Of a stretch of 64,000 nt of DNA, positions 1 through 64,000 are shown piece after piece; positions within the stretch are counted from its first letter, which is position 1, and each line of letters starts with the position of its first letter. Source of the DNA: Gossypium raimondii (taxonomy: Eukaryota; Streptophyta; Magnoliopsida; Malvales; Malvaceae); NCBI RefSeq assembly GCF_025698545.1, contig NC_068567.1, forward strand, positions 56,239,371 through 56,303,370, read 5' to 3'. A program made the position numbers and the translations under genes. The notes beneath the pieces were generated by a model, which did no database searches, was not told the origin of the DNA, and saw nothing but the letters and a program-made list of their open reading frames with translations.

Positions 1-395
1 GAATGGTTAATTATTGTTTAAGGCACCTTTTAGGTCCACACAGCCAGACACATGGGCATGTGACTTGGCCATGTGAGACACACGGGTAGCACACAGGCGT
101 ACGAGGCCATTTCAAAGGGTACAAGGCCTAGAACAAGGGTGTGTGGCTCGGCTGTGTGACCCAAGTCAAAGAGTTACATAAGCACAAGCACAGGCTAGGA
201 CACGACCATGTGTCCCTACTTCGAATGCCCACACGGCCAGACATACGGGCGTGTGACTTGGCCGTGTGAGTCACACGGCCTGACCACACGGCCGTGTGAA
301 CCCTACAGCAAAATTTTTTTAACTTTTTCTAAAAATTTTCAAATGTTCCCTATGTAGTCTTAAATTATTTCTAAAGTGTTTTCAAACCCTCAAAG
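1..395 (+). repeat. Truncated LTR end with CACACGGCCGTGTG-type palindromes
   Basis: The first 300 bases are built from imperfect repeats of the CACACGG/CCGTGTG palindrome. They are followed by a T/A-rich stretch that resembles the block at 44,680-44,830 inside the outer solo LTR (both run from a GTGTGA-CCCT box into poly-A/T and then an 'agtc' stretch). I read this as the 3' portion of a related long LTR cut off by the window edge. The right limit near 395 is where similarity fades and is approximate. Confidence 0.6.
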
Positions 396-1251
396 ACTTA
401 GTCCCCATTCTCCTCTGCTTTTTAAATGAGCTTTTGCAACAAAGAGTGCTTTTCTCTTAAAAGCAAAGAAGAACGGCCATCGTTTCAAAAATTTTTCCAC
501 CATCTGAGAAGTGCTTTTTGGCTGATGGAGAAGTTAAAATTTTCTCCATTTCTTCAGCCAAAAGTCCGTTTGGTTGATAATTTCCCATTTTAACCTGCCT
601 TCTCCCCCAAAAAAGTTTCTTTTCTTTGGTTATTTAGAGGAGCTCTATACCCATTTTTTCACATTTTCACTTTCAAAATTTTGGCTTACTGCTTTCGATT
701 ACAATTTTCAGGGAAAATTAAACTTCTTGCTTTGCTTTACTCTACTCGTACTGTGGTTTGGGGATTGAGAATCGAGATAAAAATGGAGAAGGAAACAGGC
801 AAGTAGTTGTTTCAAAGATTGCAATTCGTTTGCACCGATGATGTGCCCACCAATCTCGCCACTTTTAAAGGTTTCTTTTTTTACTCTCTATTACTTCCCA
901 TTTGATTAGATTTTCGGGTCTTTCATTAATTTGAATTGTATTATCTGATCAAACCTATATTCGGATTTGCTTTGCTACTCTTCCACTTTCATATGTTAAA
1001 AAGTCTCTTCATATTGGTTTTGTGGTTTCTTTTAGTTAATTCTTCCTTTAGTCTCTATTTGATTGAGATTTGGAACTGCGGTGTAAATTGTTTGTTTGAT
1101 TCTTATATGAGAGTGAGCCTATTTACTATGTGGTGAAGAACCGATAAAAGAAAAACAAAGGATATAGAGACTGTTCAGGGTTATAAATTGTTTTCAAAAT
1201 TAATTTAGTTTCATTGGAACTATTCAAGTTCGAACTTTTGGGCATTTTCTG
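396..1251. other. Flank of the kinesin pseudogene, no supported gene
   Basis: This stretch is AT-rich. It includes GAAGTGCTTTT-like sequence near 500-560 of the sort found at the ends of plant MITEs, with a weakly similar inverted piece near 6,840-6,930. A short exon-like phrase follows an ATG at 783, but an in-frame stop comes after seven codons and I could not assign it. It may be an unrecognised 5' exon of the decayed kinesin gene downstream. Confidence 0.3.
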
Positions 1252-2305
1252 CAGTTGTTCATTGGAGACACTAAGTACATTGAAGTTTGCACAGCGGGCT
1301 AAATTTATTAAGAACAATGTATGAGATCTTTGCTTAGCTACTTTTAATTCAATGCATGGCTTACTCGTCATTCATGTGATTTCTGAAATCCTCTGTTTCA
1401 TTTTCTGTTCCCACGGAACCGATGCTAACCTTTGAGCTGTTTAGACTACATAATCTATACTTGTATACTAATAATAAGAGTTTTGTGTTGTGGAACCCAT
1501 TTAGTTAAAAAGGTAGAGTGATACCAAGTTTTTTCATGTATATATATTTAAAATACCACTTTTTGTTAAAAAAATTATTTCTTTTAACCTCTTAATCAGT
1601 TAGTCAAATTCTAGTTAATGTATATAGTTTTTAAATTTTGGATGTCATATTTATTGAAAGATTTGAACTAATGTATTGTAGGCGTGGTAAATAAAGATGC
1701 ATCTGGAGATGTTGTTGCTATGAGACGCAAATTCAACAAATGAAGGAATAATATTGTTAAACTTACGATCATATTTGAAAGTACCTTTAAAGTTATTGTA
1801 TCTCGTAATAGTAGGCGGTTTGCTCGGTTTCTATTTATCAATATGAGTTTCACTATACTTCTCTGCTGAATCTCCTTTCTATTGAGCAAGCATAATTGTA
1901 TTATGTTTTGCTTTATCTTAATCGAAAAATAAAGGTAGAAATAATAAATGTTAATTTACAAAATTTCAAGCAACAGCGAGAATCTTCTGTTTTATGAGTG
2001 AAGTCATGCCAAAGTTTAAATGATTCATTTTATTTATTTCATTTGCATGGTTCTCATATTCTTTCGTGTTTCTAGTTATCCTTATTATCCAAAATTACAT
2101 TTTTCGAAAGAAGTATCTCGTCTCACGAGCTTTTGTTAATGGCAAAAGTGAAAATCTAGATAATGAGATGGGAACTTGTCACTTACGACATGAGTTGCAG
2201 ATCTTGCATGCTCAGATAGGAGCTATAACATCTGAAAGAGAACAACAAATGAGGAGCCTTACGGATAAAATAGCTAAGATGGAAGCAGAATCGCAAGCGG
2301 TGAGC
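1252..2305 (+). pseudogene. Decayed KIN-12 (POK-like) kinesin exons
   Basis: Three exon-like pieces in order look like one plant kinesin-12 gene. At about 1252-1318, after a CAG acceptor, the reading is a motor-domain end with the signature ETLSTLKFAQRAKFIKNN, the neck region of phragmoplast kinesins. At about 1682-1752 comes VVNKDASGDVVAMRR, the conserved continuation, and then a one-base loss shifts the frame within the next few codons to a stop. At about 2150-2298 a coiled-coil-like segment (RHELQILHAQIGAITSERE) ends at a good GTGAGC donor; its placement in the same gene is inference. Most of the motor domain (P-loop, switch regions) is not visible upstream. The splice donor after the first piece also looks damaged. 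KIN-12 proteins normally guide the phragmoplast in cytokinesis, and this copy cannot make a functional motor. Confidence 0.6.
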
Positions 2306-2561
2306 TGTTAAGGTAGAGTTGCAGCAGCACACTCGATGCTCGAATTTGGTGCTCTCTTTATGTTATAAAATTGGACATTGTTGTAATAGAATGTTCTTTC
2401 AATTTTAAAACTGTATGAGCAAAATGAAATGGACTAGGATACTGCAAATGAGTAATCACTTTGATAATAAGTATTATTTAATGAAATCTTCTACATATTC
2501 ATTAATGTTTTTGTCATTGAGTTTAATTGGATTATAGGTTCAATTGTATTTATTGTTCTAG

Positions 2562-3122
2562 TGTCACGGGGCTAGACCTTTCGTCTCGCAAATCGTGCAG
2601 CCTTAGGCGATTTATTTGCTCCAAACTCGCCTAAGTCAGCCTTTACGCCCAAAAGTGAGGATTCCTTAGAACTCCTCCAAGGCACCAATTTGTATAGCAG
2701 AAGCGATTGTGCCAAAAGAAGCTACAGAAGAACAACAGAAAGAGCGCTCGCAAAGTGTTTGAGTAAATGCTCTCAATTCTTATTCACAAAGAATAATGAA
2801 ACAATTCAGGAGTGAGTACAAATGAGGGGGAAGCTCTCTATTTATAGTTGAGCTCCCCCAAAACCGATGGCTACAATTAAAAGCTGTATTCAATTAGGAC
2901 TCTAAGTTTACAGAATTAGAAGCTGTGTACAATTAGAACTTCTAAGACTACATAGTCCTATCTTCATTATCAGGCCAACCAGGCTTCAATCTGACAGGCC
3001 TGTCCAACGGCTCTTTGAACCGGGCCAGTTCTCGTAGGCCAAATGATCCCCATCAAAGCAATAGACCTCCATTGGATGCATTTGGTGTGATGGTCACGGG
3101 CTTTGAACTGCGGCCCGTGACA
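2562..3122 (-). repeat. 3' LTR of the gag-only retrotransposon
   Basis: This 561-bp LTR is about 97% identical by eye to the copy at 5025-5584. It begins TGTCACGG and ends CCCGTGACA, giving a perfect 6-bp terminal inverted repeat. It carries one extra G near its left end compared with the partner. It is the downstream LTR because the coding interior reads on the minus strand. Confidence 0.93.
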
Positions 3123-3136
3123 TTCTCCCCCACTCA
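3123..3136 (-). other. Polypurine tract of the gag-only element
   Basis: Read on the minus strand, the bases next to the 3' LTR are GAGTGGGGGAGAA, an uninterrupted purine run apart from one T. This is the expected position and composition for the plus-strand priming site of an LTR retrotransposon. Confidence 0.8.
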
Positions 3137-3187
3137 TTCTCGCAACGTCCTGGTTGCGACTTCTGAATGGCACTGACCTGATTCGCC

Positions 3188-4582
3188 TCAGTCTCGTCTC
3201 GATGCCTTAGCTTTTCCCTTCCTTCGGGATGTTTGCTTCGGCTTACGTCGTTTCGTGACTCGAGCCGTCCTACTCTTCGCATTAACTCTGGTCAACTGTC
3301 CCACATGCATCACTTCTTTTCCCTTGAAGTCTGATGCACCACTCACCTCTCCCATAGGTGGAAGCCTTGTCGATGACTTGGCCAACTCTGACGCTTCACT
3401 CAACTCGAGTCTCATTGGTCCCAGCTTCACTATTTTCATCGCAACTCTTTCCTCTAAGTCCGATGACAAACTCACCTCTTCCTTGGGTGGAAGCCCCTCC
3501 GATGACTCACCAAGCTCAGATGTTGTCTTTCCTTTGACTCCGGCTTGCTTTGGACAGTTCCGCAACTCATGCAGACCACGGCACAAGAAGCACTTTACTT
3601 GCTTCTTATTGCTCCTTTTTGCCCTTTTGGCTTTGGCTTTTCCCTTGCTCGAACCAAGATTCTTGGGCTCCTTGTCTGCTCCATCGTTTCCTTCGATGAC
3701 AGACTTCCTCGGACACTTCCGCAACCTATGCGGACCATGACACAAGAAGCACTCCGCTGGCTTCTTTTCGCTTTTGACCTCCTTGGCTTCGACACCCCTT
3801 GCGTTCGAACCAAGTACCAAGGCCTTACCCACCTGCTTCTCCATAAGCGCGGATTTCTTCGGACATTTCTTCAACATGTGTGGACCGTCGCAAAGAAAGC
3901 ATTTCAGCTTGTCCCTTTTCCTCTTGGGTATCTTTTTCCCAACTCGTGGTTTCCCATTACCACCATTGTCGCCATTGCCATTGCCATCAACATTATCTTC
4001 CTTGTAATCCATTTCACATACGCCCCTTCCATCGGACTTGGAAGACCCAAGCTTGTATTTCCCTAGACCAAGCTTCACCACGGACTCAACTACCGTCATG
4101 GCTTCCGACAGCTTTTGGACACCTCTTTGTTCCACCTTCTGTCTGACCCACGGCTTCAATCCCTTTTCAAAAGCAAGCAATGCTTCTTCATCAGTCACAT
4201 CTGAAACTTGGAGCATGAGTTCCTTGAACTCTTGAACATACTTCCCCACTGTGCCCAGTTGCATTATCCCTTGCAACTTTGCCCGAGCTTCTTTCTCGAC
4301 AAATTCTGGGTAAAACTGTCCCTTCAACTCGCATTGGAACTCTTGCCACGTCCCAATCTCACCTTTCCTTTTATCTGTGGTCCTACCTCGCCACCATAAA
4401 AGCACAATGTCAGTAAGAAACATTGAAGCAGTGTTTACCTTAACCGCATCCTCCATGATGCCTTTGGCACGGAAGTAGTTTTCCATCCTCCACAAGAAAT
4501 TGTCCACATCACATGCAGATCTTGTCCCCACAAACTCTTTCGGCTTTGGGACATCCTCGTTACTGAGTGCTGCATTTGCCAC
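3188..4582 (-). CDS. GAG polyprotein with three CCHC zinc knuckles
   Basis: This open frame of 464 codons sits inside the retrotransposon. Residues about 14-170 match the plant retrotransposon gag/capsid fold (PKEF...WRMENYF, the WW of LLWWRGR, the F-Y-PEF box). An acidic/Gly-Asn linker follows. Then come three zinc knuckles of the C-X2-C-X3-H-X4-C form at residues 228-240, 278-290 and 331-343, separated by Lys-rich spacers. The tail is basic. GAG would coat the RNA in virus-like particles in the cytoplasm. The first codon is GTG, not ATG, and the frame overlaps the end of the upstream coiled-coil frame (4560-4958) in another register. The natural product was therefore probably one longer protein now split by a frameshift, unless ribosomes shift here. 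There is no pol domain downstream. Three knuckles is more than the usual one or two. Confidence 0.85.
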   Translation of the reverse strand: MANAALSNEDVPKPKEFVGTRSACDVDNFLWRMENYFRAKGIMEDAVKVNTASMFLTDIVLLWWRGRTTDKRKGEIGTWQEFQCELKGQFYPEFVEKEARAKLQGIMQLGTVGKYVQEFKELMLQVSDVTDEEALLAFEKGLKPWVRQKVEQRGVQKLSEAMTVVESVVKLGLGKYKLGSSKSDGRGVCEMDYKEDNVDGNGNGDNGGNGKPRVGKKIPKRKRDKLKCFLCDGPHMLKKCPKKSALMEKQVGKALVLGSNARGVEAKEVKSEKKPAECFLCHGPHRLRKCPRKSVIEGNDGADKEPKNLGSSKGKAKAKRAKRSNKKQVKCFLCRGLHELRNCPKQAGVKGKTTSELGESSEGLPPKEEVSLSSDLEERVAMKIVKLGPMRLELSEASELAKSSTRLPPMGEVSGASDFKGKEVMHVGQLTRVNAKSRTARVTKRRKPKQTSRRKGKAKASRRD

Positions 4583-4958
4583 TCCTTCCTACGACTGCTC
4601 GACACAATGTCAGCTCTCCCTCGAGCTCCTCTATTCTTGTGATCAAAGCCCTCGTCGTGGCCATTGTTTCCTCTTTCAAAGCCATCATCATGGCCTCGAG
4701 AGCATCATTCCTGTCCGACAGCTTATCCCTGTGTGAATTAAACAACTCGTTTACCTTATCCATGGTGGAACCAAGAGACATCTTTACATAGTCTCTGGAC
4801 TGCTCCTTCCAGTTTGCTATGCGATCCTCGACCCCATCGAGTGCCTCCTTTACATCGTCCATGAATCCCTCGAGTTCTCCCACACGTTCCTCTACTGCCG
4901 ATAATGTCTCCCTCAAAGACTTCCTCGCCCACATTTGTTCGAACTCTTCTTTCGACAT
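4560..4958 (-). CDS. Coiled-coil N-terminal part of GAG, separate frame
   Basis: The frame has 132 codons and starts with a real ATG about 70 bases inside the 5' LTR boundary, just past the primer site. It is rich in Glu, Lys, Leu and Arg, with heptad-like spacing over residues 15-110, and so is predicted to be coiled coil. Comparable plant gag proteins carry such a segment before the capsid domain. It ends by overlapping the start of the gag frame by 23 bases in a different register. I infer that it is the amino-terminal part of the same protein, separated by a frameshift. Whether this is a mutation or programmed shifting cannot be told from one copy. Confidence 0.7.
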   Translation of the reverse strand: MSKEEFEQMWARKSLRETLSAVEERVGELEGFMDDVKEALDGVEDRIANWKEQSRDYVKMSLGSTMDKVNELFNSHRDKLSDRNDALEAMMMALKEETMATTRALITRIEELEGELTLCRAVVGRSGKCSTQ

Positions 4959-5008
4959 CCTAACGGTGCCTTTGAACCAGCAACTCGAATATTACTTGGT
5001 TCAAATCT

Positions 5009-5022
5009 TGGCTCGGATACCA
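5009..5022 (-). other. Primer binding site, tRNA-iMet type
   Basis: On the minus strand, two bases after the 5' LTR, the sequence reads TGGTATCCGAGCCA. The usual plant tRNA-iMet site is TGGTATCAGAGCCA, so there is a single mismatch. It fixes the orientation of the element. Confidence 0.85.
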
Positions 5023-5024
5023 CT

Positions 5025-5584
5025 TGTCACGGGCTAGACCTTTCGTCTCGCAAACCGTGCGGCCTTAGGCGATCCGTTTGCTCCAAACTCGCCTAAGTCA
5101 GCCTTTACACCCAAAAGTGAGGATTCCTTAGAACTCCTCTAAGGCACCAATTTGTATAGCGGAAGCGATTGTGCCAAAAGAAGCTACAGAAGAACAACAG
5201 AAAGAGCGCTTGCAAAGTGTTTGAGTAAATGCTCTCAATTCTTATTCACAAAGAATAATGAAACAATTCAAGAGTGAGTACAAATGAGGGGGAGGCTCTC
5301 TATTTATAGTTGAGCTCCCCCAAAATCGATGGCTACAATTAAAAGCTGTATTCAATTAGGACTCTAAGTTTACAGAATTAGAAGCTGTGTACAATTAGAA
5401 CTTCTAAGACTACATAGTCCTATCTTCATTATCGGGCCAACCAGGCTTCAATCTGACAGGCCTGTCCAACAGCTCTTTGAATCGGGCCAGTTCTCGTAGG
5501 CCAAATGATCCCCATCTAAGCAATAGACCTCCATTGGATGCATTTGGTGTGATGGTCACGGGCTTTGAACTGCGGCCCGTGACA
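5025..5584 (-). repeat. 5' LTR of the gag-only retrotransposon
   Basis: The LTR is 560 bp with TGTCAC...GTGACA ends. On the minus strand it carries a clear TATA box (CTATAAATAGA, about 5299-5309), which would drive transcription towards the gag frames. It is followed outside by the CTAG target duplication. Confidence 0.93.
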
Positions 5585-5588
5585 CTAG

Positions 5589-8500
5589 AGGCTACACTAG
5601 GTATCAACTTTCGCACGATGACTTGTTTAATTATTGGTTATATTCTTATTTCTTTTAATGCTTGCATGCTCTTGATTACCAATGCTTGCATGCTTTTTGT
5701 TTACACATTGTCCAACTTAGAACGGTGTGGATCTTTATCGAAATTAAAAGCATCGGTGCAAGAAAAGCATCAAGATTCACACTGTGAAGCATTTGACTGT
5801 AGCAAAATAGACACCGATGGTTTAACACCCTTTCTCTTTCAATTTTTTTTCAAATGGTAAATAAATGTGTAGCAACAAAGGCATTGTTACATTTAGCTTT
5901 GCTTTATGGTGATGTTTTCATTATAGTGACCATGAAAGCGTTACCATGTGGAATATTTTATCACAAGAAAGATAAACTGCAGCGAGTTTTATCAAGTCTT
6001 TCCAAAGCGAGAGGTTTTCACACTTACAGGTTTCCAAAGCGAGATGTTGAAAACATGGATCCGATCTTTCCTTAAAAGAAATATTAGATTTGAGAACTTG
6101 GAACACAACACAATTATATGCTAAAAATATATAATATGACGATCACCATAAAAGAAAGGGGTAGTATATTTAAATGATTGGAATTGAAGAATTCATCCTA
6201 ACAATCTTCTTTCCATGAAATATTCTTTTTGCGTTCTTCATCGACAGTCTCGACTTTCATTTTCATATACTTATCAAATATAAGTATTGTATTAACCAAA
6301 TCATTTTCATATGCTTATCAAATATAGCATCTAGTTTAATGAATTCACTTTAAATTGTAAATGCTATTGACAAATTTTTAATATTTATATTTGGTATATA
6401 AATATTATCCCTTTTAAAATTTTAATCCAAATATATGTAATATTTTACTTAGTTAGGTTTATGTTTTCTATGTTATGTTAGTATATAATATGAGTTATAT
6501 ATTCAAATACATTTTAAAATAAAATAATACAAATGTGTTAAAAGCATTAATTAAAAATAAAAATAATTTTTATAATAATACAATCTTGTCAATATCTAAT
6601 TACAAATATTTAATTTTTATATTTAAATATTTAAATATAGTTTATATATTCTAATTAAATTTTATAAATAATTATTATTAATTACTTAGAAATATTTAAG
6701 ATTAATATTATATATTAAAATATTAACAATAAGTTATAATAAATTATTTTTTATATTTTTACTAAAATATCACAATATTAACTAATTTGAACATTATTTA
6801 AATACATATTTGTTACTTTATAATCTCATGTCTAAAATGGACATTTTATTCTTCAAAAACACTTTTTGTCAACCATGCCTAACACTCAAATTTCTCAAGA
6901 GCACTTCTCAGAAGCAATAAAGAACTGGCCATTAATATAGAATTTTAGGCATGTTAATGATAAATCATTTTATGCTTTTTTTTAAAAAAATGTTTGAAAT
7001 AAATGATTAGATTATGATTACTTAATAATATTCCAATAACAAATAAGGATTAAGAGAATTACATGCAATCTCAAAGTAGTACTATTATCATATTTAAGAA
7101 ACTAGGGTAGATACATAGCTCATGCCAACTTGTTTGATAGGGTTACCGTATGGCATTAAAATATGCTTCTGCTCTTAAATGATGAAATGAAAGGTTGTGA
7201 CGTCTGTTATCCGAATTCTTACGTTTGTTAATAGTGTAAATCCTAAAACCCCACTTGTTTTGTAGTTTATGACGTAATAATTACTCTACTTTAGGATTAG
7301 GATTTTTTCCTAAATAAAACATATTAAATTCTATTCCCGTTTAAAATATCAATTTGGGTGCAGGGTTTCTGATTTCAGATTGCTGCCACTTTACCCTACG
7401 CATTGAAATCCTTTCATTCATTTTATTCTCTACGCATTAAATTAAAAAATAAACTCATTATTTTATTATTTTAAAAAATAAAAGTACTAAAATTATAAAA
7501 TTTAAAATTTAAAGTTAATTAAATACATATTAATTTTTTATAAAGTTAAAAGGGAAAAAAATCATTATTAAAATGTTAGGATAAAATAATTTATATTTAT
7601 TACATAACACATTTACCTTATCCATCAACCACGTGAGCTTAGGCCTTACATTGGTTTACGCTATGAGTTTTTGAATTGATCCAAGAAGTCCGACCCCATA
7701 TCAACAAGGCAACTAAAAATAAAGGAAAAATATCTGAGACGGTGCTCCAGCTCAGGTGCACACTGAAGCAGCAGATAACCCCAATCTCTTATGACGTCAA
7801 GTCTCCCCAATGTTTTCAGTTGGGGAAGGTAAGCTCCACGTCTTATAATTTGTTTCTTTATTATTTAGCCCCAAACCACCGCATTTGCAACTTTTTCTCA
7901 TAAATAACCTAAAACAATTAATTAAAATTATGTAAAAAATATCTGTTTTAAACAATGAATCTCGGTGCCAGCATTGCCATTGGCGATATCAGACTAAAGT
8001 GTAATTATACAAAAATTTAAGGATTAAATGAAGCAATTATCTTTTTTAGATTAGATGAAAAAGAAGGTTGATGTAATGATTGGGGCACTCAATTAAATAA
8101 TTTTATATTTTAATCTATTTATGTGTTACATTTGTCTCTTTTAAAATTAAATTTAAATAATACTTAAAAATATAATAATAATAAAATAAACCTTTTTATT
8201 TTTAAAACAATAAAATTTAAAAATTATATAAAATTTTATTTAAATTACCCAAATATATCCCTCAAACGTTTTTCTCAAGTCAAAATAAAATGTTTATTTT
8301 AAATAAGAATTTTATATAGGTTTTAAGTTTATTGTTAAAAATGGAAAAAAAAAGGTTTAATTTTAACATTATTATATTTTTAAGGACTATTTAAATTTAA
8401 TTTTAAAAAAAGATAGACCGACTAAAATTTTAAAAACATTTAATTGGGTACAGCCGACAAGGTGCTAGCCTTTTTTATCCAATCTAAAAAGAGTAACTGT

Positions 8501-9280
8501 TTTATTAGGTCCCTAAACGTTTTATATAATCATATTTCAATCTGATAATGCTGTCAATAGTAACGATAACATCCAAAAAAATTATTTTTTCAAAAAATCT
8601 GTCAATGATTGGTCCATTATGAAAGATGATGCTATCACTTTCAATGGCGATACCGAAGTTTCCTCTTCAAAATGAATTATTTTCTTACATGATTCGGTAA
8701 GTAAATTATTTTCGTAAATAATTAATTTATATGAGTTATTTTTGAAAAAGATCCGGCATTTGATCTCCTCTTGCACACGTGGTGGGCCCCACTCGTGATG
8801 TAATAGAACACGTTTGTTGACGTAAGTTGGGCTAAGGCTAATGAGTCAGTCAGGTCAGAGGTGGCACTTGGCTGACCTACGCTTCCCGCATCGTCCGCCG
8901 GCAACCTTTTCTCTCTTAATGTTCATCATTGAACTCACCGACTAGGCGTGTGGGTCACATTGACATAATTTAAAAACGAAGGACTCGTTACATGCATCCA
9001 TCAGATGATGTAATGTTGGTCATGAAATGGCAATGATGGCGTAAGATTACGCAGACAAGAAGCTTCTCTTCTGTCTACGTACATTGTTTTCTTTAATTTC
9101 GGTAAACGTCATTCCCCTGTTTTCTTCCTTAAAATCCCGGCTTGCAACAGTGTTTTTCACAACCAATAAATAATTTAATTTCTTCATTACACATTGGATC
9201 TGAAGAAAAAAAGAAAAGACTCGGTAACACATTACTATTTAGTTGTTTGTATTTGGACATTGCAAAAAATGACACCAGAT
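5589..9280. other. AT-rich intergenic region
   Basis: I see no gene I can support here. The part at 6,120-6,830 is extremely AT-rich. Near 5,600-6,080 there are open stretches with moderate GC that might be leftover exons of the broken locus on the left, but I cannot name them. A less AT-rich island at 7,630-7,880 includes a palindromic TGACGTCA (7792-7799). The remainder up to the glutaredoxin promoter contains only short chance ORFs. Confidence 0.5.
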
Positions 9281-9283
9281 CTA

Positions 9284-9388
9284 CGTCACCCACTAAGCTA
9301 AACAACCCAGCCGCGTAAGCCTAACTGCCCTTGACGCCTGACCCTTTCAAAATCCCCTTCTTTACCCGTACTTGCTTATATATATACA
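9284..9388 (+). promoter_or_regulatory. Glutaredoxin promoter: TGACG boxes and TATA box
   Basis: A TATA box (CTTATATATATACAC, about 9376-9388) lies about 100 bases before the start codon. Two TGACG motifs, the core of TGA bZIP binding sites, lie just upstream at 9284-9288 (reverse) and 9332-9336 (forward). A third is at 8818-8822. CC-type glutaredoxins of the GRXC9 group are known TGA-factor partners and salicylate-induced through as-1-like elements. The spacing here is wider than in a classical as-1 pair, so the regulatory reading is inference. Confidence 0.55.
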
Positions 9389-9485
9389 CAGACACACCTA
9401 CATATGTATAAGATATATTCTCTTTTGCTATCTTGCTCACGTTACTGGTGTCTAGTTCTCTGCTATTTCTTTTAAAATTTTCAGG

Positions 9486-9908
9486 ATGCAACAAGCAATT
9501 CCATACAAATCCTGGCCTCTGCCATGCATCGACGCAACTTCCCATCGTGCCCGTTCAACAACAACACTTGGCCACAACGGACGCGGGAAAGACGTGCTTA
9601 ATATAGTGTCGGAGAACGCTGTGATAGTGTTGGCCAGGAAGGGTTGTTGTATGAGCCATGTAGTGAGGCGTTTGCTGCTGACACTGGGCGTAAACCCTGC
9701 GGTTCATGAGATTGATGAGGAGGATGAGGCTGGTGTTTTGAATGAATTGGGGACGATTTGCAAAGGTACCGAAAACAATAAAATGGTTCAGCTTCCGGCT
9801 GTGTTTATTGGTGGGAGGTTGTTTGGGGGATTGGATAAAGTCATGGCTACGCATATTAGCGGCGACTTGATTCCGGTGCTGAAAGATGCCGGTGCCTTGT
9901 GGCTTTGA
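9486..9908 (+). CDS. GRXC9: CC-type glutaredoxin, GRXC9/ROXY19-like
   Basis: This intronless gene encodes 140 residues. After a variable, Thr/His/Arg-containing leader (1-35) comes the thioredoxin fold. It has the CC-type active site C54-C55-M56-S57, the conserved block HVVRRLLLTLGVNPAV, and the glutathione-site segment LPAVFIGGRLFGG with the cis-proline at 104. It ends with the ALWL motif needed for binding TGA transcription factors. Proteins of this plant-specific class act in the nucleus and cytosol with glutathione and repress or modulate TGA-dependent jasmonate, ethylene and detoxification genes. The length and the stretch from the active site to the ALWL end are very like Arabidopsis GRXC9 (GRX480/ROXY19). 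The ATG at 9486 follows a TATA box by about 100 bases and no upstream in-frame ATG is needed. Another ROXY paralogue is the main alternative. Confidence 0.93.
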   Translation: MQQAIPYKSWPLPCIDATSHRARSTTTLGHNGRGKDVLNIVSENAVIVLARKGCCMSHVVRRLLLTLGVNPAVHEIDEEDEAGVLNELGTICKGTENNKMVQLPAVFIGGRLFGGLDKVMATHISGDLIPVLKDAGALWL

Positions 9909-12338
9909 CTTTGACTTTGATTCATCCTGTATTTTTTTCCCTCCTCTAATAGGTTTTGGTTTTAGAATTAACCCAATTGGGAATGTAACATTGTTACATG
10001 AATATAGAAATCAAAATGGGATTTCTTGATTTTATTACAATGATTCTCAATTAAGGAAATGGAAGACCTCTTTTTTATCGATCAGTGTTGGTAATCTGTT
10101 TCCAGGATTTCTTCAATGAATATTTTTTTGTTTGAATGTTACAAACTTTTGTGTTCTTGTTTGGTGCTAAAGATGAGATGTATGGTCCTTGTATCACATG
10201 GAAGTTAGTGATTCCTCTCAGTTTTTGGTCTGACATAACACCTAACTCTTATTGCGATAGCACATGTGCAGATGTCGTGTTCCTGTCAGTCAAACATAGG
10301 ATAAGGTACCTAACCTAATTTATACCAAGTCAAAATAAAAAAAACTCGGTCGTGTTGATAGGATGGTCCAATTTATCGGTCCCCTTGCGGATGGATAGCC
10401 AAATGTTTGAATAAATTGAGAACATACCATAAGATAAGCTTGTATTCAGTGGTATTTAGTAGGGAAAATCCTTTTCCGACAGAGATGAGTCTAGATCTTC
10501 AATTGGTTTTTGATGGGACTCGTTCCGAAACCAGGTGGTAGATGATAGTTTTTATGAACAGATTCTACGAAACGAACCTACCCCATAGGATTAGGAACTC
10601 AACATCCCTCTGTTTGCATCATCTCAATCCTTCCAATCGGTAGAGTTCAAAGCATTTGCATGAATGAATATGGATGCCTAAGCCAAAACTCCAAAGGCCA
10701 CACTCAAATGCCACCAAAAACTTTTGGTGTGGCGAAAGTGTCGTGGTTTGAATCCACAGTGAAAAAATACCAAGCAAGGAACACATTATAACAAAACAAC
10801 ATAGGCAGAAGAGCTGAAAACCAACATATTCAGCACTAAAATAAAGAATGACCTCCCCTTTTTTTCAAAAACGTCCTTACAACTTCATCAGAAAGGTAAA
10901 AGGGATCCCAAAGGCTTAGTAAAAACCAGACCTTTTAATGGACTGGGTTATACCCACTCTAAATAAAATACTAGATTTGTTTAAAATAGGCCCATTTCCT
11001 AAGTTCGTATTGTGTATATCACTAAAAACTTTAAAGGCTTTGAGGATAATGCTTCAAAGTGGTATAACAATAACATGCGAGGTTGAGAAGATGGAGTCAA
11101 CCTCTGCGACTTATAATTTAAGAGAGGAGTATTGTGATTAGGGTGTGTGGGCCAACATGCAAGTTTGTAAATGTTAATCAGGTAAATTCGCTTTAAATTA
11201 TACGGTTTGCAGTCTCACAACTTCATGCATATTACTGCTCCTGCTCCATCTACAGACATTAACTCATTTTTACCACGTAAAATTTATTTTTTTATGAATA
11301 AATAAAACTATAATGTAAACATACTAAATAGTTTTAATAAATGAAAAACTATTTAAATTTATTAAATATTAAATTAAAAACAATATACATATTTTTCAAA
11401 AAAATTAGAAAATAATATGAGTTGACCTAAAAGACTTTGAACTAACCATTTACAAATATGCATTTTATAAAAAAACCTATAATATTTTGAAATATATATA
11501 AAGAATTATAATATATAAATAAATTTAAAATTTTATAAATTTAAAAATATATAAATATATAAAACAACTAAAAATATAAAATCTAGAAATTAAAATTTTG
11601 AAAAAAGTTTTAACTTACAAATTTAAAATTTTAAAAATAAACATAAACATAAATTTAAATTTTAGAAAAAAATTAATATTTTATTAAAATTGAAAAAATA
11701 AGTACATATTTTAAAAAAATTATAAAATTTTGAAAATATTTAAAATTCGAAGAAAACACCTGTCAACAATTTGTCAACATTAGTCAATGGTGATTAACGG
11801 TTGGTCAAAATCAAAAGTATTTTTTAAAAACAATATTTTTTAATATTTATTTTATTTTTAATTTTAATAAATATGATTTTCACGTGGCATATTTTGATTG
11901 GGTGGGTTCCCACATGGCACATTTTTGTTAGAGTGACATGTCCACCGGTTTTTTAACACCGTTATAAAAATTAGACTAAACTAAATAACAAAATGATAGT
12001 TTAAGTACCAAAGTGAGAAGAAGAAAAGATTAGATACCAAAGTAGAAAAATATGTATAGTTCGAGAGGGGGGCAAAGTGAACATTAAGGGTAATAAATAC
12101 TATGTAATTTAGTTAATTATTTAGTAGGTTAAATTGTATCAGAAATTATCTCCCATTAATAAAAAATTTAGACTATTGAAATAGATTAGTAAAATTACAT
12201 ATAATTATACATTTAAAAATAAAATATATATCCTAAAAATATAATACTATTATTATTGTATAATTTTTTTTTGTGAATTACAATAAAAAAAGGCAAGGTC
12301 AATAAATGCAACTAATATAACTTGAACTCAGGTCACAC
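9909..12338. other. Intergenic region, no supported gene
   Basis: The 3' flank of the glutaredoxin runs into a moderate-GC stretch (10,330-10,900) that I could not identify. After about 11,270 the DNA is very AT-rich (A/T runs with scattered 'aaattt' repeats). A 'taagtaccaaag' phrase near 12,000 resembles other dispersed repeats in the window. None of the ORFs looks protein-like. Confidence 0.45.
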
Positions 12339-15248
12339 TGTAACACTCCAAAATTAGGGTTAAGAGTTTTAAATGTGTTGGTTGAATAAGTAGGACATTT
12401 ATATTTTCTTTTCTGTTTGAGAGTTAATTGTGTCTAGTGGTTTAGTGGCTAGCGTTAGTTTTAATTCTGAAAATTTTGATAGGTGAATTTAAAAATCCTT
12501 TTAATTTTATTTGGTTAAGTTTTTAATTGATTTATTTTTATTTAAAAAAATAGGAGAGTAATCCCAAGAAAATTGGCTCGCGTTCCTTTATTCTCTCTCT
12601 CTCTTTCACGTCTAACTCTTTCTCCCTTTTTCAATTTCAAGTTTTTTTTTATTTTGCTGGCCATTGAATTTTCTTTGCGCCATTATTCTCTTGTTTCTTT
12701 GCTTCATTTTTTTTCACTGTTAGAATATTAAATCTTTGTAGTTTTTCGCCAACCTTGTTTCGCATTTAAACTTTATCATTAAACGATTAGCATTTTCGTT
12801 CGTCAAAGTTCTGAAACCTGTAAGTGTTCCCTTTTGAGTTTGTAATTTGGTTTTCTTCGATTCGTTAATATTGTTTGATCGAGCTTTTTAAATACTTTGT
12901 GGGTAATTTTAATTAGGTTTTCAAATCGGTAGAATTGAGACGACTCGTAATTAGGGAGGAATATTGTGGTTTAATTTTTGCAGTTTTTTTTTTTTTTTTG
13001 TAATTGATTCGTTTTAAGTTGTGTGATAATCTTTATTCCGTTTTAACAATTGTATGCGTTGTAATACTTTTTTTCTAGTGCTATCTTAATAACTTTGGTG
13101 TTTGTAAAAGTTAGGATTTTAGTTAAATTTATTGTGAATCAAATGTAATGTCCGAAAAATTGTTTTAGATTATTTCCTTGAATTCATTGTTTATGCCTTC
13201 AAATTTTAAAACTATCTTTTGTCTTTCTTTATAAAAATATTTGTAAAATGTGACTAGTAGACTCACTAAGCAAGAGCAACAATTTGAGTTTATTATCACT
13301 TCATTTTGTGTGCTCACTGTGCATTCAACTTGGTAATTTTCGGTAAAGAGTGTAGTTGATAATGATGAAGGTGGAGATAAATAATACATTTTTGAGGTTA
13401 TACATGTTTAATCCTATCTTAACCTTCTGAGAGAAAGGAGAAGTTTGAACTTGAATATGTATGTATGTATACACGATACATATATGCATAGTTGGTCTTG
13501 TTATTGCTGCTTGAATTGATCTGGGTGGTTGGAGTTTTAACTCTTGTGTGTGTGGATGAACAAACATTAAAATTTTGTTGAAGAAATAAAAGGTAAGTAA
13601 TATATATACACAATATAGATGCACGAGTCTGTAGGTGTTAAATATATATATGCGTGAGATTGGAGTCATAAATATAATATATATGAGTGGGGTCTGTTGG
13701 TGTTAAACATATATATATGCGTGAGTTTGGGTTTTTTTATAATATATATATGAGTGGGTTTATATATATGAATCTTATTATATTGGAGTATTTGGGATAT
13801 CGCTATTGCTTGTATACGGTCCTTGAGGGGAGTATTTTTGTTCGAGTGTTTTATGCAATTGTAATATATGATTTTGCTAATGGCATAAGTTGTTTTAATA
13901 AAATGACTAGATGTGATTAACGAAAATTGTGCATCTTATTAATTTAGAGTTTTCGTAATTGTTTATGAGTATGTGTGGAATACTGAAATCTAAGTATGGG
14001 TAAATCTGATTAGGCTAATCTAAACTATTTATTAATACGAGTATTGATTAAAGAAATAAAAAATGAGCTTGTCCGACTTATTCGTATGTATTTGCATTCT
14101 GTGTTGGGATTTGATTTTGGAAGTGAAGGAAGTTTGATTCGGCAGTTAAATCGCGTTATTATATTTCAACGATAAAATCGCAATTATGTTAGTAGCCTGA
14201 CTGCTTAACAATATCGAGGCAATGACCTCTTCGTGGTGTGAATTGGATGGATGGGTCTACCATGACCCAACGTGGTGTGTAGAGGTTGGAAAGGGTCTCG
14301 GTTACCCTTATTGGTGTGTATGTGGGATATATGGAGATGGTGTGTAGAGGCTGGATAGGTTGGTATTGAGATAGGTGCATGTGTGTATGAACTGCATATG
14401 ATCTGCTTTTGAGTAAATACTTCACATACGACTATCTAGTATGAGATGATCTCAGTTTTTGTGTATGTTTGAGTAATTTCACGAGAACACGATTCACCTA
14501 TCTGTTTAGTATTATAATTATGTGATATGCCAATTTGATATGATTTCCGTTAATGATTCGATTTGGTGATCTTGTAACTTTTTAGTTAACTATTCGACTC
14601 TGTGTAATTACGTTGTTTAAGACTCACACTGGGCTTACATGGCTCACTCCCTTAGTTTTTCCTTTTCAGGTAACCCTTAAGAGTGGGGGTTCGACTCAGC
14701 TAACCGGAGGTCTCAGAAATAAGCATTTTGGTTTGATTTAAATAAGCTTTCATAAGTTTTGATAAACTGATTTCATTTGAACTGTAAGAAAATTTTACGG
14801 ATTGTGGTATGAGTTTTGGTTTTATTTTGGTTTAGAACATAATTAGAGATTCTTTACATGGACTTTGATTTTGAGACTCTTTCGTTAAATAAACACTCAA
14901 GTTTTAAGTGTTATTATTACAAATTTCGAAATACAACAAAATTATAATTTTTTTCTGCTACAATGATGTTTTTGAAATTTTGAGTAACAGATTGCTTAGT
15001 CTGAAATGGTTGCAAACCGATCCGGAAAATATCAATTTGGTCTAATTTAGTTTAAACAATTATTAAACCATATTTTGCAAAATGTAAAATAAGATTTATC
15101 GAATTTTGTTAAGCATAAGAAGAAAAATGGATATTTTCTTGGAAACGTATTTAGTAATTTGAACATCGTTTTGCTCTAGGCTATTTCGGTGGCAAATGTG
15201 ACCCCAGAATCCGGTAAAAACTTTTGGACTGGGTTTTGGGGTGTTACA
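12339..15248 (+). mobile_element. Solo LTR (2.9 kb) with CACAC target duplication
   Basis: The element begins TGTAACACTCC and ends GGGGTGTTACA. A 5-bp duplication CACAC flanks it (12334-12338 and 15249-15253). No second copy of its start occurs inside it and no gag or pol frame is present, so it is a single LTR left after recombination, not a whole element. The termini match those of Ty3/Gypsy (Tekay/Del-like) LTRs known from cotton. It includes a CT-rich run near 12,595 and degenerate TATATA/GCGTGAG tandem units at 13,440-13,770. A GTGGTGTGTAGAGG repeat lies at 14,225-14,360. Confidence 0.85.
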
Positions 15249-15301
15249 CACACCTTTAAAACTTAAATCATGTACAAGCATGATGGGAAAGCTATATGGT
15301 A

Positions 15302-15486
15302 GTTGGATTCGAGTGTAATTGTTTTTAATTATCTGTGTAATTAATCAAATTCTAAATTCTCTCCCTCAGAATTGAAGAGTGTAATTGTAATGCTCCAATT
15401 ACACTCAATTCAATGAGACCTACTAATTACATCAGTTACTCAAACATGCAGATATTTAATTACAATCAATTACAGTCAAATTCAAC
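15302..15486. mobile_element. Small MITE, Stowaway-like
   Basis: The element is about 185 bp with inverted ends (GTTGGATTCGAGTGTAATTG on the left; the right end reads GTTGAATTTGACTGTAATTG on the other strand) and flanking TA dinucleotides at 15300-15301 and 15487-15488. It has no coding capacity. A TA target site with short TIRs is the pattern of Tc1/mariner-type MITEs. It sits about 50 bp from the solo LTR. Confidence 0.6.
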
Positions 15487-15488
15487 TA

Positions 15489-18400
15489 TCAAGTGGCTTT
15501 TCAAATGTGTCTTAATATTTTCAATCAGGGGCGTAGCTAGGGGACTGGCAGGGGCTCCGATCCGTCTAAAATGAAAAATTTTCCATTTAGGCCTTTTAAA
15601 ATTTTAAAATAGTGAAGGTAAAATTACACTTTATCCCCCTAAAAATGATAAAATTTTGATTTAATCCTTTAAAAATTATAAAGTTATAGACTATTAAATT
15701 TTATTTTACTATCATAAAATTACAATTTAATTTTGACCCTTAAAACATTTTTGATTTCGCCTCTATTTTCAACATTAAATAATAAGTACTACCTACCAAC
15801 TTATCTCATTCAATATTTTTGTTAAAAATTTTATGAATTTTTTATTTTAATAATTCATCCAAAACCCTAACTCAATTCAATTCAACTCAATTGTATCAAA
15901 TGTTTATTGATTTTAAAAATTTTAAACTTTTCTTCACACATATATAATTTTTCAATATACCAAAGTATGCCAATAGTATCTTTGATAAGTATACGTATTA
16001 TTATATATTTTGAATATTTAATATAATAATGAAAAATATTAATATTAAGTACATATAAAATTAATATTTAATGTAATAAAACTTCAATGCTAATGGTATA
16101 ACAATAAATAATAAAAAACTATTTATTTATTTAATAAAAATCAACATATAATATTTGATTTATTCATTTTCTTTTAGACTTTAGAAATGCATATCATTAA
16201 AATTATTATTTCATTAACATAAAGGTAAAAATTAAAGAGAAATTATTTAGTATATTATAGAAGAATTTTTAGATCCTATAAATAGAGTCGGAGTTTACAA
16301 GTGTACTTTTATATAATATATTATAGATTATATTTTAGATGTAAAAATTTTATGATAATAGAGATAAGGAGGAAACACAAATAATGAAGTTAATTATTCT
16401 TGCACTGCATATTGCATAATAAAATATAAGAAAGATCAATCACTTTTCCACCAAATTACCTTTGTAATATTAATTAGTGCATGCTTTTGTTCCACTTTAT
16501 GCAATTGGTGGTGTTAGAGTGAGTGGTAAGATGGGCCTCATTTGTGGTAAAAGGAAGAGACTTGGAATGAAATTGTGTGAAGTCCTTTCTTCCTTATATC
16601 TAAAAATCCACTTATAGGGTTAGAGCAAGTACAGTTTTCCCAACATAAATATCTTCTTCCCATATCACATCATGCCTTCTTTAATTTCCTTAGTGGAACT
16701 TTTAAGTGCACAAGGTTGATGGTGACCTTGTTTAATCAATTCAATAAACTTGGTATATGCTCACTACTTCAATATTATTTAGTAAGTCTTAGCTAGGTGT
16801 TATTTGCTCATGTAAATGGTGCATGTATTAAATTGAAAAGAAAATGAAATGGAGGGTTGGTCCCTACCTATTCTCTTCTAATTAATATACATAAATGAAA
16901 AAGGAAGATAGCTATCTACAAATGATGGTCCTTTATACGGGTGTGTGCTTCAGCTTTACTTTCCAAACCCAGAAAGAGAATCTTTGATCTTCATATATAT
17001 GGCATTAATTGCATGAGTATACATTGTTTTTTTTAATGAAAAAAGCTTAAAATTCAATTTAATTCCGGGTCTCTTCATTGCTTTTTCCAATAAAATTTGG
17101 TGTTGATAACAAGAATGCAAAACCTTAGCTCCACTCAACAGGTCATAGAATAGATTAATGACATTTTGTGTCCACAACTCACCCTAATTAATAATTACTA
17201 CACACTTAATCATATAGATATTGAATTGAAGAAGCACTTTGAGAAATTATTGCAGTTGTTCTTATCTGCATTCATCCTTGTTTAATATATATCTTATTTT
17301 GGCACATTCAACAAAATGACAGCTGCTTGATTTGTATATCTTTCCCTCAGCAACAACATTGATTCAATAATTTAATCTTTTTTTGCTCAAAACATGATAT
17401 ATATAGCAAGGGAAGTTAATGGCTTGGTCAATATATATAGATTATAAAGTAAAAGGAATTCATAATATATATCATCTCCAGTTAGGTAAAAGGTGAAACA
17501 TTCTGATTTGCTCTAGTCTTCATTATATGAGAGAAGAGTGAGCAGCCATTTGTCGTCTTCCATATTCAAATATGGTTTCCTATTAATGGCGGACTAAAGG
17601 AAGGCCCTTTTTATCACCACTACATTGTCCGCTACTAATTCCATGCCAACTATGTATGTATGTGTTACTAGAAAATTAAGGTGAAGCTGTTTTAATGCAT
17701 GCCACCATATATAATTCTGCAGTTTAGTTCTACTTTAAACACATTCAATCAACAAATTTAACAAGTAGGATGACGGTTTAATTTGTATATGATATACAAA
17801 TGATAGTTCTAAAATAATAAACAAAGGTTATAACCATTTCATTAGTTTTATAATAATTTAATAAATATATAAATTTGATTATTGTAAAATTATTTCTAAA
17901 TATTTAGATATATATGAATGATAATTGTTTGTTTTTATATATGTAACTTGATTTAATATTATTTAAATAATTATTTTTTAATCTTACATTACAACTACAG
18001 CTACAATTGAATCCAACTATATTTTTCACCTTATTATAATATTCAATCTCACCCTCTCAAAAAATTCCTAAGCACAACAATGCCCCAAATTCTAAATTCG
18101 GGCTATATGGCAGTTGCTGCAATGTAGTGCATTTGGTACAATACACTCTCCTCTTTTGTTGTAGTTTGGTATAATGCAAAATTTAGTCTCTAAATTTTAT
18201 AATTTTTTTCAATTTTATGGTTAATTTTTGTTGACCAGACCCACCTTAATCTTTAAATTTGGCTACTTTTTTTCAAACTGGGTTCATTGGAGTATATAAT
18301 TTTTAATTGAAATTTTATAAAAAGGACTTGTATTGGAGATTATTCTAGCTGTTTCAAATTATGATAACATAAAGTAGCAGCCACTAAGCATCCAAGAATA

Positions 18401-18718
18401 TTCAGATATTTGTGTTATAAAGAGGTCAGATTAAATGTAAGGAGACCATCTAGGTTGTGCAAGTTTTATTTATATATATATAAAGAGAAGGAAGAAAAAT
18501 AAATAAATAAATGATAAAAAAAAAAAGAAAAGAAAACTGTGTTTGGGGGGAAAAAAGGCATATATTCTCCAACTTTTTATAAGCCAAAGCATGTGGAATT
18601 CTGTAATGGATTCTTAGATCCAATCTGCCAAGTGTATCATATTTTTATTTATTTTCTAAAGTTAACTTAATTACCCCTCCATAAATTTCTTCCTAAAATC
18701 ACAAATTAGATCTGGGTA
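15489..18718. other. Intergenic region, no supported gene
   Basis: This is AT-rich sequence with many short A/T runs. There is a stretch of near-average composition at 16,430-16,800 and another at 17,520-17,720, but neither holds a plausible ORF or a hairpin I could confirm. A phrase around 15,530-15,760 (GGGGCGTAGCTAGGGG followed by 'aaaattttaaaatag') resembles a common dispersed plant repeat. Confidence 0.4.
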
Positions 18719-19008
18719 ATAGTATTATGAAATCCCTCGTTTTAAGAGTTAGATTGCATTTTGTCCATTCAACTTAAAAATGGAGAAATTAGTATCTGTA
18801 CATTAGATCAAAAAGCTAATTTGTCATTCTGTTAAAAATTCCATCAACCTCTGTTGTTTAAAACTAGTCCATGTACGTGCCACGTATCGCTTGCTGGTTA
18901 TTCTGTTAGACTGGTCAATTTTTAATCGTACAAATAGACAGAAACCAGTTTTTAAAATCATTTGTCATTTTTTAAGTTGAAAAGATAAAATGTAATTTAA
19001 GTTGTAAT
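18719..19008. mobile_element. MITE copy (family also at 48.7 kb)
   Basis: This copy has an AGATTGCATTTTGTCC left end, an internal 'acattagatcaaaaagctaatttgtc' phrase, a GTGCCACGTA box, and an inverted right end (AAAAGATAAAATGTAAT). The same order of phrases occurs in the better preserved copy at 48,719-49,070. It is non-coding and degenerate. Confidence 0.65.
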
Positions 19009-19720
19009 TTCAAGAACCTTGGTGATATTATACCATCAAATATGATAAAAGTGTGCACCATGATGCAAAAAGAAAATAAAATAAAATTGAAGAGGATGTA
19101 AATGAAAAAAGAAGAAGAATGCAAGTGGTTATAAAGAGTCATATGCATGCCTTGAATTACGAGAAGTATAGGGCTGATTGCTTGAATTAATGTCATGACC
19201 TTGGTTACAACATTTTGGTCTTCCCCAAACATTTCAAGAACCCTGTCTATATATGGTTTTCTAACACACAAATGTAATTAATTAACATAAAATTGTCAGG
19301 GCTTTTTTTTTCTTTATTTTGTAAACACAAACCAAGAGATGTATGAATGGATGAAACCTTGAAAGTTGAAGCATTAGGGTTATTTTAAGAAGGATAGGGG
19401 GTGTTGGAGAAGGAGAGAATATTCTGGTGCCGCCACAGTTCAACAGCTAAACTCCAAAACTTATATACTAAATAAAGACAGGATGCTATCACATAACATG
19501 ATTACATAATTATGATAAAAAGAAAAAGTCAGCCCACAAGTTGACCACTGCTCTCCCTTCCAAATATTCACTGCTCTCTGTCCCTCTACTGCAGTTTTTT
19601 TCTTTTTTTATTATTATCTACTACTCATTCCCATCCCAAAATTTCAATTTCATCCTTTATAAAAATTAATCAGAATTTTCAGAAAATATTTGTGGGGTTA
19701 AATAAAAGCGTTCCAACACT

Positions 19721-19738
19721 TATATATATATATATATA
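19721..19738. repeat. (TA)n microsatellite
   Basis: A run of nine TA dinucleotides. It is the only clean microsatellite in the long region upstream of the zinc-finger gene. Confidence 0.9.
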
Positions 19739-19739
19739 A

Positions 19740-21358
19740 TATTTCCAAAGGGGAGGCCACTTATTAGGTTTAATACGCTAGCTATTTTAAATATGTAGCA
19801 AAATGAAGTTTTGAGTTAGGATTGGATCAAACTATGGGGATGCAAAATTAAAATTCTCTATTTCTAATTTTGGGTGGAAAAGACAATATCTGAAAGTAAT
19901 GTAAGAGTAGATGATTAGACAGGTAGGTTGGATTTTAAATATGGTATACAAGAAAATACTTTCTTCATACTAAATAAAGTGCATGCAATACATCCATAGT
20001 CCCAAAATCCTATACCACCCAATGGATGGATGAACCAAAAGAATCCATCAAATGAAAAGCAAAGCTACATGTAAGCTAAAAAGTACCATTCAAGTTAAAA
20101 CCAATGATGAGTTATTTGAGTAAGACTAAAACAAGGGCAAATGGCTCCAATTTTAGCTAAATCCAAGGACTGAAAAAAAAAGAGATTTTTAGTTTTCGTG
20201 GAAAATGAGGAACAAAAAAATGAAGGGTTGATGACAAGTTTGGCATCTCTTTTTGCAAGTCATTTCATTTAGGGTCTCTTGTTAAATTCATCTTTTTGAC
20301 GGAAACTGCACATTTATAATTTTATTATTGTTTAGTGGAAAAATGCTTAAATAAGTCGGTGATCATAAGTGGACCATTGTATACCGAACCACCTATCCTT
20401 TTGTTTTAGAATTTCATTATAAATCAAAAACCTTTTTCACTATGCTTTTCTTATTAACTTTAAAGGAAAAGCTTTTAACTAATTTAAGACAAAGCAACCC
20501 AAAGTACTAGTTAAATACCCATCTCATATCACTAAGTAAAAAATGGAAGTAACACATTGCATGCTGATATACAAAAATTAATTTTTAACAGTACAAATGA
20601 GTGATTTGTCTGGTCTTTGATCTAATATATAAACACTAATTTATCTATTTTTTGAATAAAAAGAACAAAATACAATTCGAATAGGCTTTTATGATAGTGT
20701 TAAGTGCCACTAATTCTCATATGATTTATGTGGCTCTAACTACAATTGAGAGTGGTGCTTACAGACAAAGGATTGGTTCTCCAACATTTGCTCAAGCTTG
20801 GTTTTTCAGAAGATTTGGAACTGCATAAATAGTAGTACCTTTGATTTATTTTACATATAGGGAAATAGAAATAAAAAATTGCAGGTTGGAAGGCAGCAGA
20901 GAATAGAAAAATGGTAAAACGAAAAAGCATACAAATTATGAGATAATCATTCCAAATGGAAAAAGCATGGAGATTAGCTTTCTACGGACCTCATCATATG
21001 TGTCATTATGCACCTTTGGGCTTTTCTCTCTCTCTCTTTCTTCAACCTCCTTCCTTACCTCCCAACTTTAACTTTTCACCGCCTCTCATTAAAAAATAAT
21101 ATGTTATATATTAGTATTATATTCCACCCAAAAGTGAGTAATTATAATTAAATCAGTGCATATTTGAGAGAGAAAGAGAGAGGAGATCCATTCCTTTGCA
21201 TATATCAGTTTATGTTGTTAGGGTTGAGAAACCATAACCAAACACCGAGCTGTCTCTTCTTGAGTTTTCTCTTAATCACCACATTAATATAAACACTCCA
21301 TTTTTTGGTTAACTTTTCTGGGTTTTTTTTTTCTGTTCTATAAGCTTTAACAACATAG
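19740..21358. other. Upstream region and 5' leader of the IDD gene
   Basis: No coding region is supported. A fragment of the 18.7/48.7-kb MITE family lies at about 20,579-20,684. Nearer the gene, a CT tract (about 21,028-21,041) and a GA tract (about 21,165-21,182) flank a pyrimidine-rich stretch. Such tracts are common in plant core promoters and leaders. No convincing TATA box was picked out. Confidence 0.4.
20579..20684. mobile_element. MITE fragment (same family as 48.7 kb)
   Basis: The segment holds 'aatttttaacagtacaaat', 'ctttgatctaatatata' and 'acaaaatacaa' in the same order and spacing as the right half of the copy at 48,719-49,070. The left half is missing. Confidence 0.55.
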
Positions 21359-23062
21359 ATGCTAGAGACGATGGCAGAAGAACCGGTTTCAAATGGTTTT
21401 ATGCAGAATCCTGTACCTGGATCCAATAACCCTCCTGTTGCAAAGAGGAAGAGAAACCTACCAGGAACACCAGGCAAGTATATATAGTTTCCTCTTTCTT
21501 CGTGGTCTCATGGGTGTATTTATGTTACAAAATCAAAGTAATTAATCAAGCTAACTACTGTACTAGATCCTGAAGCTGAAGTGATAGCTTTGTCCCCAAA
21601 GACTCTGATGGCAACCAACAGGTTTTTGTGTGAAATATGCGGCAAGGGTTTCCAAAGAGACCAAAACCTTCAACTCCATAGGCGAGGCCATAACCTTCCA
21701 TGGAAGTTGAAGCAAAGGACTACAAAGGAAGTGAGAAAGCGGGTGTATGTGTGCCCTGAAAAGACCTGTGTCCATCACCATCCTTCCAGGGCTCTCGGGG
21801 ACCTGACTGGCATAAAGAAACACTTTTATCGGAAGCACGGGGAGAAGAAGTGGAAGTGTGAGAAGTGTTCAAAGCGATACGCTGTGCAGTCAGATTGGAA
21901 AGCTCACTCAAAGACCTGCGGCACCAGGGAGTACAAATGCGATTGTGGTACTCTATTTTCAAGGTAATCCTTTACTATACCTAATTCATCTTTGTGGTTC
22001 TCATAGTTTTTGACCGAGTGATAGGCTAAATAAACACCGTCCTCTGACCCTCTCTTCAACTATAGCTAGGAGTTGAAATAATAAAAAGTGGAAGTAAAGA
22101 CAAAGAACATATTGTCATTTCGTATTTACTGAAATATATTTTTATTAATTGATGCATGGACCGTATGAAATTTTTCGTTGAGCAGAAGAGATAGCTTCAT
22201 CACGCATAGGGCTTTCTGTGATGCTTTGGCTGAGGAAACAGCTAGAGTAAATGCAGCTTCCAGCATGCACAGCTTGGCCACCACCAATTTCAGTTACCAA
22301 CTTATGGGGAATCCATTAGATACTGGGATGCCACAACATTTTCCCTCTATCTTCAAAACAATTTCAAGCAATGATGAAACAATAGATCAAACTAGACGTG
22401 GTTTTTCCTTGTGGATGGGCCAAGCACCTCAGGGCCATGATTCAATTGGCAAAAGTCTCCAAGAGATTCAACAATTTGGTTCTTTGAATTCGGGATCCAT
22501 GTACAGCGATCCCCTGGTTTCGACATCGAATCCTCCGGCATCAGATTATCAGTTAAACTGGGTGTTTGGCAATAAGGTCTCATCCGGTAATGCTGAAGAT
22601 CAGCTAACCAGCACTTCACTTCCTTTGAACAATAATGCCAAGGAAAATGGAACTCAACTTGTGAGTATTCCTTCATTATTTAGCACCCAACACCAGTCTC
22701 AGCAAACCCCATCTTTCAGTATGTCTGCCACAGCTTTATTACAAAAAGCTGCCCAAATTGGTGCCACTTCAACTGACACTTCATTCCTAGGAAGCTTCGG
22801 GACCAAGTGTAGCAACAGTCAAATTCAAGATGGGAGCCAGTACGGTGACCTGTATGTGTCAAACACACAAACGACTACCCTAGGACGTGACATGGAAAAT
22901 TCGGCAAACGATATTTCCACGTTGAATCAATTGCAAATGTACCCTCCAAAACGCCGGTACTTGCAGAATGAAGAAAGTGGGGGAGGACAAACAAGGGATT
23001 TTTTGGGTGTGGGAGTACAGCAGGCCATCTGTCACCCATCTTCAATCAATGGATGGATATGA
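21359..23062 (+). CDS. INDETERMINATE-DOMAIN (IDD) C2H2 zinc-finger transcription factor
   Basis: The coding exons are 21359-21473, 21567-21963 and 22186-23062 (462 residues). A basic KRKR nuclear signal (30-33) precedes the ID domain. ZF1 is C2H2 at 60-80 and ZF2 is C2H2 at 101-129. ZF3 is C2HC at 136-156 and ZF4 is C2HC at 163-182. The diagnostic strings PDPEAEVIALSPKTL, RALGDLTGIKKH and CDCGTLFSRRDSFITHRAFC are all present. The C-terminal half is low-complexity, with the conserved IDD motifs MSATALLQKAAQ and TRDFLG near the end. IDD proteins bind DNA in the nucleus and control patterning, sugar/starch and gibberellin responses with GRAS partners such as SHR, SCR and DELLA. Intron 1 begins GCAAGT, a non-canonical GC donor. 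The next GT downstream would put a stop codon in frame. Intron 2 splits an Arg codon in ZF4. ATG 21359 gives the short leader typical of some IDDs; an internal ATG four codons on is also possible. Confidence 0.93.
21474..21566 (+). other. GC-AG intron of the IDD gene
   Basis: The exon ends ...CACCAG and the intron starts GCAAGTAT, then ends CTGTACTAG. Joining the exons here restores the Asp codon of the invariant PDPEAEV motif. The donor matches the U1 consensus at every other position (CAG|GCAAGT), which is typical of genuine GC-AG introns. At 93 bp it is short but normal for plants. Confidence 0.85.
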
Positions 23063-25330
23063 AAAATGAGCAGAAATTTACCTAATTCTCTTTATGGAAA
23101 GCTTGGGTGATGGATAATAAAAGTGGAGTTAAAGATGGAAAGGGAGAGACGACATAATGACTTTGCAAGGAAGAAAAGTTGCAGAGGTTAACAGTCTCCT
23201 AGGGGAATTATTCAAGAGATTAAGGATAATGAGATCCATGCATATTCTCTTCAACCTTTGAGAGTCCAACAATCCCTTTTAAAAATTATGCCTTTATTTT
23301 TTTTTTTTAACTTTGATAAAAGGGGATATGAAGTAGTGGGGGGAAAGCAAAGCAAAGCAAAGCAAAAAAAAAAAAACCTTTGGAGCTCCATTATTGCATT
23401 AATTGTTTCATCTCTATGGTTGTTGTTGTCCTGTCATACTAGATTTTAAAAAAGTAATTACGTATCCATAAAATAAAAGCTTTCATTATTCTACCTAATA
23501 CAAGCAACAAGCTATGAACTGTTAATTGGAAATAATATAATGTAGCTTTTCCCCTCATCAAACCATGCATGTGTACAGTGTATTATAGCTTTTCCCTCGT
23601 CAAGATTACCACTATAACATGCAAAAACAAATGGAAAGAAGGGCATTAATTAAAAGCTTCAATATTTTTTCCCAGTAATTGTAATTTATATTTAAAACTA
23701 TATCTTTGAGAGCATATTATCGATTTTATGGAAAACAGAAAATGATACGTACAAATCATAAATCAAGAGATTCAAACTCAAATGTGGATTTAAAGTGTCA
23801 CTAAATATTGAAGCAATAAGATAAACAGAAAAAACCCAATGTCCCAAAACTTGAGCTAGGGACAGAGTCATATTCATATATAGGGAAAAAGAATAAAATT
23901 GTCATCAAGCGTGCACCATTCCTCGTGCTTTTGTCTGCTTTTTTTCTCCCGATGATCAGCCAGACATGGAAAACAAGTGGACAATGGATAAGAGTTTAAC
24001 TTTGTGGCTTATTTGACTCTAACAGGATATACATACTTGGCCCCATATTATTTTGACCTCTATTGCTTACATTCTCAAGTTGTACCACATATTCGATTTT
24101 TACATATTTGTTTTTATATTTTCTTGTAATTTTTTACGACAACTTTTCACTTATAACACTAATTATTAAATTAATTTTATAATAACATATTGATTATTTT
24201 AATAAAATGTTGAAGTTTCACATGAAAACATCTATTAATCATATTTTGTTAAATGAAAATAAATTTTAATGAGTTGAATTAAATTTGAAACATCGGTTAT
24301 TTGAATTTAATAACTCATGATAAGTTAATGAACTTTATAATTAATTATGTGAAAGAATGTAAAATAAAAAATGCATACCAATTATACGTCTTTTAATTTT
24401 GCTTTCTTTATTTGATAGAAATTCGCAATCAACAATTAAGATGGTTAAAGAAAGGGTTGGGTAGAGTTTATAAATAGCAAGGTAAGTCCCAGAGAGATGA
24501 GTTGATGAAAGTCTCAGTCTTCTCAATAACAACTTTTGCATTTCCATTAAAAGAAAAAGTATGAAGGTTCATAATCCAGCTGACTCATTACCTTTTTTTC
24601 TTCAAAACTTCAGTAATAAGTGAAATGGATAAAAATATGCATGCTTCTACCCCAAAAAAGCTCTAAATTTATTCATTAATTATACTAGATAGGTTTAGAG
24701 AAGTTAAAGAGTTGTGGCGCGGTAACCAACTTAAACTTATATTCATCTTTTATTTTATGCCATTCATAGCTACAACATTTATTGAAAATATGAGTCAATT
24801 CATCCTTTTATATTACTGAATAAGTGAGTTCACTAATCTTTAGTGTTTTATGTATAAGGAATAATAGCAAATTTAGCCCTTGATCTTTACGCCCCTACTC
24901 TTGGATCAAATTCACCCTCAACTTTTCATTGCTCATATTTTCCGCATGATTTGTTGTTGTCTGAGTAAGTTTAAAGGGGAGAACAAAGGCAGGTAAAAAG
25001 AAAAGGAGTTGATTCTGGCAATGACATACTACATGATATGATAGCAAAGTGAAAATATGGGTGTTCATTTTATTTTAGGTAAAAGCCAAGAAAAAAAGAT
25101 AGAAAGAAGGTTGTGTGCTCAAAAGCAAAACATTTTACCTAAAGACCATTGAAAAAGTAGCCTTTGTTTCTCTTCGAATAGGAGATCGAGCCCAACATCA
25201 ATCCTATTGGATTGGGTCACAAACCTAACACAATTAATGAAGCTTAAACCCCCACCCAGCCCTATCATATTCAAACACCAAAATTAATACCTTTCAGACT
25301 CACTGAATTGAAGCAGAGAACGAAGCAAAT
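23063..25330. other. Intergenic region, no supported gene
   Basis: The 3' flank of the IDD gene contains an AAAGC repeat followed by an A run near 23,345-23,380. Then comes AT-rich sequence with no protein-like ORF. A phrase near 24,865-24,950 ('atttagcccttgatctttacgcccc') resembles a common plant MITE end. The last 100 bases are the leader of the methyltransferase gene. Confidence 0.4.
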
Positions 25331-26020
25331 ATGAAATTCACGGACTCACCGGTGATACAGCTTCAAGTGCGCGATTCCCAACTCTCTATCCAACAAGACA
25401 ATGGCTCCTTCCACGTTGGTACCTCCGTCTGGCCTTGTTCTTTGGTTCTAGCCAAATTCGTAGAGCGCTGGGCACCATCTTCGCCCACCACCACCACCGA
25501 TAACCCTTATTACGACCTCCTTGATTTTCACACCCGCTGTCGTCGTGCCATCGAATTGGGAACTGGTTGTGGAGCTGCCGGCATGGCTTTCCACCTATTG
25601 GGTCTCCAAGACATCATCCTCACCGATATATCCCCTGTTATGCCTGCGCTCAAGCATAACCTCAAACGTAATAAACCCGTTCTGGGTAAGAACATGAAGA
25701 CCTCGATTCTTTATTGGAACAACAAGGATCAGATCAGGGGCGTTAATCCTCCGTTCGATGTGGTGATCGCGGCAGATGTTGTCTACATCGAGGAATCGGT
25801 GGGTCATTTAGTTGGGGCTATGGAGGCGTTAGTATCCGACGATGGGGTGATTCTGTTAGGGTACCAGCTGAGGTCACCGGAAGCTGATAAGTTGTTTTGG
25901 GAAATGTGTGAAAAGGTTTTCGTGATCGAAAAGGTTCCTCATCAGGATTTGCACCCTGATTATGCCTATGAGGAGACCGATGTTTATGTTTTCAGAAAGA
26001 AGAAGAACAATAACAATTAG
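25331..26020 (+). CDS. METTL21-like protein-lysine methyltransferase (Methyltransf_16)
   Basis: This intronless gene encodes 229 residues. The Rossmann-type methyltransferase core is clear. Motif I is AIELGTGCGAAGM (73-85), with an acidic residue ending the second strand at LTDI (D99). The post-motif DVVIAADVVY (143-152) is the DxxY-type signature of seven-beta-strand lysine methyltransferases. An upstream SVWPCSLVLAKF segment (32-43) matches the conserved entry helix of the METTL21 group. Such enzymes use S-adenosylmethionine to methylate lysines on chaperones, elongation factors and similar proteins in cytosol or nucleus. The specific substrate cannot be read from the sequence. The C-terminus ends in a Lys/Asn-rich tail. 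The length is normal for the family, and the ATG follows a purine-rich leader with no better upstream start. Confidence 0.88.
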   Translation: MKFTDSPVIQLQVRDSQLSIQQDNGSFHVGTSVWPCSLVLAKFVERWAPSSPTTTTDNPYYDLLDFHTRCRRAIELGTGCGAAGMAFHLLGLQDIILTDISPVMPALKHNLKRNKPVLGKNMKTSILYWNNKDQIRGVNPPFDVVIAADVVYIEESVGHLVGAMEALVSDDGVILLGYQLRSPEADKLFWEMCEKVFVIEKVPHQDLHPDYAYEETDVYVFRKKKNNNN

Positions 26021-28941
26021 CAGGGTAAGTTTTGGATCGATTATATATATACTAACGAAGTTTGGCAATTGGGTATGGAAATTGTCCATTTTTCTATAGC
26101 GAATGCCAGTATAAGGATATAATTGAACTTGTAGTCATTGTTGCTTAGCCTGTTTGCTGCAAAATTGTGGGCTTGGATTGAAATTTTGTCTTTTGCAATC
26201 TTCACTTGATCTTGTTATTTAATTCCAGTTCCTGCACTGAATTTTGTTTGGTGAATACAAGTAAATTGAGCAACGTATGATGACTGAAGAATGCTTCTAT
26301 GTCATAAGTCATTGGTCAAGTCTAATTGTTTGTTACGGTTCACCTGTTTAAGCACTATGAGAGGTCGGATCTTCAACAAGTCCGGAGTTGTTCTTGATCA
26401 GGGTTTTATCACCCTATTTTACCAACAGTTAGTTCAAATGGTAGCATTCTCTCCCATAAATGATCTATATGCTATAGGTAATGGAGTCTAGTCCAACCAT
26501 GTGCTTACTCTTTAACTACTCTGTTTTTGCCTGCTATTGCACTTTGAAGCACTCTCACTCTCTCCCTAGATCTAGAGCTTTCAGTAGAGTCGAAAGATAA
26601 GACCGTACCAGACTTGTTCAGGGTGCGTAACTCCCAACCATATATGTTCTTTTAAAGTACTTGTGTATTCTTGATTGAACGAACTTATATTCAGGTTATA
26701 TAGATCTAAGATATAATCTTTCAAACGTATACAGAACCTTTTAAAAGGATTGAACATTACCATGTCAAACATATATCAACATCCAATATTCATATCATAG
26801 TTAAAATGCAACAGCATCTTTTAATAATTATGACCAGTGATACTCGGATGTTACTACTCGACTTGTCTCTTATCTGTGCCAGATGTATGATGTGTTTCAG
26901 CCCAGCAGCAAGGCTTGGGACCTTTCTGGGCTACCCCTTTAGCAAATTTTATACCATATTGGGAACTCCATTTCAAGCAAAGTTTGCTTAAAAGCAAGCA
27001 GGGTCAAGCTTTCTTCTTCTATTGGTTGTTGAACCTTCTGAAACTCAATTTTGTGCCCTCCACTTGTGCTTGGTTGGTATACGTGTTCCTGCTGTTAATT
27101 GATTTCTATTTTTCTTTCACATCAAGCTTCTTTTCGTTTTTATTTCTTTCACTTTTTCCGTTCTACAAATCTGAGTTTCATGAAATTGAATTCAATTTGT
27201 GTAGCATGGGCGTTGCATGTCACTTTGATGCTTCTTAAATAGATAAATGGATGCGGGGCTACCTAGAAATGCATTTGTGGAGGCTAATTTAAGATGGACT
27301 ATGCAGAGTATTGAAAGAAATATTTCATTGCAGGTTCCCATTTCACCATTCTTGAACCTGGATTTCACTAAGCCAATGTTAATTTAAACTCTTTCATAGA
27401 AAACTTCTAAAAAGAATCATATGATGGATTATTTGTATAATAGTCCACCGTACAAGAAAAACGGATATTGCGTTCCCAATGAGAATAGAGTAGTCACGAA
27501 CGTCGAACATAAACTAAAAAAAAAAGTTTATTAATCAAAGAGTATTTTTAATCTTTTATTCTCTAAAAAGTTGTTTCAAGTCACCATTATTTTAGTTTTT
27601 ATTAATGTAAACTGTTTCGAAGGGTCGTGCTAGGCGGCCGCCTTTAGGTATATGTTACTAGAGATGTTTATGGGCTAGGTTGAGTCGGTTTGAGGTGGGC
27701 ATAAGTGATATTAACATATTTTATACTTGTTTAAATTCAGTCTATTATGAAATATGGGTTTAAAATTTTATTTAAACTCGTTCCTATTTGTAAATGACTT
27801 GTCGAATCTCACTTTAGGTTTACCCATATTAGTTTTTAATTTTTTTTAAAAATGTTTACATTATTTTTAATAATTTTATATGTTCTTTCATTTATTGAAG
27901 TTTTACATATTGGTATCTTAGAATTTTTAATGTTTTATAGTATTATATATTACTATAGATTTAAATTTTACGTGTTATAAATTACATAATAGTTAACAAT
28001 TATTGATTAGGTTATTATTATGCTTATGAAAATTATTAGGGTGTCCAAATCATGTTAAAGAAATCATAGGAACATTTTTAAATAAAAAATTAATAAATCT
28101 CTTCTGCGATTTAGGGTGAGAATTAGGTAGCAATTCTGAACTACATTCACCCACTAAGGATATGCCTAACAATTAATTATGGATCCAATGTAGAAACACC
28201 AAATAAATATTCTACAAAAAAACAATGTAGAAAAGTATGAGCAAGTCTTTGTTTATATGAAAATATTGACCACCACACCCATGGTTGGAATGGAATGAGC
28301 TACTTTATTGATTTATAAAGTTAATAAATGAGGCAGACCTACAATGACCAAACGTCCATGCAATGTCGCTCTCACCATCAGTAGACTTTTTGGCAAACCC
28401 CAAGCAGTCCAAGACACAGATACAAGCCTTGGTTGGGTCCATCCTTCATTAGAAACGTGTACTGTCAAAATTTTAAAAGGCATCCTATCATTTTCTTGTG
28501 ACAACCACAGCCATGAAGGAGAATAACAAAGGGCCCAATTCACTTATGAAGGGCGGCAACTGCGGTTTGACCACACTGCTATCTTCTATTTGCTTACAGC
28601 TAACCTATCCTTTCACTCAACCAGCAGAGCTGTCCTTGAAATCATGGCTGCCAAGCATATTAAAACAAGGGGAAGAGGTATGATTCAAAATGAAAGCCAC
28701 TCTTACTCATGCTTTGCTCCTTTTGGATCATTTTCAAAATTTTCACACTATTTGTACAATTGTCCTACACAAGGCTGCTCTAAGGTAGGCCTAACTACTT
28801 GGTACACTTGTCAAAGCGGGCACCTCTCTTGTTACTGCACCATTCCCACTACCCCATGAAACCCCACCAGCTTGACGAAATTGAAAGTTTAAATTTAGCG
28901 TGATTCACTTGAAGATTTGAACTGCTTAAAGCTACACTAAA
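26021..28941. other. Intergenic region, no supported gene
   Basis: It runs from the 3' flank of the methyltransferase to the 3' flank of the receptor kinase. ORFs near 26.8-27.2 kb are Phe/Leu-rich chance frames. At 27,650-27,850 there is sequence (GATGTTTATGGGCTAGG... and 'acccatatta') resembling one end of a hAT-type MITE. At 28,310-28,860 the composition is closer to coding, but no frame is convincing on either strand; this may be the 3' UTR or flank of the kinase gene. Confidence 0.4.
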
Positions 28942-31900
28942 CTAGACTAGACTAGCTTGATCAGAGGCTTCCTCGTAGTAGCAGTAATACGGTGAGAGGT
29001 TTCCATCCTGATTGGCCTTGAGTTTGTTCTCCCCACCAGCTTCTTGCAACAATTTGACCACCTTCCGCATTGACAGGCGGTTAATGGGAAGAGCATCAGT
29101 GCAAAGGATACCAATATCGAGTACCCTGCAAATTTCTTCCTTGTACGTAGAGTCCAGTCTCGGGTCAATTACCTGATCCACTCCCTTTTGGTTGTAGGTA
29201 GCACAGACCCATTTCACCATGTCTTTCTCCCCAAACTCCGGATCGGTAGGGGTTTTACCAGTAACCAACTCTAAGATGACAACTCCAAAGCTGTAGATAT
29301 CACTCTTCTCATTCACTCTTAGGGTATATGCATACTCTGCATACAAATGAAAACAAATTGAATAATAAGAGGTAATATAGATCTTACAGGACAGATTACT
29401 AAGTTCATGTTAACAGGCCAATGTAGCCACTTATCCATGTCTAAGCTTAACCAATCAACACAAGTATTGTATATTCTAAATGAAAAGGGGGAATTAATAT
29501 AAATAAGCATCAACAAGGAACAAACCTGGTGCAATGTAACCACACGAGCCTGCAATCACAGACATTGATTCAGCACCTTTCCCGACTCCTTTAACAATCT
29601 TAGCAACTCCAAAATCCGCAACTCTGGCACCAAATTCATGGTCTAACAATATATTGTTTGATTTCACATCCCGATGAACAATTGGAGGAACACAATCATG
29701 ATGCAAATAGGATAATCCCTCAGCTGCATCTAAAGCAATCTTATACCTAGTGGGCCAATCTAACAAGCCCCCCTTGCTGCTATGCAACAAATCCCCCAAG
29801 CTCCCATTCGGCATATACTCATAAACTAAAAGTTTGTCATCTCCTGTAATGCAACAACACCACAGTCTCACTATATTCTTGTGTCTAATTTTTCCCAGCA
29901 TTTCAACTTCAGTTTCAAACTCATCTCTCTCCATATCGGCCGCACTCAAAGAATCTTCTTTCTTAACTCCACTGAGTTTCTTCACAGCTACCGCATCACC
30001 ATTGCTCAGCACAACTTTGTAAACTTTGCCAGAACCTCCACTTCCTATCACATTCTCTTCCTTGAGGCAATCTGCAATCTCGTATTCACTAAAACCGATC
30101 TTATGAAATGATCTCCACTTCGTTACAGTAGCTCTTTTCTTGTTCTTTTTGAAACTCCGGTACTTCATGAAGAACCAAACAACCCCTACAACAAAAACCA
30201 AGCCAGCCAGTACAAAAATGGATCTAAGAATCCACATATTGGTTTGGTTCTTAGATCGACTTATCTTCGGACAAAGACCTTCCAAGTCACCACATAATCC
30301 AGGATTACCCAAGAAGCTATTCTTGTAATTTTCCTTGGCATAAAAGGGAGGGAGCTCTCCTGAAAGCTGATTATTCGACAAATTAAACACGTTCAGCTTT
30401 AAATTCTGCAACTCAATTGGGACTTTCCCGGAAAATGAGTTACTTGAAAGATCAAGATAATTAAGTACAGGCAAGCTACCAATATCACCAGGAATACTAC
30501 CGGATAGCCTATTGTTAGCCAAATTTAACTCATTCAAACTCATACATTCCTTAATTTCTTCGGGGATTCTTCCATCAATCTCATTTTCACTGAGATCAAG
30601 CCTGACCAACTGCTTCAGTTTTACCAAAGATAGAGGAATGTGACCGGTGAACTCGTTTCCACTAGCAGACATCTCTACCAGTGTCTCCAAGGACCCGATT
30701 TCATCAGGTAACGACCCGGAAAAACGGTTGTTGGAAATTGACAGAATAGAGAGATTATGAGCACTTGAAATCGACTTTGAAATTTCCCCACTAAAGGAAT
30801 TTTCAGCAAGCTCGAGCAAAAATACTCTGGGTAGGCCCCAGAACCCGTCTGGAACCCGACCCGAGAAACGGTTGTGCTTGAACCGAACCCGGCCCAAGCT
30901 CTGGCATTTTCCTAGACTTTCCGGAATTTCGCCCGAAAATGAATTGAAAATCAGAATAATATCCCCTAACTGCCCCTTTGCGCACAAATTCTCTGGAATT
31001 GTGCCAGAAAACTGATTATAAGAGACATCCAAACTTTGTAGTGGCGAGTTTACACCAAGTTGACTCGGCAATGGTCCACTGAGTTTGTTGTTGAACAGTT
31101 TCAGCTCTTGCAACTTTTTCGACACAGTTATGCTCTCTGGTAAAGTCCCTTCTAGCCGGTTATTATAAACATTTAATGACTCAAGCTGTAACCCGCATAA
31201 ACCGGTTGGAATTGTCCCAGTTAACTCGTTCATAGCCGCGTCGAATCGCTTCAACGTAGTTAAATTCCCCATATTTAACGGCAACTCGCCTGATAGAGAG
31301 TTGTTATATAACTCAATTTGCTCAATGCTTTTCAACTGGGAAATTGAACTAGGGATGGATCCAGAGAGCTGGTTAAGGGAAAAATCAAGGTTTCGGAGGC
31401 TAACCAACCGACCGAAACTCGACGGAATTTGGCCGACGAGGTTACAGTCGGCAAGAAAAAGCTGCTCAAGGTTCGTTAAGTTACCTAGTTCGCTCGGTAT
31501 ATGAGACGGAGAAAAAGGGTTATAAGCGAGATCCAGTTCTTTTAGAGTGGAAATATTACCCAAAATAGCAGGAATGGTGGCGTCGAGGAGATTTCCCGCC
31601 AAGTTGAGACACCGGAGCCGTTGGAATTGTCCGAAAGTCGCGGGAATTTCGCCAGAGAAGTTGTTCCCGTAGAGGATTAGATTTTCGAGGGTGGGAATAT
31701 TGGGGAGGGAGAGAGGGAGAGAGCCAACAAGGAGATTCTGGGAGAGATCGAGGGTGGTTAGATTTTGACAGGTGGAAATATCAAGGGGTAGGGAAGAGTT
31801 GATGGAATTATTGGCGAGAGAGATGGAGCGAAGATAAGGGAGACGGCAGAGGAAAAGCGGGAAAGGCCCAACGAGCTGGAAATCAGAAAGGTCGACAGAC

Positions 31901-32097
31901 TGAACACGGGAAGTGGGGGAGTGGCAAGAAATACCTTGCCAATTGCAAGGGGTGTCGTCTCGGCGGTTCCAGGAGGAGAGGGCGTTGGTTGGGTCGGAAA
32001 GGCTTTGCCTGACCTGCAACAGGTACAGACCTTCCTGGTTTAGAGCAAAGGCATAGGGCAGAGGATTCAAAAATAGGAGCAAGAATACCAGAAACAT
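28942..32097 (-). CDS. HSL1: HAESA-like LRR receptor kinase (HSL1-like, LRR-XI)
   Basis: The two minus-strand exons, 32097-29526 and 29336-28942, are separated by a 189-bp GT-AG intron. They give 988 residues, against about 1000 for HAESA/HSL1, which also have a single intron at this site. A signal peptide (1-18) precedes the CNWQGISC cap. About 20 leucine-rich repeats of the extracellular plant type (LxGxIP) follow to about residue 600. A transmembrane helix lies at about 624-643 and a full kinase domain at about 675-955. The glycine loop GSGGSGKVYK, VAVKKL lysine, HRDVKSNN catalytic loop, DFG and GYIAPE are all intact. The tail SPYY...SDQASLV is HSL1-like. HAESA/HSL1 sit in the plasma membrane and bind IDA-type or CLE peptides with SERK co-receptors, controlling abscission and stomatal or other development. 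In subdomain XI the usual NRPSM reads NRLSM (CCG to CTG). Confidence 0.93.
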
Positions 32098-32626
32098 GGT
32101 TTGGGTTAGAGGAGAGTGGAGTGTGGTTGTATTGGGATGCTGTTGCGTTGTTTAGAGTGAAGGAGGGAGGCATGGAAGACGGCAAAGCTTTTGGATATTT
32201 TAAGGGAGAAAAGGTGGGTGTGGGAGTGGGTCCTGGTTTGCTACTGGGGTCTTACATCAGATGAAGATGGTGAAGTGTGTTGAACCCAAGAGATGAAGCG
32301 CAATTTGGATCAATTTTCAAAAGTTGTTTGAAACTTTAGACAAACACAGGAAACTTCCCGGTCAAAAGAGTTCAGTAGTGATCACAGTGCTTTTGGCAAA
32401 TAATTTAACTCCACTACATCTTCAGGTAATGTAACTGTTTACACTATCTAATCTAAATTGAGCTTCTAATATAGAACCAGCATTTATTTAATGAAGGTTT
32501 AATATCGATTTTTAGATTATTTAAACCCACCATTTGGAAAAGAATGGAGTTGATTAGATCCAAAATAGCATAATGAATTAAGATAATAACTCCATTGCTT
32601 TTAAATTCAATCCCAATAAGATAATA

Positions 32627-33959
32627 AGGGCAAATTACACCAACACTCACTCAACTTTGATGCAGCTGGGAAAACAATTACTCTTGTTTCAATTCAGTTA
32701 TTCAACTTTTGAAAAATAATAAAACAATCCTTTTAACCATTTTCCATTATAGACATAACGGAAAAGTGACATGGCATTTAACAGACTCCTTTTTGTCATT
32801 AAGTGGCCAGTTGGAAGGTTAGTTGTCATTTAAGCAGCCCTATAACCCTAGTTGGGCAATAGAAAAGAAGAAGAAAAGAAATGGAGATGTACAACCATTT
32901 TGTTCCTCCAAGGTGGAGCCACCACTCAATTCGTTGCTATCCGTTGAATCTCTGTTCCTTTTTTTCTTCTCTTTTTTTTTCTTAACTCTAGTCGTCGTCG
33001 TTCATACTAAATGGCTCCTCTTTGCCTCTCAAATCTCACTTTAGATTTCCCAATAGGCCTTCAAAATCCCAAGATTAATACCTCAAAGCTTCGAACAAGG
33101 CTTCAACGGATCTCCGTCGTCCACTGTTGGATCACCACAATATTCTGGCCACAGCTTTTCTTCGACCAACCATGACTCTTGACCGCTCGGATCATCAAAC
33201 TGGTGGCCCAAGTTCTCTAACCCGTAAAACCCGAAATAGGTGTGGGTTTCTTCTATTTTTATTATATTCTTTTTTAGTTTTTTTTACCTCTCTCTTTTGA
33301 TGCAAACCAATTTAGGGTTATTGTTCTTTTTTTGTTGGTTTGATTTTAGATGCTTGCTATTTGGTATTTTTGTTTTTGCTAGTTTTTGTTGTTTTGTTGT
33401 CGATTTTGATTTCAAACTTCATAACATTGCCACAAGCAGGAGCTCCAACCAAACTAGTGTTGGTGTTCGGATCATTCTTATTGAAGGAACCGACATTACG
33501 AGGATTGTTGTAGTGGTCGATAATGTTTACATAGTAAAGATGTGGAAGAATCTGAATGGGTTGTGATGGGATCTCCCTTGACGTTAGCCCAAGCAATCGT
33601 TTTGATGCCAGCCTCAATATTTTTGCCATCGATTTTCAATTTTCACTACCAAGGAAAGAGCTTTTTCAGGTTCCATTTTTTTCCCTAAAATTTTGTTCCC
33701 ATTTTGAGCCTTGATTTTGGGTAACTCCACGTCAATCTGCCACGTTAGGTAATTGGGTTTCAAACGTGGCAAGTTAATTAGCCATGTCAATTGTCTCGTT
33801 AAGCCTGTGATGGAAAATGTTAATGGGTGACTGATTTGTCACTTTTCAATGTTAGTAGATAATTTGTTATTTTTCGAAAGTTAAGTGACAGGATTGAAAT
33901 CAAAATGACTATTGTATCGACTGCATCAAAGTTGAGTGACTGTTAGTGGAATTTTCCCT
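32627..33959. mobile_element. Non-autonomous TIR transposon with captured gene fragment
   Basis: The ends are long imperfect inverted repeats. The left end reads AGGGCAAATTACACC then CACTCACTCAACTTTGATGC. The right end, on the other strand, reads AGGGAAAATTCCACT then CAGTCACTCAACTTTGATGC. Similarity, including a GACATGGC box, extends patchily for close to 190 bp. TAATA flanks both ends (32622-32626 and 33960-33964) and may be the target duplication. There is no transposase. The interior (33,399-33,629) holds a piece of the ISU iron-sulfur scaffold gene. Another GC-richer block at about 33,060-33,240 may be a second captured piece. Long TIRs plus a gene fragment suggest a Pack-MULE. A 5-bp duplication does not fit the 8-9 bp of Mutator elements, so the superfamily is open. 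Confidence 0.75.
33399..33629 (-). pseudogene. ISU1: Captured 5' exon of ISU iron-sulfur scaffold gene
   Basis: On the minus strand, from the ATG at 33629, the frame reads a mitochondrial-type leader (RLASKRLLGLTSRE). It continues with the ISU/IscU core: IDHYNNPRNVGSF, then LVGAPACGNVMKFEIKID. In real ISU proteins this is residues 1 to about 75 and includes the first cluster-binding cysteine (in GAPACGD). The second and third ligand Cys, the LPPVK motif and the rest are absent. After about 33,399 the frame runs into Lys/Thr/Asn codons from non-ISU sequence. ISU proteins assemble Fe-S clusters in mitochondria; this fragment cannot. The piece lies in antisense orientation within a TIR transposon, which explains how it came here. 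Confidence 0.8.
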
Positions 33960-33964
33960 TAATA

Positions 33965-36021
33965 AAAAGAAAAAGAAAAGCATAATGAAACGAGGTGATG
34001 ATGGGAGGGAGGGGCCAAGTATAATAATTACTAAAAGTATAGGCCAATGGAAATAAAAAGCATAATGACAATCAGTGTTAAAAGTCTACTCTGGAGTCAA
34101 TGTGAAAGGGATATAATTTTGTTTTAACTTTATGATATAAAATCCTTCATTCATAGGCTGCACCTGCTGTCCACATATTTTGTTTTCTAGAATAAGAGGA
34201 TTTTGTACAGTCACATTTATCTTTTTCATTTATGTTAAATTAAGATTTAAATAATTACTTATGATTTAATTTAATTTTAATTACGTTATTTCAATATTAC
34301 AATCTTTTATCTAAATAAATCTAGAATCAAGCTCTAATAATTATAATTAATATTACATAAAATCAACTTAATTACAAAATTTTATATAAACTAATTATTG
34401 AGACATTAACCTAAACAACACAAAACAAACAAAAATAATTTTAATTTTTGAGTTAATTTTACACATTTTAAAAATATGTAATTAATACATAAAGTGAACC
34501 CAATATGAAAATATGATTTTTTTTCAAAAATAAAATCATAATATAAAACTATATATACAATTGGGATAAGGTAACATTTAATTCTTGAATTTGGTAAATT
34601 TTCTCAACTTCTTTTCTAGATTTTTTTTGTTCACTTTAATTCATGAATTTGGTAATTTTTTTTCAATTTTGAATTATGTGATGATGTAACACTCGGAGAT
34701 TCCGCCACATTATCACCTATATCTGATCGTCACATCATCACATAGACTAAAAGTAAAAAAAGTGGTCAAGTTTTAGATTAATGTGGTGAAAAAATCAAGA
34801 CTAAATTACTTTATCCCTGTACAATACACGTGATAAATTATACATAATACAAATAAAAATATATTAAAAATTATAATGTAATATGAAATTTATGAAAATT
34901 AAGAAAACAACAAGAATATATGATTAGCAAACCTTTTCAATAATATAAACCAATCTCATTAAATAAATAATTTAAGTAATACATACCAACCCACGAGTAA
35001 TTGTATGGATTAACTCGTTAAAACTATCATTTAAAATTATCACAATGATCGGTTGAGTCTTTGTTTGGTTGGTACTGACATTGTTGCTAGTGTAAGAGAA
35101 CGTAGGTTCAAGTGCGCTGAAGCGTGTTTATCCTTCTTTTTAAGAGTTGGGATGGGTTATGGATAATTCTAAATATTGTATCAATTTAAAAACATTCAGA
35201 TACTTTCACAATTGAATTAAATTTTCAAAAATATATATATCATAATGAATCAAAAACATATCTCATATCAGCTTGTGCACAAGACTCAAACTTTAAATAC
35301 ATTATTTAAATTAAAATGATATAAAATATCCTTTTTTCATATTTTATCTATACCGAGATAATGTAAGAATATTTTTATTCCAAGAGATTCAATTGCTTGA
35401 CTTAATTTTATCTAATCTTCAAAATATGTTACTCCGAATGAATTCATAAATGAAATTATCGTACTTTCGTAAAATTAGCCATGCTTATAATTCAAAAATT
35501 TTACTCGAAAATATTTCTAACTCCAAAAATAGGAAGTAATATTGAGTGTTATAGTACTAGGTGCAACCACCACCACGTGTAGCATTGCATGAGCCATTGC
35601 TCAAAAGCGAGTCTTAGGTGATTGAAGAGGTCAAAAAGATTGGGCTTTGATTTTTCAGTGTAGAAATTGGTTTCCTTTACGCAGATGATAGAACAGTGGA
35701 TTCCTAACCATGTTATCATCCATCACTTTCTCTACAAACTCTTTATATGTGGAATATATGAAAATACAGCAGTAAATAATTTTTTTAGCACGTGAATTAG
35801 CCAGCCAAGGCTAAATGATCATCACCAATCAATCAATCCATCTCCAATTTCAAAAGTTCTGTGTTGTTATTGGGTTGGTACAATATTAGAGAATTTGATG
35901 CCCTCAAAATAGAGACAGCACCCACCACCACTCATTTTTCCACGCTCCACTTTTTGACTCTCAAACAACTTAAAGTTGATTGATTTTTTATTATAAATTA
36001 TTAAAAAATCGATGGTGATAA
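33965..36021. other. AT-rich intergenic region
   Basis: No supported gene. It holds a SINE copy at 35,040-35,190 (listed separately). A possible MITE remnant lies at 34,565-34,810, with CACATCATCACATAG and its inverse around a GATGATGTAAC core. The rest is A/T-rich. Confidence 0.4.
35040..35190 (+). mobile_element. tRNA-derived SINE copy 1
   Basis: The copy has a tRNA-like head with a B-box-like AGGTTCAAGTGC, preceded by an A-box-like region (TTTGGTTGGTACTGACATTG). A family-specific body (CGCTGAAGCG, TTATCCTTC, GGGATGGGTTATGGATAATTC) ends near 'taaatattgtat'. The same order of phrases occurs at 46,929-47,055 (minus) and 55,221-55,350 (plus). Plant SINEs are non-coding RNA polymerase III elements moved by LINEs. 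Confidence 0.6.
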
Positions 36022-36258
36022 TTAGGAAATCGGTTCACCTGAATTAGACAGACAGTTGGAGTAAGCAGAGGACCAAGGAGGAGAGGAGGTTGTACCATGT
36101 TTAAGGGAGTTGAGAGTTGGGGAAAAGTATCCTTTCATCATCATGTCTTGGGTGAGAGTTTGCTTGTGAGGTTTGTTAGGTTTGTCATCAACAAAGATTT
36201 GCTCTAACATTTCCTTTGTTAAGGTTGTACTTGTCCTCAATAATCCCATAATGGTCAC
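36022..36258 (-). CDS. Candidate small protein, 78 residues, unknown
   Basis: I do not recognise this ORF. It begins ATG-ACC-ATT-ATG on the minus strand and encodes a polar, Thr/Lys/Ser-rich peptide. The middle contains EMLEQIFVDDKPNKPHKQ and then MMMKGYFSP, and the end is Ser/Pro-rich (TSSPPWSS). The amino-acid mix is balanced, unlike the Phe/Tyr/Ile-rich chance ORFs in the surrounding AT-rich DNA, and its GC content stands above its neighbours. There is no signal peptide or membrane helix. A CATAAAAAA stretch lies about 60 bases upstream. The tandem tRNA-like array starts just beyond its 5' side. It could be a real plant small gene or a single exon of a decayed one. Confidence 0.4.
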   Translation of the reverse strand: MTIMGLLRTSTTLTKEMLEQIFVDDKPNKPHKQTLTQDMMMKGYFSPTLNSLKHGTTSSPPWSSAYSNCLSNSGEPIS

Positions 36259-36302
36259 CCCTTGAGGAAGATGATGAGTGACTAAAGATGAATGGCTTTT
36301 TT

Positions 36303-36830
36303 ATGAAAGATTGAAACAATATGAAATAAAAAATACATTAATATGCTTATAAAAATAATGGAACCTCAAACTTAAGGATGTAATCACAGTTATCTAACCA
36401 TCTAATAAAAGGAACTAATATGTTAAAGAAAAAAAGCTTGAAGCAACATGAAGTAAAAAATACAAATGTGTAGAAGAATTGAACTCAAGACTCACTGATG
36501 TAATTACAACTATCTAACCATCTAACAAAAGGACTAATATGTTAAAAACATTAATTAAAATGTAAAAAGCTTCAAACAACATGAAATAAAAAATATAAAT
36601 ACAAGTAGGAGATTAATCGAACTCAAAACTCAATGATGTAAGTGCAACTAACTAACCATCAAACCAAAGAACTAATATGCTAAAAAAATAATTAAAATTT
36701 TAAAAAGCTTGAAGCAACATGAAATAAAAAATTACAAATGTGAGTAAGAGAGTAATTGAACCCGAGACTTAAGGTTAAAAGCACTAACATTTAACCATCT
36801 GGACAAAGCTAAAAACACTTCCAATTGGAA
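36303..36830 (-). repeat. Four-unit tandem array of tRNA-like SINE sequence
   Basis: Four diverged copies of a 125-138 bp unit lie head to tail, starting near 36303, 36436, 36569 and 36707. Each has 'gaagcaacatgaaataaaaaat', then 'attgaactcaagactca', then 'taaccatct...aaagaactaatatg'. Read on the minus strand, the middle phrase becomes GAGTCTTGAGTTCAATTC, close to a pol III B box. It is preceded by 'agatggttag', weakly like an A box. The units look tRNA-derived but are arranged in tandem, which is unusual for SINEs. Confidence 0.7.
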
Positions 36831-36840
36831 GCTTTCCATA

Positions 36841-37276
36841 GTGTTCAAACAATTAACCGAACCGAATTAGTATTAATTGAATTAACCGAACTTTTTAATC
36901 CTTTAACCGCTAACCAAATCGAAAATTTTTCAAAAAAATTAATCGAACCGAATTATTTCGATTAATTCGATCGGTTAACCGAAATTTATATGTTTTTGCT
37001 TTTTTGGTTAAAACAAGTATAAAATATATAAAATAAATAAATTGATAATGTTCATCCGACCAAATTAACCAAATTAAAACTACATATAATTTGTATTATT
37101 AATTATTAAGTTCAGTTAATTCAATTAATTACCCGATTTCGAACCGAATTAACTGATAACCGAAATTCCAAAAAATTATTAACCAGCTTCCTACTGAATT
37201 AGATTAATTAACCTCCCAGTTAACCAAATTAGATCGGTTTGATCGATTAATTCGGTTTTAACCTAAATTTGAACAC
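36841..37276. mobile_element. MITE rich in CGGTTAA/TTAACCG motifs
   Basis: The left end GTGTTCAAACAATTAACCG is mirrored by the right end, TTTGAACACCCC on the plus strand. The interior is full of TTAACCGAA and its inverse, so the element could fold back extensively. It has no ORF. The GGTGTTCAAA-type end is common among hAT-related MITEs in dicots. No target duplication was confirmed. Confidence 0.55.
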
Positions 37277-38995
37277 CCCTGACCATATCACTAAAAATAC
37301 ATCCAACTAGACGCGTTTTCTAAATATCGACTTAATCCGATTAATTTTGCAAAAATCAATCTGATCTAGTAATTATGGTTAAAAATAAGCATTTTAAATA
37401 ATTCACCCTTCTATAACCACATTAAATTATAATTGTTTTCCAAAATGATAAATTCAAAACCTCTATTTTGTTTTCCAAATATTTCAGAATATTATGGTAA
37501 TAGATTTATGTGTTATAGCTTGAAATTTATTTATATTGTCAATAACATTTTAATTTGATTTGTTTATTTTTAGTTTAACTTAAATAAATTTATTTAATTT
37601 TATTCGATTTGAATTTTATTTCACTTGATTCGGTTTGTAATTTTTAAAATTAAATTAAAATAATAAAACTTAACTAATTCAAAATATTTTTCATCTCATT
37701 CAATTAAATACCCATCAATATAATTTGAAACTTTTTATTTTAATTTACAATAATCTTTTTCAACATTTTTAAATGAATAAAATCAAATCTGAATCAACAT
37801 TAATGACATAAATTTTAACTTATTTTTCAAGTGAAATCTGAGGACATCATGTCTTTGAATATAATATGATATTGTAAGATATATATTATTTGTTTGGTTT
37901 TAGGAAATAGAAGAATGAAAAACACTTTATTGAAAATTTTAGAAAATGAAAATATGTGAAAATCATAAAATAATAAAAGAAACATTTTATTATTTTCACT
38001 AAAAATATTTTGTAAAAATAAAAGGATGAAAACAAGAATTTTTAAGCTTAAATTAATTGACTTTGGTTTAAACCTCGTATAAATATAAAATGCTTTTTTC
38101 TTTGTTTTCAATAATTTTTCAAATATTAAATTTGTTACCTTCATTCAAAAATAAAATAATTTTTATTTTATTTATAATGTTTTATTATAGAATAATAGGT
38201 ATTAAACATGATTTCATGTGTTAATTATTAAAAACATTTTTTATATTTTTATTTAAAAATAAAAATAGAAAATGGAAATGGAAATAAAAATGTCATTCTC
38301 CACTCATAAGATTTCTAAAATTACATTATCCAGAAGACACATTTCATCATCAGAAAGTAAAAAGACACTTTCCACTTATGTTGTAATGAAGAACCATAAT
38401 TTCAAACTTGAATAGTTAGAAGTGAATATGGACAAAAACATCAAAATTCAGACAATGATGATGATTAAGTTGCAATTCCTTGACAGCACATGTTACATCA
38501 AGTAGAAGACAAACCCTAAATTTATGCTAGTCGTGTTTACAGTTGCAGCAGCTACCAAATCTGTGGGCAGTTTACAGCATTCTCTTGAGTGTTGAAATAG
38601 AATTTTACACCTTTTTTAATTTTTAAACAATGCATATCATCAACTGCCAATCAGGAATTTTTATTTATTTTTTTAATACGAAAATAAATAAAAAAAATAA
38701 ACATTGGTCAAAAGTCAAACCTTTCCTCAACTGTAGAAAAATGTGTTGTGATAAAACCAACCAAGTTAATTTGATTGCTTCTATTTCTTCATCATACAGT
38801 AGTGTAAACAGATTGGACAAGGCAAGCTTTTGGCTTGTGCAAGAACTCAAATTTTCTTGGCCCACAATAACTAATATTGCACGTGCCCTTCTCTTCGTTT
38901 CTTTTTGTCTCTTCTTTTGCCAAGAAAAGGTGGCATCAATTATAATAATTTGATAATAAAACTTTAACACGATTAGTAAAAATAAAATGTTCAAG
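37277..38995. other. AT-rich intergenic region, no supported gene
   Basis: This is very AT-rich sequence with only Phe/Lys/Ile-rich chance ORFs on both strands. A slightly richer stretch lies at 38,450-38,580. I see no RNA gene, repeat array or gene remnant I can support. Confidence 0.4.
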
Positions 38996-39766
38996 TTCTA
39001 CCACTATCAAAACAGTTATTTTTTTTATCTTTAGTCACTTATGTTTAAAATGTTATGTTTTAGTCATTTACGTTATCGTATTGTAACATTTTAGTCACTG
39101 AGCATTTACTTGTTGTTAACGATGTAACAATAAGCTCCGGTACTACGTTAAATTATCATTTCAAACAAAAAATTTAGGTTAATTTATACAATTGGTCCCT
39201 ATATTTTTTTTATTTTCAACAATTTAATTCTTTTCTTTTATGTTCTTTTAACTTCCTTTTTTTTCCATTCTCTTCTGCTTCTCCCTCTGTTTTCCTCCCT
39301 TCTCCATTTCTTTTAACGTAATTTTTCTATATTTTTCATTTGTTAAAACTAGTCCCTATATTTTTTTTATTTTTTGAACAATTTAAATTTTTCGAGTGAG
39401 ACAAGCTTGTGAACTAGTTTTAATAAATGGAAAACATAGAAAAACTACGTTAAAAGAAATGAATAAGGGAGAAGCAGAAAAGAATGGAAAAAAAATGAAA
39501 GTTAAAAGAACATAAAAGAAAAAAAATTAAATTGCTCAAAATAAAAAAGTATAGGGACCAATTGTAGAATTTAACCTAAAATTTTCATTTGAAATTATGA
39601 TTTAACGTGCCATATCAGCTTACCATTACACCATTGACAGAAATTACCGGCTCATTAACTAATATGTTACAACATGATAACATAGATGACTAAAACGTAA
39701 CATTTTAAATATAAGTGACTAAAATATAACCTAAAGTAAACAAAAATGACTATTTTAGTAGTGTAC
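38996..39766. mobile_element. Fold-back element with ~355-bp inverted arms
   Basis: The left arm (about 38,996-39,353) and right arm (about 39,413-39,766) are inverted copies of each other across nearly their whole length. For example, 'tagtcacttatgtttaaaatgtta' on the left answers 'taacattttaaatataagtgacta' on the right. The central loop is about 60 bp and ends in ACTAGTTTTA/TAAAACTAGT. There is no coding capacity. Read-through transcription would give a long hairpin RNA that could enter a Dicer-like pathway. I infer a MITE or fold-back transposon; the target duplication was not resolved. Confidence 0.75.
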
Positions 39767-40515
39767 CCCTTTTATAAATCAATTGGTTAATATGATGAAG
39801 GATAAACACTAAAACAGCCTCAGATTTTTATAACCAATCAATGGTGTTGGGCATTTTAAGGTAAGCATAAAAGAAGGCAGCAGAGTTATAATGGTGCTTT
39901 CTAATATCTCGGCTTTGACATCCATCCAATTCTATGTTGTTTGGGTGTGTAAAAAAAATCCAAAAACCTAAATTGAAACAACACAATTCATTTAGTGTAA
40001 CAACTCGTTTTTCAGTTATGTCGAAAGCAGTGGTTTCGGAGCCACCAAATTCGAAGAGTAAGTTCGCAAATATTATATTTAATATTTAAGAGTAAAATAT
40101 GGTTTTTAAAAGGGTTTTTGATATGATAATACATGTTATATAAACGATTTATTAAGTTTAAGTATTTTGACCCTAAGGTTAAGTGGTTTTAGAAAATGAG
40201 GTATCGGGACCTTGTTTCTATAAACCGAACCGTAAATATTTTTATAAATATTTACGGAGTGTCATTAAGGTGGTATTAAAATTTCGTTAAGAAATTTTAA
40301 TGTTTCGATAGTTAATTAAGAGAAAAGGACCAAATTAGAAAATATGCAAAACTTGTTAACTAATACATTTAGGTGATTAGATGGTTTAATTAATAAATGA
40401 GGAAGGGCCTAAGTGATAATTAATCCATAAATAATGAGTGGGTCAGCATAATAGTTGAAATGAATTAAATAATATATATTCAATGACAAATTTGTAATTA
40501 AAGTGAAATTAAAAC

Positions 40516-43338
40516 TATAATACCCCTACCCGTTTCTGTCGCCGGAATAGGATACGAGACATTACAAGATTTTACTGAATTAATTTTTCTGTTATTACGA
40601 GTTTAATTACTATTCATTTATCGAATCATGTCATGACGTCCCTTGGATGGGCCACCGAAGCCCAAAACATACATCGGGACTAAACTGATATTAAATCGAA
40701 GCCATAAGAAACTTTTCGCAAAATCTCAAAGTTATACTTACTCTAGCCATACCAACAGCTAAGTTACAAACATTCATTTCTATGTAATATTGATATTTAG
40801 TCTATACATGCCATTCTTTCAAAATAAGTCATTTTCAAATACCAAAAGATATGGGTTGATAGTGTGATAAAGCTCCGACTAATCTCCAACCTTCGAGCTC
40901 CCGAGCACTACAAAATAGGGAAAAAGAGAACGGGGTAAGCACATTGTGCTTAGTAAGTTCATGCAACAAGAATATAAATTCCATATTTTCCATTCCCTTG
41001 TTATTTTTTCATATTTATCCCGTTGAATTTCCCGAAATTTTGATGAATTTTCAGATGTACACTTTAGTGTACAAATTTGGGTCCGTCAATTCATATTCAT
41101 GTGCACACATTTCTGTTTTAGAGAGCACACTCCCGCCAACCTTATCCTTACAGCGGGATTACCAGTCCAGGCTAAATCCCCTGTAATATAAACTCATAGA
41201 GTATTGTTGGGATTACCAGTCCAGGCTAAATCCCCTGCAACGACAATTACTCTAATGAGCTTGGATCTGAATTACCAGTCCAGGCTAAATTCATACCCTA
41301 ATTCGGATTACCCGTCCAGGCTAAATCCATTTTCCACATATTCTTCGGGAGGGCTATATTAGAATAGGATCACCCGTCCGGGCTAGATCTTTTTTACCGT
41401 CAATTCCTTTTCAGAGATCCATCGAATTTTCCTTTCATTCAACCAAGATTTATTTTCTCTTTTCATCAAGAATATCAATAATTCATCAATTATCATACAA
41501 TAAACATCTAAATCATATTCACATCAAGAAAAATATATTTCAAGCATTTAAGAATATAATTCAAGTTACACGAACTTACCTCGACACTTGTTCGTAACCA
41601 AAAATCTACTAATCGCGAACTTTTTCTTTTCCTCGATCTTGCTTCGTATTTTAATTTTCCAGATCTAAATAAATAAATTTAATCATTAATCTAATACTTT
41701 TCATGTTCATATGTAACATTCTCTATAATTCCATTATTATTTATAGTGCATTCAAAGTTGTCTCGCTGAGTCACAGTAACTAAATTATTTATATCTTGAG
41801 CTACGGAACTCCAAATTAAGATACACTAATTTTCCCCAAAACTAGACTCATATATCTTCTTACCATAAAATTTTTAAAATTTTTGGTTTAGCCAATAAGT
41901 ACAGTTTATTCTTTAAAGTTCCCCTGTTTCACTGCTCGACAGTTCCAACCTCTCTTCACTAAAAATTAATTATCTCATTGTACAGAATTCGGATGATGTT
42001 TCCATTTGTTTATTCTAAAAATAGACTCATTAAGAATTATAACCATATAAATTATAACTCATAATAATTTTTTACAATTTTAATGATTTTCCAAAGTCAG
42101 AACAGGGGAACCCGAATTCATTCTGACCTTGTCTCACAAAATCTATTATATCTCATGATTTACAATTCCATTGCTTATACCGTTTCTTTTATAAGAAACT
42201 AGACTCAATAAGATTTAATTTCATATTTTATTCATTCTCTAATTCGATCTCTAAAATTTTTGGTGATTTTTCAAAGTTATACTACTACTTCTGTCCAAAA
42301 CTGTTTTAGTGCATAATGTTAATTATCATTCTTTCCCTAAGCTTTCAATAAATGATAATTCCATCCCTGCTCAATTAACCTCTCAATTGAGCTGATTTTT
42401 CTCAACCAACATTTTATTCTATCACTTTAAACTACTTTATAACCTTTGGAAATCAGAATTTTAGCACTAGACTTTAATTCCAAATATTTTCACAATTAAG
42501 TCCTACAAATCAATTTCTATTGAAATTACCTAATAAAATCATCTCATAAACAAATTAAAGCTTCAATTTCAACATGTTTCATCATAAAATTCCAGCTCAT
42601 ATTCATAGAAACTTTCAAATTCAGTCATAAAATCAAAAACTAATGAATTTAGTAATAGGACCTAGTTGTAAAAGTCTTAGAAACACAAAAAATACAAGAA
42701 AAAGGCAAGGATTAACTCACTCGGTGCAAAAGTTATGAAAAAACAGCTTGAAGAAACCCTTAGGATGTTTTTTGACTGATGAGAATGCAGAAAAATAAAG
42801 AGAATTCTAGATATTCCACTTTAGTCCTAACTTTTAAAGTAAATTTTGCAATATTCCAATTTTACTCTTAATTCTTCAATTCTCCTGATTTTTCTCAGCG
42901 TATGCCACCCAAAATATCTTATTTTGGGCTTATTTTCAATTTATGTCCCTACTCATTTAACAATTGAGCTATTTAATCCTTCTAGTAACTTTTACACCTT
43001 TTTCAATTTAGTCCTTTTCACTTAATTGACTACCCAAACATTAAAATTTTCTAACGAAATTTTAATACCATATTACTAACACTTCATAAATATTTATAAA
43101 AATATTTTTGACTCGATTTTACGAGATCGAGGTCTCGATACCTTGTTTTTACCCAATTTCTTCAATAATTTCTTTTTCTAACTAACCACTAAATCGGTAA
43201 AATTCTTCTATCTATATTTTCATACGATTTTCCTATCATATCAATATTCATGCAAAAATATTAAAATAAATTTCTCTTTAAATCGGATTTGTGGTTACGA
43301 AACTACTATTCCGATAACATTGAATTTGGGCCATTACA
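40516..43338 (-). mobile_element. Inner solo LTR nested in the outer LTR
   Basis: Read on the minus strand it starts TGTAATGGCCC (43338) and ends GGGGTATTATA (40516). The terminal CA has become TA. AAAAC flanks it on both sides (40511-40515 and 43339-43343). Its ends resemble those of the outer LTR in inverted order, so both belong to one family but inserted in opposite directions. It contains four to five repeats of 'ggattaccagtccaggctaaatcc' at 41,150-41,390. It is 2,823 bp with no coding frames. Confidence 0.82.
41150..41395 (+). repeat. Tandem 'ttaccagtccaggctaaat' repeats inside the inner LTR
   Basis: The phrase ATTACCAGTCCAGGCTAAAT occurs three times, and diverged versions (ACCCGTCCAGGCTAAAT, ACCCGTCCGGGCTAGAT) twice more. 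They are separated by 30-45 bp of variable sequence. The repeat is confined to the inner LTR. Confidence 0.8.
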
Positions 43339-44949
43339 AAAACACTTTAATTTCATTTTCTTCTTCTTCACTCCACTGGACACCATAGCTATGGAGGGGG
43401 TTTCGATTCTGGCTTTTTTCCTTTACATGTGAGTATAATTGATCTTATTTCTTGTAATTTTTATGTTTTTAAGATCGTTGCAACTAGATCCAGCTAGCCT
43501 GTACCTTCGATTTTGAAACTGTTAAAGATTTTGAATGTTGCCATTGATGAATCTTGTGGTTTTTTATGTTAAATGATGAATTTGAGATTAATTGTTATTT
43601 AAAAGTATTTTATTAAGTGATTTTTGATGAATTTTTTGATTAGGGACTAAATTGTTAAAATAGTAAAAATACAAAGATTTAATGTTTTGGGTTTGTATTA
43701 AAATGGTTAATTTGCATGTTTGGGGTTTGAGGACTAAATTGGACAAAAGTAAAAATTTAGGGGTAATTTTGTAATATTATCAAAATGACCAAATTGCATG
43801 AAATGAATTTTTTATAGTTTAAATTAATAAATTGAATGAAATTATTAATTTAGATAAAGATTGGGTGGAAAATTGAGGAAAATATAAAATTACCAAAATG
43901 CCCCTAAATCTTGGTATTTCTGCAATTTAGCCAGGTAAGTTCGTATGAACTGTATTCTGTATAATTTTGATTACATTGAATGTTAATATGTGATTATATT
44001 GTGATTAAATCAATATATATATATTTTAGTTTGCAATTTATTGTGTTATGAAACAACATAAATCCAAAGACGTACGACGATTACCAAGTCCCATTTGAAC
44101 CTTAAGAATTCGTAGGATACAAATGACATGTCATTAGGGTTACCAATACTCAGCTCACATGAGCTTCCCGTTATTCAGCTCGCATGAGCTTCCCGTTATT
44201 CTGCTCGGAAGAGCTTACTGTTTACAGCTTAGAAGAGCTTACCGTTTACAGCTCGTATGAGCATACATGTACATGAATTGATGGATTACAGTTCAGTACA
44301 CCTCGTGTGTACTACCCATGTATCCAACGATATTCTAAATGGTTCAACGGGCAATGTTCTGTTATGAGACGATATGAGTTCGATACGAACTAATACAGGT
44401 ATATACATGAAATACATGGAAATGATGGCACATGATATATTGATATTTTGAGATGGATGATATATGTATATGAAGAAACAATAAGAGAATGATATGTATC
44501 ATGACATGTACATATATGAATATCTTTGATATGTTGACACATGGAAATTACGTAAGTTGAGACGAGTAATAAACTCAAGTGTGACATGTTGAGATAATAA
44601 GGTTATCGATGTTGAATTTATATGAAATATGTTCAAGTATGCTAACAAGTGTTGTTGTTTGATGCTTAGGCAAGTGCCACACGACCGTGTGACCCCTGCA
44701 GTGTTGAAAGTTTTAAATGTTTTTAAAAAAATTTCTGAGTTTCCGATTTAGTCCCGATTTGTTTCTAATGCGTAATTTGTACCTCGAGGGCTCGTATAAG
44801 GGACAATATGTATGATTTTGATTGGTTTTTGACATGAATGCTATATGATATGAAATGTTTGCATTTTCTATCTGTTTGATTTGTAAACTCTGGTAATGCT
44901 CCGTAACCCTGTTTCGACGACGGATTCGGGTTAGGGGTGTTACATTTAG

Positions 44950-47360
44950 TTTAATTTGTTTGACCCTACTTTTTTATTGGTTAATAAGTTTAATATTAAT
45001 ATTTTTTTGTTAATTTATCTTTATTTTTTGAGTTAAATTTGGATCTTTCAAAAAAAAGGCAAATCACCTTTTTTTTATGAGAATACTGATTAAAACATTA
45101 ATTTTTAACAATATTAATGTGACAACTTGTGTACAATCTATGTATACTTTATGCTAATATGACACTATTTGTTTTATATGTTGCTCCAACAAATAATTTA
45201 AAAGTTCATAAAATTTAAAAAAATAGCATAAATATCGTGAATTATCATGAGAGCTATCATGCTTAAAATTGAACGTTGTAGTTAGTATTTTGTTAACAAA
45301 AACAACTTGATTCTTTTAAAATATTCTTGGTCAAATTTGACTGTTTTTAAAAGTTAAGGATCAAATTTAGTTAAAAAGAACAATGGTCAAATTGATCAAA
45401 TATGTAAAGATTAAGGTTAAATCTATCATTGTACCTTTTAAGGCATTTAACTGGACAATCTGCTTTTAAGTTTAGGTAAAATTATGACTATTTTGAAATT
45501 GAAATTGAAATTCTTTAATTTAATTTAACGTGATTTAATTTTTTATAATATAATTAATATTGTTAAATATTTCAATTAAAAGGTAATGAAAAAATGTTAG
45601 CATGATGAGTTGGAAATGATATTTTTAAGCAAAAGTTGACATCAACAACCTTCTTTTAAGATTAAATTATGTTATATAAACAAAATTCCAAAATTAGAAA
45701 CTGATGTTAAATTTAGAAACCAAAAATATGAAACCCGAATTACACCCTAATACATAAATGACCCACAAGTGTGACCCAATAATGAAAACCCCATACCCAT
45801 ATCCCATAATAACAACCCAAATACCTCTGATCTGCACATATATGCTCCTCCTATCAACCTTCAACTGTTCAAAGTTCAGTCCCAAAAATATAAATTAAAA
45901 ATTTGAAATGTGTTATCTAATTTAGAAAAAAATATATCTATGCGTTGAATTTTCGGTTGATTTTACAATTTAGTAACGTTGTTAACACTATATACCATAA
46001 TAAAACACATATTGTTAGTTCAAGTACCACATTGGATATTTTATAAAAAGTACAAGTACCATGATAAAACATATATTGATAGTTCAGTAGATCTCGAGCC
46101 AACCCGAATTCAATTTAAACAATAAAAAATATTTTAGAATTTAAATTTAATTATGAAATATCAATTAAAATATTTTTTAATTTTTTAATAGTAAAATGTG
46201 CTTTTTGGATGGGCCAATCCGAACACAGGGTTGTGCATGAAAACTTTTTTAGAACCGAGCTTCAACTCAACCCATGAACGGCTCTATAGTTTAGGTACCA
46301 CATTAAGCATTTTATAAAAGTATAAGTACCAAATGTGACATCATCTCTGTAAATAAATACAAATTATAATCAACAACATAAACAATTATTTTATAAATTA
46401 TAACAACAAAATTAAATATTTAAATTAGCTTTGACAGGGTTCTAACAATTTTTTAATCGGTTTGATTGGTCGGATTAAGAAATCGAAGTTTAATCGGTTT
46501 AATTATTGGTTCAACCAATTTATAGTGATTCTCAATTTAGTTGGCTTAATGTCACTCTCTAGATTGGTTCTCGATTCAAGTAACTGGTTTAGTCCGATTC
46601 AAACGTCATTGATGACTATGTTTGATAAAATGAAAAAATTGGTAGCTGCTGAATTATGTGTTTCCTGATGGAGCGGAGTTTTAAAGGGTCAAAAAGCGGA
46701 GCTCCCCCAAAAAAGGCAGCTCCTTGAATTTCAAGCTTCCGACCATTAAACATCTAAAGTCTTCCTTCAACATTACTTAAAACAAAGGAGTAATCACTAC
46801 CATGTCTTCCTAACTAACTAATCATCTCATCTCATTCCTATCAACCTCTTAACCTTTGCCACATGCAATCATGCTAAATTTCTAATATAAATATTGAAAT
46901 TTCATTCTTTAAATATATATATTTTTTATACAATATCTAGAATTACTCATAATCCTTCCCCAACCCTTAAAATAGGAAGATAATATGCTTCAACGCACTC
47001 GAACTCATGTTCTCTTGTACTGACAAGAATGCCAATGTCAATCGAGCTAAAATTCAATCAACTGATTCTTCAAATATTTAAAAATGTAGCATAAATATGT
47101 TTAACTAATTTAACTGAAACATTCCAAATCTTCCTTTCCCACTACCCTTTGATGAAAGTAAAAGGAAAAGGAGCCTAAATAAAAGAAAGTTATACGAAGC
47201 ATGATCTCTTTATTGACCGATGAAAATCAAAGATTTTAGGTGTCTCAATTGCTGGACATTCACATGCCCCATGCCCTACTTGTCATCATTATTTTCTTCC
47301 CCCACTTCTTTTTCTTTCCTCAATCGGCGCATAATTTCCCGCCCATCACCACGCCAACCA
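44950..47360. other. Intergenic region with repeat remnants
   Basis: No gene is supported until the E6-like promoter. At 45,965-46,090 and 46,285-46,345 there are 'aagtaccacattggatattttataaaaagtac' phrases related to the tandem repeat at 57.4 kb. At 46,440-46,610 there are CGGTTT/AAACCG-like phrases of a MITE remnant. A SINE copy lies at 46,929-47,055. Confidence 0.45.
46929..47055 (-). mobile_element. tRNA-derived SINE copy 2
   Basis: On the minus strand the order is TAGCTCGATTGAC (A-box-like), GAGTTCGAGTGC (B-box-like), GTTGAAGCA, TTATCTTCC, GGGTTGGGGAAGGATTATG, then CTAGATATTGTAT. It is the best preserved head of the three copies in this window. The A and B boxes are spaced as in a tRNA gene. 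Confidence 0.68.
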
Positions 47361-47362
47361 TC

Positions 47363-47371
47363 TCTATAAAA
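47363..47371 (+). promoter_or_regulatory. TATA box of the E6-like gene
   Basis: TCTATAAAA lies 69 bases before the ATG at 47440, a normal distance for a plant gene with a short leader. The strong match suits a highly expressed gene. Confidence 0.7.
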
Positions 47372-47439
47372 CAAACTTGGTCACTAATGGTAGCTTCCCA
47401 CCATCAACTTACACTTGTATTTCCTCTAATTTTCTTACT

Positions 47440-48186
47440 ATGGCTTCCTTTGCAAACCACATTGTTTTATTCTTCTTTCTGCTGTTTTCTTCTTCTGTCC
47501 AGATTCAAGCTAGGGAGAGCAAGTTCTTTAGCAAGATCTTCCACCTTGGGGCCAAAATTTCTCCTCTAGTGGTACCTACACCAACGCCAGCACCAGCACC
47601 AGCACCAGCATCGGCGCCGGCACTAGCACCGACAGTGGCACCTGCAACGGCACCGGCTAACATTGGTATCCAAGATCCTTATTATGGCCTCTATGGTCAT
47701 GGCTCTGGCATGTTTCCCCCTGCAAAAGAGGGTGTCACCACTAGCAACACTCCCACCGCTTTTGAAAACGATCTTTTCGCCGAGGAACTTGCGGATGAAA
47801 AATACGAGAGCGGCTACGAGAAAAACAACTACTATTACAACAACAACAACAACAACAACAATGGCTACACTCTCAGCAGCTACAACAACAATGGCTACAG
47901 CGGGAACTACAACACCAATGGCTACAATGACAACTACAACAACAATGGGTATGAGACAGAGAGACAAGGAATGAGTGACACCAGATTTGTAGAAGGTGGT
48001 AAGTATTATCACAATATGAAGAATGAGAATTACTACCCTAATGGATATGAGTTTTCATCAAGCAAGGGTACTAAAAATGAAGGTTACTATGGGAATACAG
48101 AGAACTCCAATGAGTTCAACTCCATGGAAGAGTTTCAGAACAAGGAAGATCAGTACATGGAGAGGCAAGAAGAGTATGTGCCCTAG
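47440..48186 (+). CDS. E6-like secreted protein (cotton fibre E6 family)
   Basis: The gene is intronless and encodes 248 residues. The ATG at 47440 starts a signal peptide (MASFANHIVLFFFLLF..., cleaved near residue 25, ARES). Residues 46-73 are a Pro/Ala-rich run of PAPAPA type, like arabinogalactan proteins. The family motif YYGLYGHGSG is at 81-90. A Tyr/Asn-rich region with poly-Asn repeats follows. The second family motif QGMSDTRFVEGGKYYHNMK comes next, and the end is acidic (EEFQNKED...EEYVP). E6 proteins are abundant in elongating cotton fibres and are secreted to the cell wall; their biochemical role is not known. An upstream in-frame ATG at 47377 would bury the signal peptide, so I reject it. 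The Pro/Ala block is an addition compared with the E6 I remember. Confidence 0.87.
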   Translation: MASFANHIVLFFFLLFSSSVQIQARESKFFSKIFHLGAKISPLVVPTPTPAPAPAPASAPALAPTVAPATAPANIGIQDPYYGLYGHGSGMFPPAKEGVTTSNTPTAFENDLFAEELADEKYESGYEKNNYYYNNNNNNNNGYTLSSYNNNGYSGNYNTNGYNDNYNNNGYETERQGMSDTRFVEGGKYYHNMKNENYYPNGYEFSSSKGTKNEGYYGNTENSNEFNSMEEFQNKEDQYMERQEEYVP

Positions 48187-49440
48187 ATATTTGATTATCA
48201 TGATTCAAGAATGTAAAAGGAAAAAGGAGTTTGAGATATATAGTGGTTCATATATTTAAAGATGGGGAAGATTGAAGTTTATGAAGTCTTTCCTGTGTTT
48301 TATTATTTTATAGCCTTCACTTGTGTTTGCACAATATTTCATGCTTTACAAATCAAAATGGATCCAAGACTATACAGTTTCACATTTTGGACTTAATTTT
48401 AATTATTCTTGCAAGAGCTTACTATTATTTGGTCTGATTCAAATCAAAGAATCATTGGTGTTGCTAAAATTTCAGAATCCAAATGACCCCAAAATTTATT
48501 ATGTGGTAAATTTCTTCTGTTCCATTCCAGTTCCAGGCTACCATTGAAGAATAATTCTATTTAGGTGGGGTGGTATTTAAGTAAAATCTTATCAAGTGAT
48601 CATTTCAATATTCAAATTTAATTTAAATGTTTGGAGAAAAAATTATGGTTAACATATATTATAATTTATAAGAAGAAAAAGAAAAATTTGTGCACCTACT
48701 TAAAACATATAAACTAATGTGGTAAAAGTACTATAGAGTCCCCTGTACTAGAAGTTGGATTGCATTTTGTCCCCTTTATTTAACAAATGAACAAATTAGT
48801 CCATGTACGTTAGGTCAAAGAGCAAATTGGTCCTTTTATTAAAAATTTCATCCATTTTTTGTTGTTAAAAACTGGTTTTTGTATATCAACATAAGGTACA
48901 CGTGGCATACCATATGTCACTATCTGATTATTCTATCAATCACGTTAATTTTTAACAGTACAAATAGATGAAATTTTTAACATAAAGCTCTTTGATCTAA
49001 TATATAGGATTAATTTGCTCATTTTTTTAGTAGATGAGACAAAATGCAAACTAATGCTCAATAGACAAAGTCGCACCTCATTTTAATAGGATGTAAAAGG
49101 ACATGATCTACTCTCCAATTCCTATTGAAAGCTAGCTTGATTTCAAAGTGTAGGAACTAGATTGATTAAAATATGTTATTATTATTTTGTTAAATTCAAG
49201 TTCATTAGAACATTATTTTTTAGTTACACGATTATTAAGTGAATTTTTTTCTTATTTTAAAAATTCAATTAATAAATTTAACAAAAACAATTAACGGTGA
49301 TAATAAGTAGACTTAAATTTTGAAATCTAAAAAAATAGAAATTAAATTTCTAAAACTGAAAATATAAAAACTAAATTTGAAATTTATGAGAAGTAGGAAT
49401 ACCTGTGAATATTTTAACCAACCCCACAAAGTAGGGATAA
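48187..49440. other. 3' flank of the E6-like gene, then MITE
   Basis: The first 300 bases are likely the 3' UTR and flank of the E6-like gene. A MITE at 48,719-49,070 is listed separately. The rest is AT-rich with no supported gene. Confidence 0.4.
48719..49070. mobile_element. MITE, best copy of a three-copy family
   Basis: Inverted ends carry GGATTGCATTTTGTCC and, on the right, GACAAAATGCAAAC. Inner inverted phrases are 'acgttaggtcaaagagc' and 'gctctttgatctaatat'. A GGTACACGTGGCATACC core lies in the middle. It is about 350 bp and non-coding. Degenerate relatives lie at 18,719-19,008 and 20,579-20,684. Confidence 0.7.
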
Positions 49441-49798
49441 TTTTTTTTTGAATAATTGACTGGGGTATTATAATATATAAAAGAAAACACAAGAAAACAG
49501 CCCATAACATTGCTGGGCTGGTCTAAAAACAAAGGCATAGTCGCAAATTAAAACAACCCATAAACCAACCGACTAAAATGTTCGGACTTTAAAAACCTAA
49601 TTAAATAACAAATAAAATAAAAAAGCATAAAACCAACCGTCATTTCCCCAGTCACTTCAAACAGCCTGTATCCATTACTCTTCTAGACTTTTCATTTCAA
49701 AAGAACATCAGGTCTGTTTCAAAAAGATAGCAACAACTTCCAAGAAATCTCCTTCTTTGCTTTCTTTTACCATTTCATTTTTTCTTCCTCGTCTCTCT

Positions 49799-52700
49799 TC
49801 AATCTGGATTTTGTGCTCGTCTTTCTTCTGGAACTATCAGGTATACCTCTTCCCCTTTTGTAAGTGCATCTTTTGCGAGAATATGAGCTTGGCCATTTTC
49901 TGTTCTTTGAATAAATCTGAAAGCAATTTCCTGAAAACGAGATCTATTACTCTGAATATCATGAATAATCACCCCGATAACAGATTTGTCCCTTGTTGTT
50001 GATTGACATTTGTGAATAAGCTTTTTGAATCCCTCATAATCGTGGTGATTCTATCCCCATGCGATACCTAACTTGGTTGCCTCCAAACATGCATATGCTT
50101 GACAACAAGCGGAGATGAAATGTTGAAGTGCAAAGTTGACTTTGAGGCTCTAATCGCACCATCTTGATCCCGAACAACCATTCCTGACGCCGATCTAAAT
50201 TTCCTGATATCAAAGGCTGCATCAAACTGTATTATCTCCCTTGATGTATCTCTGCCTCGTCCTGCAGCTTCAGTAGACGCGTGAGAAATCCTACTTCCCC
50301 TACTTCCTTCAAGTTCCATTAGACAACTCTGTATTTTCTGTGAAAGATCTAATCCTGATATGGCTTTCTTCTCATGTATAATATGATTCCGCGAGCCCCA
50401 TAAAACCCATAGAGCACAACAAAACAATCGAGTCTGCTCCTTTGTTCCTTTATCAAAGACCCAGGTGAGCCAACTCCAGACATTCTGACTTGTATATTCT
50501 GTTACCCACGTCATATTGAGTCTAATCCATACTTCCATGCTTACAGGACATTTTCGAAACACATGATGGCTATCTTCCTCCTCAGATTCGCAACGAGGGC
50601 ATCTGGAGTTTGCAGTTACTCTTTTATATTTCAGATTAGCCAGGGATGGGATATAGTTCCAGGAAATCCTCCATATAAGGATTAAAATCTTTTGTGGTAG
50701 TTGTAAATTCCATAGGTTCTTGTAAAATTCTTTAGTTTCGGTCTGTACTAAATAATTATTAGGCTTCAGACTAGCTTCTTGTAATAGTTTGTATGCGCTC
50801 CGAACTGAGAACTCACCTGATTGTTCACCTTTCCACACCTGCATGTCTTCACAGTCTATTCTTGCTAGAGGAATCTGCAGAATTCTCTAGGTGACATCCC
50901 TTTGGAAGGTAGTTGTAATTGTTTCTACTTTCCACGTCTTGGTTGTGCTATCAATTAGGTCTGATACTAAGTTTAACCCTTCATTTGTTTCTATGTTCTG
51001 CCATATCTCAGGTTCAATCCCTGGTATCCATCGATCATTCCAAATGGATATTGCGGTTCCTGCCCCCACTCTCCATCTTAGCCCTTTGAGAAGGGTTCCT
51101 TTCGCTGCCCAAATGCTCCTCTAGGTAAGAGATGGTAAGTTTCCCAACTGTGCATTTAGATAACTCGTCCGTGGATAATATTTAGCTTTAAGCACTCTTG
51201 CTAAAAGGGAATCTGGATAATTTATTAAACGCCATCCCTGCTTGGCTAATAAGGCGATATTAAACTGACTAAGCTTTCGGAAACCCATTCCTCCGTTTTC
51301 CTTTAAAAGACAAAGGTTTTTCCACGAGCACCAATGTATACCCCCTTTTCCACGACCTTTCTGCCACCAATATTTTGCAACAATACTTTCTAGATCTTCG
51401 CATATTGATTTTGGTAATAAAAAACATGTCATTGAATATGTCGGTATGGCTTGAAGAACAGCTTTTATGAAAACCTCTTTTCCCCCTTGTGACAAAAACC
51501 GGTTACTCCAATTCTCAATACGCTTCTTCAATCTATCTTTCAAGACCCCAAAAGATTGTTTCTTTTTTCGTCCAACCATATTCGGCAAACCCAAATAACG
51601 TTCCGGCTCATCTGAAATTCGAACACCCAGCAAATGTACAACTGAACTTCTTTCTTCATCTGAAGTGTTTTTACTAAAGAAAACGGTAGATTTAGCAAAA
51701 TTCACACATTGACCCGAACATCGCTTATACTCCTTCAGGATCTCCTTAATTGCTGTAGCTCCTTTTCTTGACGCTTCCCCGAATAAAATGCAGTCATCTG
51801 CAAATAATAAGTGTGTCACATGTGGGCCACTTCTGCTTGCCTTGACTCCTTTAATTGCCCCATTATTTAAAGCTATTCTCATCAGACTAGATAATCCCTC
51901 TCCACAAATTAGAAACAGAAATGGACTCAGTGGATCCCCTTGTCTCAGTCCCCTTTTTGGATTGAAAGTTTCACCTATACTACCGTTGACCACAACTTGA
52001 TAAGAGACGGTCGACATACAATTCATAAGAGAATCAATCCATTTTGTGGCAAAACCCATCCTCAGTATTATTTCCCGAATAAAATCCCATTCAACCCTAT
52101 CGTAGGCTTTACTCATGTCAAGTTTAACTGCCATAAAACCCTTCTTCCCTGTTCTTTTTTGTTTCAGTGTATGTAATAATTCATAGGCCAGCAATACATT
52201 GTCTGAAATTAATCTTCCCGGTACAAAAGCACTTTGGGCACTGTCAATGCATTTATCGATAATCCCTCTAAATCTATTTGCAATAGCCTTAGCCATGATT
52301 TTATAAATAACATTACATAAACTGATCGGCCTAAAATGCGTCATATTAACAGGGTCATTATTTTTGAAATAAGAACAATATGCGTTAAATTGATTGAACT
52401 AACCTCCATTCCGCCATTTAAATGAAGTAAACAAAATGCCATAACCTCCTCTCCAATGAAGTGCCAACATTTTTGATAAAATAGAGCCGGGAAGCCATCT
52501 TCACCGGGAGCCTTCGTGGGATAAATTTTAAATAATGCCTCTCTAACATCTTCTTTTGTATATGGTTCTGTAAGCTTTAGGTTATCTTCTTCAGCAACAC
52601 ATCGATCAATTCCCGTAAGTAAATTATCAAAATTCGCCTGATTGGCTGTATTAAATAAGTGCTGAAAGTAGGACCGTGCTATGCTTTCCATTTCTTGAAG

Positions 52701-53871
52701 GTCGTCTGTTACCACTCCGCAATCGCTTTGTAATTTGTGTATCGTATTTTTCCTCTTCCTTTGCGATGCTTGACTGTGAAAGAAGGCTGTATTCCTGTCA
52801 CCTAGTCTTAGCCAGTTTTGTCTTGCCCTTTGTTCCCAGTATCTTTCATCTTTTTCAATTTCAAAATTTAAATGAATCTTTGTATCAATCAGCTCAGCCA
52901 TATTACTATCGTCCCTTTCTTCTTCCATCAGTTTTAATAGCTTTGTTGATAAAAGATCTTTTTTCCCCTGCTTCCTTTTCCTTACTCGTCTCGCCCAGTC
53001 TTCCATTCCTGCTCTTAAGCTTTCCAATTTCTGTAAAAAACTCCCAGAAGCTGTTTCCCATATATGTTTGGCTTCATCCAGAAAAGAGTCTTCCAATATC
53101 CACCAGGCTTCAAATTTGAAATGGCTTTTCGGTCTTCGTTTATCTTCTTTAGCTGTGTTAATTAATAAAGGACAGTGATCAGAGAAAGAGTGAACCAGAT
53201 GTTGAACCTTCACCATAGGGAACATAGAAATCTAATTTTCGTTTGCTACACCCTTGTCCGGTCGTTCTTGTATGCATGTTTCCGGTAAATTACCTCTTTC
53301 CCATGTAAACCATCAACCAGAATATCCCACGTCAGTCAACTGGCAAAATTCTAAAGTTTCACGGAACATCTCCATTCTTTTTTCATCTCTCAACAAACCT
53401 CCTTTTTTTTTCAAAGCCGTACATAATCTCATTAAAATTTCCACACACAAACCAGGGGATTTCTTCATTTTTTCGGAGACTTTTCAGCACTGCCCATGAA
53501 TCTTCTCTATTGTGCGCATATGGTGACCCATAAAACCCAGTAAGTCGCCATGAAGTATCTCTTTCATCATCAGCCACCATCACGTCAATATGTCTTTTAG
53601 AGAAATTCTGGAGCGTAATATTAGTATCATTTTGCCACGCCAAACACAACCCTCCTCTAGTACCCTCTGAATCCACCTCTATACCATTCGCAAAACCACA
53701 TCTACGACGAATTCTTTCCATCCGATTTCTACAAAGCTTGGTCTCCATGAAGAAGACAATTTGGGGATTATAATTCTTCAGCGAATGCTGAAGTCTTCGA
53801 ACTGTCCGTGGATTGGGGAATCCACGGACATTCCAGCTTAGTATTTTCATTGTGTCCGGTCGGCTTGCCAT
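49799..53871 (-). pseudogene. LINE ORF2: endonuclease, reverse transcriptase, RNase H (broken)
   Basis: Pieces lie in order on the minus strand. The AP-type endonuclease runs 53871-53383 (MKILSWNVRG start, METKL box, FYGSPY). Its end and the linker to the polymerase are at 53225-52341, including the SDHCPLL motif. The reverse transcriptase is at 52344-51121 with FRPISLCNV, GLRQGDPLSPFLF and the catalytic FADD. A zinc-binding RVT domain (CPRCESEEE, HHVFRKCP) is at 50844-50300. RNase H starts near 50,250 (QFDAAFD) and trails to about 49,799. Frames change at least three times (near 53,390, 52,340 and 50,115), and stops interrupt the pieces. The intact enzyme would nick DNA and copy the LINE RNA at the target. 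ORF2 begins 25 bases upstream of the ORF1 stop. Confidence 0.88.
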
Positions 53872-54962
53872 TTGGCAGCCGTCGATGTTAAATGATTGAT
53901 TTCCACCACTTTCCTGCTTCTTACCATCAAACTGTCATTCTCTTTTCTTCCTGCACAATCTTCAATTTCCCTTCTAGATCTCTTTTTTCCTTCCTCTCCT
54001 ATGATAGCAACTTCCTCCAAGTCATGTTCCATCATAATACTTGTGGCATTTCCTTTTCCTTGGCCTACGCAGCATATACCTCCTTCCAGATTAAGACCAA
54101 GGATTGGATCAACAATCTTCCCAAATCTTAATTTTCCCCCTATCTTCTGTTTCTCCATTTGGACCTCTGTATTTTCTTCACCAAGACCTCCACTATCATC
54201 ATCTGTTTCCTCCCGTAACCAGATACTCTTCATTGATAGTGACCTTTGGGATTGTGCTCTGATAGAAAGATCCCATCCCAAATCTGCGATTTCTACTCCA
54301 ATATTCATTTTTGTTTCGCAGAACGAATCCCTATGGCCCAATATTCCACAGAAAAAACAAAAGAGTGACAATCTTTCATACTTAAAAGTGACGTATGAAC
54401 GTCTCTCCCCATATAAAATCTGTTTCCTCCTTTTCAAAGGACGCCTTACATCAATTTGGACCCTAATTCTCATAAAGTTCCTATTTTCTTTCCCCAAGTT
54501 TGAAACGTCATATTCCAAAAAATTCCCCAAAAAATTCCCCATCTGCATATCTAAATTTTCGAAATATAGGCCAATTGGCACCTCATGGATCTGAACCCAG
54601 AAAGGTGTGAAAACTAAAGGGACTTGTAACGGATCCTCTCCAACTTTCAATTTGTAAAGAATCAGCAGATGGTTGTTAAAGGTCTAAGGTGAACCCTTTA
54701 ACACCCTGTCCATATCCATAGCATGAAAAAATTGAAACAAAAACCTTCTTTCCCCCAGATCTCAAATTCGAACACCCCGAACCGGATGCCACAAGTTTGC
54801 CATTGTACTTTTCATAGCAGAAAAATGAATCATACTAGCTGTGAGAAAACATCCCACAAGTTGAAAAAACTCACCCTCTTTTTCCCGATTTGGATCTGTT
54901 GGTATGAGAATAGCATCCTCTTCTTCCTCATTGATTGACAAGTGGGCTAATTCATTCTCCAT
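53847..54962 (-). pseudogene. LINE ORF1: DUF4283-type nucleic-acid-binding protein (broken)
   Basis: Starting from the ATG at 54962 (MENELAHLSI), a single frame encodes the plant LINE ORF1 protein. An N-terminal DUF4283-like region contains FWVQIHEVPIGLYFENL. It is followed by a CCHC zinc knuckle (CFFCGILGHRDSFC) and a polar tail that ends at 53847. Two in-frame stops, a TGA near 54,763 and a TAG near 54,684, inactivate it; the latter sits where the family has Trp in a GSPW motif. The product normally binds LINE RNA. Confidence 0.82.
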
Positions 54963-55220
54963 CTTTTTCAGGTCACTACTATGGATCCACTTCCTGATGC
55001 GGTAGAAAAGACAACTGGGAAACACAGAAATCAAAGAACAAAAGTTCCACACGAACAAGAAAAACAAAGACTTCTACCAGCGGCGGCAGACAAAGAAAAA
55101 AAAATTGTTCCATTCCATTAAATTTTTTTTTGTTGTTGTTGGTTTTTTAAGTATTAACATAAAACAAGTAAAAAAAGCACAAAGGTATACATGTATTATT
55201 AAACAATATTAAATGGGATG

Positions 55221-55350
55221 TTGACTAAATCTTATTTCGGTTGGAACCGACATTGTTGACAGTGCAAGGTGCATGGATTTGAACACGTTGAAGTGTATTT
55301 ATCTTTTTATTTAAAGGTTAGGGTGTTATGGGAAGTTATAGTGTTGAGAT
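55221..55350 (+). mobile_element. tRNA-derived SINE copy 3 (degenerate)
   Basis: The copy has 'cggttggaaccgacattgttgacagtgcaagg', then GGATTTGAACACGTTGAAG (B-box region), 'tttatcttttta' and 'ggttagggtgttatggg'. The order matches copies 1 and 2, with more point changes. Confidence 0.55.
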
Positions 55351-57364
55351 CTAATGCTAGTAATGTAGTATTTTCGTTAAAGTATACTTGTATTTTTCGA
55401 ACAATTTAATTTAATAAAATATTTATTAATTACATTAATACCTTATGTATATTGTCCTTGATGTTTTTGCACATAAAGCAAAATGGAAGCAAATATTGAC
55501 TCACTGGTTATCTAATGTTTAACTAATATTAAGCGGTATTACATGATCGGATTGTAATACGGAAAAATAACTTGTATTAGTAGATGAACCTAAATACGTC
55601 ATTAGTTTAACTAAAAATGAGCAAACAAATTGAAAGACTAATATGTTATCTCTCAAGTACAATTAGGGAGATGTTTTATCTTGAGCATCGGACAAGACCC
55701 AAGTAGAATATATATTAAATCTATTTATGAATTTATTCACTTGTGACATTCATAGTGTGACTGAGTAGATGATGGACTATATATGTGACTCATATACATT
55801 AATGTAAGTAAAATATGAGTTCAAATAGATAAGAAAATGAAAGTTAATGCATTAGGTATATGGCTTCCATAGTGTGTAGCATCATTCACAATAGTGGAAT
55901 TCATAGTCCAACTAATGGGTAAATGATCCTCTCATCAGTATTACATTATAGATAGAAAGTAAATGTGGTTATGATTCATTTGTCATTGTTATAAATGACT
56001 TGATTACCATTTGATAGTAATTGGCTTTTCATGAAGAAAGATGTAATAGTCACCATGAGATCAAATAAGATTATATTAGGAAAAAAATTTTATCTAAAAG
56101 AGATTGAGGATATCCTATGAGGGTAACACACTTATGAAAATGTCATTGAACAAACATTTATTGAGTAGCTTTCGTAACAATATGCAATTAGGGAGAGCTC
56201 AATCATGATACTATAGTGAAATGACTTCATGACTGAATAAGTTTATAATTAATAGGCCAAAGACTGAAACTTAATTAGAAACTATTTGAGTCCTAATGAT
56301 ATATATCTAATCAATCCATCTACTAGCCCGTTGAAACAAAAAATGAATTACATATAGAACTAAATGAACAAAAATGATGAAGTCGGAGAAATGGATCGCT
56401 TTCATAAATAAATGTGTTTTCTCACTAAGTATAGAAATTACTTGAGATCTAACTTAAGATTTTCAATTTATTATTTAATTAATTATAATTAAATAATTGA
56501 AGTTTGAAAATAAAATTAAATTAATTAGTCATCATGAATCCATTGAATATTGAAATTAAATATATTTCATCATAGATTCTTTTACGTTAAAGTCGTCATG
56601 ACTTTAACGGAATTCTGATTTGGTTGAGAAACTTATTTAATTGAGAAATTATTTAAATTAATAATATTGATTTTGTAAATAGAAAACAAATACTGGGTTG
56701 AATTAAATTATAAAGTATTTAGTCAAAAGTTCAAGAAACACATATAATTAGACGAAATACATGAGAGGCCCTATTCCCCTCATTTTACATGTCAAGGGTG
56801 ACAACCCTAGTGTTTTTATCTAGGGTGTGCCACTGTCGTATTCTAGTTAGACTAAAAGAGTGTTATGCTATTAAATAAATATTATTTGTGTTATGCTTAT
56901 TCTACTAGGATTCTTTAATCTCTCCTTATAAATAGATGACATAAGTAGAACTATTAACACATAAGTTTCATATATTGTTATTTTGTTAGAAAGTAATGAA
57001 AATTTATTTTCTTAGAATAAATTTTATTTTCAGAAAATGATAATTTCTACCGATTTTATTGAGGGAATTACTTTCCTACTGAAACTAACAAATTATTTTT
57101 GGTTCTTGTTGTTCAAGCTCATACTCGACGCAATTTGCGATATGAGGAGAGAGAAGAAGTTCGTTCGGTTGAAAGCAAGAACATTTTGGATCTGTCTCGC
57201 ACAAAATATAAGTACCTTTCGGTAGAAAGTTTATTATTATAAATATCACAAATTGACTCGGTTTTAAAAATTTTTAAACTTCCGCTATAACAGTAAACTG
57301 TTTTCATAACCAAAATTTTTCAAGATATAGTCCATTGTATAAAAAATAATATTAAATAAGATAA

Positions 57365-57640
57365 TGTCACATTTGGTACATGTACTTTCATAAAATATCT
57401 AATGTGATATCTAAACTATCAAAATATGTTTTATTATGGTACTGTACTTTCATAAAATGTCAAATGTGATACTTGCACTTTGAAAATGTTCAATATGGTA
57501 TTTGAACTATCAATATGTGTTTTATTATGGTACTTGGTCTTTCATAAAATGTCAAATGTAGTATTTTCACTTTGAAAATGTCCAATATGGTATTTGAACT
57601 ATCAATATATGCTTTATTATGGTACTTGGTGTTAACATCG
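57365..57640. repeat. Tandem repeat, ~118-bp unit, about 2.3 copies
   Basis: The phrase 'tttgaactatcaatatgtgttttattatggtacttgg' followed by 'ctttcataaaatgtcaaatgt' recurs at roughly 118-bp intervals. Related single phrases ('agtaccacattggatattttataaaaagt', inverted) occur near 46.0 and 46.3 kb, so the unit belongs to a dispersed family. No coding potential. Confidence 0.7.
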
Positions 57641-59998
57641 TTAATAGATTACTAAACGAGCCAGTGAAAAATTAACACGTAGAATTTTCTTTTCTATATT
57701 ATCAAATTCATATGAATAATATAACGTTGTGTGAGAAACTAAATAAAAAACAAATTAAATTTAAAATAGCTAAAAATATGATTTCAAATCGTTTGACCCC
57801 ATCTCGTACCCAATATTGTATAAAAAATCATACAATAATAAAACACTTAAAGTTTACATTGAATTAATTTATATTTAAATTAATATATTTCCATTAACTA
57901 AAAATATTACTTTAATTTTAAATAAAAATGTAATTATTTATACAACAGGTAACTTTATATTTCATATAAAATTTTATAAATAATACATTTATATAATATA
58001 ATATAAGTATAATTGTATTAATTATATATTATCTATGAATTATTATGGTAAATTTATTCACTATCAAAAATAATAATTGAATAAGGAAGAGCTCAATTTA
58101 TTATATATTATTTTTATAGTTTGTACAAATATTTTAATAATGATTAGAAAATTTTTAGTAGCAATATATTTGAATGATAAAAATAATTGATATATATATA
58201 TGTTGTTTATGTTTATTATTTCTTATTTTAAATAATGTTGCTTTGTATTAATTATATGGAGTAAAATTATATTCTACATTAAATATGGTAAAAATGCTTT
58301 AATTATAATTTTTGAATTTTTATTTAAGTATTTGATTTTTAAATAAATTAATATATTTTAATCATATTTAAAAGTTTAAATAATAATTATCACTTTAAAT
58401 TAATTACAATAATTAAAAAATTATTTTAAAATCTAATCAAACAATTAAATGTGTAAAATAGTGTGTAAAGCAAGTGACTTTAGAAACTAGTTTAATTATA
58501 ATATTAATTTTAAAATGATTTTTTCTTTTATATTTTAGTCAAATTTTCATTAAAATATTCTCAATTATGGTTATTAATTAATTAATTTTGATTTATATTT
58601 TATTGATCTAAAAGACATAAGTGTTTAGATAGCCACCTAAAAATTGAATTTAAATTTAATTATGTATAATTATACAAATGTGACCTATTTGAGTAACTAT
58701 TATGTTGGTGGATTCCACTGGATCAAGTGTAATTGGAGACACTCTCTAATTCTTATGGGGAGAATAAGAATTGAAGTGATTATGCAACTAATTACACCAT
58801 TTAATTTTAAATTAAGTTATAAATTTTATATTGTAAACATGAATACGTATGCATGTTTGGGATGATTATGACCAAAGATTTCTTATATCATAAATACTAA
58901 AAATTATACTATAAAAATAATTTATTGTAGTTTATAAAGTATTATAATATATTTGTTTATAAATAGAAGTTATTGTTAGAAGTATGGACATAACTTATTT
59001 ATATGTCCATGCTATATAATATAAAAAATTTATGCTTATTCGTAAAAAAAACATATTATAGTTTATCATAATTTATTTGTAAAAATACTTTATGACAAAA
59101 AAAATATTATTTACAAGTGTTATGAAAGTTATTAGACACTCAGTTTATAAAAGGTTTTATGATTAAAGCTATATACTATTTACACCGTGAATTCAAATGT
59201 TATATGATAGATGTTAATTATACAAATACAAAAGATTTTATTGTACATATCGTAAGGTATGATACCATTTGAGAGAACAGAGCTAGACACAAGTATCAGG
59301 GATGGCTCGCGAACTTTTTAATGAAACATTTAAAGCTTCCAAATATGGTTGAGAGAACATTTGTTATTCTAAAAAAAAATATTTCCTATACTTGCAACGC
59401 CATCTTGGTATGGCATAAAAAAAAAAAAGGTTAGATGCTACTGGCAAGCTTCAATTGTAAGTGGATTTGAGATGATTTGTACTTCAAATAGTACATGGAA
59501 AAAAAGATTTTGATAATCTTAATAATACAAATTCAAATTCAGATGATGGAGAACTCGGTCAAAGAGTAACATTTGATGAAAATGAGCTTATGTTAAATAT
59601 TAAAGAGGGAATAATCCAACAAATATGTAACACTAGAATAATTAGATAAAAGTGTAGCTATTTATTTTTATTAGTAATCGTATTATCAACCACTCTTTTG
59701 ACAAACATGATACATATGATGGTTTGATTTTAATTTTTGTTACTTGTTTAGAAATTTTTTATCGTGCTAATAATTTTATAGTCATTAATATTTTTAAAAA
59801 TATATATTATGTAATTATAATTTGTAGTACTAAACATGATATAAAAATTATAATATAATTACACTCGTTAGTGAAACATGTCAAGATAATTATAAATCTT
59901 TGTAATTAAAAGTGAATATAATTATTAACCTAATAATTACAATTTTTGTTTAATTACTCTGCTGTCTATATAGACCTAAAAAACTGATTTGCTCGTAT

Positions 59999-60094
59999 TG
60001 GGCTTTTATCTAACTGAACCCTGCCTATCTAGTTAAAGTGAAATCTACTCACTGTTTGGCCCTGCTTTTCTCTGTCTTCTAGTTCTAGGGTTTT
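59999..60094 (+). promoter_or_regulatory. Site II and telo-box in the DCAF13 promoter/leader
   Basis: A TGGGCT (site II type) sits at 59999-60004. The telo-box core AAACCCTA, read on the minus strand, lies in CTAGGGTTTTAG at 60084-60094. This pair is characteristic of plant ribosomal-protein and ribosome-biogenesis genes. A GA-rich leader (60,150-60,186) leads to the ATG at 60187. Confidence 0.6.
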
Positions 60095-60186
60095 AGTTTC
60101 CATTCCATAAGGGTTTTGTTTTCTGAGGACCGAGATTCTCTGAATACAGAGAGGGAGAGGGAGAGAGAAAGAGGAAGGGAAAGAAA

Positions 60187-63100
60187 ATGAAGGTGAAAGT
60201 AATATCACGTTCTACAGATGAGTTCACTCGAGAACGAAGCCAAGATCTGCAGAGGGTGTTTCGTAATTTCGACCCCAGCTTACGATCCCAAGAGAAAGCC
60301 GTCGAGTACGTCCGAGCTCTTAATGCTGCCAAATTGGACAAGGTAAATTATCAATTTCGGATTGAATTAGTTTGATTTTTTTAAAATTTGAAATTTCACT
60401 CAACGTTTGATTTCTTAGTTTAGATATTTGCAAGGCCCTTTATTGGAGCTATGGATGGGCATAGAGATTCCATTAAGTGTATGGCAAAGAACCCAAATTA
60501 CTTGAAAGCAATTTTTTCTGGTTCTGACGACGGAGGTAATATATATATATATATATATTCCATCTCTTTAGTACCAAATTTTAATGCCATCGTAAGACTA
60601 AGTTATTGCAAAAGATTCTAACTTCTCATCTCCCATCTTTTTGCAGATATCCGACTTTGGGATTTAGCTTCCAGGTATTCGTAGTACATTTTTCTTTACA
60701 ATTTTAATGTCGTATTATAATGATTGGTAGCTGTAGTGGTTTCAAATATCATTTTTATTAACTTATCTTATTCTTCTCCTTTGATGGATTTTTGGTAGGT
60801 TTTATATTGTTACATTATCATTTAAAATGCATTGCAATTTGCATTTATTTTTGAAATTTTGATTTGAAGGCGAACAGTTTGTCAATTTCCTGGCCACCAA
60901 GGTGCTGTACAAGGTTTGACAGTATCAACAGATGGAAGCATTCTTGTATCATGTGGCAGTGATTGCACGTAAGACAAATTTTGATAGCTGAAGTTGATTT
61001 TTGATCTGTAGTGACAGTTGATTAATCTGGAACTTAAACACATGTACTATCTCTAAGTATCACCTAAATTTTCTCACTGTTATTTCTTTTCTTTTTTCAG
61101 TGTTAGGCTCTGGAATGTTCCTGATGCTAATCTTGCAGATTCAGATATTCTTTCCGATAATTCAGCTAAGGTATGTCTTTTTACAATATTCTCATATTTC
61201 TACAAAAGCAAAGATTTCTTCCTCTCTTCATCCCTTTCCTAAACCCCAACCTCTCCCCTTTTTACTTTCTATCTTTTTTGATCAAGAATTCCATTGTTAT
61301 CATTCTAAAATATCTACAACTTGTATTGTTCAGCCAGTAGCAGTTTATGTTTGGAAGAATGCATTCCGGTAAGGATCATGACATTCAGAAATTATCAATA
61401 TTCTTTCAGCCTTTCCTTCTTGCGTTTTTTTTCTCCTCAGGTGTAAATTGTAACGTTTATTTTTCTTCAGGGCTGTTGATCACCAATGGGATGGTGATCT
61501 CTTTGCCACAGCTGGTGCTCAAGTAGATATATGGAATCACAATAGGTTTTGATCTCAACATATCTTAATCCTTTTCCTTCTGCAGTATGCTGATTTATAT
61601 ATTTATTTTATGTGAATGTGGCTTTCTTTAATTAGGTCTCAGCCAGTGAACACTTTTGATTGGGGAGCAGACACAACTATATCTGTTCGATTTAATCCAG
61701 GAGAGCCAAATATCTTGGCAACATCAGCTAAGTATGTGTAGATGCTTGTTTGTGGTTACAATATTATGTGGTTGATGAAAATGGAAAATGCATGTAATGC
61801 TAGAACCTTTCAGTTTTCAAATCTCATATGTTCTGTCCCAAGAAAGTTAAAATAGATGATTGAAACAGAATGATGATGTTCATATGGGTAAATCAAGTTA
61901 TACTAAATATAATCTAGTAGCTCATGTTTCAGCCTTCCTTACTTTAAGTATAAATTAAAGATGAAATTAGTGGGAGCCACATTGTAGTGGTGAGATCCGT
62001 AATGTCAACTAGCTTGACTTTTAGAGACACCAAAACAGTGTAGTGTAGTCTTCTAATAACATATTTATCTACCATTGGGTTCCCATGACACACTATGTAC
62101 TTGTTTATTTCTTTCTCTGACAGCTGCTGAGTAAGTGTCATTTTATATTGCTATTATTGATGCTTTCCATCAAAATAGGTAGTTGAAAATGTATGACCTT
62201 TTTGTTAATTTAAATATGATTTATGGTATCCTTTAATCTAAGGGATTTTATGGGTGATGGTATGTCATTAACTTTTGAAATATGCTTCAAGCCAGTGGTG
62301 TGGTGTTGAAAACGTTTTCCATGTTTTGGCATCCTGAAAATATATTTTCTCCTTTTCAATGTTCTAGTATGTATTATATGTATTATAAAGAGTATATGAT
62401 TATTTGCATATATTTTTTCCGTTTTTAGTGATCGGAGCATAACATTGTATGATCTGCGGATGTCATCCCCGGCAAGGAAAGTTATTATGAGGGTAATTCT
62501 CGACACTGTTGAGTATGAAAACATGGAACTGGTATTCTTGCTTGAGAGGATAAAAAGTCGGATAATTTTTTGGTCCTTTTTTATCTAATTATAAATTGTG
62601 GTAGTTTTCCTTAAAGAGATGTATAACTTGTTAAATGTAGATTTCTGAAGAGCTCAGCAGAATACTTTCTTTCAGTGGTTAATATTTGGAACTTTGCTTT
62701 TAGTGATAGCTTTTCAGTAATACTGTAAAATCAGTGATTCGTCAAAGGGAATCTGACTTTCATTTTGTTGCAGACGAAAACCAATTCTATTGCTTGGAAC
62801 CCAATGGAGCCTATGAACTTCACCGCGGTAAGTGTGACAAGTTGAAGTGTCCTTCCAGTTACTTTTAGAAGCTTCTTTGATCTTTAAGATTTCTGCCAAA
62901 TCTTGTCTGTTAGTTGATCTTTTTGGCAGCATTACTCCACCCATCGAAAAAGAGCAAAAATGATAAATAGGAAGAAAAGGAAAAAGGAACGAATTATTTG
63001 TTCTGAAGAGCTCTTTTAAATGCAGGCAAATGAGGATTGCAATTGCTACAGCTATGATGCCAGAAAGCTGGAGGAGGCCAAGTGTGTGCACAAAGATCAT

Positions 63101-63607
63101 GTTTCTGCAGTGTATGACCTATTTTTAGTCTTGTTACCTTATGTTTAAGTAATATATTTTCTTGAAAATATTAAGTTCTTCCTTTTTTCTTCCAGAATGG
63201 ATATTGATTTCTCACCAACTGGTCGGGAATTTGTAACTGGATCTTATGATAGAACAGTGAGTCTTTCTTTTCTCATTTCTAATTCAATTGCAGCATTGTT
63301 TTTGTTCATCAGGGCCATTGTTAGTGTCTAAACGAACTTTTTTCTACAGGTCAGAATTTTCCAGTATAATGGTGGTCACAGTCGAGAAATCTACCATACG
63401 AAGAGAATGCAAAGGTTTACTTTCTAATAATTTAGATAATAATAATCTGTCTGTTTATTGAATCTGTTATTGTTTGCTGATCAATTTTCCTCTCCTTTTA
63501 GGGTATTCTGTGTGAAGTATAGCTGTGATGCCAGTTATGTCATTTCGGGAAGTGATGATACTAACCTTAGGCTCTGGAAAGCTAAAGCATCAGAACAATT
63601 GGGAGTG
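60187..63607 (+). CDS. DCAF13: DCAF13/SOF1 WD40 protein, 5' part (runs off the window)
   Basis: Fourteen coding exons join in frame to 369 residues: 60187-60342, 60424-60535, 60647-60674, 60870-60968, 61101-61170, 61334-61368, 61471-61545, 61636-61731, 62429-62492, 62774-62827, 63026-63111, 63196-63256, 63350-63414 and 63502-63607. The first 52 residues (MKVKVISRS...) are the SOF1-type leader. WD40 repeats follow with GHRDSIKC, SGSDDGDIRLWDL, GHQGAVQG, SCGSDCTVRLW, SANDRSITLYDLR, GSYDRTVRIF and SGSDDTNLRLW. The last exon here ends in phase 0 at ASEQLGV. The remaining ~80 residues, including the SOF1 tail, lie beyond the window. In yeast and animals SOF1/DCAF13 works in the nucleolus with U3 snoRNP in 18S rRNA maturation; WD motifs also let it act as a CUL4-DDB1 adaptor. 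All introns are GT-AG. Confidence 0.93.
60538..60558 (+). repeat. (TA)n microsatellite in DCAF13 intron 2
   Basis: A run of about ten AT dinucleotides lies directly after the splice donor of exon 2. It is likely to vary in length between plants. Confidence 0.9.
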
Positions 63608-64000
63608 GTAAGAATCTATTCATTTCACATGATTCATTGGGGTTTCTACATTTAGGTCATATTACCTAGCGTCTGAGAAATTTGTTGAGGTTGTCTTATC
63701 AATGGAATCAGCATTTATAACAGAGAATATTTGGTCTATTTAGACTCCAAGACTTTGTGATGTAGCTTTAGGCTTTGCTTCGTAGAGTGGAAAGAAAATT
63801 GGAAAGATGGAAAATTGATGGAGTAGAAAGATAGACAATATGCATTTTTCTTTTCATTTGGTGCTTGGTAGGAAAGATGTAAAAATCGAAAGAAAAAGTA
63901 ATTTCTTCCCTTCATTGCTTGGTAGAGTTGAAAAATAGGAGGAAAGGAAAAGAAACTTTGAAAAATGCATAAATCTGAACTAACTTACATCCCTTATTTT
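63608..64000 (+). other. DCAF13 intron 14, incomplete
   Basis: It starts GTAAGA right after the last exon and has no plausible exon for the SOF1 tail before the window ends, so the intron is at least 393 bp. Confidence 0.7.

Follow-up and report, generated by a model that had tools for sequence, protein, structure and literature searches.

The stretch of Gossypium raimondii DNA analysed here, a window of 64,000 nucleotides (C3:56239371-56303370), contains a transposable element of 1,331 bp at window positions 32628-33958 that begins with GGG and ends with CCC. A repeat search found inverted arms of 102 nt each at 32622-32723 and 33863-33964 (76% complementary), from which the left terminal inverted repeat (TIR) is placed at 32628-32723 (+) and the right one at 33863-33958 (-). 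An exact copy of the 16-mer CACTCAACTTTGATGC stands at each element end, and no third site was found in the window with three mismatches allowed. These arms and the exact 16-mers bear out the long inverted ends that had been described around an ISU reading frame. The AGGG termini given in that description are real inverted ends, but the best boundary lies one base further in, at GGG...CCC; this offset was picked by eye from the flanks and then used alike on all elements. The element lies upstream of an LRR receptor kinase frame (29494-32097, -; LRR and Pkinase matches), whose start is about 530 bp away. A neighbouring kinase-like frame (28942-29409, -) has no Pfam match at 1e-5 and, by eye, seems to continue the receptor kinase frame.

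Three segments can be distinguished between the TIRs: a segment designated block X (33002-33378), a piece of captured ISU DNA on the minus strand (33399-33677), comprising the 5' leader and the start of exon 1 of a host ISU gene, and a right interior (33678-33769). An open frame of 90 amino acids runs across the ISU piece (33357-33629, -). It matches NifU_N in Pfam (E 1.2e-13, residues 32-82) and solved IscU/ISCU chains (best E 6.3e-16), which confirms that the element holds an antisense mitochondrial ISU frame. NifU_N was the only Pfam match among the three open reading frames of the element that were scanned, and no transposase was seen in them; judged from these frames, the element appears to be non-autonomous, with no transposase of its own.

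The whole genome (750,779,957 bp in 281 contigs) was searched with the ISU protein, which returned 38 rows: the window copy, its parent gene, a paralogue on C2, other copies of the element (two of these sites being outside the fetched set described below) and two elements, L044 and L045, with a longer ISU piece. The parent gene, an ISU gene at locus L009 on C8, has a stop-free exon 1 frame and is 87% identical to the window piece over C8:60309274-60309551. Within L009, the ATG is at 4831 and exon 1 ends at 5128, an end placed by eye where a GT is seen and ISU similarity ceases; this exon codes for both the first cluster cysteine and the second, that of FGCGS. The window piece aligns to L009 4775-5052 only and therefore ends inside parental exon 1, so that capture of the whole exon by the window copy is ruled out. 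The original prediction had been of a captured first exon of a mitochondrial ISU gene; the 5' part of the host gene was indeed taken, but the piece stops within exon 1, and the alignment to the C8 parent contains no exon boundary at the fragment's end, where one had been anticipated. Reading of the region and of the copies agrees with the further expectation that the ISU piece does not continue into a full gene past the element.

A DNA search of the same genome, in which the best 40 of 669 candidates were scored, recovered at least 132 pieces of the element, counts from it being lower bounds. Forty loci were taken, namely the window copy (L001), 38 further copies and the parent gene. ISU DNA is present in 28 of the 39 fetched copies; in ten others a different interior of about 250 bp stands in its place, and one (L034, 666 bp) has neither. 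With L044 and L045 added, ISU DNA was found at 30 loci examined. In one copy (L015), an extra insertion splits the ISU piece. The family's elements have the ends GGGTAAATT...AATTTACCC, with variants, and the end motif of their TIRs is GGGTAAATTACACCAACA. A 32-base TIR pattern derived from the family's elements gave 233 forward and 232 reverse matches genome-wide with at most three mismatches, 465 in all against none for the reversed pattern used as a control, and so located the other genomic copies with shared TIRs that had been expected. Because the same piece recurs in the same place within the same element family at many sites, it is scarcely conceivable that an ordinary ISU pseudogene merely came to lie by chance between unrelated inverted repeats.

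Part of this copy number has a local source. Thirteen fetched ISU-bearing copies (L007, L012, L016, L017, L018, L021, L023, L024, L025, L027, L035, L037, and L039) lie within C5:50.86-51.78 Mb and have a near-identical flank on at least one side, as judged on the printed ends; flank identity across 300 bp, for L007, L012, and L017 only, is 0.87-0.96. Such flanks suggest that the cluster arose from one insertion, which seems to have been multiplied by local duplication and not by transposition.

Target duplications were compared in elements with two placeable ends, which comprise 17 of the 39 fetched copies together with L045 and a longer relative, L061. L012 and L017, whose flanks are common with those of L007 (one insertion duplicated on C5), were removed from these 19 ahead of the count, leaving 17 independent elements. 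At the GGG...CCC boundary, eight of the 17 (L002, L007, L014, L028, L030, L031, L034, and L045) have distinct, exact 9-bp duplications, and exact duplications of 8, 10, 11, or 12 bp occur in none. A match of at least seven of the nine bases was seen in 11 of the 17, as against 11 of 272 mismatched left/right pairs. Six elements lack a clear 9-bp duplication: the window copy, which matches at four of nine positions, and L003, L006, L008, L022, and L061. When the boundary is moved one base outward, to AGGG...CCCT, an exact match of 7 bp is found in nine of the 17, of 5 bp in four, and of 9 bp in none. We consider 9 bp the better reading, since the outermost positions of the repeat, 1 and 9, agree in 13 and 12 of the 17 elements, as often as the inner positions; matches of 7 bp one base outward are what a 9-bp repeat shorn of its outer letters would give.

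The original prediction had taken the sequence TAATA as a possible 5-bp duplication and the carrier, on that account, as a less well described TIR superfamily outside Mutator. TAATA does stand beside both ends of the window copy, and the exact 5-bp matches in four elements at the AGGG...CCCT boundary would also accord with this view. At that same boundary, however, more than twice as many elements match at 7 bp, and at GGG...CCC an exact 5-bp match is found in a single element of the 17 as against the eight that are exact at 9 bp. The duplication of the family is thus one of 9 bp, and a superfamily with a 5-bp duplication is very unlikely; the case corrects a tempting misreading of a target duplication. 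Two other superfamilies were also excluded. A duplication of 8 bp, as in hAT, is exact in none of the 17 elements at either boundary. The ends of CACTA elements start with CACTA/G; those of this family start with GGGTAAATT or near variants, which rules that superfamily out.

The longer relative, L061, has the same TIRs with ends 5,423 bp apart and encloses a frame of 202 amino acids that weakly matches DBD_Tnp_Mut, the MuDR DNA-binding domain, at E 1.1e-3 and 19 bits, below the curated 25. No catalytic transposase domain was found with Pfam in the 12 frames scanned of the 32 listed for this element. Another of its frames (L061:5257-5484, -; 75 amino acids) has a weak match to the GRF zinc ribbon, at 19.8 bits below the cutoff of 25.9.

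The long TIRs, the 9-bp duplications, and the same-TIR element L061, with its weak, sub-threshold match, together make a MULE the best reading of the carrier, and a MULE that holds a piece of a host gene is a Pack-MULE. Accordingly, the parallel with known Pack-MULEs that had been drawn for this element stands, and the placement of its carrier outside Mutator does not, given 9-bp duplications, TIRs of about 100 bp, and a relative with some likeness to MuDR. We hold with high confidence that the window element is a non-autonomous Mutator-superfamily transposon (Pack-MULE) and, with less certainty for its fusion step, has the build history described below.

Comparison with described systems agrees with this assignment. 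Passages in two papers give 8-11-bp duplications and unusually long TIRs as features of MULEs (PMC6446971) and 9-11 bp as the length of their duplications (PMC3310237). Like the Pack-MULEs of rice, Arabidopsis, tomato, and maize, which have long TIRs and 9-11-bp duplications, the present elements are non-autonomous, multicopy, and loaded with host gene fragments; they differ in the gene captured, ISU, and in the block history of the family, neither of which is a defining difference. There is likewise a similarity to PM-ZIBP of tomato, which part of PMC3310237 presents as a dicot Pack-MULE family that has been amplified, carries one captured gene fragment, and has a single putative parent; three PM-ZIBP rows of a table in that paper have A/T-rich duplications of 9-10 bp, a further likeness, and the same source mentions tandem TIRs in 13 PM-ZIBP copies. 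MuDR-type MULEs are resembled through the weak DNA-binding match in L061, an element with the TIRs of the window element, but are unlike either one in that the frames scanned contain no transposase in the window element and no catalytic domain in L061. Among the matches listed in a literature search for Pack-MULEs in Gossypium, titles and abstract openings name no ISU element, and a search joining Pack-MULE with iron-sulfur cluster found nothing, an absence only as wide as that search. A Pack-MULE with captured ISU is new as a member and known as a kind, and its carrier is not obscure.

Block X was considered as a second captured host gene, its frame having looked gene-like. A protein query of the genome with block X gave 82 rows, of which 14 were without a stop by our count, all of them in fetched copies, and no intact parent gene was found among the 82. 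Ten sites lie beyond the fetched copies: one, L063, is a further copy of the element without ISU, and at the other nine every row has stops. Since stop-free rows are confined to element copies already fetched, a second captured host gene is not claimed.

The history of the family can be read from the distribution of its blocks, by which three lineages are distinguished. Lineage A consists of the ten fetched copies that have block X and lack ISU. Lineage B consists of L044 and L045, in which block X is unmatched and the ISU piece is longest (positions 12-372 and 11-374 of a 390-position parent query); L045 has both ends, spans 971 bp, and is flanked by the exact 9-bp duplication TTTTATTTT, and L044 is cut at its right end. 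Lineage C comprises 28 copies, that of the window included; it is like A on the side of block X but has ISU DNA, and its right interior is that of B where aligned and does not align to the ISU-free copies. By eye, L008 (lineage C) and L044 (lineage B) pass from ISU to element sequence at one identical base. Within lineage C, a stretch of 89 bp by parent length (parent query 159-247; approximately 33464-33552, -, in the window) is kept in L001, L002, and L010; it is absent from 24 of the 28 copies, in which both sides of the gap were seen, and in L011 one side was seen.

For the ISU stretch, a maximum-likelihood tree with the C2 paralogue as its root was built from 28 of the 30 ISU copies (L003 and L011, with fewer than 130 aligned bases each, were left out). 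It joins the copies in one clade adjoining the C8 gene, in which L044 and L045 are the first to branch off (supports 91-93). The C2 paralogue is rejected as parent, and the topology supports a single capture. The arms are less uniform in what they indicate. The left-arm tree sets C apart (support 0.993) from a group that unites A and B, where B falls among the A copies, and the right-arm tree places B between A and C; mean arm identities (left, C-A 0.709 and C-B 0.661; right, C-B 0.747 and C-A 0.708) would slightly favor a fusion of A and B. A fusion origin of lineage C therefore rests on shared blocks and is not supported by the arm trees. A different course would be that A and B descend from a common ancestor, with block X lost in B and ISU lost in A. 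We think it likely that the ISU stretch was captured once, and that fusion with an ISU-free relative, a weakly supported step, and then the 89-bp deletion in what is now the commonest form came after.

The steps of this capture-and-fusion history may be pictured as follows. A transposase made elsewhere would act on the TIRs. While a break within a MULE was being repaired, DNA synthesis would have switched to the C8 ISU gene as template, copying some 360 bp that start 80 bp ahead of the ATG and stop 14 bp before exon 1 ends, a long piece that survives in L044 and L045. A later template switch or recombination would then have combined the left half of an ISU-free element, which brought block X, with the right half of an element that carried ISU, the ISU piece being trimmed in the process; we favor this step with moderate confidence. 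The window copy, L002, and L010 would keep the post-fusion state, and the 89-bp deletion would have produced the commonest form, multiplied in part by duplication of the one C5 insertion. A gap-filling model, in which templates are switched during break repair, has been proposed for Pack-MULEs, and a replication-fork variant has been hypothesized for animal Pack-TIRs, according to passages in PMC8277862; the present evidence fits either model alike. What the family offers is a single genome in which the build-up of a Pack-MULE can be read, with the parent and the ISU-free, long-capture, mixed, and deletion-derived, multiplied lineages all readable. Present views of transposons and of ISU biology are left as they were.

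The element is old, and its captured DNA has decayed in a characteristic way. Of the 35 differences between the window copy and its parent, 30 are C>T/G>A, and 19 of 27 CpG sites are lost; C>T/G>A changes exceed T>C/A>G in all 28 copies measured, with the C2 paralogue balanced (12 vs 13). An excess of this kind with loss of CpG is a mark of past cytosine methylation, and the decay of the copies accordingly appears methylation-like.

Translation of the window copy's ISU frame into a short leader-bearing protein is highly unlikely, even though its 90 codons are still open, as is the frame of L002, and dN/dS measured against the parent is below 1 (L001, 0.37; L002, 0.39; L044, 0.18; L045, 0.23; the paralogue, 0.10). 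Those ratios we attribute to the parent's own constraint and to the C>T bias, and between L001 and L002 themselves dN/dS is 1.1 over 75 codons. In addition, the parental ATG reads ATA in the window copy, where the frame's own start codon arose in the element and its end is element sequence; stops interrupt the frame in L010 (as L047), L044, and L045; and the 89-bp deletion, which shifts the frame, is present in 24 of the 28 fetched ISU copies. With a non-parental start codon and such a ratio between copies, nothing suggests that this frame has been kept as coding, and we reject a coding function for it.

By analogy with trans-regulation by other Pack-MULEs, the family might instead supply small or antisense RNAs that modulate the parental ISU gene, which we regard as unlikely. 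The number of loci that hold ISU DNA and the C>T decay, suggestive of methylation as for siRNA-targeted repeats, would be consistent with such a role, and part of a 2026 review (PMC13317346) describes effects that captured fragments have, by way of siRNA, on their donor genes in maize. However, the 28 measured copies are 6-14% diverged from the parent across the aligned ISU stretches, so few perfect 21-24-mers are expected. Still less probable is the more specific proposal that the fused Pack-MULE, with a frame-broken ISU fragment at about 30 loci, gives rise to small RNAs directed at the mitochondrial ISU gene, which is essential; if it were true, host control of a transposon would conflict with iron-sulfur assembly.

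Other features of the window include a retrotransposon gag frame at 3191-4588 (-), which matches Retrotrans_gag (E 5.9e-14) and Ty3_capsid (E 8e-9), and the remains of a LINE-type retroelement, recognized by eye, at 50068-54683 (-), with RVT_1 at 51124-52398 (E 2e-32). A frame at 47335-48186 (+) encodes a Pro/Ala- and Asn/Tyr-rich protein that has a leader-like start and no Pfam match at 1e-5, and which may resemble the cotton fibre protein E6.
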